Part shown: positions 1 to 64,000 of the stretch, piece by piece
How the letters are laid out: each line of letters starts with the position of its first letter
How positions within the stretch are numbered: the stretch's first letter is position 1
Source: Actinomycetota bacterium
GTDB taxonomy: Bacteria > Actinomycetota > Acidimicrobiia > Acidimicrobiales > Ilumatobacteraceae
NCBI GenBank assembly: GCA_016870215.1
Contig: VGCD01000001.1
Coordinates: 121,838-185,837, forward strand
Length of the DNA stretch: 64,000 bases
Direction of reading: 5' to 3'
Position numbers and translations under genes: made by a program
Notes under the pieces: generated by a model
What the model saw: the letters and a program-made list of their open reading frames with translations, nothing else
Database searches by the model: none
Told to the model about the DNA's origin: nothing

Positions 1-39
1 GTGCGACAGGCCCATTCTGGGCTTGTTCTGTAGCCTCAA

Positions 40-3000
40 GTGAGCGTGTCTGACATGGCCCCCGATTCCGAGGGCGCCTTACCGGTGTCCCAGCCAGTCC
101 CTTCCGCCTCGGGTAGCAGTGATGTTCCCGCGGTGGTCGCGGTCATGGTCCTCCACCAGCCTGAGGCGGCGTCTTCGGGTGTGGTCCCTTGGTTACACAC
201 CTCTCTACTTGCCCTGGCGGCCCAGGACTATCCGAACCTTCAGTACTTGGTGCTGGTCACGGGCCGTCACGACACTGCGTCTGCGGGGCCAATTGCCGAT
301 GCTGTCGCAACCGCGCTGCCGACTGCAGTGGTGAGATTCCTCGGAGCCAACCCAGGTTTTGGTTCGGCATGTAACACCGTTCTCGAGTTGGTCGAAGGTG
401 ATGCAGGTTTTTTCTGTTTCATGCACGACGATGTTGCACTTGCTCCCGACGCGATCACTCGGCTCGTCGAAGAGTTGTACCGCACAAATGCAGGTCTTGT
501 CGGCCCGAAGTTGGTGGACTGGGATGACGCGACGGTCTTGCAGCACGTCGGTGTGCAAGTTGACCGTCTGGGTGAAAGAGATCCGATTGTCGACACAGGT
601 GAAAAGGATCAAGAACAACATGATGCGGTCCGTGACGTGTTTGTGTTGCCGACAGCGTGCATGCTGGTTCGCGCTGATCTGCTTCGCACTATCGGTGGTT
701 TCGAAACTGCTCTTCCGCTCGTCGGTGACGACCTCGACTTGTGCTGGCGCATCCACACCACAGGTGCGCGTGTCGTTATAGCTCCGGCCGCTGTGGGTCG
801 ACACAGAGAACGCATCGCCGAACGTCTTCCCGAATCAATCGCTGAGCAGATACCGGCTCTCGCTGAGCGTGAGCGCATCAACACTGTCTTGTCGCTCACT
901 GCAACGAGTCGCTTACCTCTCGTCATAGTTGAACTTGTCATCTTCACTGTGGTGCAACTTTTCATTAGTCTGTTTGCCAGCAATGCGCGCCGATCATTGG
1001 CTGCAGCTCGCGCCCTTGTTGCAGCGCCACTCGCCATTGGCGACATTCGGCGCCGACGCGCGCGCGTCAAGGCGCACCGCCTCGTTAGTGACACAGAAGT
1101 GCATGCACTACAGGCACGAGGCAGCGCACGACTGTCAGTGTGGCTGAGACGACGCGCCCGCACCACCGGTGTCGCTGAATCTGAAGCGAACAAAGCCGGT
1201 GGAGTAGTAGCTACCTCTCAACGTTCGACAGTGCTGTTGTGGACACTTCTTGCACTGGGCACCATCATCGGTGGTCGCTCGTTGTGGCTGCACGGAGTTG
1301 AAGACATCGGACAGTTCGTGCGCTTCACCGATGATCCTGGTGATTTGTTGACGTCGTATTCGTCGGGTTGGTGGGCATCGTCATTCGGTGAAGTCGCGGC
1401 CGTGCCATCGGGCGTAGCTCTGCTTGCAGGTGCCGGCGCATTGGCACTTGGTCGAATGGGACTGTTGCACACGCTTCTCGTGTTGTTGTTGCCAGTCATC
1501 GGATATGTCGGCGTGTGGCAGTTCGCATCAGCGTTCGGGGTGCGCCGCGCACGGCTGTTCGCGACAACCGTGTACGCCGCCGTGCCGTTGCCGTATGCAG
1601 CGCTTTCTTCAGGTCGTTGGAGTGGGCTAATCGTGTATGCCGCACTGCCGTGGGTGGCGCATTGCGCTCGCATCATCGTTGGCCACCGCGCGACATCATT
1701 GTCTGCGCCACTCGATGCACGTGACTATTTCGTGCTCCCACCAGATGTGCGTCGACGTCGCACTTTTGCGACGATGACCCTCATCACCGCTGTCGTCGTG
1801 GCGTTCGAGCCTGCGTTCATAGCCACGATTGGCATCGTCGCGGTGGTGTGGTTCTTGGTGACGGGAATTCACGGCGCCTGGCGGCGAGCGGCAGTGTGGC
1901 TGTCCGTGCCATTCACCGCGGTGGTGCTGTCCATCGTGTTGCACTTGCCGTGGGCCACCACATATGTGCAAACCGGATGGTGGGACAAGTTGATGGGTGC
2001 TTCGGTTCCGGGCGGACGTGGCGCAGGTCTTGCATCTCTGGCGTGTTTCAATGTCGGCGATGTTCCGCTCGCATGGTTGTCGATCGGTTTGTATATCCCT
2101 GCTGCGGTGGCATTGATTGTGGTGCGCGGAGCTCGATCGCCGTGGGCGCTGCGCGGATCACTTCTTGCCGCAGTGTCTCTCGTGATCGTGGCGTTGGATG
2201 ATCGTGCCCTCCTTCCAGCTCATGCCGCTGAACCGGCAGTGATGTTGGTGCCAGTTGCATTTGGTGTCGCAGTTGCCTGTGGTGCACTCGGGGCGAGCCT
2301 GTCCATAGATATTCGACGCGCGCGTTTCGGCTGGCGTCAACCACTGGGGGCTCTTGCAGGTATTGCACTTCTCGTTGGCCTGTTGCCGTCGCTACTCGCA
2401 ACCGTGAACGGTCGATGGAGTCAGACCCGTACGTCTCTCACGCAACTTCTCGGACAACTACCTGAAGAGGGCGACGGGGACTATCGCGTGTTGTTCATGG
2501 GTGACTCTCGCGTTCTTCCGGTTGCGCCCGTGAACCTTGGTTGGGGAGTCGCGTACGGAGTGATGAACGGACCTCGCCCCTCACTTTCTGATTCGTGGGA
2601 GCCATACAGAAGTGATGCCACCGACTTGGCTGAAGTTGCTGCTCGCGGAATTGTTCGTGGCACGACTGCGCGCGCGGGTCGATTGCTCGCACCTCTCGGT
2701 GTGCGCTATGTGGTGGTTCCGATCATCGACAATGCAGCGTCACGTCGTGATGAACCGGTGGCGGCTCCTCGAGGGCTCACCGATGCGCTCGCCAGTCAGT
2801 TGGATCTTCGTCGCCGTTACGCATCTCCAGACCTGGTCATTTACGAGAACACATCGTGGATTCCGGTGCGCTCGATGCTCTCTGCTGACGCTGCCGAGGC
2901 AAGTGCATCTGGTGGAGCAGTGAGCCTCATCGCAAACGACATCGCGGGTGCCACTCCAATACTTCACTCACGTCGCGATGAAGATGGAATGGCGAGCGTT

Positions 3001-3258
3001 ATCGATGCCGGAGTTGTCCATGTCGCAGTTCCGTTCACCTCATCGTGGAAACTCACTGTCGGCGGTGTGCCGGTTGCGGCACGACCGGCATTTGGTGTGA
3101 CGACGGCGTATGACGTGCCACAAGGTGGAACTGCGGTGCTTGACTTCGACACCAGTTTCATGCGCACCGCGCTTGTTCTCGTGCAGTTTGGTTTGTGGGT
3201 GTTTGTTTTCGTCCTCGCAGTTCTACGTCCGCGAAAGATCGTGGTGATGCAGCAATGA
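40..3258 (+). CDS. GT2 glycosyltransferase fused to a large polytopic membrane domain
   Basis: 1072 aa. The N-terminal ~290 residues form a family-2 (GT-A) glycosyltransferase: beta-strand VVAVMVLHQP near 32-41, NPGFGSACN near 104, the metal-site-like MHDDVAL at 128-134, and GGFE followed by DDLDLCWR, as in rhamnosyl- or galactofuranosyltransferase-like enzymes. From about residue 295 there are many hydrophobic segments, then an extracytoplasmic stretch and a final membrane helix before an RPRK tail. It probably moves a sugar onto an envelope glycan or lipid carrier; donor and acceptor cannot be read from sequence. Its stop overlaps the start of the DUF5719 gene (ATGA), so the two should be translationally coupled. 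GTG 40 is used; GTG 46 and ATG 55 are alternatives, and no clear Shine-Dalgarno decides between them. Confidence 0.85.
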   Translation: MSVSDMAPDSEGALPVSQPVPSASGSSDVPAVVAVMVLHQPEAASSGVVPWLHTSLLALAAQDYPNLQYLVLVTGRHDTASAGPIADAVATALPTAVVRFLGANPGFGSACNTVLELVEGDAGFFCFMHDDVALAPDAITRLVEELYRTNAGLVGPKLVDWDDATVLQHVGVQVDRLGERDPIVDTGEKDQEQHDAVRDVFVLPTACMLVRADLLRTIGGFETALPLVGDDLDLCWRIHTTGARVVIAPAAVGRHRERIAERLPESIAEQIPALAERERINTVLSLTATSRLPLVIVELVIFTVVQLFISLFASNARRSLAAARALVAAPLAIGDIRRRRARVKAHRLVSDTEVHALQARGSARLSVWLRRRARTTGVAESEANKAGGVVATSQRSTVLLWTLLALGTIIGGRSLWLHGVEDIGQFVRFTDDPGDLLTSYSSGWWASSFGEVAAVPSGVALLAGAGALALGRMGLLHTLLVLLLPVIGYVGVWQFASAFGVRRARLFATTVYAAVPLPYAALSSGRWSGLIVYAALPWVAHCARIIVGHRATSLSAPLDARDYFVLPPDVRRRRTFATMTLITAVVVAFEPAFIATIGIVAVVWFLVTGIHGAWRRAAVWLSVPFTAVVLSIVLHLPWATTYVQTGWWDKLMGASVPGGRGAGLASLACFNVGDVPLAWLSIGLYIPAAVALIVVRGARSPWALRGSLLAAVSLVIVALDDRALLPAHAAEPAVMLVPVAFGVAVACGALGASLSIDIRRARFGWRQPLGALAGIALLVGLLPSLLATVNGRWSQTRTSLTQLLGQLPEEGDGDYRVLFMGDSRVLPVAPVNLGWGVAYGVMNGPRPSLSDSWEPYRSDATDLAEVAARGIVRGTTARAGRLLAPLGVRYVVVPIIDNAASRRDEPVAAPRGLTDALASQLDLRRRYASPDLVIYENTSWIPVRSMLSADAAEASASGGAVSLIANDIAGATPILHSRRDEDGMASVIDAGVVHVAVPFTSSWKLTVGGVPVAARPAFGVTTAYDVPQGGTAVLDFDTSFMRTALVLVQFGLWVFVFVLAVLRPRKIVVMQQ

Positions 3259-4757
3259 CGACGTTGCAGGTCCATTCGACTTCTTCTGCTCGACGTCTCG
3301 TGCGTCGCGCCGTCAACACCGCACTGGTCGCCGTGGCAGTCGGAGCGCTCGTGTATGTCGAGCGGCAGACTCCGGTGGAACAAGAAGGCGCAGCTGCGGC
3401 GCGGGTACCGCTTGCTGCATTTGCTCAGCAACCAGCCCCACCGCGTATCAGCACATCATGGTTTTGTCCCGGTGTTGCTGCTGGCGATGGGTTGAGCGCA
3501 GGGCGAGTGGTGATAGCCAACCCGACGGAAGCTGACGTGACTGCTGCCGTCACCTTGTTGAGCGCCGACGGCCAGGAGCAACGTCAAGTACTCGTACCTG
3601 CGCGAACGCAAAAGTCCGTCGATGTGTTGAATGGCCGCACGGTCGGTGTCGTCGTGCCGATTGTCGAAGTCATCGGTGCGCTCGCGTCGGTCGAACAGCA
3701 GACAGAGTTCGCGGCAGGAGATGTGACCGCATCGTGCACCACCTCAACTTCTTCCACGTGGTACTTCGCTGACGGCATCACGCTCGATGGCTCTTCGATG
3801 CGCATCATGATCACCAATCCGTTTCCCGAGACTGCTGTTGTTGATGTCGCATTCACGACGGTAGATGGTCGCCGACGCCCCACCTCATTGCAGGGGCTAC
3901 TCATCGCACCGCGTTCGGTTCGTAGTTTGTCAATGCCTGACGAAGGCGCCGCCGACGAACAGCGCGTTGCTGTCGAGGTGAAGACCACGACAGGCAAGGT
4001 GGTGGCCGCTCGCGCGCAGCATTACCTCGGTGGCGGTCGACTGGGTTATTCCACGATGTTGGGAGTTCCTCAGCGGTTGTCGAAGTGGTGGTTTGCCGGA
4101 GGGAACACTGGTGCGAACATCGTGGAACAACTTGTGCTCTTCAATCCGGCAGAAGAAGACATCACGGTTGACGCGGTGTTCACTGGTGCCGGTTTGTCGG
4201 GTGATGTTGCAAACGGTGTCGGCGTACCCAGTGCGACAACATCGGTGCCAGTTCCCGCCGGTGAAGTTGTCGTGGTCAATGCGGGGAATGTCGAAGGATT
4301 ACCCGAAGGAGTGCACGGCATATCAGTGTCGACCAAGGACGGAAGTACCTTCGTCGCCGAGCATGTCATCAACCAGCGAGTCGCAAAGAGCAACTTCACC
4401 GCAGTAATGACCGGTGCTCCGGACGAATTGGCGACGACTACTTGGCGAGTGCCATCAGGAGTGACACCCGGTACGCCGCGAGCATTGACGTTCGTCAACA
4501 CCACAGTGTTTGATACGACAGTGCGCGTGTCAGCAATCGGGCCCGGTGGCGAGTTTCCCATTCCTTCTCTGCAAGCAATTGCATTGCCAGCAAGTGGTGT
4601 CACCGTGATCGACATGCCTCTTGATGCAACGACAGGCGAGTTGATCATCGAGGCCGACCAACCCATCGTCGTTCAGCGTCGACTCAGTCGAGGTCGACAA
4701 CTCGTGGGGTTCTCCGGGGTACTTGCGCTTCCTCAACCAGGAGTAAGTGCACGATGA
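3255..4757 (+). CDS. secreted/anchored DUF5719-family protein
   Basis: 500 aa. A basic N-terminus (SARRLVRRAVN) is followed by one hydrophobic segment at about residues 16-36, a signal anchor or signal peptide. The rest is a soluble beta-rich exoprotein with recurring segments of the type 'VVIANPTEADVTAAVTLLSADG', 'MRIMITNPFPETAVVDVAFTT' and 'QLVLFNPAEEDITVDAVF', which matches DUF5719. In other actinobacteria this family lies next to a large GT2 membrane glycosyltransferase, as here. Function is unknown; the neighbourhood suggests envelope glycan assembly or surface display. The start is ATG 3255, overlapping the upstream stop; an in-frame extension to 3195 lies inside the glycosyltransferase gene and is rejected. 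Its own stop overlaps the thioredoxin start. Confidence 0.8.
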   Translation: MTTLQVHSTSSARRLVRRAVNTALVAVAVGALVYVERQTPVEQEGAAAARVPLAAFAQQPAPPRISTSWFCPGVAAGDGLSAGRVVIANPTEADVTAAVTLLSADGQEQRQVLVPARTQKSVDVLNGRTVGVVVPIVEVIGALASVEQQTEFAAGDVTASCTTSTSSTWYFADGITLDGSSMRIMITNPFPETAVVDVAFTTVDGRRRPTSLQGLLIAPRSVRSLSMPDEGAADEQRVAVEVKTTTGKVVAARAQHYLGGGRLGYSTMLGVPQRLSKWWFAGGNTGANIVEQLVLFNPAEEDITVDAVFTGAGLSGDVANGVGVPSATTSVPVPAGEVVVVNAGNVEGLPEGVHGISVSTKDGSTFVAEHVINQRVAKSNFTAVMTGAPDELATTTWRVPSGVTPGTPRALTFVNTTVFDTTVRVSAIGPGGEFPIPSLQAIALPASGVTVIDMPLDATTGELIIEADQPIVVQRRLSRGRQLVGFSGVLALPQPGVSAR

Positions 4758-5209
4758 TCAGAGTCATTGTCGCGGTCGTCGTTGTGCTCGGTGCAGTTTC
4801 CGTCGCGCAGTTCATGAAGCGTCGTGACGCCTCGGCACCCACTCAGGGAGGGTTTCAGGTTCCGACACAGCTCGACCGAAACGACTTTCCCGAAGTGACA
4901 ACGCCATGGTTGGTTGCAGTGTTCACGTCGGCCACATGTTCAACGTGTGCTGATGTCTTCAGTAAGGCCTCTGTACTTGCATGCGCAGATGTCGCGGTGC
5001 ATGAAGTGGAATACACGGCAGCAAAATCTCTGCACGCGAAGTACGGCATCGATGCTGTTCCGGCTTTGGTGGTGGCTGACGATCGCGGAGTCGTGCGTTC
5101 AGCATTTCTCGGACCTGTCAAAGCACAAGATTTGTGGGCTGCTGTCGCCGAATGTCGCGAGCCGGGGTCAACCCCAGAGCCGCAACTCGGCCACGAGCAC
5201 GACCGGTGA
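4754..5209 (+). CDS. membrane-anchored thioredoxin-like protein
   Basis: 151 aa. One N-terminal hydrophobic segment (residues 2-19) is followed by a thioredoxin fold. The redox pair is in TSATCSTCADV (CSTC), and the cis-proline loop is seen as DAVPALVV. The arrangement predicts a domain outside the membrane that handles disulfides or reduces an oxidised envelope protein. It is the third gene of a tightly coupled trio with the GT2 enzyme and the DUF5719 protein (ATGA overlap at 4754), so its client may be one of those, although the DUF5719 protein has few cysteines (WFCP and SCTT near its N-terminal third). It is convergent with ftsH. Confidence 0.8.
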   Translation: MIRVIVAVVVVLGAVSVAQFMKRRDASAPTQGGFQVPTQLDRNDFPEVTTPWLVAVFTSATCSTCADVFSKASVLACADVAVHEVEYTAAKSLHAKYGIDAVPALVVADDRGVVRSAFLGPVKAQDLWAAVAECREPGSTPEPQLGHEHDR

Positions 5210-5211
5210 TA

Positions 5212-5250
5212 TGACCGTCACTTCCCGTCAAGGGCGGGCAGTGAAGGTCA
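5212..5250. terminator. bidirectional hairpin between the thioredoxin gene and ftsH
   Basis: A long interrupted inverted repeat: TGACC (5212-5216) pairs with GGTCA (5246-5250), TCACT (5218-5222) with AGTGA (5240-5244), and CCCG (5224-5227) with CGGG (5235-5238). There are two single mismatches and a 7-nt loop. It fills the 38-bp gap between two convergent genes and contains the ftsH stop codon. No T-run follows, so if it terminates it does so in the GC-rich style common in actinobacteria, or it protects both 3' ends. Confidence 0.7.
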
Positions 5251-7227
5251 GAGTGTGTCGTGTTCGGGGCGACCGGCTTTGTCGCTCGAGGAGTTTCCCT
5301 CGACAGCGCGGTCGATGCCTTTTTGGATGAGACGCGCGACGAGTGCACCGTCGATGGTCTCTTGTTCGAGCAGTTCCTCTGCAACGAGGTCGAGTCCCTT
5401 GCGATGCTTCACGAGCAGGTCGTGGGCGCGTTGCTCTTGTTCGGTGAGGATGCGAGCGATTTCCTCGTCGATCATTCGCGCGGTTTCATCGCTGTACTCG
5501 CGTCCACTGGTCATCAGATCTTCGCCCAGGAACACCTGCTGTTGAGTGTTCCACGCCATTGGTCCGACTTTGTCTGACATGCCCCATTCACGCACCATGC
5601 GTCGGGCGATGCCTGTTGCTTGCTCGAGATCGTTGGCAGCACCGCTGTTGAGGTGACCAAAGACGATTTTTTCGGCTACTCGTCCACCCATTGCTTTGCA
5701 GATGATGTCTTCGAAATACTCACGTGAGTACGTGTGTCGTTCTTCTGGCAAGGTCCAAGTAACACCAAGTGCCATACCGCGAGGAAGGATGGTGACCTTG
5801 TGCAACGGGTCGCTGTGCGGCAGAACTGTGGCCAGCACAGCATGTCCGCCTTCGTGATACGCGGTCGCTCGCTTCTCTTCGGCGTTCAACACCAGGCTCT
5901 CACGCCGCGCACCAAGCACCACGCGATCGCGGGCGTTCTCAAAGTCGATTCGTTCGATCTCCGTTGATCCTCGACGCACTGCGAAGAGAGCTGCTTCGTT
6001 GACCAAGTTGGCGAGGTCTGCACCGCTCATTCCGGGAGTGGCGCGTGCCATCGTGTCGAGATCGACGTCGCGACCCATGCGCTTGTCACGAGAGTGCACC
6101 TTCAAGATGGCCAGACGCTCTTCGTATTCAGGCAATGGAACGACGATCTGACGGTCGAATCGACCAGGACGCAGAAGTGCGGGGTCGAGAATGTCAGGAC
6201 GGTTCGTCGCCGCCATGATGACGATGCCCTCGGAGGTTTCGAAGCCGTCCATTTCAGCGAGCATCTGATTCAACGTTTGCTCACGTTCATCGTGGCCACC
6301 ACCAAGGCCTGCACCACGTTTACGACCAATGGAATCGATTTCGTCGATGAAGATGATTGCTTTGCCCATCTTTCGGGCTTGCTGGAACAGGTCGCGCACA
6401 CGACTTGCTCCGACGCCCACGAACATTTCCATGAAGTCAGAACCAGTGACGGACAAGAAACCGACTCCTGCTTCGCCGGCAACGGCGCGAGCGAACAAGG
6501 TCTTACCGGTGCCGGGAGGGCCGACCAAGAGAATTCCCTTCGGAACTCGTGCACCGATTTCCTTGAAACGCTCTGGCATGCGCAAGAAGTCGACCACTTC
6601 CTTGATTTCTTGCTTCACGCCTTCGTAGCCAGCGACATCGGCAAACGTGGTCGACGGCTTGTCAGACTGGTACGTCTTTGCGCGACTGCGACCAATCGAC
6701 ATGATGTTGCCGGCCTGACCCATGGCGCGACGTTGCATCCACATGAAGATGCCGACGATGAAGATGAATGGCAAGAAGATGGGGATGAGGCTCATGAACC
6801 AACTTGTTTGCGGGGTCGAGAAGTTGTAGTCGACGCCTCGCTGCTTCAACAGTTGCTCGTCCGCTTCGCTCAATTGCACGGCACCGGTGGTGGTGAACTT
6901 GCGACCGTCAGACAATGTTCCGCTGATGATGTTGGTGGCGTTGTTGATGGTGAGATCTGCGACCTTTCCGTCGTCCACGAGTGCGAGGAATTCGGTGTAG
7001 CTGAATTTCTCGCCCGTCGGAGTGGTCCACAGGCGACTGCTGAACGCGAGCATGACGAGCGCTGCAATGACGACCCAGATGGCCCAGCGCGGCATGGGTC
7101 GGCGAGCTTGCGGATCGGTCGGCGACTTGTCTTGTCGCGGCGCGCGACCCTTCATGAATGGATTTTGACCACCACGCTTACCTGACGGCGGTGGCGGTGG
7201 GGGCGGCGGGGGAGGAATCTCGCTCAT
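5248..7227 (-). CDS. ftsH: ATP-dependent zinc metalloprotease FtsH
   Basis: 659 aa, normal length. It is a hexameric AAA+ protease of the inner membrane that pulls out and degrades membrane and soluble substrates. An unusual proline run (residues 5-14) precedes TM1 (47-64), the small extracytoplasmic domain and TM2 (about 153-173). The AAA module has Walker A GPPGTGKT (246-253), Walker B IIFIDEID and the arginine-finger region RPGRFDR. The M41 zinc site is HEGGH (468-472). The start is ATG 7227. It is divergent from the DUF3499 gene across 115 bp that holds a perfect palindrome at 7282-7294. Confidence 0.97.
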
Positions 7228-7281
7228 GCCGTCAGCCTACGGCTGTGCGCTCGCGCTTGTCTTGGCGAGCCTGCAACAGAC

Positions 7282-7294
7282 CACAACAGTTGTG
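7282..7294. promoter_or_regulatory. 13-bp perfect palindrome between ftsH and the DUF3499 gene
   Basis: CACAACAGTTGTG is a perfect dyad around the central A. It sits in the 115-bp divergent gap, 55 bp from the ftsH start and 49 bp from the DUF3499 start. Dyads in such positions are often operators, but no regulator family is recognised from the sequence. Confidence 0.35.
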
Positions 7295-7342
7295 AAACCG
7301 GTATCACGCAACGCATTTTGATGAAGAAGTACCTTTGTCCAC

Positions 7343-7573
7343 ATGGCCCGTCATTGCTCACGTAGCGGTTGCGCGAACGACGCTGTGCTCACTTTGTCGT
7401 ACCAATACGCTCGTTCGCTGGTGTGGCTCGACGACTTGACGCCAGAACGTGAGCCGCACTCCTACGACTTGTGCGACCAGCATGCGCGTCGATTAAGGCC
7501 ACCCTCCGGGTGGCGGCTCGAAGATCGTCGCCATCGCACCTATGCAGAGGGCGCGACTCGGCTCGCTGGCTGA
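7343..7573 (+). CDS. DUF3499 small cysteine-containing protein
   Basis: 76 aa. It shows the family pattern: CSRSGCANDAVLTLSYQYARSLVWL near the start and EPHSYDLCDQHARRLRPPSGW in the second half. Three cysteines and several histidines (RHCSRSGC, DLCDQHA) look like a small metal-binding site. The function of DUF3499 is unknown. In actinobacteria it is regularly found close to phosphomannomutase manB, which lies two genes downstream here, supporting the call. The start ATG 7343 puts the first cysteine at residue 5. Confidence 0.8.
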   Translation: MARHCSRSGCANDAVLTLSYQYARSLVWLDDLTPEREPHSYDLCDQHARRLRPPSGWRLEDRRHRTYAEGATRLAG

Positions 7574-7585
7574 CACACTGTCATC

Positions 7586-8275
7586 GTGATTCCAGCGCGT
7601 TCAGCGGTCGCAACCTGGTTCGCCTGCTTTCTCGCCGGCAACATCGCAGCACCACTTGCCATCGTTCTTGTCGGTCAGGGCGATGTCGATGTCAGCGCTC
7701 AACCGATCTGGGTGCTGGCACTGGTATCGGTAATCACTTGGTCCATTTCGTTGTGGGGGGTTGCTCGACTGTGTCGGATTCACACCACAAGTTCTTTGCG
7801 CGAGGTGATGCGGATTCGTTTTTCGCCTCGTGATGCGCTCGGGGTGCCGCTCGGAGTTGCTTCACAGTTGATTTTGGTGCCTGTCGTGATGTTGCCTCTG
7901 CGGTTGCTCTTTCCAGATTCGTTTTCACCAGAGAAAATCGAGAAGCGAGCCACAGACTTGGTGGACAACGCGACGGGTGCATGGATGCTGGTGCTCGTGC
8001 TGATTGTTGTGGTGGGCGCGCCGCTCATCGAGGAGATCGTGTATCGCGGCATGTTGCAACGTTCAATCGGCTCAGCGCTGGGAAGATCTCGTGCGCTGAT
8101 GGTTGTCGCCGCGTGGTTCGCAGCCATTCACTTTGTGCCGGTCGAGTTTGTCGGACTCTTTGCCTTTGCACTTGTCCTTGGTTGGGTCTTCGACCGCAAT
8201 GAAGCCCTGGGCATGAATATCATCACTCACATGGCTTTCAACGCGACAGGTCTCGTGTTGGTGGCGCTCACATGA
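7586..8275 (+). CDS. CPBP-family intramembrane metalloprotease (CAAX/Abi type)
   Basis: 229 aa with several hydrophobic helices. The family motif EEIVYRG (EExxxR) lies near residues 151-157, followed by the second conserved block WFAAIHF and the third block around NIITHMAFNATG. These glutamates and histidines form the metal site in the membrane. Substrates of bacterial CPBP proteases are mostly unknown. GTG 7586 begins 12 bp after DUF3499, and its stop overlaps the next gene by 4 bp, so it is probably cotranscribed with both. Confidence 0.85.
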   Translation: MIPARSAVATWFACFLAGNIAAPLAIVLVGQGDVDVSAQPIWVLALVSVITWSISLWGVARLCRIHTTSSLREVMRIRFSPRDALGVPLGVASQLILVPVVMLPLRLLFPDSFSPEKIEKRATDLVDNATGAWMLVLVLIVVVGAPLIEEIVYRGMLQRSIGSALGRSRALMVVAAWFAAIHFVPVEFVGLFAFALVLGWVFDRNEALGMNIITHMAFNATGLVLVALT

Positions 8276-11200
8276 ACAATCGATCTGACACTTGGCGTTC
8301 GATGATGACGACCGCGGTGGTGGTCGGAGCCACCTTGTTGGTGCTCTCAACGCTTCACCCCGAGCTGATTCTTCGCAACAACACCCCAACTGGGGGCGAC
8401 ATGGGAGCTCACGTGTGGGGACCCGCATACCTTCGTGATGTCCTGCTGCCGCACTGGCGCTTCAACGGGTGGAGCATGGATTGGTATTCAGGGTTTCCTG
8501 CGTACCGGTTCTACATGGTGGTACCAGCACTCATGGTGGTCCTCGTCGACATCATCGTGCCCTACGGCATCGCGTTCAAAATTGTCGTTGTTGCTGGCTT
8601 GGTCGCTTTTCCCTTCTGTGCGTGGCTCATGGGACGGTTGGCACGCCTTGCGTTTCCGTTGCCGGAGCTCATGGCGATCGGTGCGACCATGTTCTTGTAC
8701 GACGAGAGTTTCACCATTTACGGCGGCAACATCGCGTCGACGATGGCAGGAGAGTATTCATTCTCGCTCGCACTTGCGTTCGCGCTTCTCGCGTTTGGTC
8801 TGTTTGCGCGTGGGCTAGAAACCGGTCAATACAGGGCGTGGGCCGCTGTGGCAATTGCATTGTCTGCGCTATGTCACGGCATCGTTCTCATATTTGTATT
8901 CGGTGGCCTCGTCATCATGTGGTTCATGCGCATGGATCGGCAACGGTTCAAGTACGGCATAACCACGATGGTGTGTGCAGTTCTCTTGTCGGCATTTTGG
9001 GTGCTTCCATTTCTTGGCGGACATGCCTTCATGACGGACATGAAGTACGAGCCAAAACCAGCCGGGCCGAACGAATCCTTGTGGACCATGTTCTTCCCAC
9101 TGCCGATTGCATGGGACGTAATTATCTTGGCCTTGGCCATCGCAGGCTTCGTCGGTTCGCTCCTGCGCCGTCGATTCCTCGGCATCTGGATGGGCGTCTA
9201 CACCGTCATTCTCATGGTCGGTGTCAACGTTGCTCAACGTCAGCTTCCGGTCATTGGACTTCTCTGGAACCCTCGGTTGTTGCCATTTGTGTACTTATTG
9301 CGCTTCATGTTGGCGCTTATTGGTGTGTATGAGGTCGCTTCATTTGTCCATCGCTCGTTCGTGTTGGAACGCCGCGCTCGCGGAGAAGAAGCCACACATT
9401 CAACTGTCGTGGGAATGTCGACGAATTCAGCCACTGCATTGCTCGGCGTCAGCGCATTGTTCTGTCTTATCGTGCTGGGTTTTCGTTACGAACAGTTGCC
9501 CGGCGGAAAAGTCGAGTCGAAAAACGGGAAGACTCACTACACGTGGGGGCCGTTGTCGGTGCCGGCATCGCGCGCATTCTCAGACGGTTGGGCACGTTGG
9601 AACTTCGAAGGGTACGAGGGCAAGGCTGCGTACGGCGAGTATCACGACATCGTGCAGACAATGCAGGCGCTTGGTGATGATCCGGCACATGGCTGCGGCC
9701 GAGCGCTGTGGGAGAACAACAGCGAACTGAACAAGTACGGAACGACGATGTCGCTGATGTTGTTGCCATTCTGGACCAAGGGTTGCATCGGTTCGATGGA
9801 AGGCCTGTTCTTTGAAGCGGCCGGAACCACGCCGTATCACTTCATCACGGCTGCTGCGATGTCGAAACAGAGCAGTAATCCGGTGCGTGAGCTTCGTTAC
9901 GACAACACAGTCGCAGAAAAGGGTGTGCCGTATCTTCGCGAGCTCGGAGTGAAGTACTACATGGCATTCACGCCTGAAGGTGTCACGCAGGCTGACGCGC
10001 AGGAAGATCTCGTCAAGTTGAAGACGGTCGGTCCATGGCATGTGTATGAGGTGAGTGATGTCGCCCTTGTCGAAGGACTCTCGACACAGCCGGTCATCGT
10101 CAATGAACATGAAGGCGATGCTCGCGAGCAATGGCTTGAGCTCGGCACGTCATATTTCCAGCAGAGAAGTGAGTGGGCAGCGCTACCTGCGGCAGACGGA
10201 CCAGCGTCATGGCAACGAATCGATGTCGAAGTCGACATGGAACGGCGTGAAGGTGAACCGGGAGAGAGTGGTCGTCGGGTCGACATTGTGACGCCATCAG
10301 CAACCACTCCGATTGATCCACGTGAACTGAGCCAGGTTTCGGTGTCGAATATCGATATCGATCAAGAGCGCTTGTCGTTCGACGTCGACAAAGTCGGTAC
10401 TCCTGTCCTTGTTCGAGTCAGTTACTTCCCGAACTGGAAGGTGAAGGGTGGCGAAGGCCCGTACAGAGTTGCACCCAACATGATGGTGGTCATTCCCTCG
10501 TCCACCACCGTGGTGATGGAGTACGCGACATCTCGTGCAGATCAAATTGCTTTCGTTCTCACACTCGCCGGACTTGTGATGTTGGTGTGGTTCCGTCGCA
10601 GACCGTTTAGGTACGGAGTGGGCGTACATGACGTTCCGCCATCTACTGGCGGGGGCTCGGTAGCGTCTGGCGACATGTCAGCGACCGATCCGGCCGCGCT
10701 TGATCGAATAGTCAAGGCATACGACGTTCGTGGCACTACTCCGAACCAAATGAACGAGCATGTTGCCTACGCGTTAGGAGTTGGTTTTGCTCAATTCACG
10801 GATGCATCGACGGTGTTGGTGGCCCGCGACATGCGTCTGACAGGTGAAGGGCTCGCTGATGCATTTGCCGAAGGTGCGATGAGTCGAGGTGTGAACGTTG
10901 TTGATCTCGGACTTGCGAGCACGGACTTGTTGTATTTCGCCGCAGGCAAGCTCGATGCACCCGGTGCCATGTTCACCGCCTCGCACAACCCGGCCGAATA
11001 CAACGGCATCAAGTTCTGTCTGTCTGGTGCGCGACCAGTTGGTATCGAATCGGGGCTTGCCGATATCAGGGACATCGCCAAGGTAACGATGGCCTCATCG
11101 CGATCTACAAGCACGCGAACAGTGGCGCCTGGCGCGAAGACAAGAGGCACGAAGTCAACTCGGTCGATGCTCGATCAGTTCGCCGACCATGTGGTGTCGT

Positions 11201-12063
11201 TCGCAGATGTCGATGCGTTGCGCGGCCTCAAAGTTGTCGCCGATACCGCAAACGGCATGGGTGGACTCATCGTGCCCGTGGTGTTCGAACGCCTCCCAGG
11301 CGTGCAATTAGAAGTCATGTACGGCGAGCTCGACGGATCGTTCCCGAATCATCCCGCCGACCCGATTCAGCCAGCGAACCAACGTGACTTGCAAGCCCGC
11401 GTGGTGTCGGGCGGGTTTGATGTGGGTTTGGCATTCGACGGCGATGCAGACCGGGTGTTCGTGGTCGATGAATTGGGACGCGGATTGTCGGGCAGCACCA
11501 CCACTGCAATGCTCGCAGCAGCAATGCTGCGAGCGCACCCTGGTGCAACCATCCTGCACAACTGCATTTGTTCGCGAGCGGTCGCTGAAGTCATTCGTGA
11601 AAATGGTGGAACTCCTGTGCGCACTCGCGTGGGTCACAGTTTCATCAAACAAAAGATGGCAGAAACAGGTGCAGTCTTCGGTGGCGAACACTCCGCCCAC
11701 TATTACTTCCTCGATAATTACCGCGCTGACAGCGGCATCATCGCCTCGATGCTCGTGTTGAATGAGATGGCGCGCGCTGGTGCGCCACTGTCAGAGGTTC
11801 GCAAGCCGTTCGAACGTTACGAAGCAAGTGGTGAGATCAACACCGAGGTCGATGACACAACCGCTGTCATCGAGGCCGTGGCCCGCTCATTTGCTCAGTA
11901 CCCGCAAGACATCCTCGATGGATTGACTGTTGACTGTGGTGACTGGTGGTTCAACCTGCGGCCGTCGAACACAGAGCCGCTGCTGAGGCTGAACCTTGAG
12001 GCACCGACTCGTGCAGAGTGCGACCAACGAGTCGCCGAAGTGCTGAACATCGTGGCAGGATGA
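8272..12063 (+). CDS. manB: fusion of a PTPS-related/YfhO-like membrane protein with phosphomannomutase (ManB)
   Basis: 1263 aa in one open frame. Residues 1 to about 790 form a polytopic membrane protein with about a dozen hydrophobic segments, a GGDMGAH motif near 43 and extracytoplasmic loops, similar to '6-pyruvoyl-tetrahydropterin synthase-related' or YfhO-like proteins, which resemble lipid-linked glycosyltransferases. After a flexible linker (PPSTGGGSVASGD), an entire phosphohexomutase begins near residue 802: KAYDVRG, the phosphoserine loop TASHNP (Ser904), the metal loop DGDADR (1056-1061) and the sugar-phosphate loop RPSNTEP. ManB converts mannose-6-P to mannose-1-P for GDP-mannose. 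An in-frame ATG at 10675 could start ManB alone. The stop overlaps the Trm112 gene. Confidence 0.85.
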   Translation: MNNRSDTWRSMMTTAVVVGATLLVLSTLHPELILRNNTPTGGDMGAHVWGPAYLRDVLLPHWRFNGWSMDWYSGFPAYRFYMVVPALMVVLVDIIVPYGIAFKIVVVAGLVAFPFCAWLMGRLARLAFPLPELMAIGATMFLYDESFTIYGGNIASTMAGEYSFSLALAFALLAFGLFARGLETGQYRAWAAVAIALSALCHGIVLIFVFGGLVIMWFMRMDRQRFKYGITTMVCAVLLSAFWVLPFLGGHAFMTDMKYEPKPAGPNESLWTMFFPLPIAWDVIILALAIAGFVGSLLRRRFLGIWMGVYTVILMVGVNVAQRQLPVIGLLWNPRLLPFVYLLRFMLALIGVYEVASFVHRSFVLERRARGEEATHSTVVGMSTNSATALLGVSALFCLIVLGFRYEQLPGGKVESKNGKTHYTWGPLSVPASRAFSDGWARWNFEGYEGKAAYGEYHDIVQTMQALGDDPAHGCGRALWENNSELNKYGTTMSLMLLPFWTKGCIGSMEGLFFEAAGTTPYHFITAAAMSKQSSNPVRELRYDNTVAEKGVPYLRELGVKYYMAFTPEGVTQADAQEDLVKLKTVGPWHVYEVSDVALVEGLSTQPVIVNEHEGDAREQWLELGTSYFQQRSEWAALPAADGPASWQRIDVEVDMERREGEPGESGRRVDIVTPSATTPIDPRELSQVSVSNIDIDQERLSFDVDKVGTPVLVRVSYFPNWKVKGGEGPYRVAPNMMVVIPSSTTVVMEYATSRADQIAFVLTLAGLVMLVWFRRRPFRYGVGVHDVPPSTGGGSVASGDMSATDPAALDRIVKAYDVRGTTPNQMNEHVAYALGVGFAQFTDASTVLVARDMRLTGEGLADAFAEGAMSRGVNVVDLGLASTDLLYFAAGKLDAPGAMFTASHNPAEYNGIKFCLSGARPVGIESGLADIRDIAKVTMASSRSTSTRTVAPGAKTRGTKSTRSMLDQFADHVVSFADVDALRGLKVVADTANGMGGLIVPVVFERLPGVQLEVMYGELDGSFPNHPADPIQPANQRDLQARVVSGGFDVGLAFDGDADRVFVVDELGRGLSGSTTTAMLAAAMLRAHPGATILHNCICSRAVAEVIRENGGTPVRTRVGHSFIKQKMAETGAVFGGEHSAHYYFLDNYRADSGIIASMLVLNEMARAGAPLSEVRKPFERYEASGEINTEVDDTTAVIEAVARSFAQYPQDILDGLTVDCGDWWFNLRPSNTEPLLRLNLEAPTRAECDQRVAEVLNIVAG

Positions 12064-12305
12064 CTCTCATGTCACTTGATCAAGCACTGCTCGACATCCT
12101 CGCTTGTCCACAGGACAAGGGTCCGCTGTATTACTTCGCAGATGAAGAGTCGCTGTACAACCCCCGACTTCATCGTCGATACGCAGTGCGCGAGGGCATT
12201 CCGGTCATGCTGATTGACGAAGCCGAGTCATTGTCCGACGCGGAGCACGACCGACTCATGGCCAAGGTTCGCGACAGCGGACTGAAGCCCACTTTCGAGG
12301 CGTAA
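12060..12305 (+). CDS. Trm112/UPF0434-family protein
   Basis: 81 aa. It shows the family signature DILACPQDKGPLYYF followed by LYNPRLHRRYAVREGIPVMLIDEAE. In other organisms Trm112 proteins activate methyltransferases acting on tRNA, rRNA or release factors; many bacterial members have no known partner. Only one cysteine remains of the usual zinc ligands. The ATG 12060 overlaps the stop of the manB fusion, showing coupling, and the gene sits between manB and ahcY as in other actinobacteria. Being next to the enzyme that removes S-adenosylhomocysteine fits a role in methylation, but this is inference. Confidence 0.8.
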   Translation: MTLMSLDQALLDILACPQDKGPLYYFADEESLYNPRLHRRYAVREGIPVMLIDEAESLSDAEHDRLMAKVRDSGLKPTFEA

Positions 12306-12339
12306 AGCTCCACTACACTCGTTCTTCTGTCGGGCTGAA

Positions 12340-12413
12340 CAGATCGGTGCCAGTGGGCCCCAGCCTGGTGAACAGAGCCATCTGGCTCGTCCACATCTGC
12401 AACCCCGAAGGGA
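12340..12413 (+). promoter_or_regulatory. structured leader of ahcY, possible ligand-sensing RNA
   Basis: The 114-bp gap before ahcY folds on paper as a three-way junction. P1 is CAGAT (12340-12344) with ATCTG (12395-12399). P2 is CCAG (12350-12353) with CTGG (12364-12367), enclosing a GGGCCCC-rich tip. P3 is GAGCC (12375-12379) with GGCTC (12384-12388) around an ATCT loop. The ribosome binding site GAAGGGA begins about 8 nt after P1. It does not match the SAH or SAM-IV riboswitch consensus as I remember them. The gene served makes SAH, adenosine or SAM sensing plausible, but unproven. Confidence 0.4.
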
Positions 12414-12419
12414 ACCCCA

Positions 12420-13871
<1,452 letters not shown>

Positions 13872-13881
13872 TTCGTCGTGA

Positions 13882-13923
13882 GCTTCGTCCGGGTCGTCAT
13901 TGTTCGGCGGCTTCGGACGAAGC
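13882..13923. terminator. inverted repeat between convergent ahcY and the YczE-like gene
   Basis: GCTTCGTCCG (13882-13891) pairs with CGGACGAAGC (13914-13923), ten perfect base pairs with a 22-nt loop. It begins 10 bp after the ahcY stop and its right arm lies inside the last codons of the convergent membrane-protein gene. It could stop transcription from either side; no T-run follows. Confidence 0.5.
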
Positions 13924-14532
13924 AGCAGCGATAGTGGATGGCGACATCTTGAACACACCGAGCATCGTCTGCACGAGCGGGCCAATGCCAAACGCAAAGA
14001 TGAACGTGCCGATACCCAGGGTGCCGCCAAGTGTCAACCCGATGATCATCACCACCACCTCGACCATTGTTCGAGCAACTCTGATGCTGACACCGAATCG
14101 TTGATTGATGCCGACCATCAGCCCGTCACGTGGGCCAGTGCCGAGCTCTGCTCCGATGTACAAACCCGATCCACCGGCAATCAGCAACATGCCAAGGACG
14201 AGGTAAACGAGTCGTCCGACGATGTGTCCCGTGTCGGGCAGCAACTCTTCAGCAATGTTCTCGACCAGACCGATTTCGAGCGCATTCATGACGGTGCCAA
14301 TGCCGGGTCGTTGGCGCAGAGGAATCCACAACACAAGTAGCGCGATGCCGGTGAAGACGATCACCGTTCCCATTCGTAGTTCAGTTCGCCCGGCGACACC
14401 TTGGTGAAACACGTCCCACGGCGGAACACCCATTTCTGACTTCACGAAACATGCGATACCCGTGCCGAAGCATGCGAGGCCGAGTGCACATCGAGCGAGG
14501 CGTTCAAAAATGCGCTCCGACAACGGACGCAT
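13897..14532 (-). CDS. YczE/YyaS/YitT-like integral membrane protein
   Basis: 211 aa from ATG 14532 (earlier ATGs at 14550 and 14559 would overlap the divergent gene). There are five to six hydrophobic helices. Family-typical segments are CFVKSEMGVPPWDVFHQG near the start and YIGAELGTGPRDGLMVGINQRFGVSI further on. Such proteins are predicted transporters or membrane regulators with no assigned substrate. It stands alone on its strand, convergent with ahcY and divergent from the phosphoribosyltransferase gene. Confidence 0.75.
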   Translation of the reverse strand: MRPLSERIFERLARCALGLACFGTGIACFVKSEMGVPPWDVFHQGVAGRTELRMGTVIVFTGIALLVLWIPLRQRPGIGTVMNALEIGLVENIAEELLPDTGHIVGRLVYLVLGMLLIAGGSGLYIGAELGTGPRDGLMVGINQRFGVSIRVARTMVEVVVMIIGLTLGGTLGIGTFIFAFGIGPLVQTMLGVFKMSPSTIAAASSEAAEQ

Positions 14533-14548
14533 CGTGGTGGTGGGAGAC

Positions 14549-15109
14549 ATGCAGGGCAACCGTACTCAACCATCTGCTCGCGAGGATGGCTCTTTTCAAT
14601 TGCTCGAGCCAGGCCTCACGCTGTCTGCTGCGAGTGCACATGATGGTGAAGTTCGTCAGCGAATTCTCGCGCTCAAGTACCACAATGATCGAGGGCAAGC
14701 GATGCATCTCGCGCGACTACTCGTGCCACTACTGCATGATCTGAATCCTTCTCCGCAAGTCATCACGTGGGCACCAACGACGACGCGTCGCATTCGCGAG
14801 CGAGGTATCGACCAAGCCGAGTGGTTGGCGCGTGCCGTGGCGCGAGAGTTGCGGTTGCCGTGCAAACGACTTCTGAAGCGCATCAATCGCAATTCGCAAG
14901 AGGGCCAGAACAGAATCACCCGATTGACTCGACCGCGATTTCGCGCGCGAGTGCGCCGGGACATGAGATGTGTCGTCGTGATAGATGACGTGATTACGAC
15001 CGGGGCAACCCTGCGTGCCGCGGCCAGTGTCCTTCACGCTGAAGGGGTGGAACATGTGCATGCGGTTGCGGTCGCACACCGCCGGCGTGAGCGAGGGGCT
15101 CACCGATAG
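14549..15109 (+). CDS. ComF-like phosphoribosyltransferase lacking the zinc domain
   Basis: 186 aa from ATG 14549; ATG 14510 and 14462 are also in frame but run into the divergent gene. The PRPP-binding loop [14 protein letters not shown] is near the C-terminus, and the upstream motifs [24 protein letters not shown] and [13 protein letters not shown] match ComF. ComF proteins normally start with a CxxC zinc ribbon; none is present here, so this is a short form. ComF is linked to DNA uptake in some bacteria; comM and dprA also occur in this window, but 35 kb away. It lies 13 bp before secA on the same strand. Confidence 0.7.
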
Positions 15110-15122
15110 GCTGGTCCTTCCC

Positions 15123-17912
15123 ATGGCACTTCTCGACCGCATACTTCGTGCCGGAGACGGCAAGCGGGTGAAGGCCCTCCAGGGAATCATCCCTGACGTC
15201 AACGCACTCTCTGCCTCCATGGCTGCGCTGTCCGATGATGCCCTCAAGGCCAAGACCGGAGAGTTCCGTGAGCGCCTTGATCGCGGTGCTGATCTCGACG
15301 ACATCTTGGTCGAAGCTTTTGCTGCACTGCGAGAGGGCGCGTCTCGTGTCATCGGTCAGCGCCACTACGACGTTCAAATCATGGGTGGTGCGGCACTGCA
15401 CTTTGGCTGGATCGCCGAAATGAAGACCGGTGAAGGAAAGACGCTGGTGTCAACTCTGCCCGCGTATCTGAATGGTCTATCCGGCAAGGGTGTGCATCAA
15501 ATCACTGTCAACGACTATCTCGCTCGGCGTGACTCAGAATGGATTGGTCGCATCCATCGTTGGATGGGGCTGTCAGTCGGGTTGGTCATTCCCGGCCACC
15601 GCGAAAGCCCGTGGTTGAAGCGTGCTGAATACGCATGCGACATCACATACGGAACGAACAACGAATTCGGTTTTGATTATCTGCGCGACAACATGGCCGG
15701 AACGCTGAAAGAGAAAGTGCAACGTGGCCACAACTTCGCCATCGTCGACGAAGTCGACAGCATTCTCATTGACGAAGCACGTACGCCCCTCATTATTTCG
15801 GGTCGTATCGCTGATGCAGCTCAGATGTATTACAAGTTTGCTTCGATTGTGCGCTCTCTTCAGCGCGACGTCGACTATGAAGTGCAAGAAGACAAGCGCA
15901 TCGTGGTGCCAACCGAAGCCGGTATCGAAAAAGTCGAGAGCGAGCTTGGCATCGAGAACTTGTACGACGAGGTGCAGCAGAATCTCGTCCACCAGCTTCA
16001 AGTTGCACTGAAAGCGAAAGAGCTCTACCGCCGCGACAAGGACTACATCGTGCAAGCAGGCGATGTGAAAATCGTCGACGAATTCACTGGACGCATCCTC
16101 GAAGGACGTCGGTGGAGCGAAGGAATCCACCAGGCAGTGGAAGCCAAAGAGGGTGTGCGCATCAAGGAAGAGAACCAAACTCTCGCCACCATCACCTTGC
16201 AGAACTACTTCCGTATGTATGACAAGTTGTCCGGCATGACGGGAACTGCCCAAACAGAGGCAGCCGAACTCATGAACACCTATGGCTTGCAAGTGGTGCC
16301 TATTCCCACTAACAAGCCGCCGGCACGTGCCGATCAAGCCGACCTCATCTACAAGTCAGAAGTTGCCAAGTTCCGCGCAGTCGTCGACGACATCGTTGAG
16401 AAGCACTCGAAAGGTCAACCAGTTCTGGTCGGTACAATCAGCGTGGAAAAGAGCGAGCATCTCTCCCGCGAGCTCACCAAGCGAGGTGTGCACCACGAGG
16501 TGTTGAATGCCAAGCAACACACTCGTGAAGCCCACATTGTCACCCAGGCTGGTCGCCTTGGTGCCGTCACGGTAGCCACCAACATGGCGGGTCGAGGCGT
16601 CGACATTCTTCTCGGTGGAAATCCTGAGGGGTTGGCTCGCCAGAAGGTTGTCAATGAGGGATTCGACCCTTTGACGCTCGAAGACGACTACGCGTTGCCG
16701 CTTATTGACGGAAACATCCCGGCCGAATTCGCGGAACAGCGTGCAGCAGCACAAGCCCGCTACCAACAACTGCTCGATGAATACACCGCCGAGTGCAAAG
16801 CAGAAGGTGACCACATTCGGGCACTTGGCGGCCTGTATGTGTTGGGTACTGAGCGCCACGAAAGTCGTCGAATCGACAACCAGCTCCGCGGTCGTTCTGG
16901 TCGACAAGGTGACCCGGGCGAAAGCCGTTTTTATCTCAGCCTCGACGACGAATTGTTGCGCCTTTTTGCAACGGGCGCACTCAGTTGGGTCATGGGGCGA
17001 GCACTGCCAGATGACGAGGCAATCGAAGCCAAGATGGTGACCAAGGCCATTGAGCGTGCACAAACCACCGTCGAGCAGCGCAATGCCGAGATTCGCAAGA
17101 ACGTGCTCAAGTACGACGAAGTCATGAACGAGCAGCGCAAGGTCATCTACATGCGCCGAGATCAAATTCTCGAAGGGGTCGATCTCAAGGCCGCGGCAAT
17201 GGAGTATCTCGCCGAGGCTGTCGATTCTCTGATCGACACATATTGCGTGTCGGAAGCCGATGATGAATGGGACCTCTACGGTCTCACCACCGAGCTTCGC
17301 TCGTACTGGCCGGCAGCAATCACCATTGAGCAGTTGGATGATTGTGCCGACACCGATGCCATGTACGACCTCGTCATGGCCGATGCGTCAGCTCACTACG
17401 CACGTCGCGAGAATGAACTGACGCCAGACACCATGCGCGAAATCGAGCGACAGGTCATGTTGCGCATCATCGACCAGCGTTGGCGTGAACATCTGGAAGA
17501 GATGGACTATCTCCAAGAGGGAATCAACTTGCGTGCAATGGGTCAAAAAGACCCATTGTCGGAATGGCAGCGCGAGGGCTACGAAATGTTCGGAGCCATG
17601 ATGAAGGGTATTGCCCAAGATTTTGTGCGCTACATCATGCACGTGCAGGTCGTGAGCGAAGACGAGCCATCCGTCGTGGTGCGCGATGTGCAAGAGACAT
17701 CAAGTGACAATGTCAGTACTGATGGTTTCCTCGCTGCTGCTTCTGCCGAAGGAGTCGACCCTGCTCTTCTTGCCGCTCAAGCGGAAGCCCAACAGTCTGC
17801 GGTGCAGCGCACCGTTCGAAAAGACGAGAACGACTGGTCCAACACGCCACGAAATGCTCCATGCCCTTGTGGTTCGGGGCGAAAGTACAAGCAGTGCCAC
17901 GGCGCTGCTTGA
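15123..17912 (+). CDS. secA: preprotein translocase ATPase SecA
   Basis: 929 aa from ATG 15123 ([17 protein letters not shown]). This is the motor that drives unfolded preproteins through SecYEG. The sequence shows Walker A MKTGEGKT, the [13 protein letters not shown] helicase motif, [21 protein letters not shown] and [13 protein letters not shown]. The C-terminal SEC-C zinc ligand set is intact in [16 protein letters not shown]. Length and motifs are those of the housekeeping SecA1. It is followed 9 bp later by prfB, a common neighbour pair. An in-frame extension to 15015 lies inside the upstream gene and is rejected. Confidence 0.97.
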
Positions 17913-17921
17913 GGTTCCCCC

Positions 17922-19022
17922 ATGCGTGACTTCACCACCGATATTCGCGACGTCTCGCAACGTCTCAAAGATGCGAGCGCGTACCTGCGCATCGATGCTC
18001 TGCGTCTTCGCATTGCTGAACTTGAAGTAGAAATTTCGAAACCCGACTTGTGGGACGACCAAGAGCGTGCCAAGCAGGTCAACACCGAGTATTCGAATGT
18101 GAAGGGTGACATCGACGAGTATGAGTCACTCGCGCGGGCCGTCGAGGATGTCGAAGTGTTGCACGAGCTCGCTCGTGAAGAAGATGATGCATCCCAAGAA
18201 CCAGACATAGAGGCTGGTCTTGACGTGGTTTCGAGGCGACTCTCCGTGCTCGAGATGCGTAGCTTGTTTACAGGCGAGCATGACGAATCTGACGCGATTG
18301 TTCAAGTGAACGCCAAGGATGGCGGAGTCGACGCTCAAGACTGGACCGAGATCTTGTTGCGTATGTACTCAAGGTGGGCAGAGCGTCGTGGGTTCACCAT
18401 TGACGTCGACGACGTCAGCCAAGGAACTGAAGCTGGCATCTTGTCTGCTGAGTTCACCGTCAAAGGTCGATACGCATATGGCTTGATGACATCCGAGCGC
18501 GGAACTCATCGCCTCGTGCGCATCAGTCCATTCGACAACCAGGGGCGTCGTCAGACAAGTTTCGCGTTGGTGCAGGTATGGCCGGTCATGGAAGCACCTG
18601 ACGTCGACATCAACGAGTCTGATGTGCGCATGGAAGTGTTCCGTGCATCAGGTGCTGGTGGTCAGCACGTCAACAAGACATCGTCAGCGGTGCGCCTTAT
18701 TCATGAGCCCACTGGCATCGTTGCGACATCGCAGGAAGAACGCAGCCAGTTGCAGAACCGTGAAAAAGCAATGGCGCGTCTAAAGGCCATGATTGCCGCA
18801 AAGATTGAAGAAGAGCATGAGGCAGAACGCGACCGTATTGCTGGAAAACCGGCACAGATTGGTTGGGGTAGCCAAATTCGCTCATATGTGTTGCAGCCGT
18901 ACCAAATGGTCAAAGACCTGCGCACTGAAGTTGAATCAGGAAACGTCGCAGCGGTGCTTGACGGCGATCTTGATGAATTCATGGAGGGTTACCTCCGCTG
19001 GCGTCGCGCACAAACTTCATAA
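17922..19022 (+). CDS. prfB: peptide chain release factor 2
   Basis: 366 aa. Recognises UGA and UAA stop codons and releases the peptide. The codon-recognition tripeptide SPF is in RISPFDNQGR and the catalytic GGQ in GAGGQHVNKTSSAVR. The frame is open from ATG 17922 to the stop with no in-frame UGA near codon 25, so the programmed +1 frameshift that regulates RF2 in many bacteria is absent; this is common in actinobacteria. It starts 9 bp after secA, and ftsE follows 90 bp downstream beyond an inverted repeat. Confidence 0.96.
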   Translation: MRDFTTDIRDVSQRLKDASAYLRIDALRLRIAELEVEISKPDLWDDQERAKQVNTEYSNVKGDIDEYESLARAVEDVEVLHELAREEDDASQEPDIEAGLDVVSRRLSVLEMRSLFTGEHDESDAIVQVNAKDGGVDAQDWTEILLRMYSRWAERRGFTIDVDDVSQGTEAGILSAEFTVKGRYAYGLMTSERGTHRLVRISPFDNQGRRQTSFALVQVWPVMEAPDVDINESDVRMEVFRASGAGGQHVNKTSSAVRLIHEPTGIVATSQEERSQLQNREKAMARLKAMIAAKIEEEHEAERDRIAGKPAQIGWGSQIRSYVLQPYQMVKDLRTEVESGNVAAVLDGDLDEFMEGYLRWRRAQTS

Positions 19023-19064
19023 AGTCGCGTGATGTCGCCCAACCCCTGTGAAGTAAGGCTTTTT

Positions 19065-19086
19065 CGCCGACCGATATCGGTCCGCG
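19065..19086. promoter_or_regulatory. inverted repeat upstream of ftsE
   Basis: GACCGATATCGGTC (19069-19082) is a perfect 14-bp palindrome. After one mismatch on each side, the arms continue with CGC (19065-19067) and GCG (19084-19086). It lies 26 bp before the ftsE start and 42 bp after the prfB stop, preceded by TTTTT. It may be an operator of ftsEX or a small terminator hairpin after prfB. Confidence 0.4.
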
Positions 19087-19112
19087 GGCGCTGGTAGGTT
19101 GCTTCAAGCCAC

Positions 19113-19790
19113 ATGATTCGTCTTGAGAATGTCTCCAAGATGTACGGCACCGACACACTTGCCGTGCGTGATGCGTCCTTCGATATCGCGAAGGGCGAAT
19201 TCGTGTTCCTCGTCGGCCCCTCGGGCTCTGGCAAGTCCACCTTGTTGCGTCTCATCAGCCGTCAGGAACGGCCAGAGCGTGGCTCAGTGTGGGTCGCAGG
19301 TCAGAACATCAACGAGCTTGCTGAGTCGCGCGTGCCGTACCTTCGCCGAACGCTGGGCAATGTGTTTCAGGACTACAAGTTGTTGCCGAACAAGACCGTC
19401 TTTGAAAACGTGGCATTTGCATTGGAGGTCATCGGTCAGCCAAAGCACATCATTCGCCAGCAAGTACCGCAGGTGATCGAACTTGTCGGTTTGGCCGGTA
19501 AGGAAGATCGATTTCCAGACCAGCTCTCTGGCGGAGAACAGCAGCGTGTGTCAATTGCTCGCGCATTCGTCAATCGTCCGCTCATTCTGTTGGCCGATGA
19601 GCCGACCGGAAACCTCGACCCCACGACAGGCGAAGGAATCATGGCGTTGCTTGATGCGATTAATCGCACCGGCACCACAATCATCATGGCTACTCACGAC
19701 CATCGTGTGGTGAATGCAATGCGCCGTCGAGTCATCCAGCTCGATCGTGGCGTCATGGTGCGCGACCAAGAGCGCGGGGTGTACGAATGA
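19113..19790 (+). CDS. ftsE: cell division ATP-binding protein FtsE
   Basis: 225 aa ABC ATPase. Walker A GPSGSGKST, Q-loop VFQDYKLLP, signature LSGGEQQRVSIARA, Walker B LLADEPTGNLD and H-loop ATHDH are all present. With FtsX it forms the membrane complex that activates peptidoglycan hydrolases at the division site. Its stop overlaps the ftsX start by 4 bp. The order prfB-ftsE-ftsX is conserved in actinobacteria. Confidence 0.96.
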   Translation: MIRLENVSKMYGTDTLAVRDASFDIAKGEFVFLVGPSGSGKSTLLRLISRQERPERGSVWVAGQNINELAESRVPYLRRTLGNVFQDYKLLPNKTVFENVAFALEVIGQPKHIIRQQVPQVIELVGLAGKEDRFPDQLSGGEQQRVSIARAFVNRPLILLADEPTGNLDPTTGEGIMALLDAINRTGTTIIMATHDHRVVNAMRRRVIQLDRGVMVRDQERGVYE

Positions 19791-20692
19791 TTTCGCGCAT
19801 CTCGTACGCACTTCGTGAAACCGCAGCTGGCTTCCGTCGCAACATGACGTTGACCGCGGCCGCTGTGCTCACCTCGGCGGTGTCGCTGTTGCTGGTGGGC
19901 ACGACATTCCTCATTCAGCGAGCCTTCGACAACTTGTTGGTTCAATGGCGTGGCGACGTCGGCATGATCGTGTTCGTGCGTCCTGATGCAAGTCAAGAGC
20001 AGATTGCGTTCATCGAACAGACTCTGAAGGCTCAGCCGAATGTGGTGAATGTCGACAAACTTCAATATCTCGACAAGGTGGCCAGTTACGAAGAGGCAAA
20101 GCGGGTTTTTGCCGGTGACCCCACCACGCTCAGTTTGTTATCCGTTGAAAACATTCCGTCGCAGTTCAAAGTGGTTCCGAAATCTCCAGATCCGGCGCTA
20201 GTACGCAGTCTTGCTGATCAGTACCGCACACTGCCTGGCGTGCAAGTGGTGTCTCTCGCAGAAGATGAGTTCGATGTCATCGCGACGTTGTCGAATTTCG
20301 TGCGTGCCGTCACCATCGGAATGTCGCTCATTCTGTTGACAGTGGCAGTTGTGCTCATCTGGAACACCATTCGTACTGCCATGTTCGCGCGACGACGCGA
20401 GATCGAGGTGATGAAGCTCGTCGGTGCCACCGACTGGTTCATCCGTATTCCTTTCATGCTCGAAGGATTGCTGCAGGGCCTCATCGGCGCCGTGGTGTCA
20501 TGCGGTGGGCTGTGGGCCCTGAACCAGGCATGGACTAACGGTGTCGCCGGCTTCAAAGCCGGAACGGGCGTCAGTTCGCTGGTCGTGCCGGGGTCGTATG
20601 TCAGTGGGGTCATGGTTGCACTACTGGTCATTGGCTCAATTGCTGGTGCCATCGGCTCTGGGGTTGCTGCAACCAAGTTCCTAGACGTGTGA
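19787..20692 (+). CDS. ftsX: cell division protein FtsX
   Basis: 301 aa. A TM segment at about residues 22-42 is followed by an extracytoplasmic domain (about 43-170, including DEFDVIATLSNF) and three C-terminal TM helices. The FtsX/MacB-type coupling segment RRREIEVMKLVGATDWFIRIPFMLEG is clear. It transmits ATP hydrolysis by FtsE to cell-wall hydrolases. In many actinobacteria smpB follows directly; here a truncated haemoglobin follows and smpB lies about 19 kb away next to its RNA partner. Confidence 0.95.
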   Translation: MISRISYALRETAAGFRRNMTLTAAAVLTSAVSLLLVGTTFLIQRAFDNLLVQWRGDVGMIVFVRPDASQEQIAFIEQTLKAQPNVVNVDKLQYLDKVASYEEAKRVFAGDPTTLSLLSVENIPSQFKVVPKSPDPALVRSLADQYRTLPGVQVVSLAEDEFDVIATLSNFVRAVTIGMSLILLTVAVVLIWNTIRTAMFARRREIEVMKLVGATDWFIRIPFMLEGLLQGLIGAVVSCGGLWALNQAWTNGVAGFKAGTGVSSLVVPGSYVSGVMVALLVIGSIAGAIGSGVAATKFLDV

Positions 20693-20720
20693 GTGTCGGT
20701 GATTCCATTTGAGTGACGCC

Positions 20721-21104
20721 ATGTTGTTCGACGTAGTCGGAGGCCAAGCATTCTTTGACAAGGTGGTCGAGGTTTTTTACGACGCGGTCGAACATGACCC
20801 CGTGCTTTTGCCGTTGTATCCAGAAGGCTCCGACACAATCGGTGCTCGTCATCGACTGACCTTGTTCTTGTCTCAATATTGGGGTGGTCCCACCACATAT
20901 TCAGATGAACGGGGGCATCCTCGCCTTCGCATGCGTCACGCGCCGTATGTCATCGGTGAGCGCGAGCGAGATCGCTGGCTTCTGCACATGGTGGCGGCAA
21001 TCGAGGCCGCGACAGTTTCGCTTCCAGACGAGGTTCGCGACGCAGTTCGTGCCGACTTCGTCGCTTACGTCACTAACGCCGCAGAGCATCTACGAAATCA
21101 GTGA
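20721..21104 (+). CDS. group II truncated haemoglobin (GlbO-like)
   Basis: 127 aa from ATG 20721 (a TTG at 20709 would add four residues). Family pattern: GGQAFFDKVVEVFYDAVEHDPVLLPLYP, then HRLTLFLSQYWGGPTTYSDERGHPRLRMRHAPY with the proximal histidine in RHAPY, and RDRWLLHM with the G8 tryptophan. These proteins bind O2 and NO and are linked to stress protection or respiration. It lies 28 bp after ftsX and runs almost into the convergent methyltransferase gene (4-bp gap). Confidence 0.88.
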   Translation: MLFDVVGGQAFFDKVVEVFYDAVEHDPVLLPLYPEGSDTIGARHRLTLFLSQYWGGPTTYSDERGHPRLRMRHAPYVIGERERDRWLLHMVAAIEAATVSLPDEVRDAVRADFVAYVTNAAEHLRNQ

Positions 21105-21108
21105 CGTA

Positions 21109-21912
21109 TCAGGTTGGCGCATAGGTGTGAAGCGCGATAGCCGCCGCTGCACCAACATTCAGCGAGTCGATGCCTTCGCGCATACGGATGCGAACCATCG
21201 CATCAAGCGTGCTCATCGTTTGTTCAGCTAGACCTACTCGCTCGCTTCCGAGAAAGAGAGCAATCTTGTCGCTTGATGGGCGCCACTTGTCGATGGCATG
21301 TGCCTGCAGACCGGGGGACATGCCCACGCATGTGAAGCCGTGACTATGAAGCTGCTCCACAAGGTCGACACCTCTCTCGCTTCTCGCGAAAGGCAACGAC
21401 AATGCAGTCCCCATCGAGACGCGTAAGGAGCGACGGGCCAGGGGATCAGAGCTTGTCGGATCAAGTATCAACGCGTGCCAACCGAGCGCGGCCGCACTTC
21501 GAATGATGGCGCCAACATTTGTGGGATTGTCAACGGCTTCGAGCACCACCACATGAGTGGCAGTCGACGCGACGTCGTCGACCGACGTCCGAGCTGGCCG
21601 TCGGAAAAGACCTGTAACGGAGAGCGGAACTCCAAGCCCGGTGACTTCGCGTCGAAGCTCGTCGTCGCCGACAAAGAGTGGTACGTCGGCTGAAACAAGT
21701 TGTGCAAACCGCTCGACCAGGTCGTCTGCGAGGAGTAGTGCGCTCGGGACACACTTTGCATGTAGAGCGCGTTCTACGACGAGGTCTCCCTCGGCAACGA
21801 ACAAACCCGCACCAACTTTTTCTTCGCGTTCCAAGCGACTCGCCAGTTGCCGGTCACGCCAGCGAAATGCATCGAGCCGCGAGTCGTCGGTGGCGGTCAC
21901 GCAAACAATCAC
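21109..21912 (-). CDS. TrmH/SpoU-family RNA 2'-O-methyltransferase
   Basis: 267 aa, GTG start at 21912. The N-terminal substrate-binding part (GAGLFVAEGDLVVERAL) precedes a SPOUT domain with the knot motifs DNPTNVGAIIRSAAALG, FLGSERVGL and RMREGIDSLNVGAAAAIALH. It would transfer a methyl group from SAM to a ribose in rRNA or tRNA; the target nucleotide cannot be told from sequence. menB lies upstream on the same strand, 38 bp away. Confidence 0.88.
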   Translation of the reverse strand: MIVCVTATDDSRLDAFRWRDRQLASRLEREEKVGAGLFVAEGDLVVERALHAKCVPSALLLADDLVERFAQLVSADVPLFVGDDELRREVTGLGVPLSVTGLFRRPARTSVDDVASTATHVVVLEAVDNPTNVGAIIRSAAALGWHALILDPTSSDPLARRSLRVSMGTALSLPFARSERGVDLVEQLHSHGFTCVGMSPGLQAHAIDKWRPSSDKIALFLGSERVGLAEQTMSTLDAMVRIRMREGIDSLNVGAAAAIALHTYAPT

Positions 21913-21950
21913 TGACTACTCCTCGGGTTCTGTGTTGTGTCAGGGGTTGG

Positions 21951-22853
21951 TCAGAACATCCACGGGAAAGCGGACCAGTCAGGGTCGCGCTTTTCCAGGA
22001 ATGAGTTGCGCCCCTCGGCGGCTTCGTCTGTGCCGTACGCAAGGCGAGTGGCTTCACCAGCAAACACTTGTTGCCCGACTAGGCCGTCGTCGATGAGATT
22101 GAAGGCAAACTTCAACATGCGTTGTGCAGTCGGGCTCTTTCCGTTGATGTCGGCCGCCCACTGAAGCGCGACTTTCTCAAGGTCTGCATGAGCAACGACT
22201 TCATTGACCATTCCCATTCGGTGTGCTTCATCGGCACTGTATTCACGACCGAGAAAGAAGATCTCCCGTGCAAACTTTTGTCCGACTTGCCGTGCGAGGT
22301 ATGCCGAGCCATATCCACCGTCGAATGACGCGACATCAGCGTCAGTTTGTTTGAAACGTGCATGCTCGCGGCTTGCCAAAGTGAGGTCGCACACGACATG
22401 AAGACTGTGACCACCGCCGGCTGCCCAGCCCGGCACGACGCACACGACAATCTTTGGCATGAAACGAATGAGACGTTGTACTTCAAGAATGTGCAGACGT
22501 CCAGCACGGCCAACGTCGATTGACTCTGCACTCTCACCTTCGGCGTACTTGTAGCCATCTTTTCCACGGATGCGCTGGTCGCCACCGCTACAAAAAGCCC
22601 AACCACCGTCGCGGGGGGAAGGCCCGTTGCCGGTGAGCAGCACGCACCCCACGTCAGTTGTCATGCGGGCGTGGTCGAGAGCCGTGTAAAGCTCATCGAC
22701 TGTCTTTGGTCGAAACGCATTGCGCACCTCTGGTCGGTTGAACGCGATGCGAACAGTTCCGTGGGCTTTTGCGCGGTGATACGTGATGTCGGAGAACGAG
22801 AATCCCGCCACCTCATCCCAGGCAGCCGAGTCAAACAAAGGTGAAATCGTCAC
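21951..22853 (-). CDS. menB: 1,4-dihydroxy-2-naphthoyl-CoA synthase
   Basis: 300 aa crotonase-fold enzyme that closes the second ring in menaquinone synthesis. MenB-specific features are FCSGGDQRIRGKDGY, the oxyanion-hole segment GWAAGGGHSLHVVCDLTLAS, FKQTDADVASFDGGYGS and the C-terminal FLEKRDPDWSAFPW. The other men genes are not in this window. GTG or ATG context: the frame begins MTISPLF at 22853. The monooxygenase gene upstream on the same strand ends 55 bp away. Confidence 0.95.
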   Translation of the reverse strand: MTISPLFDSAAWDEVAGFSFSDITYHRAKAHGTVRIAFNRPEVRNAFRPKTVDELYTALDHARMTTDVGCVLLTGNGPSPRDGGWAFCSGGDQRIRGKDGYKYAEGESAESIDVGRAGRLHILEVQRLIRFMPKIVVCVVPGWAAGGGHSLHVVCDLTLASREHARFKQTDADVASFDGGYGSAYLARQVGQKFAREIFFLGREYSADEAHRMGMVNEVVAHADLEKVALQWAADINGKSPTAQRMLKFAFNLIDDGLVGQQVFAGEATRLAYGTDEAAEGRNSFLEKRDPDWSAFPWMF

Positions 22854-22908
22854 CTACGCATTGTCCCACGCCACTTGTCGATAGTCGCAACCCGTCGGCG
22901 TGGGCAGT

Positions 22909-24540
22909 TCAGGCCGAGAGTTGGAAGCCCGCGTAACCGGTTGCTGCGACCTGTTCGCACCGAGCCACGTAATCGGAGTATCCGAGCAGTGGCATGAATA
23001 CGCGCGGTTTTCCGGGCACATTGGCCCCGAGATACCACGAATTGCACGTGGGGAACAGTGTGTATCCGGCGATCATGTTGACGTATGCGACCCAATCAGC
23101 CTGCGCCTGCTCTTGTGCCTCGATGATGCGGTGACCATTGTTTCGCATGTGTGAGATGCACTCACCAATCCAGTTCACATGTTGCTCGATGGACACAATC
23201 ATGTTCGTGAGGACAGATGGACTTCCCGGGCCGGTCACCAAGAACATGTTGGGAAACCCGTGTGAGTTCAGACCGAGGTAGGTAAGCGGACCCGCACCCC
23301 ATGCTTCGGTCAGCGGAAGTCCACCACGTCCATGAATGTTGGCCTTGAGAAACGAGCCCGTCATTGCGTCAAAGCCTGTTGCGTAGACGATGACGTCAAC
23401 CTCATACTCGACACCACCAGTGACAACTCCGTTCGGAGTGAGCCGATCAATGGGTGCATCACTGATGTCGACCAGCGTGACATTGTCGCGATTGAACGTG
23501 CCGTAATAGTTGGTGTCTAGACACAAGCGTTTGCATCCGATGGTCTGGCGCGGTGCCAATTTCTCGGCAACGACGGGGTCTTTCACGATTCCGCGAATTT
23601 TCTCGCGCACAAACTCGGCGACGGCTTCATTCGATGTGTCGCTCATGAGTACGTCGTTGAATGCGCCGAGAAACAGCAACCCACTTGAGTCCCATCGTTC
23701 TTCAAGCATGCGATGACGCTCGTCATCGTCCACATCGAAGACACTCACTTCATTCGTGGGAAAGTCGCCACCAAAGGCACTTCGCGTGGCCGAATTCCGT
23801 GCGCGGAAGCCGGCGATGTCTGCCATGACTTTGGCTTCGTAGTCCGCATCATTCGGGCCATTGTTTGCCGGCACCGAGTACGTGGCTGTTCGTTGAAATA
23901 CTGTGAGGTGAGATGCTTGTTCGGCGATGAGGGGAATGGACTGAAGGCCCGATGAACCGGTGCCGATAACAGCCACACGCTTGCCGGTGAAGTCGACACC
24001 GTCGTGTGGCCATGAACCTGTGTGGTACACCTCGCCCCGAAAAGTCTCGTCGTCGGGGAAGCGGGGTTTGTTCGCTGATGAGAGACAACCTGTCGCCATC
24101 ACAAGAAACTGTGCGTGCACCGTGTCGCCTCTGTCGGTGTCGACGCACCACGAGGATGTGTCGTCGTTCCACGCCGCATGGGTGACGGTGGTCTCGAACA
24201 CCATGTCTCGCTTCAGGTCGAAGCGCTCGGCGACATGCTGTGCGTAGCGCAAGATCTCGGGTTGCGTGGCGTACTTCTCGCTCCAGTGCCATTCGCGTTG
24301 AAGTTCTTCTGAGAACTGGTACGAGTACTCGAGACTCGGCACGTCACATCGGGCGCCTGGGTAGCGATTCCAGTACCACGTGCCTCCGACGTCGTCACCC
24401 TTTTCGATGGCAAGACAGCTGAGCCCAAGCTCGTGACACTTGTGCACCATGTACATTCCGGCGAATCCGGCTCCGACGATGACAACGTCAACGCTTGCCG
24501 AGAGTTTCTGCCGATTCACTTCTCCAGCCACAAGGGTCAT
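22909..24540 (-). CDS. flavin-dependent monooxygenase, Baeyer-Villiger type
   Basis: 543 aa. Two Rossmann motifs, GAGFAG (23-28, FAD) and GTGSSG (193-198, NADPH), flank the Baeyer-Villiger fingerprint FRGEVYHTGSWP (F167 to P178). GDDVGGTWYWNRYPGARCD is also typical of cyclohexanone- or phenylacetone-monooxygenase-like enzymes. It would insert an oxygen next to a ketone or oxidise a heteroatom; the natural substrate is unknown. It starts at ATG 24540, divergent from the PAP2 phosphatase gene, and may be cotranscribed with menB, although no functional link is evident. Confidence 0.9.
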   Translation of the reverse strand: MTLVAGEVNRQKLSASVDVVIVGAGFAGMYMVHKCHELGLSCLAIEKGDDVGGTWYWNRYPGARCDVPSLEYSYQFSEELQREWHWSEKYATQPEILRYAQHVAERFDLKRDMVFETTVTHAAWNDDTSSWCVDTDRGDTVHAQFLVMATGCLSSANKPRFPDDETFRGEVYHTGSWPHDGVDFTGKRVAVIGTGSSGLQSIPLIAEQASHLTVFQRTATYSVPANNGPNDADYEAKVMADIAGFRARNSATRSAFGGDFPTNEVSVFDVDDDERHRMLEERWDSSGLLFLGAFNDVLMSDTSNEAVAEFVREKIRGIVKDPVVAEKLAPRQTIGCKRLCLDTNYYGTFNRDNVTLVDISDAPIDRLTPNGVVTGGVEYEVDVIVYATGFDAMTGSFLKANIHGRGGLPLTEAWGAGPLTYLGLNSHGFPNMFLVTGPGSPSVLTNMIVSIEQHVNWIGECISHMRNNGHRIIEAQEQAQADWVAYVNMIAGYTLFPTCNSWYLGANVPGKPRVFMPLLGYSDYVARCEQVAATGYAGFQLSA

Positions 24541-24617
24541 TGTTGTCTATTCCTCAGTTGTCCGGCAACACGGAACTACGGTCATTGACGGTGGTTCCTC
24601 TAACACAGCACTTGAGC

Positions 24618-25193
24618 GTGACGGTATGTGCGGAGGTCCTTGGCTCAATCGACTCGGGTGTGCACGAGTTCTTCATCGGGCATCGGCCGGGCTGGTTGGT
24701 CGACATCTCCAAGTTCTTGGACACCTATGGCTCATCGGAGATGTTGCTCGGGGTCGCCATCATCGTCGGCCTGGTGTGGCTCGTACGAGCGCGATCATCG
24801 CTTCTTCCGCTTGCAGTTCCGGTGTCCGTCGCGGTGAATGCAGTGGCAGTTGCAATTCTCAAAGATGTGGTGAGTCGTGAGCGACCTGAAGTGTCGCAAC
24901 AACTTGTCGAAGCAACCAGCGCTTCGATGCCGTCTGGTCACACTGCGAGTGCCGCCGCACTCGTCGCATCGATACTGACCGTGCGTTCACTCATGAGTGA
25001 AAGTCAGCGAAGGTGGACAGCACTTGACATCGCTCTGATTGCATTTGCCTGTGTGGCTGGAGTTGCGCGGCTTGTTCTGGGAGTGCATTGGCTCAGCGAT
25101 GTGCTCGTCGGTTGGTTGATAGGGGCAGTTATCGGTGTCGTGATTGCCCAACTTGCGAGTAAAATTCTGGCGTGGCGACAAAGTACGAACTAG
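24618..25193 (+). CDS. PAP2-family membrane phosphatase
   Basis: 191 aa from GTG 24618; TTG 24612 or GTG 24585 are possible earlier starts. Five to six TM helices carry the three-part phosphatase motif: KDVVSRERP, PSGHTAS, and RLVLGVHWLSDVLVG (SRxxxxxHxxxD type). Family members dephosphorylate undecaprenyl pyrophosphate, phosphatidate or similar lipids on the outer face of the membrane. The stop overlaps the start of cysD by 22 bp. Confidence 0.85.
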   Translation: MTVCAEVLGSIDSGVHEFFIGHRPGWLVDISKFLDTYGSSEMLLGVAIIVGLVWLVRARSSLLPLAVPVSVAVNAVAVAILKDVVSRERPEVSQQLVEATSASMPSGHTASAAALVASILTVRSLMSESQRRWTALDIALIAFACVAGVARLVLGVHWLSDVLVGWLIGAVIGVVIAQLASKILAWRQSTN

Positions 25194-26083
25194 GCCATCT
25201 CAAGGCACTTGAGGCCGAGTCGATCCACATCATGCGTGAAGTGGCAGCCACCATGGAGCGACCGGCGTTGCTGTTCTCTGGTGGCAAAGACTCCATCATC
25301 ATGGTGCACCTTGCGCGTAAGGCGTTCTGGCCCGCTCGGCTCCCGTTCCCGTTGGTACATATCGACACGGGTCAGAACTTTCCAGAGGTCATCGCATTTC
25401 GTGATTGGCTTGCGGCCGACATTGGTGCACGACTTATCGTCGGCTCGGTTCAGGACGACATCGATGCAGGACGGGTATTCGAAGATCCGAAGTCGAATGC
25501 AGGTCGAAACCGTTTGCAAACCGCCACACTTCTGCGCACCATCGAAGAGCACAAGTTCACCGCAATGTTCGGCGGAGCACGACGAGATGAAGAGAAGGCG
25601 CGCGCCAAAGAGCGAGTGTTCAGCTTCCGTGATGAATTCGGTCAATGGGACCCGAAGAACCAGCGGCCAGAGCTGTGGAGTTTGTACAACGGGCGGCATC
25701 GTCCCGGCGAACACATTCGTGCATTTCCCATTTCGAACTGGACCGAACTCGATGTGTGGCAATACATCGCCGACGAAAACATCGAATTACCGAACATCTA
25801 TTACGCCCACAAACGACCCGTCGTGCACCGAGATGGCATGATCATGGCCGTCAATGAATTCGTGACTCCACGTGAAGGCGAAGAAGTGGTCGAAGAGTTG
25901 GTGCGCTACCGCACAGTGGGTGATGCCACGTGCACGGCAGCAGTGTCGTCAGCAGCAGCGAATGCGCTCGACGTGGTCACCGAGGTGGCGGCCACCCGCA
26001 TCACCGAGCGCGGTGCTACTCGCGCCGACGACAAGACCTCTGAGGCCGCCATGGAAGACCGCAAGCGCGAGGGGTACTTCTGA
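25172..26083 (+). CDS. cysD: sulfate adenylyltransferase subunit 2
   Basis: 303 aa, GTG 25172. An ATP-pyrophosphatase of the PAPS-reductase fold with PP-loop SGGKDS (36-41), making adenylyl sulfate from sulfate and ATP together with CysN. RPELWSLYNGRHRPGEHIRAFPISNWTELDVW and the C-terminal MEDRKREGYF are typical of CysD. It overlaps cysN by one base (TGATG). cysD-cysN-cysC form one compact operon making PAPS. Confidence 0.96.
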   Translation: MATKYELGHLKALEAESIHIMREVAATMERPALLFSGGKDSIIMVHLARKAFWPARLPFPLVHIDTGQNFPEVIAFRDWLAADIGARLIVGSVQDDIDAGRVFEDPKSNAGRNRLQTATLLRTIEEHKFTAMFGGARRDEEKARAKERVFSFRDEFGQWDPKNQRPELWSLYNGRHRPGEHIRAFPISNWTELDVWQYIADENIELPNIYYAHKRPVVHRDGMIMAVNEFVTPREGEEVVEELVRYRTVGDATCTAAVSSAAANALDVVTEVAATRITERGATRADDKTSEAAMEDRKREGYF

Positions 26084-27327
26084 TGTCAGAAATTCTTCGC
26101 TTTGCAACCGCGGGTTCGGTCGACGACGGCAAGTCGACGCTCATCGGACGGCTGCTGTACGACTCAAAGTCGATTTTCGAGGACCAATTGGAAGCAGTCG
26201 AGCGCACTTCGCGAGACAGAGGAGAAGCTGTCACCAACTTGGCATTGCTCACGGACGGTCTGCGCGCCGAGCGCGAGCAGGGAATCACAATCGATGTTGC
26301 ATACCGGTACTTCGCCACACCAAAGCGCAAGTTCATCATCGCCGACACACCTGGTCACATCCAGTACACGCGCAACATGGTCACGGGTGCCTCCACCGCA
26401 GACCTCGCGCTCATCTTGGTGGATGCTCGTCATGGACTTGTCGAGCAGAGCCGTCGACACTCGTTCCTGGCGTCGTTGTTGGGTGTGCCGCACTTGGTGC
26501 TGTGTGTCAACAAAATGGACCTTGTCGACTACGACGAAGCGGTGTTCGAGCGCATCAAGGGCGAATTCCGCGATTTCGCTGCGCGACTCAAGATTCATGA
26601 CCTGTCCTTCGTTCCGATCTCGGCACTTCACGGTGACAACATCGTGCACCGCTCGCAAAACATGCCGTGGTACGAAGGCTCATCACTGTTGCACCTACTG
26701 GAAGAGGTGCACATTGCATCCGATCGCAACTTGGTAGACGTGCGATTCCCTGTGCAGTACGTCATTCGCCCGCAAGACGACTCGTGGCACGACTATCGCG
26801 GCTATGCGGGACAAGTGGCAAGCGGTGTCATGAAGCCAGGCGACGACGTCATGGTGTTGCCGTCGGGCTTCACGTCGTCTATCGCTGCGATTGAAACCAT
26901 GGATGGTCCGGTCGAAGAGGCTTTCCCGCCCATGTCAGTCACAGTGCGACTGAGCGACAACATCGATGTCAGCCGTGGCGACATGCTGTGCCGCCCCAAC
27001 AACAAGCCCGATGCGGTGCAAGACGTCGAAGCAATTGTCTGCTGGATGCATGAGCAGCCGCTGGACCCGAATGGCTTCTACCGCATCAAGCACACCACCC
27101 GAGATGCTCGGGCAAAGGTGTCAGAGGTGTTGTACCGCCTCGATGTCAACTCGTTGCACCGCGACACTGACGCACCGACGCTGGGGCTGAATGATGTTGG
27201 TCGTATCCGTCTTCGCACCACTGTGCCGTTGTTCATCGATCGTTATGAGCGCAATCGCACGACGGGAAGTTTTGTGTTGATCCACGAGGGCACCAATGCC
27301 ACCGTGGCGGCCGGAATGATTCAGTAG
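26083..27327 (+). CDS. cysN: sulfate adenylyltransferase subunit 1 (GTPase)
   Basis: 414 aa. EF-Tu-like GTPase with G1 GSVDDGKST (11-19), DTPGH (G3) and NKMD (G4) and the domain II-III barrels behind it. GTP hydrolysis drives APS formation by CysD. It is the short form without a fused APS kinase; that activity is encoded separately by cysC, which starts 7 bp downstream. Confidence 0.96.
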   Translation: MSEILRFATAGSVDDGKSTLIGRLLYDSKSIFEDQLEAVERTSRDRGEAVTNLALLTDGLRAEREQGITIDVAYRYFATPKRKFIIADTPGHIQYTRNMVTGASTADLALILVDARHGLVEQSRRHSFLASLLGVPHLVLCVNKMDLVDYDEAVFERIKGEFRDFAARLKIHDLSFVPISALHGDNIVHRSQNMPWYEGSSLLHLLEEVHIASDRNLVDVRFPVQYVIRPQDDSWHDYRGYAGQVASGVMKPGDDVMVLPSGFTSSIAAIETMDGPVEEAFPPMSVTVRLSDNIDVSRGDMLCRPNNKPDAVQDVEAIVCWMHEQPLDPNGFYRIKHTTRDARAKVSEVLYRLDVNSLHRDTDAPTLGLNDVGRIRLRTTVPLFIDRYERNRTTGSFVLIHEGTNATVAAGMIQ

Positions 27328-27334
27328 GACTTTC

Positions 27335-27940
27335 ATGACACGCGAGGTTGTATGGCATCACGGTCTCGTCACGCCCACTGTGCGTCGTGAATCACTCGGG
27401 TGGTCGGGTGCAACCATCTGGCTCACCGGGTTATCAGGATCGGGTAAGTCGACAATTGCGACGCACGTTGAGCAGATGTTGGTTGCATCAGGTCGACCCG
27501 CTTACATTCTCGACGGCGACAATCTGCGCACAGGGCTGAATGCTGATCTCGGTTTCTCTGATGATGATCGACGCGAGAACATTCGCCGCGTTGGTGAAGT
27601 TGCTCGTCTGATGGCGGACTCCGGAGTAGTGGTGTTGGTTCCTGTCATCAGCCCTTTCCGCGACGCCCGAGATGCTGTGCGCGCTATGCACGAGGCAGCG
27701 CAGCTCACATTCTTCGAAGTGTTTGTCGACACACCTTTGCAGGAATGCGAACGACGAGACCCGAAGGGCATGTATCAGCGGGCTCGACGCGGCGATATCA
27801 CCAACTTCACAGGTATCGACAGCCCCTATGAGGCGCCTCTGGCTGCTGATCTCATTGTTCGTCCATCCGATGGCGATGCAGTGGAACTGTCACGCCGCGT
27901 GTGTTCGCTCGTGGTGCGAGGTTCAGGCCTGACCGCTTGA
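27335..27940 (+). CDS. cysC: adenylyl-sulfate kinase
   Basis: 201 aa. Phosphorylates APS to PAPS. P-loop GLSGSGKST (33-41), DGDNLRTGLN, FSDDDRRENIRRVGEVA and the KGMYQRARRGDITNFTGIDSPYE segment are diagnostic. AGGAC just upstream of ATG 27335 is a good ribosome binding site. No PAPS reductase or sulfite reductase lies nearby; the convergent neighbour, overlapping by 18 bp, is a PAPS-using sulfotransferase. Confidence 0.95.
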   Translation: MTREVVWHHGLVTPTVRRESLGWSGATIWLTGLSGSGKSTIATHVEQMLVASGRPAYILDGDNLRTGLNADLGFSDDDRRENIRRVGEVARLMADSGVVVLVPVISPFRDARDAVRAMHEAAQLTFFEVFVDTPLQECERRDPKGMYQRARRGDITNFTGIDSPYEAPLAADLIVRPSDGDAVELSRRVCSLVVRGSGLTA

Positions 27941-28699
27941 CCTGAACAACCGTTCCCACTCGTCATTCATCTCGTCAGACACCGGCTTCATCGAAGGGGG
28001 CGGTACGACAACCCGTGGTTCACCGAGAGCATCGACCACTGCGTCTATCGCATGTTGTGGAGTGGCAGCGAGCGTCTCGTATGTCAATCGAACGGGTTCA
28101 GCACCGGTGTCAGCGAAGTATCCATTCCAGTCGCTGTAGTTGCGTCGTATCTCTGTGAGTGCATCGGAGATTGCACGCTCGTTATAGACAGCTTCGCCGC
28201 GTCCAGCCATGTCGCTATGCCACCGGTTTGTCTGTTGAGCCTTCACGAACGAGATGGCTTGACGAACATCATTGTCGCGACGAATGAGGACCCATGTGAC
28301 GGGTGCGCGCCAGAAACCTGCGTCATCACCGCGTCGAAGCAAGTTGTCTCGATACTGAGTCCAATGAATCTTCATTCCGAACACTCCGTTTGGCGTCGTG
28401 TGCTCGGGGGCAATTCGCGTCAGGTATTCAAGGTATGACTCGTGGGTGTAGTGGCGAATGTGGCGGGCCAGGTCACGCCGTGTGACTTTGCGCAATGCGG
28501 CGGCGCCATAGCCAGCGGCCGACAGCGTCGGAACCCCAAGTCGGGCACGAGTGTCCGTGAAGAGTTTCGTGTGGATGTTCATCATCTCCATCGGACGACC
28601 AGCCACTCCGGTGGATCGAAGCAGCGACGACAGAAGTGTCGAGCCAGATCGTTGAACTGATGCGACTATCAAGGTCTTCCGGATCGGCGAATCGGCCAC
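27923..28699 (-). CDS. Stf0-type sulfotransferase
   Basis: 258 aa from GTG 28699; ATG 28735 or 28738 would add a few residues. The 5'-phosphosulfate loop is VASVQRSGSTLL (residues 12-23). The Stf0-like block NGVFGMKIHWTQYRDNL and the 3'-phosphate-binding region with IRRDNDVRQAISFVKAQQTNRWHSD follow. Mycobacterial Stf0 sulfates trehalose; the acceptor here is unknown. Its 3' end overlaps cysC tail to tail, placing PAPS supply and use side by side. Confidence 0.85.
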   Translation of the reverse strand: MADSPIRKTLIVASVQRSGSTLLSSLLRSTGVAGRPMEMMNIHTKLFTDTRARLGVPTLSAAGYGAAALRKVTRRDLARHIRHYTHESYLEYLTRIAPEHTTPNGVFGMKIHWTQYRDNLLRRGDDAGFWRAPVTWVLIRRDNDVRQAISFVKAQQTNRWHSDMAGRGEAVYNERAISDALTEIRRNYSDWNGYFADTGAEPVRLTYETLAATPQHAIDAVVDALGEPRVVVPPPSMKPVSDEMNDEWERLFRSSGQA

Positions 28700-28744
28700 G
28701 TGGCAACGATAGGCGTCGTTGTGTACGCGTGGCATCATGGTCTG

Positions 28745-29203
28745 GTGAAGCAAATTCTTGGGTTCAGCCGGTTCATCGTTCTTGTCGCAGTTCTCGGCCT
28801 TGGGGCCACGACTATCGCGAGTTTTGGGTGGGGAGTCGCCAAGTCCGTGAAACTCATCGGCGACCTTCTTGCAGGTGCATGGCGCGATGACGTCACGATT
28901 GTTCAGCTTCTCGGAGTGATCGACATGTACCTGCTTGCAGTGGTGCAACTCATCGTCACAATCGGCCTTTACGAGTTATTCATCGACGACCTTCCTGTTC
29001 CGCAGTGGCTGCGCGTGGACTCGTTGGACGGCCTGAAGAAGTCCATCATCGATGTGCTCATCGTCTACATGGGTGTCAAGGGAATCGAGGGATTACTCAC
29101 CAAGAAAGACGCGCTTGACTCGCTCAGTTTCTCGGGTGCAGTGGCAATCCTCGTGATCGCTCTGACCGCTTTTCGTGCCTTTGGAGTGGCGCGGAAGAGT
29201 TGA
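28745..29203 (+). CDS. YqhA/UPF0114-family membrane protein
   Basis: 152 aa from GTG 28745; GTG 28700 would add 15 residues but abuts the divergent gene. About four TM helices, with the family segment LLGVIDMYLLAVVQLIVTIGLYELFI and the following LKKSIIDVLIVYMGVKGIEGLL. Function is unknown. It stands alone, convergent with the SDR gene. Confidence 0.85.
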   Translation: MKQILGFSRFIVLVAVLGLGATTIASFGWGVAKSVKLIGDLLAGAWRDDVTIVQLLGVIDMYLLAVVQLIVTIGLYELFIDDLPVPQWLRVDSLDGLKKSIIDVLIVYMGVKGIEGLLTKKDALDSLSFSGAVAILVIALTAFRAFGVARKS

Positions 29204-29213
29204 GTCGCACCTC

Positions 29214-30047
29214 TCAGTGTTGACCGCTGGCAGACCCGAGACTCACCTCGATGGCCTGGCCGGTGACGGCGGCTGCATTTTCGTCACAGAGGTACATCAC
29301 GGCATGTGAGACCTCCTCGGCGGACAGCCACGGCCGACCGAGTTTGTTCATCGCTGCATAACGCGGCATGACGTCGTCTCGTGTCGGATGTGTGAGATCG
29401 GGACAGAACAGGCTGTACATCGCTGGGTTGTGCAACATCGGAGTGTCCACTGATGTGGGGCACAATGCGTTCACGGTGATGCCATGAGCGGCGACTTCGA
29501 TTGATAGTGACTTTGCCATGCCGATGAGACCCCACTTGCTTGCGACATAGTGCGCAAGATTCGCATTCCCCATGCGGCCGCTCATGGAGGACACGATGAT
29601 GATGCGTCCGTAGTTGCGCTCGAGCATGTGTGGCACCACGGCGCGTACGGTCTTGAACGCACCATTCAGGTTTGTGTCGACCATGGTTGTCCATTGCTCA
29701 TCGGTTAGTTCCCAGAACTTTCCGAATCCAACGACACCCGCATTGGCCACGCAGATATCGAGTCGGCCGAAGGCCTTAACTGCCGTGTCGACGACGTGCG
29801 TCATGGCAGCAGTGTCACGAATATCGGCGACGAACGACAAACACTCTTGACCGATCTCCTGCACCATTGCTTCGGTCTCGCGAAGGTTTGCCGCCGTGCC
29901 GAGTGGGTAGGGAACGGTGTCGATGTCGGCTGCGATATCGACAAGCACCAGCCGTGCACCGGCACGAGCAAGTGCCAGCGCGTGTGAGCGGCCTTGTCCC
30001 CGTGCTGCGCCAGTAACAAGAGCGACTTGGCCAGAGAGATTGGTCAT
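29214..30047 (-). CDS. mycofactocin-coupled SDR-family oxidoreductase
   Basis: 277 aa. Rossmann motif TGAARGQGRSHALALA, the NAG motif VANAGV, catalytic serine in VSSMSG and YVASK. The insert ADIDTVPYPLGTAANLRETEAMVQEIG after the second strand is the mark of the mycofactocin-coupled SDR subfamily, whose NAD is held tightly and re-oxidised by mycofactocin instead of exchanging. An alcohol or carveol-like substrate is likely. No mycofactocin biosynthesis gene is in the window. It is divergent from the amidase across an inverted repeat. Confidence 0.85.
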   Translation of the reverse strand: MTNLSGQVALVTGAARGQGRSHALALARAGARLVLVDIAADIDTVPYPLGTAANLRETEAMVQEIGQECLSFVADIRDTAAMTHVVDTAVKAFGRLDICVANAGVVGFGKFWELTDEQWTTMVDTNLNGAFKTVRAVVPHMLERNYGRIIIVSSMSGRMGNANLAHYVASKWGLIGMAKSLSIEVAAHGITVNALCPTSVDTPMLHNPAMYSLFCPDLTHPTRDDVMPRYAAMNKLGRPWLSAEEVSHAVMYLCDENAAAVTGQAIEVSLGSASGQH

Positions 30048-30063
30048 GAAGCAACACTAGGAC

Positions 30064-30090
30064 GCGGCATTGAACAGTAGGCAATGCCGC
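30064..30090. promoter_or_regulatory. 9-9-9 inverted repeat between the SDR and amidase genes
   Basis: GCGGCATTG (30064-30072) and CAATGCCGC (30082-30090) are perfect reverse complements separated by 9 nt. The site lies 17 bp before the SDR start and 17 bp before ATG 30108 of the amidase, a symmetric place for a dimeric repressor that controls both. No regulator gene is adjacent. Confidence 0.5.
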
Positions 30091-30107
30091 TTACTAGCGT
30101 CATTTGC

Positions 30108-31532
30108 ATGGACGAACTCTTCGATGGGAATGACGCAACCGGGCTTGCCGGCCTCATTCGCGAGAAAAAAGTGTCGGCGCGAGAAATCGTGGAGTTCTCA
30201 ATCGCCAGAATCGAGCAACGGAATCCGGTTGTCAACGCAGTTGTTGCGCGGCGATTTGAAGAGGCGCTGGCGGAATGTGAACAGCCTTCGATTGGACCGC
30301 TAGCTGGTGTTCCCTTTGTCGTGAAAGACCTGGGAATGACGGTCGCAGGGCTTCCGTCAACTGGTGGCTCTCGTCTCTATCGCGATGTGATTGCAACTGA
30401 AGACAGTGAGTTGGCGCGACGTTATAAGCGCGCGGGTCTTGTCATCCTGGGCAACACGAACACCCCAGAGCTTGGTCGCAATGCCAGCACCGAGTCGGTG
30501 CTCTTTGGTGCCTGTCGAAACCCGTGGAACCTCGGATATTCCACCGGAGGTTCTTCTGGTGGAAGTGCGGCATCAGTTGCCGCAGGTCTTGTACCGGCGG
30601 CCCATGCCACCGACGGTGGTGGCTCGATTCGAATTCCTGCGGCAGCGTGTGGCTTATTTGGGTTAAAACCAAGCCGCGGACGTGTCACGTCGATGCCATC
30701 TCGCAGTTTGTTTCGAGGACCGCTTTCTATTGCGCATGCAGTGACTCGAACTGTCCGAGATTCTGCTCTTCTGCTCGACATTGCCCAGGGTGCTCATGTC
30801 GGTGACCCGTTCGTTATCGCGCTGCCTTCACGACCTTATGTCGACGAAGTGGGTCAGTCACCCGGGTCGTTGCGCATTGCCGTCGATCTCGCCACGCCGA
30901 GTGGCGTGGCGGTTCATGAGGACTGTGCGCGAGTTGTCGATGAGGCAATCAAGACACTCGAGAGTCTTGGTCACTCTGTCACGGTGGCGAGGCCATCATT
31001 TCCTCTTGATGCGCTCGCCGCATGCATGCAGATTTACATGGGTGTTCCGATGGCGGCCGACATTGACGCATACCTTCGAGAACAGGGGAGAGAAATTCGC
31101 GACGACGACCTTGAGTCGTTGACGCGCTACATCTACGAGATGGGCAAAGAAGCAAGAGCTGTCGACCTTGCTCATGCTGCGGGCGAACTTGAGCGTGCAG
31201 CACAAGAGATTGGCGTGTTCTTCGCCGACTATGACCTACTGATGACGCCAACCTTGTCGCGTCAGGTACCGCCACTCGGTTTGCTCGACACGATGAACAT
31301 GTCGTCCATCGCCGCTCACGCTGGTGCTTATTCGGCACTCACCAGCCCGTACAACATCACCGGCCAACCAGCTATGTCTCTGCCGCTTGGTTTCGACTCG
31401 AATGGCTTGCCGGTTGGCGTACAGTTCGTGGCCGCATTCGGTCGTGAGGATGTGCTCATTCGCCTTGCGTCACAAGTTGAAACGGTCACTCCGTGGCGCA
31501 CAGCTCCCGTGTGGCCGCCAGTTCCAGCCTGA
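30108..31532 (+). CDS. amidase signature family hydrolase
   Basis: 474 aa from ATG 30108 (MDELFDGNDATGLAGLIREKKVS). ATG 30084 is in frame but lies inside the inverted repeat. The Ser-cisSer-Lys triad is visible: Lys73 in VVKDLG, Ser149 in GGSSGGSA and the nucleophile Ser173 in DGGGSIRIPAA. Family members hydrolyse amides; the substrate is unknown, and the long interior and lack of GatB/C partners make a tRNA amidotransferase unlikely. The gene ends at a perfect hairpin shared with kup. Confidence 0.88.
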   Translation: MDELFDGNDATGLAGLIREKKVSAREIVEFSIARIEQRNPVVNAVVARRFEEALAECEQPSIGPLAGVPFVVKDLGMTVAGLPSTGGSRLYRDVIATEDSELARRYKRAGLVILGNTNTPELGRNASTESVLFGACRNPWNLGYSTGGSSGGSAASVAAGLVPAAHATDGGGSIRIPAAACGLFGLKPSRGRVTSMPSRSLFRGPLSIAHAVTRTVRDSALLLDIAQGAHVGDPFVIALPSRPYVDEVGQSPGSLRIAVDLATPSGVAVHEDCARVVDEAIKTLESLGHSVTVARPSFPLDALAACMQIYMGVPMAADIDAYLREQGREIRDDDLESLTRYIYEMGKEARAVDLAHAAGELERAAQEIGVFFADYDLLMTPTLSRQVPPLGLLDTMNMSSIAAHAGAYSALTSPYNITGQPAMSLPLGFDSNGLPVGVQFVAAFGREDVLIRLASQVETVTPWRTAPVWPPVPA

Positions 31533-31540
31533 AGGTTGTG

Positions 31541-31560
31541 CGAGATTTGATTAAATCTCG
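31541..31560. terminator. bidirectional hairpin between amidase gene and kup
   Basis: CGAGATTT (31541-31548) pairs perfectly with AAATCTCG (31553-31560) around a GATT loop. It starts 8 bp after the amidase stop, and its right arm carries the kup stop codon on the other strand. The AT-rich upper stem is not followed by a T-run on either strand. Confidence 0.55.
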
Positions 31561-33548
31561 ACGCGCGAGCCGACTTCGAACACGCGGTCACTTGGCAAGT
31601 TGAAGAACCGAACCGCGCTGTCGGCGCCGCGATTCAACATGACGAACAAGTGCTCTTGCAGGGGGTTCATTCCGGGTGCCTTGCCAGCAACGATTGATTC
31701 ATGACCGATGAAGTAGGTGACATCGTCAGGGTCGTACACGAGTCCTCTGTGCTCGAGACTTGCAAGAGCGTCGGGCACATTTGGGTCTTCCATGAAGCCG
31801 AACTCGAGCTGCACTTGGAACACACCCGGTGCCACTTTCTTGATGTCGGCGCGACGTGAAGGGTCGACCCTCGGCTCATCGGTCGTGTCGACCGACACGA
31901 TGAGGGTGCAATCATGAAGCACTTTGTTGTGTAGCAAGTTGTTGACGAGCGCAGGTGGGGCCTTGCCCAGGTCCTTGAACATGAACACAGCGGTTCCGTC
32001 GACGCGCTTGATGTTGTCAGTTGCGTCGAGGAATTCTTCGAGTGGTCGCTCACCGCGATGGATGCGTAGCGCCACCAAGCTTCGACCTTTTCGCCACGTC
32101 TGCATTTGAACCATCAAGATCACGCCAACAGCGAGGGCGAACCAGCCGCCGTGCGGAATCTTGACGATGTTGGCTCCGAGGAAACCACATTCGATGAACA
32201 GCATTGGAAGACAGACTGCGAATGCCTTTGCACGACTCCAATTCCAACTGTCGGTCAACACTCTGAAGAAGATGAGAGTTGTAATCGCCATCGTCATCGT
32301 GACCGCGATGCCGTACGCGGCGGCCAAGTTGCTTGAAGTTTGGAAGCCCAACACAAGGCCGACACATGCGACCATCAGCACCCAGTTGACGAGAGGAACA
32401 TAGATCTGTCCGGAGTGTTGCTGGGAGGTGTGTCGAATGGCGATGCGAGGCAAGTAGTCGAGCTGTACTGCCTGTGCTGTGAGAGAGAACACCCCAGAGA
32501 TGAGAGCTTGCGATGCAATGATCGTGGCGAGCGTGGCGAGAATGACAAGCGGCAACAACAGAGACTCTGGAGCCATACGGAAGAAGACGCTCTCGATGTC
32601 TTCTGGGTTCTTTAGAAGAAACGCACCTTGGCCCCAGTAGTTCAGAAGAAGTGAAGGCAGCACCATCGCGTACCAGCCGTACATGATGGGCTTGCGACCG
32701 AAGTGGCCCATGTCTGCGTACAGCGCTTCGCCGCCTGTCACGACCAAGAAAATCGACCCGAGAGACAGAAACGCTTTGCCCTTTTCATGGGTGAAGTAAT
32801 GCACAGCGTGATATGGGTTAATCGACTGCAAGATTTCGGGCGCAGTGACAATCTTTGAAAGTCCGAGCAAAGCGAGGGTGGCGAACCACACCATCATGAT
32901 GGGGCCAAATACTTTGCCTACTGCTCCGGTGCCACGGCTTTGCACGAGGAAAAGGCCGACGATGATGACGATGGCAATGGGGATGACCCAATCAGCAAAT
33001 GACGTGGACACCTCCTCAAGTCCTTCGACGGCTGACAACACGGAAATGGCTGGCGTGATGATGCCGTCACCGTAAAGAAGCGCTGTTCCAAACACGCCAA
33101 GCGAGACGAGCAATCCAGCTCTTGTGACGGTTGGGCCTCGACGGCCCATCACCTTGGCTGTCAATGCAAGGATGCCGCCTTCGCCGCGGTTGTCTGCTCG
33201 CATCACGAACATCAAGTACTTCACTGAGATGATGAGGATGAGCGACCAGAAGGCGAGTGAGCACACGCCGAACACGTTGATGCGATCAACTGTCATCACG
33301 TGAGATTTTTCTGTGAAGGCTTCCTTCAGTGCATACAGAGGGCTGGTTCCGATGTCGCCGTACACCACGCCGAGTGCGCCGAGCGCAAGAGCGACGGTTC
33401 CGGCTCGCGAGTGGCCCTCATGTTCACCGTGGCGGTGGCTCTCGTCGCTTCCATCAAGCTTCTCGGCACGCCGCTTGGCCTCGTCCTCTTGGGCAAGGCG
33501 CCGAGCAAGTTCAACCGACTCAGCGCCGGCGGTCTGATCAGATCCCAC
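31551..33548 (-). CDS. kup: low-affinity potassium transporter Kup
   Basis: 665 aa, GTG 33548. Proton-coupled K+ uptake in the cytoplasmic membrane. An N-terminal charged tail (about 45 residues) is followed by about 12 TM helices with GALGVVYGDIGTSPLYALKE, DNRGEGGILAL and GDGIITPAISVLSAVEGL, and a C-terminal soluble domain of about 150 residues. The start is 19 bp downstream of the acetyltransferase gene on the same strand, suggesting cotranscription. No c-di-AMP riboswitch-like leader can fit in the gap. Confidence 0.95.
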   Translation of the reverse strand: MGSDQTAGAESVELARRLAQEDEAKRRAEKLDGSDESHRHGEHEGHSRAGTVALALGALGVVYGDIGTSPLYALKEAFTEKSHVMTVDRINVFGVCSLAFWSLILIISVKYLMFVMRADNRGEGGILALTAKVMGRRGPTVTRAGLLVSLGVFGTALLYGDGIITPAISVLSAVEGLEEVSTSFADWVIPIAIVIIVGLFLVQSRGTGAVGKVFGPIMMVWFATLALLGLSKIVTAPEILQSINPYHAVHYFTHEKGKAFLSLGSIFLVVTGGEALYADMGHFGRKPIMYGWYAMVLPSLLLNYWGQGAFLLKNPEDIESVFFRMAPESLLLPLVILATLATIIASQALISGVFSLTAQAVQLDYLPRIAIRHTSQQHSGQIYVPLVNWVLMVACVGLVLGFQTSSNLAAAYGIAVTMTMAITTLIFFRVLTDSWNWSRAKAFAVCLPMLFIECGFLGANIVKIPHGGWFALAVGVILMVQMQTWRKGRSLVALRIHRGERPLEEFLDATDNIKRVDGTAVFMFKDLGKAPPALVNNLLHNKVLHDCTLIVSVDTTDEPRVDPSRRADIKKVAPGVFQVQLEFGFMEDPNVPDALASLEHRGLVYDPDDVTYFIGHESIVAGKAPGMNPLQEHLFVMLNRGADSAVRFFNLPSDRVFEVGSRVEI

Positions 33549-33567
33549 GAAGAGTTGAGGCTAGTGG

Positions 33568-34083
33568 TCAATCGGTGTCGGGCAAGAGGCGCTTCACCAT
33601 CAAACTCACGATCTTTCCGGGGCGTGTCTCTTGTTGGTCAACTTCGACGAATCCTTCACGAAGGTGAAAGCGGAGCGAGCCTTCATTGGGAGGTTTGACG
33701 TTCACTTCGAGGGCAAATAATGACGCTGTTGCCCGTCGTTCGACTTCTTGGTAGAGGGCCGCGCCGTACCCGTGTCCTTGGTGTTTGGCGTTGAAGGCGA
33801 CGCGGTCGAGGTACACGAAGTTGTCGTACCGGTTGCAGAAATATCGGTAGTTCGGGCTGTCATACGCAGTGCCAGGGGGAAGCACCATGCAGAACCCGGC
33901 CAATTCATCACTTACGTCAACCGCGAGGGCGATGTTGCACATTGCCAGAATCGCATCCATCGCATCTCGAGGTTCGTCGCCAACCGCTGGTGTATTCGCC
34001 TGGTTGATGCGCCACGCGTCATCGAGGTCGCGGGGTAGGAGGTCGCGAATTCGCACGGTGTGATTCTGGCCGAGTTCGCTCAC
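33568..34083 (-). CDS. GNAT-family N-acetyltransferase
   Basis: 171 aa, GTG 34083. Acetyl-CoA-binding motif A is YLDRVAFNAKHQGHGYGAALYQEVERRA (Q/RxxGxG/A as QGHGYG), and the C-terminal LEVNVKPPNEGSLRFHLREGFVEV is the usual strand-helix-strand end. The acceptor is unknown. It lies directly upstream of kup on the same strand and is divergent from the acyl-CoA ligase gene. Confidence 0.85.
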   Translation of the reverse strand: MSELGQNHTVRIRDLLPRDLDDAWRINQANTPAVGDEPRDAMDAILAMCNIALAVDVSDELAGFCMVLPPGTAYDSPNYRYFCNRYDNFVYLDRVAFNAKHQGHGYGAALYQEVERRATASLFALEVNVKPPNEGSLRFHLREGFVEVDQQETRPGKIVSLMVKRLLPDTD

Positions 34084-34135
34084 CTATTCCCACTCCGTGT
34101 TTCAGAGGCCATGAGAAATGAGGAAAGATAAGGAC

Positions 34136-35848
34136 GTGATTCACCACTACCTCACCGCCCGTGCCGAACTTGACGCGGCAGGGTCACCATTTGCTACCAC
34201 TGTCGGCGACGTCAATGGTGTGCCCACCAAGATATTCGCCGCCGCACCTCCCAACATGCGTGTGTTGTGGGAGATGAGTGCGGGTCATGGCGACAAGGAC
34301 TATCTGGTGTACGAGGATGAGCGGTACAGCTACGCCGAAGTGCATGCGCAGGTGCGCAAGCTCGCCACCCACCTTGTATCAAACGGAGTAACTCGAGGTT
34401 CACGAGTGGCAATCGCAATGCGTAACTACCCCGAGTGGGTTGTTGGTTATTGGGCAACCGTGTCGATCGGCGCAGCAGTTGTCGGCATGAACGCGTGGTG
34501 GACAGCGCCAGAGATGGAGTACGCGCTGAACGACAGCACGCCGGCGGTGTTGATTGCCGACAGTGAACGTCTTGAACGCTTCGCGCAGATTGGAAACCTC
34601 CATGCAGTTCACGTGATTGCTGTGCGCACTGAAGACGGATTGCCAGCCGGTGCGACGAGGTGGAGTGACATCATGGCGTCCGCTGACCCCGAGGCACTTC
34701 CTGCCGTCGACATCGACCCCTATGACGACGCAACGATCTTTTACACGTCTGGAACCACTGGTTTTCCGAAAGGTGCGCAACTTCATCACCGTGGTTCTGT
34801 CGACAACATTTTGAACATTGCGGCCATGACGACGGCAGCGTCGCTCGCGGAACAGAAAGCCATAGCTGCGGGTGATGTGCCACCACCGGACGCTGTGCCA
34901 CCTGCCTTGGCGCCGTCGTTCATGGCGCCGACACCGCTGTTCCATGTGACGGCATGCAACTGCATATTGCACCCCGCAACTTTGGTGGGTGGCAAGGTCG
35001 TGCTCATGTACAAGTGGGAACCTGGTCGTGCGCTCGAGTTGATTGAGCGCGAGAAGGTCACCAACTTCTCGGGTGTTCCGACGATGAGTCGTGAGTTACT
35101 CATGCATCCTGACTGGTCAAAGCGCGACACGTCGTCAGTGCAGGGAATGGGTGGCGGAGGAGCTGCGCTGCAACCTGACTTGGTGCACAAGATCGCAGGT
35201 GCATTGAAGACGGGTCAGCCATCCACTGGTTATGGAATGACTGAGACGCACGGCATCATCACAGCGAACGCCGCTCGCTGGTTCGTGACCAAACCAGAGT
35301 CGTGTGGTCCGCCGGTGCCGACACTTGAAGCGAAACTGGTCGACGAGGAGGGCAACGATCTGCCGCGCAACCAAGACGTCACAGGGGTTTTGTGCGTTCG
35401 TGGTTCAATCGTCATCAAGGGTTACTTGAATCGGCCTGAAGCCACAGCAGAGACCATCAAGGACGGATGGCTGAACACGGGCGACATCGCACGAATCGAT
35501 GACGATGGATTCATCTACATCGTCGATCGCGCCAAGGACATGGTACTGCGCGGCGGCGAAAATGTTTACTGCAGTGAAGTTGAGACGGCGATCTATCACC
35601 ACGATGCGATCGCAGAAGCAGCAGTGTTCGGTATTCCCGATAATCGCCTCGGAGAAGAAGTTGCTGCGGCCATCGTGTTGCGGCCAGGTCATGTTCTCTC
35701 ACAAGAAGAGCTTGTGCAGTTCCTCTCTGCTCGAATCGCAAAACACAAAATTCCATCGAAAGTGTGGTTTCGTGACGAAGCGTTGCCGCGCAATGCAAAT
35801 GGCAAGTTCCTGAAGCGCGAGTTGCGCAAGGAACTCACTGGTTCCTGA
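34136..35848 (+). CDS. fatty-acyl-CoA synthetase (AMP-binding, FadD-like)
   Basis: 570 aa from GTG 34136, chosen because GAGGAAAG lies 8 nt upstream; ATG 34118 adds six residues but has no ribosome binding site. Adenylation motifs: P-loop IFYTSGTTGFPKG, YGMTETHG, the hinge NTGDIARIDDDGFIYIVDRAKDMVLRGGENVYCSEVE, and the catalytic lysine in NANGKFLKRELR. It activates a carboxylic acid as acyl-AMP and then as CoA thioester; the chain length is not readable. It stands between a divergent GNAT gene and an ATP-grasp gene. Confidence 0.9.
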   Translation: MIHHYLTARAELDAAGSPFATTVGDVNGVPTKIFAAAPPNMRVLWEMSAGHGDKDYLVYEDERYSYAEVHAQVRKLATHLVSNGVTRGSRVAIAMRNYPEWVVGYWATVSIGAAVVGMNAWWTAPEMEYALNDSTPAVLIADSERLERFAQIGNLHAVHVIAVRTEDGLPAGATRWSDIMASADPEALPAVDIDPYDDATIFYTSGTTGFPKGAQLHHRGSVDNILNIAAMTTAASLAEQKAIAAGDVPPPDAVPPALAPSFMAPTPLFHVTACNCILHPATLVGGKVVLMYKWEPGRALELIEREKVTNFSGVPTMSRELLMHPDWSKRDTSSVQGMGGGGAALQPDLVHKIAGALKTGQPSTGYGMTETHGIITANAARWFVTKPESCGPPVPTLEAKLVDEEGNDLPRNQDVTGVLCVRGSIVIKGYLNRPEATAETIKDGWLNTGDIARIDDDGFIYIVDRAKDMVLRGGENVYCSEVETAIYHHDAIAEAAVFGIPDNRLGEEVAAAIVLRPGHVLSQEELVQFLSARIAKHKIPSKVWFRDEALPRNANGKFLKRELRKELTGS

Positions 35849-35874
35849 GCACACCGAACGTCAATCAGTGCGAC

Positions 35875-36777
35875 ATGACTTCGATAGTTGTCGTCGGATA
35901 TCCCGACAGGCTTCGCGCAGATCACGCTTGTCTCCTGCAAGCAGCTCAGGCCCGTGGCATCAGCGCTCGGTTGGTGTCGCCCTCGGAATTGTCATTGGTG
36001 ACGGAGTCAGGCCAGCAGTGGGTATCCGTGGCCGAACAGAGAGTCATTCCAGATGTGGTCTTACCCCGAGGCCTTAATCGTCCGTGGCCGCTCATGCAAC
36101 AAGTACTTGAGCACTGGAGTCGTGACGGCGCTTGCATTGTGCCAGACGTGATTGCGGCAAGCCTGTGTGCCGACAAGGTCACGTGTACTTCGGTGCTCAT
36201 GGCACACAGAGTTCCGACCTTGGCAACCATGTCAGTAGTTCCAGGTGTCGGTGTAAACCTCTCAAGTGGTGAATCACATTTCGGTACGCGACCTGTGGTG
36301 GTGAAACCTGCACGCGCATCGAAAGGTCGAGGAGTCTTGAAATTCGACACATGGCACGAGGCTGAAGTTGCGTTGTCGACGACAGTTCCGCTCGTCGCAG
36401 GGATGGTCGATCACCAAGTGGTGCAACCGCTGGCGACAGGTGCGGGATGTGACTTCCGAGTCATCGTTGCTGATCGAGGTCACAGTCATGAGGTGGTCGC
36501 ACTGACAAGACGACGTGCGCCGATGAATGAGTTCGTCACCAATGCACCTGGCGCACTCGTAGACGACGTCGACATGACATCTCTCGATGCAGAGCGAATA
36601 GCAGCACCCGCTGTGCTTGCAGCACGGGCTCTCGGTTTGTGTTTTGCTGGCGTCGATGTCATCGAGCATGAGGGAGAGATGGTGGTGCTGGAAGTGAATG
36701 CGTGGCCCGGGTTGGCTCCTGACCAGCGCGGAACTTCTCTTGCCGATGCACTGCTTGATGCCGCACTCCGAGCCTGA
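35875..36777 (+). CDS. RimK-like ATP-grasp ligase
   Basis: 300 aa. After a Rossmann-like N-terminal part (IVVVGYPDRLRADHACLLQAA), the ATP-grasp core shows VVVKPARASKGRGV, the DFRVIVADRG strand and the metal ligands in VVLEVNAWPGLAP. RimK relatives form amide bonds between an amino acid (often glutamate) and a protein, peptide or cofactor tail. No carrier protein or peptide gene is nearby, so its substrate is open. It ends one base before the convergent DUF3291 gene. Confidence 0.8.
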   Translation: MTSIVVVGYPDRLRADHACLLQAAQARGISARLVSPSELSLVTESGQQWVSVAEQRVIPDVVLPRGLNRPWPLMQQVLEHWSRDGACIVPDVIAASLCADKVTCTSVLMAHRVPTLATMSVVPGVGVNLSSGESHFGTRPVVVKPARASKGRGVLKFDTWHEAEVALSTTVPLVAGMVDHQVVQPLATGAGCDFRVIVADRGHSHEVVALTRRRAPMNEFVTNAPGALVDDVDMTSLDAERIAAPAVLAARALGLCFAGVDVIEHEGEMVVLEVNAWPGLAPDQRGTSLADALLDAALRA

Positions 36778-36778
36778 C

Positions 36779-37216
36779 TCAGTCGGTGAGTGAACTGACC
36801 TCTCGAAATCCGAAACCTGTGTCGCTGGGGCCGTGCTCCACATACTCGTCAAGTCGACGCTTACCTTCCTGCAACGTCGGACGTTCCTGCGGCTCGACCC
36901 ACCACAACACAACTGCCGACGAGTCGAACCACTCTTTGCGGCGACGGAAGACATCGCGATGGAAACCGCGGTACACGTAATTCTTCAGATGTTCGACTGA
37001 TTGCCAGACGGACAGATTCACGGTCATCAAGGGATCGCCGTAGACGTCCTCATCGGGTGCTCGAGTGTCGATGCCATGACGCCACACAAACCCCGGGCTT
37101 GCCTCAGCGTGGGCGTTTGTCTCGTCGATGAGATCTTCAAATGGGCGCGTTAGTGGATGCCCGAGTGGATGTCGAAGGCGCGCAATATTGAATTGCGCGA
37201 TGTAGAGATGTCCCGT
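36779..37216 (-). CDS. DUF3291 protein without a normal start codon
   Basis: The conserved family frame is open from 37234 down to 36779. It encodes the typical N-terminus GHLYIAQFNIARLRHPLGHP, then FEDLIDETNAHAEASPGFVWRHGID, and ends with SVWQSVEHLKNYVYRGFHRDVFRRRKEWF and the WWV segment. There is no ATG, GTG or TTG between the in-frame stop (37235-37237) and an internal GTG that would remove the N-terminal strand. I place the start at ACG 37216, one base away from ATG; a noncanonical start, a mutation or a sequencing error are all possible. ATG 37087 would give a truncated 102-aa protein. The stop of the upstream MFS gene is only 7 bp from the open frame, so the two form an operon. The family's function is unknown; it is related to antibiotic-biosynthesis-monooxygenase-like ferredoxin folds. 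Confidence 0.6.
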   Translation of the reverse strand, partial: TGHLYIAQFNIARLRHPLGHPLTRPFEDLIDETNAHAEASPGFVWRHGIDTRAPDEDVYGDPLMTVNLSVWQSVEHLKNYVYRGFHRDVFRRRKEWFDSSAVVLWWVEPQERPTLQEGKRRLDEYVEHGPSDTGFGFREVSSLTD

Positions 37217-37241
37217 TGGCGGCGCAGCGATGTGTCAGACG

Positions 37242-38798
37242 TTACTGTGCGCGACGTGGTCCGAAAACTGCAAGAACTGCAACTGCGACCGCTGCGAGAA
37301 TCACACCGACCCACATCGAATGAGTCCATGCGGACACGAATGAATGCTTGGCAGCATCAATGATTCGCGCAGATTCTTCGGTCATTCCGTTCTTCGACAT
37401 TTGTGCAGCGACTCCGTAGGCATTAGCGATGCCTTCTCCGGCCGCATCGACCGCTTTTTCGGGCAATCCAAGAAGCGAATCTGTCATCTTGGTGCGAAAT
37501 GCGGCACTGAGCACCGAACCAAGCAATGCCATTCCGACAGCGCCCCCAATCTCTCGAGACGTGTCGTTCAGAGCTGACGCGACACCTTGCTTGTCCTGCG
37601 GAAGTGTCTCAGTGATGGCGGTGGTGGCGGGGGTCATGGTGAGTCCCATTCCAAAGCCAACAATCATCAGGCCTGGAAGGACGGACAAGTAACCACCTTC
37701 AACTGATGCACGAAGTGCGAGCAGCGCAAGGCCACTTGCGAACAAAGTGACTCCGGACAACATCGTCGCGCGACTGCCGAAACGTCCGGCGATGCGCGGT
37801 GCCATAGTCGACGTCGGCATCATCACCGCAGCCATCGGAAGCATCGCAACTGCAGAGCGAAGCGCTGACCAGCCGAGTACTGCCTGCAGGAACGGGAACA
37901 ACACGAGAAAGATGCCAAACATCACTGCGAACACGATGGTGATGGTGGCGATTCCGGAAGCAAGTCCACGATCAGAGAAAGTCGAGATGTCAAGGAGTGG
38001 TGCCGACACGTGGCGTTCCCACGAAACAAAAAGCACTAGAGAGATGACACCAACGACAAGTCCGACCAAGGTCGTTGGGTCTGACCAACCTCGCTCTGGA
38101 CCCTCGTGAATGCCGAGCACGAGGCCACCAATGGCAAGCGCAGACAACACCGATCCGATGGTGTCGAACGGGTGACTCTCACCTTCGCGTGAGTTGGGAA
38201 CATTTGTCCACGTGATTGCAAATGCCAGTGCAGCAAGCAAGATCGGTAAACCAAACGCCCAACGCCATGACAACACATCGACAGTGAAGGCGGAGACGAA
38301 CAGGCCGATCATGCCGCCACTTCCGGCAAAACCGGCCCAGATGCCCACGGCACGCGCACGGTCTTCCTCAGGGAAACTAGAGGTGATAACAGACAATGTG
38401 ACTGGCATGATCATTGCTGCACCGACGCCGGCAAGTGTGCGCGCTGCAATCATCTGAGCCGTCGACTGGGCCATGAATGCGCCGACGTTGGAAAGTGCAA
38501 AGAGAGAAAGTCCAGTGAGAAGCACTGGCTTGCGGCCCCATTTGTCGCCGACAGCACCAATTGGCATGAGAAGTGCAGCGAGAGCAAGTGAATAAGCGTT
38601 GATGATCCACAACACGCCACTTTGAGTAGAGCCGAGCTCAATCGCGATGGCTTGCTGGGCGACGTTTAAGCCGGACATTGACGCAACAACAGCAACTAGT
38701 GCAGTGCACATTGCAATGAGGATGTTGCGTTCAGTGGCTTTTGAGAGGTGAGGCTGCCCAGGGGCAGTAGATGAGAAATCGGTAAGTGTCGTACTCAT
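37242..38798 (-). CDS. MFS drug-efflux-type transporter (DHA2, 14 TM)
   Basis: 518 aa. Fourteen hydrophobic segments can be counted. Motif A GAVGDKWGRKPVLLTG lies between TM2 and TM3, and VGAAMIMPVTLSVI and GSGGMIGLFVSAF resemble motif C-type helices of EmrB/QacA exporters. It probably expels drugs or metabolites using the proton gradient. Its start ATG 38798 is preceded by 90 bp with no clear promoter, then the 8-bp repeat. DUF3291 follows in the same direction. Confidence 0.88.
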   Translation of the reverse strand: MSTTLTDFSSTAPGQPHLSKATERNILIAMCTALVAVVASMSGLNVAQQAIAIELGSTQSGVLWIINAYSLALAALLMPIGAVGDKWGRKPVLLTGLSLFALSNVGAFMAQSTAQMIAARTLAGVGAAMIMPVTLSVITSSFPEEDRARAVGIWAGFAGSGGMIGLFVSAFTVDVLSWRWAFGLPILLAALAFAITWTNVPNSREGESHPFDTIGSVLSALAIGGLVLGIHEGPERGWSDPTTLVGLVVGVISLVLFVSWERHVSAPLLDISTFSDRGLASGIATITIVFAVMFGIFLVLFPFLQAVLGWSALRSAVAMLPMAAVMMPTSTMAPRIAGRFGSRATMLSGVTLFASGLALLALRASVEGGYLSVLPGLMIVGFGMGLTMTPATTAITETLPQDKQGVASALNDTSREIGGAVGMALLGSVLSAAFRTKMTDSLLGLPEKAVDAAGEGIANAYGVAAQMSKNGMTEESARIIDAAKHSFVSAWTHSMWVGVILAAVAVAVLAVFGPRRAQ

Positions 38799-38888
38799 AG
38801 GGGGTGGGAGAACTGTACCGATGTGGGTGGCCTCAAAGCTGGCGCAAGCCGCCCGTATGGCAGATGTCTCGCTGGTGTGGCGGAGAGA

Positions 38889-38915
38889 CGGTTAGGCGGT
38901 TAGGCGGTTAGGCGG
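38889..38915. repeat. 8-bp tandem repeat, three copies plus a partial one
   Basis: CGGTTAGG is repeated at 38889, 38897 and 38905, followed by CGG. The third copy holds the stop codon (TAA, reverse strand) of the truncated VOC reading frame. Replication slippage is the likely origin, and the gene fragment breaks off here. Confidence 0.8.
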
Positions 38916-39036
38916 AGTGGCAGGTGTTTGACATCATGCCGACTTGTTCGGTCCAAAAACGCACACATGCTTCTGCATCGCGTACGTACAGCACCACATA
39001 TCCGACTTTCAAATGACTCTTCTCGCTATCGCGCAT
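38908..39036 (-). pseudogene. 5' remnant of a VOC/glyoxalase-family gene
   Basis: 42 codons from ATG 39036 read KVGYVVLYVRDAEACVRFW followed by TEQVGM, which is the first beta-alpha unit of a vicinal-oxygen-chelate domain. The frame then loses similarity and stops in the 8-bp tandem repeat. A working VOC domain needs about 110-130 residues, and no continuation is found in any frame of the 110 bp down to the MFS gene. It therefore looks like a gene broken by deletion. It lies 51 bp after the tmRNA 3' end on the same strand. Confidence 0.6.
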
Positions 39037-39062
39037 CCGGAGTTTAAGTGCATCGAAAGAGT

Positions 39063-39078
39063 CTGCGACAAGGCGCAG
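39063..39078 (-). terminator. ssrA: hairpin after the tmRNA gene
   Basis: On the reverse strand CTGCG, a 6-nt loop and CGCAG form a short stem starting 8 nt after the tmRNA CCA, followed by ACTCTTTCG. The stem is only 5 bp and the T content modest, so termination is plausible rather than certain. Confidence 0.4.
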
Positions 39079-39086
39079 TTATGTGT

Positions 39087-39468
39087 TGGTGGAGCTGGGG
39101 GGAATCGAACCCCCGTCCATCAGGCGCTGAACGATCGTGATACGACTATCCCCGCATTAGTGCTGACGCAACACTGTCGGCGGGTCGACTATCCCTTGCG
39201 GGATCGCGTGTCGTCTTTCCGACATGTCAGCGTTCTTTCCAGCTGCCAGCGTTCTTTCCTGCCGTCATCCTTCGCTTCTGTTGCCGGGCTGCGATGGATT
39301 GGCCCCGTGCGCCATTGCTGGTCACGATGTCTCTCAGTCACCTGAATAAATCAGGCGGCGAGAGCGAACTGCTCGTTGGCAATTCTTGTTTGTGCCCCGT
39401 TTAACGAGTCTGAGCCACTCGAGTCGCACGCCCGCCCACCGAAACTGACGTCGAAACCAGGCAGCCCC
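39087..39468 (-). ncRNA. ssrA: transfer-messenger RNA (tmRNA)
   Basis: 382 nt. The 5' end (GGGGCTGCCTGGTTTCGAC, from 39468) and the 3' end (GGTTCGATTCCCCCC, then AGCTCCACCA, ending at 39087) form the alanine-tRNA-like acceptor and T arm, with CCA encoded. The tag frame reads GCA at 39395 through TGA at 39351-39353 and gives AQTRIANEQFALAA, ending in the ALAA degron recognised by proteases. With SmpB it rescues stalled ribosomes and tags the unfinished protein. smpB lies 83 bp upstream on the same strand, and a possible -10 box is at 39475-39480. Confidence 0.95.
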
Positions 39469-39474
39469 GAGTGT

Positions 39475-39480
39475 GTTGTA
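39475..39480 (-). promoter_or_regulatory. probable -10 box of the tmRNA gene
   Basis: TACAAC on the reverse strand, ending 6 nt before the mature 5' G at 39468. TGGTCA lies 16 nt further upstream and could serve as the -35 element. The mature end of tmRNA is made by RNase P, so the true transcription start may be slightly different. Confidence 0.4.
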
Positions 39481-39551
39481 GTGGTTGGTTGTGTAGTGAC
39501 CAGTGTAAGGGCGGGGAGTGTCGAATTATTCCCGCGCAGCAGATACGTGCT

Positions 39552-40028
39552 CTAGGCACCCATCTTGCGAGCCGCGCCAAGTTCGCGAGCGATCTCTCGT
39601 TTGGTCTCACGTTCGGCGATTGCTTGGCGCTTGTCCTCTTTGCGGCGGCCTTTGGCGAGTGCCAATTCCACTTTCACCTTGCCTTCAACGAGTTTCAATG
39701 AAAGAGGAACGAGTGCAAGTCGCTCACGTTTCACGCGGTCTGACAAACGGTCGATTTCATCACGATGAAGGAGCAACTTTCGTGATCGGTCGGGGTCGTG
39801 CGCACCAACACCGGTGGCGAACTGATACGGCGCGATGTGCACACCGTCCAGCCACACTTCTCCGTCCAAGATGCGTGCGTAGGCGTCAACCAACTGCACT
39901 TGGCCCCCTCGCAGGCTCTTCACCTCGCTTCCGAGCAGCACAATGCCCGCCTCGACCACATCCAAAATGGTGTAGTCGTGGCGCGCCTTGCGATTGCTCG
40001 CGAGCACGGAGTTGGTCTTCTTTCCCAT
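39552..40028 (-). CDS. smpB: SsrA-binding protein SmpB
   Basis: 158 aa. Binds tmRNA and brings it to stalled ribosomes. Family motifs are NRKARHDYTILDVVEAGIVLLGSEVKSLR, the central IAPY and HDPDRSRKLLLHRDEI, and a basic tail AKGRRKEDKRQAIAERETKREIARE that enters the mRNA channel. Its RNA partner follows directly on the same strand, which is convenient for joint control. In many actinobacteria smpB instead follows ftsX. Confidence 0.97.
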   Translation of the reverse strand: MGKKTNSVLASNRKARHDYTILDVVEAGIVLLGSEVKSLRGGQVQLVDAYARILDGEVWLDGVHIAPYQFATGVGAHDPDRSRKLLLHRDEIDRLSDRVKRERLALVPLSLKLVEGKVKVELALAKGRRKEDKRQAIAERETKREIARELGAARKMGA

Positions 40029-40064
40029 AGGGGATCCTCAGGGTATCTGTAGCCTTCGACAGCA

Positions 40065-40472
40065 ATGTCCGAGGTCGTCATTCCTGGTGCTGCTGTTCGT
40101 GCGATGTATGCGCACGCATACATCTGTTATCCGATGGAGATGTGTGGCCTTCTGCTCGGGTCGTCGGCTGAAGGTCGAATCGATCGTTTCGTTCCCATGC
40201 GCAATGTCGCAGAGAGTGCCAAGCTGTACACCCTCGACCCGAAAGAGCATCTGAAGGTGGAACTTGCTGCGGAGGCCGAGGGGCTCGAAGTGGTGGGCGT
40301 GGCACACAGTCACACTCACTCCGAGGCGTATCCCAGCCCCACCGATGTGGCGCAAGCGCCCGACCCTGGTTGGCACTATGTGATTGTCACCCTGAAGGAT
40401 CCGGCCCCTGCAGCCCGCAGCTTCCGCATCTTGGGGGAACAGATCAGTGAGGAAATAATCCGACCCACCTGA
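40065..40472 (+). CDS. M67/JAMM metallopeptidase (Mec-like)
   Basis: 135 aa. The zinc site is the JAMM motif HSHTH followed by SPTD in GVAHSHTHSEAYPSPTDV, with the upstream glutamate in MEMCGLLLG. In Mycobacterium the equivalent enzyme (Mec) cuts cysteine from the thiocarboxylated carrier CysO after CysM has joined them. Here cysM follows 64 bp downstream, but there is no cysO gene between. It is divergent from smpB with a 36-bp gap. Confidence 0.88.
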   Translation: MSEVVIPGAAVRAMYAHAYICYPMEMCGLLLGSSAEGRIDRFVPMRNVAESAKLYTLDPKEHLKVELAAEAEGLEVVGVAHSHTHSEAYPSPTDVAQAPDPGWHYVIVTLKDPAPAARSFRILGEQISEEIIRPT

Positions 40473-40493
40473 GCGTTGTCCCTGGGGAAGCAT

Positions 40494-40515
40494 TACAATT
40501 CTGACCAGATTGGTC
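40494..40515 (+). promoter_or_regulatory. -10 box and overlapping dyad upstream of cysM
   Basis: TACAAT (40494-40499) fits a -10 element. Four bases later GACCAGATTGGTC (40503-40515) is a perfect dyad (GACCA-GAT-TGGTC) covering the expected transcription start, a classic repressor position. No -35 box with normal spacing is seen. A cysteine- or redox-sensing regulator is possible; none is encoded nearby. Confidence 0.5.
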
Positions 40516-40536
40516 GGGTTTAACCAGGAGCTCAGC

Positions 40537-41523
40537 ATGACACTTGCAGATGTGAACCGCCGTCGCGGTTCGGTGTTCGTGCATCAGAGCGCCCTCGACC
40601 TCATCGGAAACACACCGGTGGTTGATGTGTCGAATTTGTCGCCCAATCCGAATGTGCGCATCGTCGCCAAACTCGAGTCGCAGAACCCCTTTGGGTCGGT
40701 GAAAGATCGCATCGCCAAGTCGATGATCGAAGATGCCGAACGTGAAGGACGGCTTGTTCCTGGTCAGCGAATCATCGAACCGTCGTCGGGAAACACGGGC
40801 ATAGCTCTTGCAGCGATCGCGAAAATGAAGGGCTATCCCATCACCATTCTCATGCCGACGTCGGTGAGCATTGAACGTCGCCAGATGCTCGAAGTGTTCG
40901 GTGCCGACATCATCCTCACGCCTGGCGAAGAAGGCTCGAACGGTGCGGTGCGTCGCGCCACCGAGATGGCTGCACAGCATCCTGAGTGGTGTTTCCTCTA
41001 CCAGTATGCGAACGATGCAAACCCGCGTGCGCATTACGAAACCACCGGACCTGAGATCTTCCGCGACTGCCCCGAAATAACGCATTTTGTCGCCGGACTC
41101 GGCACGAGTGGAACGCTCATGGGTACGGGGAAGTATCTCAAGGAACAGAACCCCGACATCAAGATCGTCGCTGTCGAGCCACCCCTTGGTGAGCGAGTCG
41201 AAGGTCTGCGCAATTTGGATGACGGCTACATCCCGCCAGTGTTCGAACATTGGAATGGACGCGAATTGCTCGACCGCAAGCGCGTCGTGCGTCCGCGCGA
41301 GTCACTCGAAATGACGCGACGTCTGGTCACCGAGTGCGGCATCTTTGCCGGAATTTCGTCGGGTGCATCGCTCGCAGGTGCATTGAAAGTTGCGAGTGAA
41401 ATCGACGAGGGAACAATTGTGTTCATTGTGTGCGATGGCGGCTGGAAGTACCTGTCGACTGGCGCGTACACCGACGACCTTGACGCAGCCGAAGCTGCCG
41501 CCGAAAAGATCATCTACTTCTAA
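40537..41523 (+). CDS. cysM: cysteine synthase, CysM type
   Basis: 328 aa from ATG 40537, which has AGGAG at 8-9 nt; ATG 40510 lies over the operator-like dyad and lacks a ribosome binding site. PLP-dependent, fold type II: Lys in ESQNPFGSVKDRIA, SSGNTGIALAAIA, the phosphate loop GLGTSGTLMGTG, and CDGGWKYLSTGAY near the end. The last segment and the long tail fit the O-phosphoserine/CysO-using CysM of actinobacteria better than CysK. Gene order M67-cysM-murI-rph-rdgB is conserved in the phylum. Confidence 0.92.
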   Translation: MTLADVNRRRGSVFVHQSALDLIGNTPVVDVSNLSPNPNVRIVAKLESQNPFGSVKDRIAKSMIEDAEREGRLVPGQRIIEPSSGNTGIALAAIAKMKGYPITILMPTSVSIERRQMLEVFGADIILTPGEEGSNGAVRRATEMAAQHPEWCFLYQYANDANPRAHYETTGPEIFRDCPEITHFVAGLGTSGTLMGTGKYLKEQNPDIKIVAVEPPLGERVEGLRNLDDGYIPPVFEHWNGRELLDRKRVVRPRESLEMTRRLVTECGIFAGISSGASLAGALKVASEIDEGTIVFIVCDGGWKYLSTGAYTDDLDAAEAAAEKIIYF

Positions 41524-41600
41524 GCCGCCCCAACGCTGGCTCATCAGCACCACGTCGGGTGCACACTGGCGCGAGTGTCTCCACGCCTAGCCTTGGCGCC

Positions 41601-42431
41601 ATGACCGCCGATGTCGAACGCCCCATCGGCATGTTCGACTCTGGCTTTGGTGGACTGACGGTCGCAAGAGCAGTCATCGACCTGTTGCCCGCTGAAGACC
41701 TCGTCTACATCGGCGACACCGCTCGGTACCCCTACGGACCAAAACCCGTCGACGAAGTGCGACGCTACGCGCGTGAGATCGCCCAAAGTCTCGTTGAAGA
41801 CTTCAACGTGAAGGCCGTAGTTATTGCGTGCAACACCGCAGCGGCCGCCGCCTTTGATGATTTGTCGCGCGAACTCTCACTACCGGTGCTGAGCGTTGTG
41901 GAACCTGGAGTTAAGTCACTGTCGCTTGCCACGCGAAACGGTCACGTCGGAGTCATCGGCACCGTTGGCACCATCGGCTCGGGTGCGTACCAGCGCGCAC
42001 TTGCAGAACTCGACGCTGATGTTCAATTGACAGCCGCAGCGTGCCCAGGTTTTGTTGAATTTGTCGAACTCGGTCAGACCTCGGGCGATGAAGTGATGGT
42101 GTTGGCAGAGCGCCTCTTGGCCCCGGTACGTGATGCGGGGGTCGATGCGTTGCTGCTTGGTTGCACGCATTATCCGTATCTCTCTCGCGTTATTTCTGAA
42201 GTCATGGGCCCTGATGTCGTGCTCGTGAGTAGCGCTGACGAGACAGCATTTGAGCTTCGACGCATGTTGGGAGCTGCGCACTTGCGTCGAGGTCACACGC
42301 ATACGGGCCACCATGAGTTCTATTCCTCTGGCGATGTGGCATGGTTTGCAGACCTTGGTCGTCGTCTTCTTGGTCCAGAGTTGGAACAGGCGCAACACTG
42401 GCACGGAACTCACAGACACGGGAGCAACTAG
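41601..42431 (+). CDS. murI: glutamate racemase
   Basis: 276 aa from ATG 41601. Makes D-glutamate for peptidoglycan without a cofactor. The two catalytic cysteines lie in [13 protein letters not shown] and [10 protein letters not shown]; the N-terminal [14 protein letters not shown] and [11 protein letters not shown] are also typical. A GTG at 41559 would extend it by 14 residues. Only 2 bp separate its stop from the rph start. Confidence 0.96.
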
Positions 42432-42433
42432 CA

Positions 42434-43195
42434 ATGGCACGACCAGACGGACGATCACACGACGAACTTCGCCCAATCACCTTCGAGCGCGACTACACCG
42501 AGATGTCTGCAGGAAGCGTGCTCGTGTCGTTCGGGCGCACGCGTGTGCTGTGCACCGCTTCCGTCGATGAAGACGTGCCGCGTTGGATGAAGGGAAGCGG
42601 CAAGGGTTGGGTGACCGCTGAGTATTCGATGTTGCCCGGCTCGTCGCCAGAGCGCGTTGACCGCGAGGCAGCAAAAGGGAAGCAGAGTGGTCGCACCGTC
42701 GAGATTCAACGGCTCATTGGTCGTTCGTTGCGTGCGGCATGCGACATGAACATCTTGGGTGAGCGACAAGTGGTGGTCGATTGCGACGTGTTGCAAGCAG
42801 ATGGTGGAACTCGTACTGCAAGCATTTGCGGCGGCTTTCTTGCTTTGCACGACGCACTGACGCGCCTTGTTCAAAATGGATCAATAAAGAATCATCCACT
42901 GCATTCGCAGTGTGCAGCGATTTCGGTTGGAGTTCACTCTGGCACTCCGGTGCTTGATCTTCCATACATCGAGGACAGCAGTGCCGAAGTCGACATGAAT
43001 GTGGTGATGCTGCGTCCTCGAGACGGCGGAGAGGCGCGCTTCGTCGAAGTGCAGGGAACTGCCGAGGGGCTCGCGTTCACACGAGGAGAGCTTGACTCAT
43101 TGCTCGAATTGGCGAACGGCGGCCTCAATCGCATTTTTGATCTGCAATCTGAGTTGTTGTCGGTTGCTCCACCGCCACGACCCCTCGGACGCTGA
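42434..43195 (+). CDS. rph: ribonuclease PH
   Basis: 253 aa from ATG 42434 ([21 protein letters not shown]). Phosphorolytic 3'-5' exoribonuclease that trims tRNA 3' ends and rRNA. Motifs: [37 protein letters not shown], the RNA-binding [16 protein letters not shown] and [19 protein letters not shown]. The next gene, rdgB, starts about 20 bp downstream. Confidence 0.96.
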
Positions 43196-43214
43196 TTCGA
43201 AAACGGTGGCGGCG

Positions 43215-43793
43215 ATGATTGACATCGTCTGTGCGACGGCAAACGCACACAAGGTCACTGAAATGGAAACTCTGCTCGGCGGGTTGGTTCGGCTTCTGCC
43301 GCGCCCTGCAACTTTGGGTGAAGTCCACGAAACAAGCGACACGCTCGAAGGCAATGCATTGCTAAAGGCACGCGCGGTATGTGCACACACAGGTCGTGTC
43401 GCACTTGCCGACGACACCGGACTTGAAGTCAGCGCGCTCAGTGGGCGACCAGGTGTGCAAAGTGCTCGATATGCCGGAGTCGATGCCGATGATGCTCAGA
43501 ACAGGGCGAAGTTGCTGGCAGAGCTTGGTGAAGCAACGGTGCGCTCAGCTCGTTTTCGTACAGTGCTTGCACTTGTGCATCCGGATGGACGAGAACAACT
43601 GGTCGAAGGTGTCTGCGAAGGAGAAATTGCAACCAATCAGCGTGGCACGACTGGTTTTGGGTATGACAGCGTGTTCATCCCGAATGATGGCAACGGTGAG
43701 ACATTTGCTGAAATGGGTGCTGACGCAAAGAACGCAATCTCGCATCGAGCGCGTGCGATCAGTGCGTTGCGTGTGCTGTTGTCGACACCGTGA
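43215..43793 (+). CDS. rdgB: XTP/dITP pyrophosphatase (HAM1/RdgB)
   Basis: 192 aa from ATG 43215 (GTG 43206 possible). Removes non-canonical purine nucleotides from the pool. The motif TANAHKVTEM corresponds to the SxNxxK signature; ALADDTGLEVSALSGRPGVQSARYAG and GTTGFGYDSVFIP are diagnostic. Its end overlaps the convergent endonuclease-fold gene by 35 bp. Confidence 0.95.
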   Translation: MIDIVCATANAHKVTEMETLLGGLVRLLPRPATLGEVHETSDTLEGNALLKARAVCAHTGRVALADDTGLEVSALSGRPGVQSARYAGVDADDAQNRAKLLAELGEATVRSARFRTVLALVHPDGREQLVEGVCEGEIATNQRGTTGFGYDSVFIPNDGNGETFAEMGADAKNAISHRARAISALRVLLSTP

Positions 43794-44736
43794 CTGATAT
43801 TCCTCTGTGATCACTACCGGTGACGGTGAAGTCGTGCACCTCGTGCACAGTGACACCACTTGTGACGAGTGCATGGTCGAGACGCACGACCGGTCGTGTT
43901 TTCTTCCCCACCGGAAAAGTGCCTGCAAGGAACTTTCCGTGAACAAGGTGTGCTGACCGAAACCCGCGACGCAGGAGGTGGCGCATCGGTGGGTGCCAGA
44001 ACGCTGTGTTGAAGTCACCGATGACAACTGTCGGAGCAGTCATCATGCTGGCAAGGTCACCGATTGCCTTGAGAGATGGTGTCCAATCACGAGTCTTTGC
44101 TCTGTTCACCGGTGGCGTTGGATGCACGACAACGAGCCCGACACTTTGCCCGGTTGAAGTGATGGCCGTGCCAGACAGCGCCGGCTTTGAGATCAGTCGA
44201 TGTTCGCTCATGCCGACAAGTTGATGCCGGCTCCACACCCCGATGCCGTCGGCTCCTGTTTCAAGTAACACATGTCGATGTGGCCATCGCGACGCATGTT
44301 CGTGGATGACCAAGGCCTCGTGAAGCTCAGACGTCAACTCTGAAATCGTGATGATGTCCGCATCAGTTGCCAGCAAGTCGTTTATTGCCTCGGTTGGTGT
44401 GCTGTTGATGTACAACAGGTTCGCGTGCACCACGGTCATTGCATGACGTGGCATCGGTTTGGCTGCGGGGCGGTGGGGTCGATGGACCAGCATCGCGCGC
44501 AAAATGATGAGCACGATCCAGGCGACTAGTAGGAGGCTCGCTGCCACCAACTGCCAATTGGTGGTCACAACGGCAAACACTGCAATGACCACGTTCAGTG
44601 CCGTCGCATACGGAATGACAGCCTGCAGAACCGCGAACACTATGGAGCGACTGACGCGAAGCACGATTGAAAGCACCACCAACTGGGTGACGGTCACGCA
44701 TACCCATGCGAGTGTTGTGAGAAGTGTCGTCATCAT
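43759..44736 (-). CDS. membrane-anchored endonuclease/exonuclease/phosphatase-fold protein
   Basis: 325 aa. Three hydrophobic helices occupy about residues 3-83. An EEP domain follows: VVHANLLYINSTP, DIITISELTSE (metal-binding Glu), GLVVVHPTPP, VVIGDFNTAFWHP and the final SDHRGISVTV with the catalytic His. Relatives are hydrolases of phosphodiesters in nucleic acids or lipids, and the membrane anchor with an outside domain makes a phospholipid or extracellular DNA possible. It follows the PLP gene on the same strand, 27 bp away. Confidence 0.85.
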   Translation of the reverse strand: MMTTLLTTLAWVCVTVTQLVVLSIVLRVSRSIVFAVLQAVIPYATALNVVIAVFAVVTTNWQLVAASLLLVAWIVLIILRAMLVHRPHRPAAKPMPRHAMTVVHANLLYINSTPTEAINDLLATDADIITISELTSELHEALVIHEHASRWPHRHVLLETGADGIGVWSRHQLVGMSEHRLISKPALSGTAITSTGQSVGLVVVHPTPPVNRAKTRDWTPSLKAIGDLASMMTAPTVVIGDFNTAFWHPPMRHLLRRGFRSAHLVHGKFLAGTFPVGKKTRPVVRLDHALVTSGVTVHEVHDFTVTGSDHRGISVTVSTTAHATH

Positions 44737-44763
44737 GTCGCTCGACGAGAGAGCAGAGGCGGG

Positions 44764-45765
44764 TTACCAGCCGCGCAGGTCAATTGGCCATGTGTCAACG
44801 ACTGCGTCGTTCTCGACAACGTGAGCGACCGCGTGCATGGCCATCGTGGGGTCGATGTGTGCTGGTATCACGCGCACCCTGTCACCGATGGATGAACCTG
44901 TGCCTGAGAACGTGAGATGTTCGTCGGAGCAGAACCACACGGAGCCATCCGAGATTGAAGGATTACCGTGGTCCATGCCGAGAGCCTTGAGGCCGACATC
45001 GAGCACTTTCCATTGATCGTTCTCTGAAATCACAGTGCCGACCACCCACATTGCTTGTTCGAATGGCAGACCAAGGGTGGCGTACTGGGTATCCATCAAT
45101 GCGTAGCTTCCGGCCTGCACCTCGTTGACGCTCGTACCCTCGAACAAGTCATATGTTCCGGTGCCACCGGCAGAGATGATGTCACCGCCCACATCATGTG
45201 CAGCTTTCGCAAGGGTCGACATTGCTTCGCGCACTTGACGTCTCTTGTCGTCTCGATCAGCGACCATCATGAGGTGCCCTTCGTATCCCATCACACCCCG
45301 CACGTTCATTCCGCGTGTACGGGCCCGGTCAGCAAGGCGACCTGCGTCGGTTGGTGCGCATCCGCACCGTGGAAGTCCGACATTCACGTCGACGACAACA
45401 TTTTGAAGTCCGGCCGCAGCGGCCGCATCGATGGTTGCGTCTGAATCCACAGCCACTGTGATGCATGCCGAGTTCTGTGCTGCGGCAAGGGCTGAGAGTC
45501 GTGCGGTATCGAGTACTTCGTTTGCAAGCAACAAGTCATCGCCAACGCCGGCCCGCACCATGCCAAGAACTTCGTTCGGAGTGGCACACGTGAATGAATG
45601 GTGACCGGCGAGGTACTGCTCACGAGCCAATGAAGTGCATTTGTGCGCCTTCACATGTGGGCGAAGCCGCGAGCCAGGGTGGATCGTCGCCATAGTCTTG
45701 ATATTCCTGCGCAGCGCATCGCGATCGATGATGACGGCCGGGGTGGAGAGTTGCGAAATGTGCAC
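44764..45765 (-). CDS. D-threonine aldolase/D-serine dehydratase-like PLP enzyme
   Basis: 333 aa, GTG 45765. Fold-type III (alanine-racemase-like) barrel with PLP lysine in LRPHVKAHKCTSLA. The C-terminal beta-domain has the metal-site pattern RVRVIPAHIDPTMAMHAVAHVV of the DSD1 family, together with the SAGGTGTYDL and QAGSYALMDTQY blocks. It probably cleaves or dehydrates a D-hydroxy amino acid. The start codon lies only 2 nt after the discriminator base of the tRNA on the same strand, leaving no room for a separate promoter or ribosome binding site. Confidence 0.85.
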   Translation of the reverse strand: MHISQLSTPAVIIDRDALRRNIKTMATIHPGSRLRPHVKAHKCTSLAREQYLAGHHSFTCATPNEVLGMVRAGVGDDLLLANEVLDTARLSALAAAQNSACITVAVDSDATIDAAAAAGLQNVVVDVNVGLPRCGCAPTDAGRLADRARTRGMNVRGVMGYEGHLMMVADRDDKRRQVREAMSTLAKAAHDVGGDIISAGGTGTYDLFEGTSVNEVQAGSYALMDTQYATLGLPFEQAMWVVGTVISENDQWKVLDVGLKALGMDHGNPSISDGSVWFCSDEHLTFSGTGSSIGDRVRVIPAHIDPTMAMHAVAHVVENDAVVDTWPIDLRGW

Positions 45766-45767
45766 TG

Positions 45768-45841
45768 TGCCGGCGGAGGGACTCGAACCCCCAACACGCA
45801 GGACCTAAACCTGCTGCCTCTGCCAATTGGGCTACGCCGGC
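45768..45841 (-). tRNA. tRNA with UAG anticodon (Leu by anticodon), short variable loop
   Basis: 74 nt, no encoded CCA. The acceptor stem GCCGGCG/CGCCGGC has 7 perfect pairs. The D stem is GCC/GGC. The anticodon stem GCAGG/CCTGC closes the loop TTTAGGT, so positions 34-36 are UAG, which reads the leucine codon CUA. The T arm is GGGGG-TTCGAGT-CCCTC. The variable region is only five bases (GTGTT). Bacterial leucine tRNAs normally carry a long variable arm, so either this is an atypical class-I-shaped leucine tRNA or its charging identity differs from its anticodon. Confidence 0.85.
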
Positions 45842-45881
45842 GAGAGTCTCAATGTATCGCCGGTGCTGACAGACTGAGGAG

Positions 45882-47411
45882 GTGACAACGACAGCCACCC
45901 CCATCAGCCTCGACACCGATGTTCTTCGTACGCAACTCGGACTAGCCGACTGCGTGGTGGACGAATCGTCATTGATGAACAGCGTTCGTCGCTTCGCTGA
46001 GCAGAAGATCGTTCTTCCGACATTTTCTGAACTTGCCGACCCGTCGCGAATCGACGCACAACGAGTGGCCGGTGTTGACAAGAACGCGGCAGATCCCCGC
46101 AACCTGTTTCGCGTTCACTGGTACAACAACCTCGACGGTGACCGTGTGTCTGTTCCTGACCATGTTGTGCTCGGGCCGGAAGTAACAGGCGTCGAGAGCC
46201 CGATCATCGTGGTGTTCGGTGATCGTTTCCCGATGATCACGGCGCACAAGGTGCTTGCCGCGTATTCATGTTTTGCCCCGCGCGTCATCACTGGTCAGTT
46301 CGACCCCACTCGTCATCGTGCTGTGTGGCCTTCCACCGGCAACTATGCACGCGGCGGCATTGCCATCAGTCGACTGATGGGTTCGCGTGGTGTTGCTGTG
46401 CTTCCCGCTGGCATGTCTCAAGAGCGATTCGACTGGCTCGATCGTTGGGTCGCAGATCCGGCTGACATCGTTCGCACTCCTGGCACTGAGAGCAACGTCA
46501 AAGAGATCTATGACGCCTGCAATGAGATGGCCAAGGACCCGACGAACTTCATTTTGAATCAGTTCTGTGAGTTCGGAAACTATGTCGGCCACTACACGGT
46601 CACAGGTCGTGCGCTCGGGCATGTCTTCGAGACTGTGCGACGTGCGTCGGGTCGCGATCTTCGACTTGCAGCATTTACTTCGGCTACTGGGTCTGCCGGA
46701 ACTATTGCTGCCGGAGATCGCCTGAAAGATGACTTTGGCGCTCGCATCGTGTCGGTCGAAGCACTTGAGTGCCCGACAATGCTCGAAAACGGTTTCGGTG
46801 AGCACAACATCCAAGGAATCGGCGACAAACACATTCCTCTCATCCACAACGTGATGAACACCGACGTGGTGTGCGCGGTGTCTGATCGTGTCACCGATGA
46901 GCTCGACGTGTTGTTCAACACCGCGGTCGGCCAGAACTATCTCGCCGATCGCAAGGGTTTCTCCGCGGAACTCATCGACGCGTTGACGCATTTCGGGTTT
47001 TCCTCCATCTGCAATGTCACTGCGGCCATCAAGACTGCCAAGTTGCTTGGTCTCGGGCCAGACGATGCGCTCATCACCGTGGCCACCGACGGCAGTGCGT
47101 TGTACCCGAGCGAACGAGTCAAGACCCTGTCCCGTCGTTTCAATGATGATTTCACCGCACTTGATGCTGCAGAAGTGTTCAGCGAGCATTGGGGCAATGT
47201 CACCACCGACCACATGATTGAGTGCACTGAAGGCGACAAGAACCGAATCTTCAACCTTGGGTACTACACCTGGGTCGAGCAACAAGGAACTCCGCTGAAT
47301 GTGTTTGAAGCGCGCCGCAGCCAGTCATTCTGGCGATCTTTGCGTGACTACATGCCTGTGTGGGACGGACTCATCGGTGAGTTCAACGCCCGTGTCGCAG
47401 CTACGAAGTAG
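45882..47411 (+). CDS. fold-type II PLP-dependent enzyme (cysteine-synthase-like)
   Basis: 509 aa, GTG 45882. PLP features: Lys in [16 protein letters not shown], the substrate loop [14 protein letters not shown] and glycine loop [19 protein letters not shown]. It is longer than cysteine synthase, with added N- and C-terminal parts, and belongs to a little-studied group of 'PLP-dependent beta-family' proteins; the reaction is unknown. GAGGAG directly abuts the GTG, too close for normal use, so the start is uncertain. The following gene is a second fold-type II PLP enzyme, 24 bp away. Confidence 0.75.
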
Positions 47412-47435
47412 TTCTGGTTTCTACAAGGCGTGCCG

Positions 47436-48722
47436 ATGAATCTTGAGTGCGCGGTGTGTGGCGCGACGGTGCCCATCACAACTCCGTTGTCATGGCAGTG
47501 CCCCAATGTGACGAGTAGCAATCGGCAACACGTTCTGCATTTTCGTGGCGATGTCTCATTGAATGTTATTGACAGAGAGCAGAATCCGTATCTCGCATAC
47601 CGATCCTTGATGGCAGTCGACGCTTTTGGAGCGGCCATTGGTCTTGACGACGAAGCGCGGTGTCGCATCATTGTGGACGCAGATGCACAAGTTGAAAAGG
47701 TGGCAGGCACGGGGTTTCGAGTAACGCCACTTGAACGAGCGAACCAATTGTCTGATGCGCTCGGGTTCAGCACCAACGGTGGCATTTGGGTGAAGAACGA
47801 CACGGGAAACGTCGCGGGGTCACACAAAGCGCGGCACCTCTTCGGAATTCTGTTGCATTTGCTGATGGCAGAAAAAGCCAGTGTTGTTCCTTGGGCTCGC
47901 AGCTCGCGACCACCACTTGCGATTGCGTCGTGTGGAAATGCAGCAATTGCCGCGTCGACTCTCGCGCGTTCTGCGAATTGGCCGATATGCGTCTTTGTGC
48001 CTGTTGGTGCTGGGCGAGAAGTGTTGGATGTCATTTCGTCATTGGGTGCTGACATCATCGAGTGTCCGCGACGTACCGAGGATCCGCCCGGTGATCCGTG
48101 CATTCATCGTTTTCGAGAGGCAGTGTCAGGCGGTGCGATTCCGTTTTCAGTGCAGGGCACTGAGAATGCGTGGTGTCTCGATGGTGGTCGCACCATCGGC
48201 TGGGAATTGGCGTCGCAAGCATCTGATTTGTTTGACGGAGCGTCTTTCGACCGTGTCTTCGTGCAAGTAGGTGGTGGAGCATTCGTGTCGTGTGTCGGCG
48301 AGGGGCTGTTGCAGTTCGGCAATCGGCCTCACGTGCACGCTGTACAGACTGAAGGCTGCGCACCGCTTGCGCGCGCATGGGACGAGGCGAAGCGTCGGCG
48401 AGTGCTCGATGATGTCGAACATCATTGGGGTGAGTGCATGTGGCCTTGGGAGGCAACACCGCATTCTTTGGCAGACGGAATTCTGGACGACGAAACCTAC
48501 GACTGGTTGAGCGCGGTTTCCGTGATGAAACAGACCGGTGGGCACCCAGTGATTGCCACCGAAGATGTCGTGCACACCGCGTATTCCATGGCGCATGACT
48601 TCACTGATATTGACGTGAGCCCTACTGGCAGTGCAGGTTTGGCTGGTGTTCTGCAGATGCGACACGACATCGGTGACGATGAACGAATCGCTGTGATGTT
48701 CAGCGGCGTACGCCGCAGTTAG
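47436..48722 (+). CDS. threonine-synthase-like PLP enzyme
   Basis: 428 aa from ATG 47436 (GTG 47430 possible). A short CxxC segment (LECAVCGAT and SWQCPN) resembles the zinc-ribbon start of many threonine synthases. Then come PLP lysine NDTGNVAGSHKARHL, SCGNAAIAASTLA, the glycine loop VQVGGGAFVSCVGEGL and SPTGSAGLAGVLQM. The TG-x-SHK context and gene pairing suggest a beta-replacing or eliminating enzyme on a hydroxy amino acid, but true ThrC identity is doubtful. The stop codon lies in the first copy of the 22-bp repeat. Confidence 0.78.
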   Translation: MNLECAVCGATVPITTPLSWQCPNVTSSNRQHVLHFRGDVSLNVIDREQNPYLAYRSLMAVDAFGAAIGLDDEARCRIIVDADAQVEKVAGTGFRVTPLERANQLSDALGFSTNGGIWVKNDTGNVAGSHKARHLFGILLHLLMAEKASVVPWARSSRPPLAIASCGNAAIAASTLARSANWPICVFVPVGAGREVLDVISSLGADIIECPRRTEDPPGDPCIHRFREAVSGGAIPFSVQGTENAWCLDGGRTIGWELASQASDLFDGASFDRVFVQVGGGAFVSCVGEGLLQFGNRPHVHAVQTEGCAPLARAWDEAKRRRVLDDVEHHWGECMWPWEATPHSLADGILDDETYDWLSAVSVMKQTGGHPVIATEDVVHTAYSMAHDFTDIDVSPTGSAGLAGVLQMRHDIGDDERIAVMFSGVRRS

Positions 48723-48808
48723 ATATGTGGTACGCCGCAGTTGAATACGGCATACGCCGCAGTTGAATACGGCATACGCCGCAGTTGAATACGGCATACG
48801 CCGCAGTT
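48710..48808. repeat. 22-bp tandem repeat array, five copies
   Basis: ACGCCGCAGTT recurs at 48710, 48732, 48754, 48776 and 48798, exactly every 22 bp. The linker is GAATACGGCAT in three units and a variant in the first. Each unit contains GCCG and CGGC arms that can fold as a hairpin. Copy 1 contains the end of the threonine-synthase-like gene (stop TAG 48720-48722), and copy 5 touches the stop of the convergent carbonic anhydrase gene (48807-48809). The array fills the whole gap. Confidence 0.9.
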
Positions 48809-49340
48809 AGGCAGTTACCTCGAGCAGTCGACCATTGTCGACGTCGTACACGAAGCCGCGAATGTGGTTCTTGTGCAGGAGAAATGGCGAGTGTCGAAGT
48901 CGGTTGATGCTCTGTCTCGTGTCTTCGAATGGGTCACGAAATGATTCAAAACTCCACCACGGCTTCACGCCTGTTTCATTCTCGAGTTGCTGTTTGAACT
49001 CATCTTCGCGAAGCGATTGCAGTCCACAGTTTGTGTGGTGCACGAGGAGAACTTCCTGAGTTCCGAGCACGCGCTGCGAGATGACGAGCGAACGAACGAC
49101 GTCGTCTGTGACAACTCCACCTGCATTACGAATGATGTGAGCATCACCGTGTGACAGCCCGAGCATCTGGAAGATGTCCATGCGACTGTCCATGCACGCC
49201 ACGATGGCCAAGTGACGTCGTGGCGAGAGCTGAAGTCCGTGGTCTGCGAAGGACTCGACGTAGCGCGCATTGTGGTCGAGCAGTTCGTCTGCATTGGGCT
49301 GAAAGTCGTCAATAGTCACGCGGAGGACATTCTTCTTCAT
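48807..49340 (-). CDS. beta-class carbonic anhydrase
   Basis: 177 aa from ATG 49340 (MKKNVLRVTIDDFQPNADELL), preceded by GGAGG. Zinc ligands Cys49 (in CMDSR, with Asp51 and Arg53), His102 and Cys105 (HHTNCG) are all present, so it should convert CO2 and bicarbonate. It belongs to the short clade common in actinobacteria. The reading frame continues upstream to 49424 but without need. It is divergent from clpP with a palindrome between. Confidence 0.92.
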   Translation of the reverse strand: MKKNVLRVTIDDFQPNADELLDHNARYVESFADHGLQLSPRRHLAIVACMDSRMDIFQMLGLSHGDAHIIRNAGGVVTDDVVRSLVISQRVLGTQEVLLVHHTNCGLQSLREDEFKQQLENETGVKPWWSFESFRDPFEDTRQSINRLRHSPFLLHKNHIRGFVYDVDNGRLLEVTA

Positions 49341-49353
49341 CAGCCTCCGTCGC

Positions 49354-49364
49354 TGGGAATCCCA
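49354..49364. promoter_or_regulatory. 11-bp palindrome between carbonic anhydrase and clpP genes
   Basis: TGGGAATCCCA is a perfect dyad in the 47-bp gap, 13 bp from the carbonic anhydrase start and 23 bp from ATG 49388 of clpP. It could be a shared operator, but it is short and may be chance. Confidence 0.3.
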
Positions 49365-49387
49365 TGGTGCGAGATAGCCTTCCGGAC

Positions 49388-49990
49388 ATGGCGAATCCAC
49401 AACTTCCCGCGCAGCCAGTGGCACTCGATGCCAGTGCAGACCCGCGATCCGACATCTTCACTCGATTGCTGAAGAACCGGGTGGTCATGTTGGGAACCGA
49501 TGTGAATGATGACATCGCCAATCAGATCTGTGCCCAGTTGCTGTACCTCGAGGGCGAAGACCCAAACGCCGATATTTGGTTGTACATCAACAGCCCTGGC
49601 GGATCGGTCACGGCGGGCATGGCCATTTACGACACCATGCAGTTCGTCAGCTGCGACATCGCAACGGTGTGCATGGGTCTCGCCGCCTCGATGGGCCAGT
49701 TCTTGCTCACCGCTGGTTCAAGCGGCAAGCGATACACGTTGCCGAACGCACGCATCATGATGCACCAGCCACTCGCCGGTCTTCGCGGTCAAGCAGCAGA
49801 CATTGCAATTCAGGCTGAGCAATTGGCGTTCACCAAGCGTCGTATGGCCGAACTCATCGCGCATCACTCCGGACGAGAAATCGATCAGATTCGTGCCGAC
49901 AGCGAGCGTGACCGTTGGTTCACCGCTGAAGAAGCGCAGCAATACGGCTTGGTCGACCACGTCATCGTGCGACGCGGCGAGCTTCGCTAG
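49388..49990 (+). CDS. clpP: ATP-dependent Clp protease proteolytic subunit
   Basis: 200 aa from ATG 49388; ATG 49364 overlaps the palindrome. Serine peptidase forming a 14-mer barrel with a Clp ATPase. Catalytic Ser101 in GLAASMGQFLL, His126 in NARIMMHQP, and an Asp in the REIDQIRADSERD region. It stands alone here: neither a second clpP nor clpX adjoins it, although many actinobacteria have a clpP1P2-clpX operon. Confidence 0.95.
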   Translation: MANPQLPAQPVALDASADPRSDIFTRLLKNRVVMLGTDVNDDIANQICAQLLYLEGEDPNADIWLYINSPGGSVTAGMAIYDTMQFVSCDIATVCMGLAASMGQFLLTAGSSGKRYTLPNARIMMHQPLAGLRGQAADIAIQAEQLAFTKRRMAELIAHHSGREIDQIRADSERDRWFTAEEAQQYGLVDHVIVRRGELR

Positions 49991-50000
49991 TAGAAAAGAA

Positions 50001-50016
50001 GCTTCCTCACGGAAGC
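50001..50016 (-). terminator. hairpin with T-rich tail at the lipoprotein gene end
   Basis: GCTTCC and GGAAGC enclose a 4-nt loop. On the reverse strand the stem is followed by TTCTTTTC, the look of an intrinsic terminator for the lipoprotein gene. It contains that gene's stop codon and lies 10 bp after the convergent clpP stop. Confidence 0.6.
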
Positions 50017-50522
50017 GTCGTAGATTCAGCAGTCGTTGTAGCTGTTGTCTCTGTTGACTCGGTGCTCACCGTCGAGTCTGTCGGTGGGGAAGTCGTTGAA
50101 GTGGCAACGCGTGGTGGAACCACGGTGACGCCAGTAGAGATATCGACTGCACAAGTGTCTTTCACCCATGCAGCGACGGCCTGAGCAGACATGTTCGCGG
50201 CGTACGCCATGTCCGCGATCTTCTGCACGTCATCGGTGTTGTTGGGGTTCAGCCGTGACGCTGTGTCGAGAAGGTTTGTGAGCACTGTGAAGTCTTCCTC
50301 GATGGTCAGCGGCGCAACTTTCAGGAGCCGTTTGTAGCGAGCGACCTGAGCGACCACATCACCGCCCGTATCCATCGGTTGGCCAATCTCGGGAAGCTCA
50401 TCAGCAAGCTGCTTGCAAAACGCGTTACTCGACCTCTCGTCACCTGAGCAGGCGGCGAGCGCGACTGCCACGACACCAAGAATCACTGCCTTCGCCACGA
50501 TCTTGCTTCGTCGCGTACACAT
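50007..50522 (-). CDS. secreted lipoprotein of unknown function
   Basis: 171 aa from ATG 50522. Signal peptide MCTRRSKIVAKAVILGVVAVALAAC with lipobox ALAAC gives a lipid-anchored protein. The mature part has two predicted helical stretches (NAFCKQLADELPEIG, TIEEDFTVLTNLLDTASRLN) with cysteines, and a Thr/Ser/Pro-rich tail (TSTTSPPTDSTVS) like a cell-wall-spanning or glycosylated linker. No known family recognised. It is divergent from comM, 42 bp apart. Confidence 0.75.
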   Translation of the reverse strand: MCTRRSKIVAKAVILGVVAVALAACSGDERSSNAFCKQLADELPEIGQPMDTGGDVVAQVARYKRLLKVAPLTIEEDFTVLTNLLDTASRLNPNNTDDVQKIADMAYAANMSAQAVAAWVKDTCAVDISTGVTVVPPRVATSTTSPPTDSTVSTESTETTATTTAESTTLP

Positions 50523-50564
50523 CGTGACCGATTCTGTCAGAAGTCGACGGCGAAGGGGCACCAC

Positions 50565-52070
50565 ATGTTCGCGGCAATCAACTCTGCAGTGTTGCTCGGA
50601 GCCCAAGGCCATTGCGTCACGGTCGAAGCGCACATTGGCATGGGCATCCCTGGTTTCACTGTTGTCGGCCTTCCTGATGAGGCGTGCAGAGAGTCACGAG
50701 ATCGTGTGCGTGCAGCGCTTTTGTCGAGCGATTTTCCGTGGCCAAATCGTCGCGTCACCATCAATCTTGCCGGTGCATCGGTACGAAAAGGTGGTGCGTC
50801 GCTTGACCTTGCAATTGCAATCGCGCTACTAGTTGCGCAAGAAGAAGTTGCTGCAAGTGTCGTGGGTGAACTTGCATTTCTCGCAGAACTCGGTCTCGAC
50901 GGGTCGTTGCGCAGCACCCCGGGCACCGCGCCGCTTGTTGCGTCCGTGAGCGGCAAGTCTGTGGTGGTCGCTGCTGCATGCGCGCATGAAGCACTCATCG
51001 CATCTCCGGTGAACGTGTTCGGTGAGAACACGCTTCGTGACGTTGTCGCTTGTCTTCGCGGTCAACAGCAATGGTCACCAGCGACAACTGCGAACTGCGG
51101 CGAACAGGTGGAAACAGTTCCAGACCTCGCCGATGTGTGTGGGCAACCGTGGGCAAGGCGCGCACTCGAGGTGGCAGCTGCAGGCCATCACAATTTGTTC
51201 CTCATCGGCCCTCCTGGGGCAGGTAAGTCGATGCTGGCACGACGCTTGCCTGGGCTTCTTCCTCGACTTGGTCCGAACGAGGCATTCGAAGTTGCGATGG
51301 TGCACAGTGCGGCGTCGCAGGCAGGCAACATGCGAACCGCCAGTGATGTGCCGCCGTTTCGCGCGCCGCATCACAGCGCATCATTGGCCGCCATCATCGG
51401 GGGTGGCACCACCGCGATGCGTCCAGGCGAAGTCAGCCTCGCTTCACACGGTGTGTTGTTTCTCGACGAACTCGGTGAGTTTCCACCGTCGGTGCTCGAC
51501 GCACTTCGTCAGCCACTTGAAGACGGTGTCGTTCACGTGGCTCGCGCACGACACAGCGTCACCATGCCGGCTCGCTTCTTGCTCGTCGCTGCTACCAATC
51601 CTTGTCCGTGTGCGAATTCCGCTCCGGGTGCCTGCATATGTAGTCACGCCGATATTCGTCGCTACCAACGCCGGTTCAGTGGTCCGTTTCTCGATCGATT
51701 CGATTTGCGAGTCGCCGTCGAAGCACCGTCACCGTCCACGTTGGTCGACACGGTGCGCGGTGAGTCAACCATTCAGGTCGCAGCGCGTGTCGAGCGTGCG
51801 CGTTCCATTGCCATTAGTCGTCAGGGCCACGCGAACGCACAGTTATCGGTCGACGAACTCGACGTTCATGCCCATTTGTCGTCGAGTGCGCGTCTTGTGC
51901 TGATGGGCGAGTTGGAAGCGTCGCGGCTCACTGGTCGCGGGTATCACCGTGTGAGGCGGGTTGCCCGCACGTTGGCAGACCTCGACGCACACGACGATGA
52001 GTTGACCGAGGATCACGTACGTGAAGCACTACTCATGCGCGTCGCACTGCGCAATCCGTTACACGCATGA
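50565..52070 (+). CDS. comM: YifB/ComM-family Mg-chelatase-like AAA+ ATPase
   Basis: 501 aa. N-terminal Lon-protease-like fold (VEAHIGMGIPGFTVVGLPD, NLAGASVRKGGASLDLAIAIALL), then an AAA+ core with Walker A GPPGAGKSM and Walker B LFLDELGEF, and PFRAPHHSASLAAIIGGG. ComM is a helicase that extends strand invasion during natural transformation. It overlaps dprA by 4 bp, so the pair may work in DNA integration; no uptake machinery is in this window. Confidence 0.93.
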   Translation: MFAAINSAVLLGAQGHCVTVEAHIGMGIPGFTVVGLPDEACRESRDRVRAALLSSDFPWPNRRVTINLAGASVRKGGASLDLAIAIALLVAQEEVAASVVGELAFLAELGLDGSLRSTPGTAPLVASVSGKSVVVAAACAHEALIASPVNVFGENTLRDVVACLRGQQQWSPATTANCGEQVETVPDLADVCGQPWARRALEVAAAGHHNLFLIGPPGAGKSMLARRLPGLLPRLGPNEAFEVAMVHSAASQAGNMRTASDVPPFRAPHHSASLAAIIGGGTTAMRPGEVSLASHGVLFLDELGEFPPSVLDALRQPLEDGVVHVARARHSVTMPARFLLVAATNPCPCANSAPGACICSHADIRRYQRRFSGPFLDRFDLRVAVEAPSPSTLVDTVRGESTIQVAARVERARSIAISRQGHANAQLSVDELDVHAHLSSSARLVLMGELEASRLTGRGYHRVRRVARTLADLDAHDDELTEDHVREALLMRVALRNPLHA

Positions 52071-53176
52071 GCGACCATCCTGACTGGGTGTATGCAGCGG
52101 CACTGTGTGCACTGCCCCTGCAGACTCCGGCACGAGTGCGCACACTCATGCGTGCAGGAACACCAGCACAGGTCTTTGCTGCCATTCGCTGTCGCAAGGG
52201 AAATGTCGATGGCATCGACTCTGAGCTTCTGTTGGTGTGGCGTCGCCATGCGGACACTGACTTGGGTGACCTGCAAGATCGATACACACATGCCGGCGTG
52301 CGAGTGATCACGGAACGAGACGTCGACTATCCCTGGCCACTGCGGGGTGATCCGGCCGCACCGGCCGTGGTGTTCGTGAAGGGTTCACTCGAGGTGCTTG
52401 ACCGCCGACGAGTGGCCATCATCGGTACGCGGCGGGCGAGCAATGGTGGCAGGCACTTTGCTCGAGAACTCGGTGCGGCACTTGCCGAACGTGATGTGTG
52501 CGTCGTGTCGGGGTTGGCTCGTGGCATCGACGGAGAAGGGCATCGAGGTGCGTTGAGTGTGCATCGCTTTCCACACCACGCCCTCGGCGTCGTGGCCTCG
52601 GGTCTTGATGTTGTCTATCCGCCCGAGCACGCCGATTTGTGGCACGCAGTTGCAGCACGCGGTTTGTTGTTGTCCGAAACCCCACTCGGGTCACGCCCAG
52701 AGGCTCATCGGTTTCCAATGCGCAATCGAATTCTTGCGGCATTGAGTGAAGTCGTCGTCGTGGTCGAATCGGCTGCCACTGGCGGGTCAATGTCGACCGT
52801 CAGAGAGGCCGAACGGCGCGGTGTTGACGTCATGGCGGTACCTGGTCGACCAGGAGTGCGCACCAGCGAGGGAACGAATGCATTGCTACGCGATGGATGT
52901 GCACCAGTCACCAGCGTTGACGATGTTCTCGTGGCTCTCGGGCTCGACACTCGAAAGTCACGTCCCCAATGTGATGTGCGTCCTGCTCCGGTTGGTGTCG
53001 AGCAATGCGTGGTGGCCGCGCTCACGAATCAGCCGGGCACCATCGATTCATTGTCACTAGCAACTGCACTCTCGGTGGTTGACATCGCACTCGCACTCGG
53101 ACGTCTCGAGACCGTTGGCTGGGTGGCGCAATCTGGTGCGTGGTGGGAGCTTTTGCCCAGTGTCCACAGTGGCTGA
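52067..53176 (+). CDS. dprA: DNA processing protein DprA
   Basis: 369 aa. Loads RecA on incoming single-stranded DNA. The Rossmann-like DprA core shows VAIIGTRRASNGGRHFARELG, VVSGLARGIDGEGHRGAL, GVVASGLDVVYPPEH and FPMRNRILAALSEVVVVVESAATGGSMSTVREA. An N-terminal SAM-like region and C-terminal winged-helix region (QPGTIDSLSLATALSVVDIALALGRLE) frame it. It is followed by the xer gene, as in Streptomyces. Confidence 0.95.
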   Translation: MSDHPDWVYAAALCALPLQTPARVRTLMRAGTPAQVFAAIRCRKGNVDGIDSELLLVWRRHADTDLGDLQDRYTHAGVRVITERDVDYPWPLRGDPAAPAVVFVKGSLEVLDRRRVAIIGTRRASNGGRHFARELGAALAERDVCVVSGLARGIDGEGHRGALSVHRFPHHALGVVASGLDVVYPPEHADLWHAVAARGLLLSETPLGSRPEAHRFPMRNRILAALSEVVVVVESAATGGSMSTVREAERRGVDVMAVPGRPGVRTSEGTNALLRDGCAPVTSVDDVLVALGLDTRKSRPQCDVRPAPVGVEQCVVAALTNQPGTIDSLSLATALSVVDIALALGRLETVGWVAQSGAWWELLPSVHSG

Positions 53177-53199
53177 ACTGATGGAAGTACCGTGGACGC

Positions 53200-54564
53200 G
53201 TGGGCGGGCGGTCACCTTCGACGCGTGCGCACGTGTACGTGCCAGCGAAGCAATCAAAGTCGATTGACGACGCCTTCGCGCCGGGCAAGTTCGCGCGCGG
53301 TGGTCGCGGAGCCGAAGCAACTCGCAGACATCGAGGCCATGAAGTGGTGCACTTCGCGGCGTGGTGCCTGACGAAGGCAGCCAAGTCACCAGATCGTGTG
53401 ACGAGCGAGTTGGTGCAGTCGTACATCGACTACCTCGAGGGCACCGGTTACAGCACTGAGACCGTTGAGCAGCGGGCCACGACATTGCGAATGTATTTCG
53501 AATGGCAGATTCGAAGTACACCTGCCAAGCGTGGTGACCTGGCGCGCGTGAACCCAGCACGAAAACTGACAACCGGTCACGCACGAGCGTGCGACAAGTG
53601 CAAGCCACAGGGGAGTGCACAGGCTCTCTCGCGCGGTACTAGTGCGAAGAAGTCGTGCGACGTTCGTGACTCGCGGCTCGCTCAGTGGGAACCGTCAGAT
53701 TTTGAAGTATCGCTCACGTCAGCATCAGTGAACACCCGTAGCGCATATCGACGCGACCTTGAATTGTTCGCCGAGTGGCTGATGGACATGACACCCATCG
53801 CAGACCCGGGGGATGTCGAACGTGAGCACGTGCGTCTGTACTTGGCTCATCTTCATGACTCTGGCGCGAGCTCACGCACTGTCGCCCGACGAATTGCCGC
53901 ACTGCGCAAGTACTTCACATGGCGAGTGCGCAACGGTGAGCAGGCACACGACCCGCTCATGGGTATTCACACTCCGCAGGCGAAAGGGCGATTGCCGCGG
54001 CCCCTTGATGAGCGCACTGCAGTCGACGTGGTGACTGCCGTCAACCCCGCTGCGCAGGAGTGGGAGAAAGCCCGTGACAGTGCGGTGCTCGAGTTGTTGT
54101 ACGGAAGTGGACTGCGAGTCTCAGAGATCTGCACCCTTCAAACCGATGGTTTCGACAAGAAGTCAGCCTCGGTGAGGGTGCTCGGTAAGGGCTCAAAGAC
54201 CCGAATCGTTCCGGTGAGCAAACCCTGCGCGACAGCCTTGATGGCGTGGCTTGGTTTGCGCGGTGAAGTGACCACGTCTGCGTCTGGGAAAGCAATGTTT
54301 CTGTCCGGTCGTGGAAAGCCGCTCACGCGTCGTGATGTCGCGCGAGTTCTCGACTCAGCAGCGGAACGCGCGGGCTTGGCAGGTGGCACGCACCCGCATG
54401 CCCTCCGCCATTCTTTTGCCACGCATCTCATGGACAGTGGCGCCGACACACGTTCGATTCAAGAGTTGCTCGGTCACTCCGATGCTGCGACAACGCAGCG
54501 CTACACGCACGTGAGCAAAGAGAAGCTGCGAAGTTCATACGTGGAAGCACACCCGCGAGCATGA
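53200..54564 (+). CDS. xerC: tyrosine recombinase of Xer type with duplicated core-binding domain
   Basis: 454 aa from GTG 53200, about 150 longer than usual XerC. The catalytic domain is complete: Arg306 (GSGLRVSEI), Lys330 (GKGSKTR), His400-Arg403 (HALRH), His426 (LGHSD) and Tyr435 (QRYTHV). Before it lies the normal SAM-like core-binding domain (about 178-258). A second copy occupies about 43-122: HFAAWCLTKA, ELVQSYIDYLEGTGYSTETV and RMYFEWQIRS align with LFAEWLMDM, EHVRLYLAHLHDSGASSRTV and RKYFTWRVRN. The linker contains CDKC and another Cys. Xer recombinases resolve chromosome dimers. The place between dprA and whiG fits the host gene, not an integrase. Its stop overlaps whiG. Confidence 0.88.
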   Translation: MGGRSPSTRAHVYVPAKQSKSIDDAFAPGKFARGGRGAEATRRHRGHEVVHFAAWCLTKAAKSPDRVTSELVQSYIDYLEGTGYSTETVEQRATTLRMYFEWQIRSTPAKRGDLARVNPARKLTTGHARACDKCKPQGSAQALSRGTSAKKSCDVRDSRLAQWEPSDFEVSLTSASVNTRSAYRRDLELFAEWLMDMTPIADPGDVEREHVRLYLAHLHDSGASSRTVARRIAALRKYFTWRVRNGEQAHDPLMGIHTPQAKGRLPRPLDERTAVDVVTAVNPAAQEWEKARDSAVLELLYGSGLRVSEICTLQTDGFDKKSASVRVLGKGSKTRIVPVSKPCATALMAWLGLRGEVTTSASGKAMFLSGRGKPLTRRDVARVLDSAAERAGLAGGTHPHALRHSFATHLMDSGADTRSIQELLGHSDAATTQRYTHVSKEKLRSSYVEAHPRA

Positions 54565-55313
54565 ACGCGCGGCCACATCGCTTCACGCTCGCATCTGCAT
54601 GGGATGCATGGCACGAGACGAAAGATCCCAATGCGCGTGAATGGCTCGTCGTTCACTATGCGTCGTTGGTGAAGTTCGTTGCCGGTCGTTTGGCGGCAGG
54701 TCTGCCGAAGTCTGTCGACACTGGCGATCTTGTCAGCGCAGGTGTGTTTGGTCTGATGACAGCAATCGACAGATTCGACCCGAACCATGGTGTGAAGTTC
54801 GATTCGTTCGCGGTTCCGCGAATTCGCGGAGCAATACTCGACGGACTTCGAGCGCTCGACTGGGTGCCGCGTTCTGTGCGGGCAAAAGCGCGTTCGGTGC
54901 AAGATGCAATCGCTTCACTTGAACATTCTCTCGGGCGATCGCCTTCAGATGAAGAAATAGCGGCCCAGCTGAAGATCGACGTCGAGGAATTGCACGGCTG
55001 GTTGTCCGATGTCGCTGCAGGCGCTGTGGGTCCGCTTGATCACGTCGCTCTCGACGACACGCCGTCAAGTGGTGGTGTCGAGACTCAGCCAGGTCGCGCT
55101 CTCGAAGAAGAAGAACTTCGCGATGCGATGCGACGAGAGATGACGCGCTTGCCAGAGCGTGAACAAGCTGTGCTCGTGTTGTATTACGAGGACGGACTCA
55201 CATTGTCGGAAATCGGCGAAGCACTTGGGGTAACCGAAAGTCGAGTGTCGCAGATTCATTCGAAGGCTGTGCTTCAGTTGCGTTCGCGACTACAGCTCAG
55301 CGGACTTGCCTGA
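54561..55313 (+). CDS. whiG: WhiG/FliA-family RNA polymerase sigma factor
   Basis: 250 aa. Regions 2, 3 and 4 are present: LVVHYASLVKFVAGRLAAGLP, DLVSAGVFGLMTAIDRFDP, VKFDSFAVPRIRGAILDGLRALDWVPRSVR, and the C-terminal helix-turn-helix GLTLSEIGEALGVTESRVSQIHSKAVLQLR. In Streptomyces WhiG directs sporulation; in flagellated bacteria FliA directs flagellar genes. No flagellar gene is seen here. The location between xer and rpsB is conserved. ATG 54561 overlaps the xer stop. Confidence 0.93.
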   Translation: MNARPHRFTLASAWDAWHETKDPNAREWLVVHYASLVKFVAGRLAAGLPKSVDTGDLVSAGVFGLMTAIDRFDPNHGVKFDSFAVPRIRGAILDGLRALDWVPRSVRAKARSVQDAIASLEHSLGRSPSDEEIAAQLKIDVEELHGWLSDVAAGAVGPLDHVALDDTPSSGGVETQPGRALEEEELRDAMRREMTRLPEREQAVLVLYYEDGLTLSEIGEALGVTESRVSQIHSKAVLQLRSRLQLSGLA

Positions 55314-55358
55314 CTCTGACTCTCACCCTCTCGCTCACTGCGGCCACACATCGCATGC

Positions 55359-55862
55359 ATGTTGCAGGTGATCATGCACATAGTGGTGTCAGTTGTGGCC
55401 TCGTGTTCGTGGACATCGCTCGTTCCGGCTCAGGCTCAAGTCGTCGATCCATTTCGCGCACCAGCCTGTGAACGTTGCCCGGGGAATCGGGGCATCGAGT
55501 TCAATGTCGCTCGACCTGGGGACGCCGGTGCGACTGCGGTCAAGGCGTTGCGCGATGGCGAGGTCGCCTTCGCTGGGCCAGTTGCTCGCACCGTATATGT
55601 GGTGCAACGTGTGGCGCCCGGAGTGCTCGTTACTTATGGTCGACTACTGCGGCCCGCAGTGGAGCGCGGTGATCGTGTGAGCCGGGGTGACACCATCGGA
55701 TGGGCGTTTGATCAGTTGTACATCGGGGTTCGCATCGGGGGTCGCTATGTCGACCCCCGTGTGGGGCTGGCCGCGGCAGGCGCCGTGTTGGTGCCATCTG
55801 GGGCCAAGTCGGTAGTCTGTTCAACGGTCCAGTCGGAGGTCGGCACCCGCCGTCACTTGTGA
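55359..55862 (+). CDS. degenerate M23/LytM-like exported protein
   Basis: 167 aa (ATG 55374 would give 162). An N-terminal hydrophobic stretch (IMHIVVSVVASCSWTSLVPAQA) looks like a signal peptide. The body follows the LytM fold: NRGIEFNVA in place of HRGIDLA, VKALRDGEVAFAGPVARTVYVVQ, LVTYGRL, ERGDRVSRGDTIGWA, then LYIGVRIGGRYVDP in place of HWGLR-xYVDP. The histidine and aspartate zinc ligands are replaced, so it is probably not a peptidase; such forms can act as hydrolase activators. It lies between whiG and rpsB as do M23 genes in Streptomyces. Confidence 0.75.
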   Translation: MLQVIMHIVVSVVASCSWTSLVPAQAQVVDPFRAPACERCPGNRGIEFNVARPGDAGATAVKALRDGEVAFAGPVARTVYVVQRVAPGVLVTYGRLLRPAVERGDRVSRGDTIGWAFDQLYIGVRIGGRYVDPRVGLAAAGAVLVPSGAKSVVCSTVQSEVGTRRHL

Positions 55863-55883
55863 ACTGGCCACAACAAAAACATG

Positions 55884-55945
55884 CATCCAGGCCCCCTGCG
55901 GTCGCTTCGGCGTAGGCCCGGATGTGGTGAACCGCAGGAGAGGAG
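55884..55945 (+). promoter_or_regulatory. rpsB leader with nested pseudoknot at the ribosome binding site
   Basis: Stem 1: CATCCAGGCC (55884-55893) with GGCCCGGATG (55915-55924), 9 of 10 pairs. Its loop contains CCTGCGGT (55895-55902), which is perfectly complementary to ACCGCAGG (55931-55938) just after the stem, making an H-type pseudoknot. The rest of the loop holds a CGC-TTCG-GCG tetraloop hairpin (55903-55912). The second strand of the pseudoknot overlaps the first of two AGGAG motifs (55936-55940 and 55941-55945) before ATG 55958. Autogenous control by ribosomal protein S2 is the likely purpose. Confidence 0.7.
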
Positions 55946-55957
55946 AACCTGATCATC

Positions 55958-56812
55958 ATGGCTGTCGTCACTATGCGACAGATGCTCGAGGCCGGAGTGC
56001 ATTTCGGGCATCAAACCCGCCGTTGGAACCCGAAGATGAAGCAGTTCATTTTCGGTGAGCGCAATGGCATTCACATCATCAACCTCGACCAGACGCTCGA
56101 GCGCATCGAAGTTGCTTACGCGTTCGTGCGCGACCTGGTTGCAAACGGTGGAACCATTCTGTTCGTCGGCACCAAGAAGCAGGCACAAGATCCTGTGCGC
56201 AGCTTCGCAGAGAAGTGCAACATGCCCTACGTGAACGAGCGTTGGCTCGGTGGAATGCTCACAAACTTTGAAACCATCTCAAAGCGCGTCGGCAAGATGG
56301 TCGAGTACGAGCGCATGAAGAACTCAGGCGATTTCGAAGCAATGCCGAAGAAGGAAGCTCTCCTTCTGTCGCGCGAGCTCGACAAGCTGAAGAAGAACCT
56401 TTCAGGTATTCAGCACCTCACCCGTCTTCCCGACGCAGTGTTCGTGCTCGACACCATGAAAGAGCACATCGCTGTCACCGAGGCAAACAAGTTGAAGCTT
56501 CCTGTCATCGCAGTCGTGGACACCAACGTCGACCCTGATCTCATTCAGTTCCCAATTCCTGGCAACGACGATGCGATTCGCGCGAACGATCTCATGGCAC
56601 GCGTCCTTGCCGAAGCTGTCATCGAAGGCCGTTTCATCGCGCAGAAGCGCAATCCAGCCGCCGCTGCTGCAGCCGCACCGAAGTCAGCAGAAGAAGTTGC
56701 TGCATTCGAAGCACAGCAGGCCGACGCACGTCGTCAAGCTGCCCAGGCACAAGCCGATCGCGAAGCTCGCCTTGCTGCACAGAAGACTGCTCCAGCAGAA
56801 GGTGGTGAGTGA
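55958..56812 (+). CDS. rpsB: 30S ribosomal protein S2
   Basis: 284 aa, ATG 55958. Motifs [64 protein letters not shown] and [24 protein letters not shown] are those of S2. The C-terminal 50 residues are an alanine-, glutamine- and glutamate-rich extension common in actinobacteria. It sits behind a structured leader and begins the rpsB-tsf-pyrH-frr operon, its stop nearly overlapping tsf. Confidence 0.98.
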
Positions 56813-56814
56813 CG

Positions 56815-57603
56815 ATGGCGTTCACCGCCAAAGACGTTCAGTCACTGCGTCAGGCAACTGGCGCCGGAATGATGGATTGCAAGAAGGCTCTCGAAGAGAC
56901 CGGCGGCAATCTGGACGACGCCAAGCAATGGCTTCGTGAAAAAGGCCTTGCTGCCAGCGCGAAGAGAGACGATCGCGAGAACGCGCAGGGTCTCGTGTCA
57001 CTTGATGTTCAAGGTGCCACCGGTGCGATTGTCAAGTTGAAGTGTGAAACCGACTTTGTGGCAGGCAGCGACGGCTTCAAAGCCGAAGGTGACGAGCTCG
57101 TGAAGTTGGTCATTGCCAAGGGTGCTGACGCAGTCGCAGAACGCGCTGCACAGCTCGAAGACTTGAAGATCACTCTGAAAGAAAAAATCGAGATGGGCGA
57201 AGTGGTGCACATGCCTGCCGCGTCCGGCAACGTCGTGGGTTCCTACATCCATATCCAGGGTGGTCGCGGCGTCAATGGTGTGTTGGTCGAAATGTCGGGT
57301 GCAAGTGACGAACTCGCACACGATGTTGCGGTGCACATCGCATTTGCTCGCCCGCGTTATCTCACGCAGGCCGACGTTCCAGCCGATGTCATCGACAAAG
57401 AGCGTGCAACTCTCGAAACGCTCACTCGTAACGAGGGCAAGCCCGAGCAAGCAATCGCAAAAATCGTCGAAGGACGACTCAGTGGTTTCTTCAAGGACAT
57501 TTGCCTTCTCGAGCAGGCGTATGCAAAAGACGACAAGGTCACCATTAAGCAACTCATCGGCGGCGCCAGCATCGTGCGCTTCGCGCAGGTGGAGATCGGC
57601 TGA
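56815..57603 (+). CDS. tsf: elongation factor Ts
   Basis: 262 aa from ATG 56815; GTG 56809 is also in frame. Nucleotide exchange factor for EF-Tu. TSf signatures: [34 protein letters not shown] in the UBA-like N-terminal domain and [11 protein letters not shown] in the core. Its stop overlaps the pyrH start by one base (TGATG). Confidence 0.97.
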
Positions 57604-58340
57604 TGGCTGCCGGAACGACCGACCGTCCGAAATGGTCTCGTGTCGTTCTCAAATTGTCTGGTGAGGCACTCGCCGAGTCAGTTGGGTTCGGTCTTGACGG
57701 CGGCGTGCTGCAACAAGTCGCAGAAGAAATCAAACAAGCGCGTAGTCAACTCGGTGTCGACATCGCCATCGTGGTCGGCGGCGGCAACTTCTGGCGCGGC
57801 ATCAAAGGTGCGGGGCAAGGAATGGACCAAGCCCAAGCTGACTACATGGGAATGATCGCAACGGTCATGAACGGTCTTGCTCTGCAAGATGCACTCGAAC
57901 GAGTTGGTCAGCAAAGCCGCGTCATGACGGCAGTTGAAATGCCGAAGGTGGCCGAGCCGTACATTCGTCGTCGCGCGCAACGTCACCTTGAAAAGGGTCG
58001 CGTGGTAATTCTTGCTGGTGGAACTGGCAATCCGTTCTTCACCACCGACACCGCAGCCGCCCTGCGTGCAGCTGAAATTGATGCGCAAGCAATCTTGAAG
58101 GGCACCCACTCTGGAGTCGATGGCGTCTACACCGCCGATCCGAAGAAAGACCCGAATGCTGTTCGATACGACCACATCAGCCATATGGATGTCATCACCA
58201 AGGGTCTGAAAGTCATGGACTCGACAGCCATCACGTTCTGTATGGACAACAACCTTCCCATCGTGGTTTTCAACCTGTTGGAGCGCGGAAATGTGGTGTC
58301 CATCCTCGGTGGGGAGCCAGTCGGTACGCTGGTCGGGTGA
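57603..58340 (+). CDS. pyrH: uridylate kinase
   Basis: 245 aa, ATG 57603. Phosphorylates UMP to UDP; hexameric amino-acid-kinase fold. Motifs: [60 protein letters not shown] and [15 protein letters not shown]. Overlaps frr by 4 bp within the operon. Confidence 0.98.
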
Positions 58341-58894
58341 TTGACGACGCCATTTTGGAGGCCATCGAAAAGATGGAAAAGGCCGTCGAACACGTTCAGG
58401 GCCAGTTCTCCTCAGTGCGCACCGGGCGGGCGAACCCTGCTCTCGTCGAGCGCCTTCAAGTCGATTACTACGGCTCGATGGTTCCGCTTCAACAATTGGC
58501 AAGTTTTCAGGTGCCAGAGGCCCGCACCCTTGTGGTGAAGCCACACGACCGTGGGGCAATGGGTGCCATCGAGAAGTCCATTCGCGAAAGCGATCTCGGA
58601 TTGCAGCCGAACAACGACGGAGTCGTCATTCGACTCAACTTTCCCGCGCTCACTGAAGAGCGTCGCAAAGAGTATGTGAAGGTAGTCAAGAACATGGCAG
58701 AAGACGGACGCATAGCTGTGCGCAACATTCGTCGTGATGCACGCAAAGCGATGGAGGCCGCCGAGAAAAATGGCGACATCTCAAAAGATGAACTTGATCG
58801 CGGTGAGAAGGATCTCGAAAAAGTTGTGCATGAGCACATCGAGACCATCGACAAAGCCGTGACACGAAAAGAACAAGAACTCCTCGAGGTGTGA
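58337..58894 (+). CDS. frr: ribosome recycling factor
   Basis: 185 aa, GTG 58337. Splits post-termination ribosomes with EF-G. The three-helix-bundle motifs [67 protein letters not shown] and a helical C-terminus match RRF fully in length. cdsA follows 40 bp downstream behind AAAGGGGAAG. Confidence 0.98.
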
Positions 58895-58934
58895 GGCCTC
58901 GAGAACCACACAACCGACCCGAAAGGGGAAGAAC

Positions 58935-60239
58935 ATGAGTGACGATATTTGGCGCAGGCGTGATGACACCGACCGTGATGTGACGGCAGGTGACGCAACA
59001 GGTGATGAATATGGCACCGACTTTGGTTCCGAATTCGGTCGTATTCAATTCGCTGATGAGCCGACGAACGAACCAGCACTTAGTTTCGGCAATGACACCA
59101 CCGGTTCGTTGCCACATTGGACCGAACCACCTACCGGCGAAGCGCCGACGATGTCTGATGACACGGGTGGTGAACCCGATGTGTGGGCCACCTTCCAACA
59201 GCCGAGTGCCCCGACGCAGCGTCCAAGTCGCTTGACGATTGGTACTGACCCCACCGATGAGCGGGCTCGCCGTCCCGTTCCGCCGCCGCGTGACTCGTCG
59301 TTCGACATGGTGCGTGACCCTTCATATGACATCACTGGTGGTCACTCGCGCCCACAGAGCCGTTCATCGCAGGTGCGTCGTTCATCTGGCGGCGGACGCT
59401 CAGGTCGCGACATGCCAGCAGCAGTGTCAACCGGGTTGATTCTCGTAGCGGTGTTTGTGGCTGCAGAAATGTGGCGACCAGCAGCAGTCATGGTGATTGT
59501 CATTGCTGCGCTCGGAATGGCAGCAGTCGAGTTCTTCAGCAAGGTCACCGAGAAGGGTTACCGTCCGGCGACCTTCGCAGGCATCGCGGCATGTGTTGCT
59601 GCGCCACTTGCGGCCTACTGGATGGGTGACGGTTCGCTGCCACTCGTGATCGCGTTTTCGTTCATGGCGGCATCGATTGGCTTCATCGGTGCAGGCAGCG
59701 TGCAAAGTGGGCCGATGCCAAACGTCGCCATCACGACCATGAGTGTCGTGTGGATCGGACTGCTTGGTTCATTTGCCGCGCTGATACTTCGTATGTCTGT
59801 CACCGGATCTGTTCCCGCTGCAGTCGGAACCGATACGTTGTTCATCGTCGTGGCTGCTGTCGTTGCAAACGACGTCGGTGGACTGCTCGTCGGTTCCACA
59901 GCAGGTCGTACGCCTCTTCGTGAGTGGATCAGTCCGAACAAGACGGTTGAAGGTGCAATCGGTGGAACGCTGCTCACCTTCATCGTTGTCATCCTCGTTG
60001 GCACTCAAAGTGACACATGGAACAACATGGGCGAGCTGCTCTTGCTCGCACTCGTTGTGTCAATCATGGCGCCACTCGGTGATCTGGTTGAGTCGATGTT
60101 CAAGCGCAACCTCGACGTCAAGGATTTTGGTTCAGTCATCGCTGGTCACGGTGGTGTGCTCGACCGCTTTGACGGTTTCTTGTTCGTGCTGCCGTCGGCC
60201 TACTACTTGCTGTTGGTGCTGCAACCCTGGACATCGTGA
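58935..60239 (+). CDS. cdsA: phosphatidate cytidylyltransferase with long N-terminal extension
   Basis: 434 aa. About 155 N-terminal residues are hydrophilic and low-complexity (acidic DDTDRDVTAGDATGDEYG, then proline- and arginine-rich parts), followed by about eight TM helices. The CDP-diglyceride synthase signature runs from VANDVGGLLVGSTAGRTP through SPNKTVEGAIGGT to GDLVESMFKRNLDVKDFGSVIAGHGGVLDRFDG. It makes CDP-diacylglycerol for phospholipids. The extension may bind partners; its function is unknown. The stop overlaps dxr. Confidence 0.93.
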   Translation: MSDDIWRRRDDTDRDVTAGDATGDEYGTDFGSEFGRIQFADEPTNEPALSFGNDTTGSLPHWTEPPTGEAPTMSDDTGGEPDVWATFQQPSAPTQRPSRLTIGTDPTDERARRPVPPPRDSSFDMVRDPSYDITGGHSRPQSRSSQVRRSSGGGRSGRDMPAAVSTGLILVAVFVAAEMWRPAAVMVIVIAALGMAAVEFFSKVTEKGYRPATFAGIAACVAAPLAAYWMGDGSLPLVIAFSFMAASIGFIGAGSVQSGPMPNVAITTMSVVWIGLLGSFAALILRMSVTGSVPAAVGTDTLFIVVAAVVANDVGGLLVGSTAGRTPLREWISPNKTVEGAIGGTLLTFIVVILVGTQSDTWNNMGELLLLALVVSIMAPLGDLVESMFKRNLDVKDFGSVIAGHGGVLDRFDGFLFVLPSAYYLLLVLQPWTS

Positions 60240-61378
60240 ACCCGGTGCGAGTCGCCATCGCCGGATCATCCGGCTCGATTGGCACTCAAACTCTCGACGT
60301 CATAGCAGCAGAGGGCGACGCATATGTGGTGTCTGCTCTCGCAGTTAATGCATCCGCAGACGTCGTCATCGCGCAAGCCAAGAAATGGAAACCGGAAGTT
60401 GTCGCTGTTGCTGACGGTGCAGCTCGCACGACTGTGCGCGACGCGTTGCCGGGTGTGCAAGTTGTTGCCGAATTGGAATCGGTCGTTGATGTCGCCGATG
60501 TTGTCATCAACGGAGTCGTTGGTTTCGCGGGCCTTCCTGTCACATTGGCGACCTTGCGTCAGGGAAAGCGCCTGGGTTTAGCAAACAAAGAAAGCCTCAT
60601 CGCCGCTGGCCCCGTTGTGGCGCCCTTGCGGGACGTTCCTGGGGCCATCATCGTTCCGGTGGACAGCGAACATTGCGCCATTCATCAGTGCCTGCGGTCT
60701 TCGAACCAACCGGGTCGCGAAGTTGCACGCCTGGTTCTCACGGCAAGTGGAGGACCATTTCGTGGTCGTACTGCGGAGTCGTTGAAAGACGTCACCGTTG
60801 ACGAAGCATTGTCACACCCCACATGGAAGATGGGTCCCAAAATCACCGTCGATTCATCGACACTCATGAACAAGGGGCTCGAAGTCATCGAAGCACACGA
60901 ACTCTTCGGCATCCATGTCGACAACATCGACGTGGTGGTGCATCCGCAATCAGTAGTGCATTCAATGGTCGAATACACCGACGGTTCAACAATCGCGCAA
61001 TTGTCCATGCCCGACATGCGACTTCCCATCGGATATGCCCTCGGATATCCATCGCGCATCACCTCGGCATTCGGTTCCATCGATTGGGCGTCGTTGTCGC
61101 GGCTTGACTTTGAATTGCCTGACCGCTCCACCTTCCGTTGCCTCGACCTGGCTTACGCGGCTGGGCGGGCCGGAGGAACTGCGCCAGCATGTTTGTCGGC
61201 TGCAAATGAAGTGGTGGTCGAGGCATTCCTTGCTGGTCAAGTGCGATGGCCCGACATTGCACATGTCACCGAGCACGTCATGGCACAGCACCATGTCAGT
61301 CAGCCATACTCGGTGGACGACGTGCTCGCTGCCGATGCCGAGAGCCGTCGACTGGCAACGGAAGCATTGACACGATGA
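60236..61378 (+). CDS. dxr: 1-deoxy-D-xylulose 5-phosphate reductoisomerase
   Basis: 380 aa, GTG 60236. Second step of the MEP isoprenoid pathway, making MEP with NADPH. Motifs: IAGSSGSIGTQTLDVI, LANKESLIAAGPVV, PVDSEHCAIHQCL, LTASGGPFRG, HPTWKMGPKITVDSSTLMNKGLEVIEAHELF and VVHPQSVVHSMVEYTDGS. Together with ispG downstream it brings two MEP-pathway enzymes into this operon; rseP lies between, overlapping by 4 bp. Confidence 0.97.
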   Translation: MNPVRVAIAGSSGSIGTQTLDVIAAEGDAYVVSALAVNASADVVIAQAKKWKPEVVAVADGAARTTVRDALPGVQVVAELESVVDVADVVINGVVGFAGLPVTLATLRQGKRLGLANKESLIAAGPVVAPLRDVPGAIIVPVDSEHCAIHQCLRSSNQPGREVARLVLTASGGPFRGRTAESLKDVTVDEALSHPTWKMGPKITVDSSTLMNKGLEVIEAHELFGIHVDNIDVVVHPQSVVHSMVEYTDGSTIAQLSMPDMRLPIGYALGYPSRITSAFGSIDWASLSRLDFELPDRSTFRCLDLAYAAGRAGGTAPACLSAANEVVVEAFLAGQVRWPDIAHVTEHVMAQHHVSQPYSVDDVLAADAESRRLATEALTR

Positions 61379-62619
61379 GCAACATCTACGAGAAGTTTCG
61401 CAGTGAGATTGCAGCAGGTGGTGCTGTCGAACAATCCGACGGGTCGGTCGACCGTAAACAATCTCTGATCAGCGGTGCAGCAATCCTCGGATTGTTGGCA
61501 TGGCTCGGGCTTCGAGATGCATGGATCCTCGTTTTCGTCCTCGGTTTGTTGATCTCTGTCTTTCTTCACGAAGTTGGCCACTTCGTCACTGCGCACCGCA
61601 CGGGTATGAAGGTCACCCAGTTCTACATGGGGTTCGGGCCTCGGCTCTGGAGCACCACTCGTGGCGGAGTCGAGTACGGCATTCGCGCACTTCCTCTCGG
61701 TGCCTTCGTGCGCATCGTGGGTATGAACAACCTCGATGAAGTTGATCCTGCTGACGAGCCCGTCACGTATCGTGCGCAGAGCTACCCCCGAAAGTTGCTA
61801 GTCATCACCGCAGGATCACTCATGCACCTCATTATTGGTGTGGTTCTCTTCACCACGGTGTATTCGAGTTGGGGTCGCTACCAAGAACTTGGCGCAGTCA
61901 CTGTCAGTGCGCTTGCCGACGGCGATTCACCCGCATCACGTGCCGGTATCCAAGAAGGTGACGTCATCGTCGCAATCGACGACACCACGGTTACCACTCG
62001 TTCACAGTTCGTCAATGCCATCGTTGCCAACGAGCCAGGTGACCAAGTCACTGTCTCCATCAATCGAGACGGCACTTCCTCGACTCTCGATGTGGTGTTG
62101 GCTGAACACCCCGATGTCCCTGGTTCAGCTTTTTTCGGAGTGGCAAGCACCAGCGCCGGTTATCTCGATCTCGGAGTGATTGAGTCGGTGGGGCGATCAG
62201 TCGCTGACATCGGAACAACGGTGACCGAGTCGGTCAAAGGTCTCGTGGCAGCACTGAATCCGGTGAACAGTCTCGAACATCTCACCAACGAAATTGCCGA
62301 TCCGGCGACGCGGCCCACAACAGTTGTCGGTATCAGTCAAGTCAGTGGTTCGGTCGGCGAGAGCGATGGCCTGAAGGGCATCTTGTTGTTGCTCGCCAGC
62401 CTCAACATTTTTGTCGGCGTGTTCAATATGTTGCCGCTCCTTCCGTTTGATGGTGGCCACGCTGCTATCGCCACATACGAGCGGTTGCGTTCACGGCCCG
62501 GAAAGCCATATCGCGCTGACATCTCGAAGATGATTCCCGTCGCGACGACGGTTGTGGTGTTGCTCGCGTTCTTGCTGGCCACTGGTCTGTACCTCGACCT
62601 CACCAGACCACTGGGCTAG
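61375..62619 (+). CDS. rseP: M50-family site-2 protease (RseP-like)
   Basis: 414 aa from ATG 61375. Intramembrane zinc protease: HEVGH in LHEVGHFVTA, the PDZ domain around GIQEGDVIVAIDDTTV, and the second metal site NMLPLLPFDGGHA. It cleaves anti-sigma factors or remnant signal peptides in relatives. A 20-30 residue cytosolic start precedes TM1. ispG starts 16 bp after its stop. Confidence 0.93.
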   Translation: MSNIYEKFRSEIAAGGAVEQSDGSVDRKQSLISGAAILGLLAWLGLRDAWILVFVLGLLISVFLHEVGHFVTAHRTGMKVTQFYMGFGPRLWSTTRGGVEYGIRALPLGAFVRIVGMNNLDEVDPADEPVTYRAQSYPRKLLVITAGSLMHLIIGVVLFTTVYSSWGRYQELGAVTVSALADGDSPASRAGIQEGDVIVAIDDTTVTTRSQFVNAIVANEPGDQVTVSINRDGTSSTLDVVLAEHPDVPGSAFFGVASTSAGYLDLGVIESVGRSVADIGTTVTESVKGLVAALNPVNSLEHLTNEIADPATRPTTVVGISQVSGSVGESDGLKGILLLLASLNIFVGVFNMLPLLPFDGGHAAIATYERLRSRPGKPYRADISKMIPVATTVVVLLAFLLATGLYLDLTRPLG

Positions 62620-62635
62620 TGGCACACTGGTCGTG

Positions 62636-63847
62636 ATGTTCGAACGTCGTCACACGCGGCAAATCACCGTCGGCAAGGTTCCTGTAGGTGGTGGAGCACC
62701 CATCTCGGTGCAGTCCATGACCACAACAAAGACCGCAGATGTCGAAGGCACCTTGCAGCAGATTTATGCACTGGCCGCCGCCGGATGCGACGTTGTTCGT
62801 TGCACCTGCAATGAGCAGGAAGCAGCCGAAGGACTCGCCCAAATTGTTCCGCGGTCGCCAATTCCCATCATCGCCGACATCCATCATCAGTACCGCATGG
62901 CACTTGCTGCAATGGAAGCGGGCGTTCACGGACTTCGTCTGAATCCTGGGAATATCAGAAAGCCTGAGCACATCAAAGCTGTTGCCACCGAAGCGCGTGA
63001 TCGCAACATACCCATCCGCATCGGAGTGAACGGGGGGTCGCTCGATCCTTCGTTGTATGAAAAGCACGGTGGTCTCACCGCACAGGCAATGGTCGAATCT
63101 GCACTGCAAGAGATGAACTATTTCCGCGAGGTCGACTTCAACCTGATGAAGATTTCTGTGAAAGCAAGCAGTGTTCCGCTGATGGTCGAGGCGTATCGTC
63201 TGCTCGCCGACACAGTTGATGTGCCGCTTCATCTCGGTGTTACCGAGGCAGGTCCGCCGCCTGCGGGTCTCGTGAAGTCCACTGCGGGTATTGCCACGTT
63301 GTTGCTTGAAGGCATCGGCGACACCATTCGTTACAGCCTCACTGCCGACCCAGTCGAAGAAGCCCGCGCTGGTCGTCAATTACTTGAAGCACTCGGTCTC
63401 CGCGAGCGCAAGAACGTCGACCTCATCGCTTGCCCGAGCTGTGGTCGTGCCGAGATTGACGTCATCGATGTTGCCAACCGTGCACAAGAGGCTTTCGCCG
63501 ATCAGAAACTGCCGTTGCAGATTGCCGTCATGGGATGTGTCGTGAATGGTCCAGGCGAAGCACGCGAGGCTGACCTTGGTATCGCTGCGGGCAACAAGCG
63601 CGGTCATCTCTTCGTGAAGGGTCGAAACGTCGCTGTCGTACCCGAAAACGAAATGGTCGACGCACTTGTCGAGTGGGCCGAATACATCAATGAGCACGGG
63701 GTCGAGGCTGCTATTGCACGCGTCGACACCACATTGGCTGAGCGCGAAGCTGCTCGCGATCGTTCGCAGTTGCTCAGTGAAAAAGGCGATGATGCCAATC
63801 ACGCAGGCGAGAAGATTGTCGAAATTCGAAAGACGGTCGGCAACTAA
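62636..63847 (+). CDS. ispG: 4-hydroxy-3-methylbut-2-enyl diphosphate synthase (flavodoxin/ferredoxin)
   Basis: 403 aa, ATG 62636 (GTG 62633 possible). Iron-sulfur enzyme late in the MEP pathway. The TIM-barrel part shows GGAPISVQSMTTTKT, GCDVVRCTCN, IADIHHQYRMAL and LNPGNI. The 4Fe-4S ligands lie in LIACPSCGRAE and VMGCVVNGPGEAREADLGIA. The C-terminus is extended by about 25 residues past the usual end. It ends at a hairpin shared with the convergent manA. Confidence 0.97.
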   Translation: MFERRHTRQITVGKVPVGGGAPISVQSMTTTKTADVEGTLQQIYALAAAGCDVVRCTCNEQEAAEGLAQIVPRSPIPIIADIHHQYRMALAAMEAGVHGLRLNPGNIRKPEHIKAVATEARDRNIPIRIGVNGGSLDPSLYEKHGGLTAQAMVESALQEMNYFREVDFNLMKISVKASSVPLMVEAYRLLADTVDVPLHLGVTEAGPPPAGLVKSTAGIATLLLEGIGDTIRYSLTADPVEEARAGRQLLEALGLRERKNVDLIACPSCGRAEIDVIDVANRAQEAFADQKLPLQIAVMGCVVNGPGEAREADLGIAAGNKRGHLFVKGRNVAVVPENEMVDALVEWAEYINEHGVEAAIARVDTTLAEREAARDRSQLLSEKGDDANHAGEKIVEIRKTVGN

Positions 63848-63853
63848 GTCGAC

Positions 63854-64000
63854 TCAACGTGTGCCGGCGCACACGAACACAATTCCACGACCTTCGAGAA
63901 CTTCGTGTCGACCTGGTGTCACAAGCGCAGCATGTCCGGGTGTGAGCTCGCCGACTGATCCTTCCGTACACAACACAATGCGATGTCGGTCAGAACTCGG
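63854..64000 (-). CDS. manA: mannose-6-phosphate isomerase, 3' end only
   Basis: 48 codons and a TGA at 63854-63856; the rest lies beyond the window. The frame reads HRIVLCTEGSVGELTPGHA, then ALVTPGRHEVLEGRGIVFVCA, the C-terminal cupin-like domain of type I phosphomannose isomerase. It would supply mannose-6-P for the ManB domain encoded about 52 kb away; in other actinobacteria manA and manB are close together. The family assignment rests on this short tail only. Confidence 0.6.
   Translation of the reverse strand, partial: PSSDRHRIVLCTEGSVGELTPGHAALVTPGRHEVLEGRGIVFVCAGTR
63858..63875. terminator. GC-rich hairpin between convergent ispG and manA
   Basis: CGTGTGC (63858-63864) pairs perfectly with GCACACG (63869-63875) around CGGC. 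It starts 10 bp after the ispG stop and lies in the last codons of manA. It has no T-run, like the other convergent-gene hairpins of this window. Confidence 0.45.

What the first reader, a model, noticed from the sequence alone, without database searches (positions are those of the whole stretch)
45768..45841. tRNA with leucine anticodon UAG but no long variable arm
All arms can be paired and the 7-nt anticodon loop puts UAG at 34-36, which decodes CUA. The variable loop has five bases, while bacterial tRNA-Leu is a class II tRNA with a long arm that LeuRS or the ribosome expects. Either leucine is charged on an unusual scaffold or CUA is read with another amino acid.
Basis: partly seen in the sequence, partly recalled or inferred. 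Interest (0 to 1): 0.6.

Follow-up and report, generated by a model that had tools for sequence, protein, structure and literature searches.

The report
Leucine tRNA without its long arm
A bacterium reads the leucine codon CUA with a leucine tRNA that lacks the long extra arm textbooks give every bacterial leucine tRNA; the same short-armed type is common in other actinobacteria and very common in phages, and still appears to insert ordinary leucine.

Summary
A complete 74-nt tRNA lies at 45841-45768 (minus strand), with anticodon UAG and a 5-nt variable loop. It is the only CUA-reading tRNA found in its genome (2.0 Mb MAG, Ilumatobacteraceae, Acidimicrobiia). It is one member of a large, apparently undescribed family of short-arm tRNA-Leu. 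Within the window's family it replaces the class II tRNA-Leu(UAG) at the same locus: 36 of 37 genomes have it, and none of those 36 showed a class II UAG. Two single-contig relatives carry both UAG and CAA in short form. A nearly complete Actinomycetota genome carries UAG, CAA and UAA in short form.

Phages carry the same scaffold widely. When the anticodon was left free in the search, all 96 distinct phage tRNAs had leucine anticodons. All 329 tRNAs checked have A73, and 317 have U48. Together with A14, A15, G18G19 and A20a (partly fixed by the search), these are the elements E. coli LeuRS needs; it does not need the long arm. CUA codons fall on leucine-conserved columns (32 of 38). LeuRS is ordinary.

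So 'leucine on an unusual scaffold' is supported and reassignment of CUA is not. Charging itself is unproven. No description was found in the searched literature.

The parts
45768..45841 (-). Short-arm tRNA-Leu(UAG), positions 1-73; CCA not encoded
   Evidence: conserved in all 31 genus-mates
45835..45841 (-). Acceptor stem, 5' strand GCCGGCG (pairs with 45769-45775)
   Evidence: all pairs kept, two of them with compensatory changes
45816..45832 (-). D arm GCC-C-AATTGGCAGA-GGC: 3-bp stem, A14, A15, G18G19, A20a; C13 is the family signature
   Evidence: sequence
45798..45814 (-). Anticodon arm GCAGG-TTTAGGT-CCTGC
   Evidence: all five pairs show double changes across the family
45805..45807 (-). 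Anticodon UAG (reads CUA, and probably CUG by wobble)
45793..45797 (-). Variable loop GTGTT, 5 nt, ending in U48 (A15-U48 Levitt pair)
   Evidence: sequence; U48 in 317 of 329 relatives, position not fixed by the search
45776..45792 (-). T arm GGGGG-TTCGAGT-CCCTC
45768..45768 (-). Discriminator base A73
   Evidence: A in 329 of 329 relatives, position not fixed by the search
42341..43195 (+). rph (RNase PH), part of the conserved neighbourhood rph-rdgB-(DTA)-tRNA-Leu
   Evidence: TIGR01966 340 bits; synteny
43092..43793 (+). rdgB/HAM1 nucleotide pyrophosphatase, conserved neighbour (true start probably inside this ORF)
   Evidence: PF01725 204 bits; synteny
44764..45765 (-). D-threonine/hydroxyaspartate aldolase-like PLP enzyme, immediately 3' of the tRNA; conserved neighbour of short-arm and class II tRNA-Leu(UAG) alike
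   Evidence: PF01168 + PF14031; synteny
45882..47411 (+). PLP-dependent enzyme (PALP fold), divergent neighbour on the 5' side of the tRNA
   Evidence: PF00291

Best explanation
The tRNA is a functional leucine tRNA from which the long variable arm has been lost. The ordinary bacterial LeuRS of the cell charges it with leucine by reading A73 and the D-loop/hinge core (U8:A14, A15-U48, G18G19, A20a), not the arm, and it reads CUA (and probably CUG) as leucine. In the Ilumatobacteraceae and in several other actinobacterial lineages it has replaced the class II tRNA-Leu(UAG) at the ancestral locus next to rph-rdgB. The same scaffold with any leucine anticodon is common in phages. Shown here: structure, conservation, replacement, leucine-only anticodons, conserved identity elements, leucine at CUA positions. 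Inferred: the charging itself, its efficiency, and the wobble range.
For: Real, compensated cloverleaf. Sole CUA reader: the window genome has class II Leu CAA, UAA and GAG but no other UAG. Single-contig relatives G089 and G158 have class II Leu GAG, CAG and UAA but no class II UAG; nearly complete G429 has class II GAG and CAG only. Exclusive with class II UAG in 61 relatives. Same locus as class II UAG in relatives G048, G035 and G376. Anticodon left free in the pattern: 96 of 96 distinct phage tRNAs in the newly found loci have leucine anticodons (UAA 52, CAA 17, UAG 12, CAG 6, GAG 5, AAG 4). Unfixed positions: A73 329/329, U8 329/329, U48 317/329. CUA on leucine columns 32/38 and CUG 152/171, the same rate as CUC 179/206. 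Ordinary LeuRS genes in all 61 genomes, of the same kinds in short-arm and class II genomes. E. coli LeuRS determinants are those retained, and the long arm is dispensable (PMC9976931). Human mitochondrial tRNA-Leu(UUR) is charged without a long arm (same source).
Against: No aminoacylation, expression or peptide data. The identity rules are from E. coli, not Acidimicrobiia. D-loop elements A14, A15, G18G19 and A20a were fixed by the search patterns in the wide survey, so their conservation is informative only in the homology-selected family set, and the free-anticodon result is conditional on them too. Codon columns come from three proteins.
Confidence: 0.9

Rival explanations
1. CUA is reassigned: the short-arm tRNA is charged with another amino acid, as with yeast mitochondrial tRNA-Thr(UAG).
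For: A class I tRNA with a UAG anticodon replaces tRNA-Leu(UAG) in yeast mitochondria (PMC7609411).
Against: CUA falls on leucine columns in 32 of 38 positions. The scaffold occurs only with leucine anticodons in phages and also carries CAA and UAA in bacteria, so the whole leucine box would have to be reassigned. There is no G3:U70 (Ala) pair. A published screen of over 250,000 genomes reports five new codes, which its discussion treats as arginine-codon changes (PMC8629427; CUA is not mentioned in the text).
Confidence: 0.03
2. Leucine is the main product but the short-arm tRNA is partly mischarged, so CUA/CUG decoding is ambiguous.
For: Not testable with consensus columns; 6 of 38 CUA columns are not leucine.
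Against: The non-leucine fraction at CUA (16%) matches that at CUC (13%) and TTG (13.5%), which other tRNAs read.
Confidence: 0.05
3. The tRNA is a decayed or accessory gene, and a class II tRNA-Leu(UAG) is missing from the assembly.
For: The window genome is a 55-contig MAG, 91.8% complete.
Against: Two single-contig genomes and one nearly complete genome lack class II UAG. No class II UAG was found in any of the 36 short-arm genomes. Structure is maintained by compensatory change. CUA codons are in use (54 in the window).
Confidence: 0.02

Closest known systems
Bacterial class II tRNA-Leu (e.g. E. coli tRNA-Leu; class II UAG of neighbouring Acidimicrobiia)
   Same: Leucine anticodon, A73, U8:A14, A15-U48, G18G19, A20a, 3-bp D stem with a non-Watson-Crick 13-22 position; same genomic locus in relatives.
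   Different: Variable region of 4-5 nt instead of a long stem-loop; 12-23 is C-G rather than G-C; C13 instead of purine; usually A9 instead of G9.
Animal mitochondrial tRNA-Leu (UUR/CUN)
   Same: Short variable loop and leucine charging through A73 and A14 (PMC9976931).
   Different: Organellar; here a full GC-rich cloverleaf in free-living bacteria and phages.
Phage-encoded tRNA-Leu of mycobacteriophages (Bxz1 group) and Gordonia phage GodonK
   Same: Same short-arm type, annotated tRNA-Leu with CAG, GAG, CAA and UAG anticodons.
   Different: Extra tRNAs on a virus; in the window's lineage the tRNA is the sole reader of a codon in the cell.
Nematode nev-tRNAs
   Same: Class of variable arm and anticodon disagree (PMC4033280, PMC4300185).
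   Different: The reverse case: leucine-type long arm with a non-leucine anticodon.
Yeast mitochondrial tRNA-Thr(UAG)
   Same: Class I tRNA with UAG anticodon in place of tRNA-Leu(UAG).
   Different: 8-nt anticodon loop and threonine; here a 7-nt loop and leucine columns.

Membership tests
tRNA-Leu (leucine-accepting) | Anticodon reads a leucine codon | tested here: met
   UAG at 34-36
tRNA-Leu (leucine-accepting) | Bacterial LeuRS determinants A73, U8:A14, A15-U48, G18G19, A20a | tested here: met
   Present in the window tRNA; A73 329/329 and U48 317/329 in relatives; rules from PMC9976931
tRNA-Leu (leucine-accepting) | Leucine is inserted at the codon | tested here: met
   By conservation only: CUA on leucine columns 32/38
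tRNA-Leu (leucine-accepting) | Aminoacylated by LeuRS | not testable with these tools
   Needs an in vitro or acid-gel assay
Class II tRNA | Variable region of 10 or more nt forming an arm | tested here: not met
   5 nt
Codon-reassigned tRNA (CUA not Leu) | Codon falls on columns conserved for another residue | tested here: not met
Phage-borne short-arm tRNA-Leu | D arm GCCC-AA..GG-AGA-GGC, short variable loop, A73 | tested here: met
Phage-borne short-arm tRNA-Leu | Common descent with the phage genes | tested here: inconclusive
   Shared signature across phyla, but the tRNA sits at the ancestral bacterial locus; a 74-nt gene gives too little signal for a tree, none was built

The most novel reading that the evidence does not exclude
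The short-arm tRNA-Leu is a single, mobile gene family that phages carry and that has repeatedly displaced the native class II tRNA-Leu genes of bacteria (UAG, CAA and UAA in turn), perhaps because the armless form escapes tRNA-cutting defences or toxins that recognise the normal leucine tRNAs.
Probability: 0.25. Interest if true: 0.8.

Novelty: new variant of a known kind. Interest (0 to 1): 0.62.

Why it matters
Reviews and annotation tools treat the long variable arm as a fixed mark of cytosolic leucine tRNAs, and one review lists no such exception for bacteria (PMC4033280). Here whole bacterial lineages and many phages do without it, in one genome for three of five leucine tRNAs. This is a natural counterpart of the laboratory result that E. 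coli LeuRS does not need the arm. It gives a direct test of what the arm is for: SerRS exclusion, ribosome fit, stability, or vulnerability to nucleases. It also warns that tools using arm length to assign identity will misjudge these genes.

Tried and rejected
The hypothesis that the tRNA derives from tRNA-Gln(UUG), the nearest other tRNA by BLAST in the genome (78%), was rejected: acceptor stem, A73, D loop with A20a, anticodon arm and locus all match tRNA-Leu(UAG). A dedicated second LeuRS was looked for and not seen in the window's genus; LeuRS sequence type does not follow tRNA type, since G035 and G048 (class II UAG) have the same kind of LeuRS hit as the window's genus. First neighbour clustering was muddied by antisense ORFs and was redone with real proteins. 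A lack of tRNA-Leu(CAG) in the window genome is probably an assembly gap: the gene lies at contig ends in genus-mates G021 and G013. The class II pattern demands GCGTCT in the D arm and misses class II UAG genes in some lineages (many genomes, including most of g93 and f84, matched neither form), so exclusivity is claimed only for the window's family, for G089, G158 and G429, and largely for f90. Nine literature searches found no paper describing short-arm bacterial tRNA-Leu; subscription papers and preprints are not held, so this is weak evidence of novelty.

Full report
WHAT IS THERE. The minus strand at 45841-45768 encodes a complete tRNA: GCCGGCG TA GCC C AATTGGCAGA GGC A GCAGG TTTAGGT CCTGC GTGTT GGGGG TTCGAGT CCCTC CGCCGGC A. 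The anticodon is UAG and the variable loop has five bases. ARAGORN and the Rfam tRNA model agree. The loop is in phase. In 14 distinct sequences of the same family all 20 stem pairs are kept in every sequence, with 47 double changes against 17.7 expected from shuffling.

THE GENOME. The window lies in a 2.0-Mb, 55-contig draft, 91.8% complete. Contig lengths of genus-mates G011 and G031 equal those of public records L086 (Ilumatobacteraceae bacterium) and L073 (Actinomycetota bacterium), so the genus is placed in the Ilumatobacteraceae, Acidimicrobiia; that is an inference. Typing its tRNAs gives class II Leu CAA, UAA and GAG, and this short UAG as the only CUA reader. A class II Leu(CAG) was not found here, but it exists in genus-mates, twice close to contig ends, so it is probably lost in assembly.

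IT REPLACES THE NORMAL GENE. Of 37 genomes of the window's family, 36 carry the short-arm UAG tRNA and the exception, G035, carries a class II UAG. None of the 36 has a class II UAG by pattern; their pattern hits are CAG genes. Genomes of other families in the order have class II UAG or no hit. In two single-contig relatives (G089, G158) and one nearly complete Actinomycetota genome (G429) all long tRNAs were fetched and typed: class II Leu GAG, CAG and UAA in the first two, GAG and CAG in the third, and no class II UAG. Their missing leucine tRNAs are short: UAG and CAA in G089 and G158; UAG, CAA and UAA in G429. In f84 (probably Nocardioidaceae) it is scattered.

SAME PLACE ON THE CHROMOSOME. 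The tRNA is next to genes for a D-threonine-aldolase-like enzyme and a PLP enzyme, with rdgB and rph a little further. In G048, G035 and G376 the class II tRNA-Leu(UAG) sits at the same distance from the same aldolase and rdgB genes, and the short form in several Nocardioides and Pseudonocardiales also lies near rph-rdgB. The short tRNA is therefore the positional counterpart of the class II gene. Whether the arm was lost on the spot or the gene was converted from a donor is open.

PHAGES. With the anticodon left free, the 96 distinct, well-paired tRNAs of the newly fetched loci read UAA 52, CAA 17, UAG 12, CAG 6, GAG 5 and AAG 4: leucine anticodons only. A scaffold that served several amino acids would not do this. 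The result is conditional on the D-arm and T-arm letters in the pattern.

HOW IT WORKS. E. coli LeuRS needs A73, the A15-U48 pair, G18G19 and A20a, and not the anticodon or the long arm; minimal tRNA-Leu without the arm is still charged; U8:A14 matters for the Aquifex enzyme (PMC9976931). The window tRNA has all of these. In 329 tRNAs of the wider family the unfixed positions give A73 in all, U8 in all and U48 in 317. All 61 genomes encode ordinary LeuRS-family genes, of the same kind in short-arm and class II genomes. The likely mechanism is plain: the resident LeuRS charges the short tRNA with leucine through these elements. SerRS needs a long arm and G73 (PMC7609411, PMC9976931), so losing the arm should, if anything, reduce confusion with serine.

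WHAT CUA MEANS. LeuRS, RpoB and UvrA from short-arm genomes were aligned with those of other relatives, with CTA and CTG in the short-arm rows masked. CUA fell on leucine columns at 32 of 38 distinct positions, CUG at 152 of 171, CUC at 179 of 206, TTG at 173 of 200. CUA is a used codon: 54 in the window, 2.9% of leucine codons. Reassignment is not supported.

SIGNATURE. Compared with class II tRNA-Leu the family has C12-G23 for G-C, C13 for a purine, and mostly A9 for G9. Two short tRNAs of G429 change the D stem but keep C13, which suggests that C13 belongs to the compensation for the lost arm; that is inference. A few short-arm UAG tRNAs keep the class II D arm (L103, L111, L133), so arm loss has probably happened more than once.

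NOVELTY AND LIMITS. Nine full-text searches found no account of bacterial tRNA-Leu without the long arm; passages on tRNA-Leu in the review of non-canonical tRNAs do not mention it. Phage annotators have evidently named such genes without comment. Leucine charging is inferred, not shown. The tRNA is best filed as tRNA-Leu, a new structural variant, not as a class II tRNA and not as a recoding tRNA.

Noticed in passing
window 39087-39468 (-): tmRNA gene with tag peptide ANEQFALAA, a standard one-piece tmRNA.
   Followed up: no
L607, L608, L617, L619: Other leucine isoacceptors are short-armed too: CAA in G089 and G158, CAA and UAA in G429.
   Followed up: partly
L103, L111, L133: Short-arm UAG tRNAs that keep the class II D arm (GCGR..GACGC) in other bacteria, including Chryseobacterium and a Flavobacteriaceae MAG: probable independent arm losses.
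   Followed up: no
L059 101-160 (G000:C13:128-187): Incomplete, degenerate copy of tRNA-Gly(CCC) near a contig start; possibly the scar of an integrated element.
   Followed up: no
G569 (family f90): Only genome seen with both a short-arm and a class II tRNA-Leu(UAG).
   Followed up: no
L491 2997-3340: Mycobacteriophage ET08 carries three leucine tRNAs of class I length (74-76 nt; CAG, GAG, CAA) close together.
   Followed up: no
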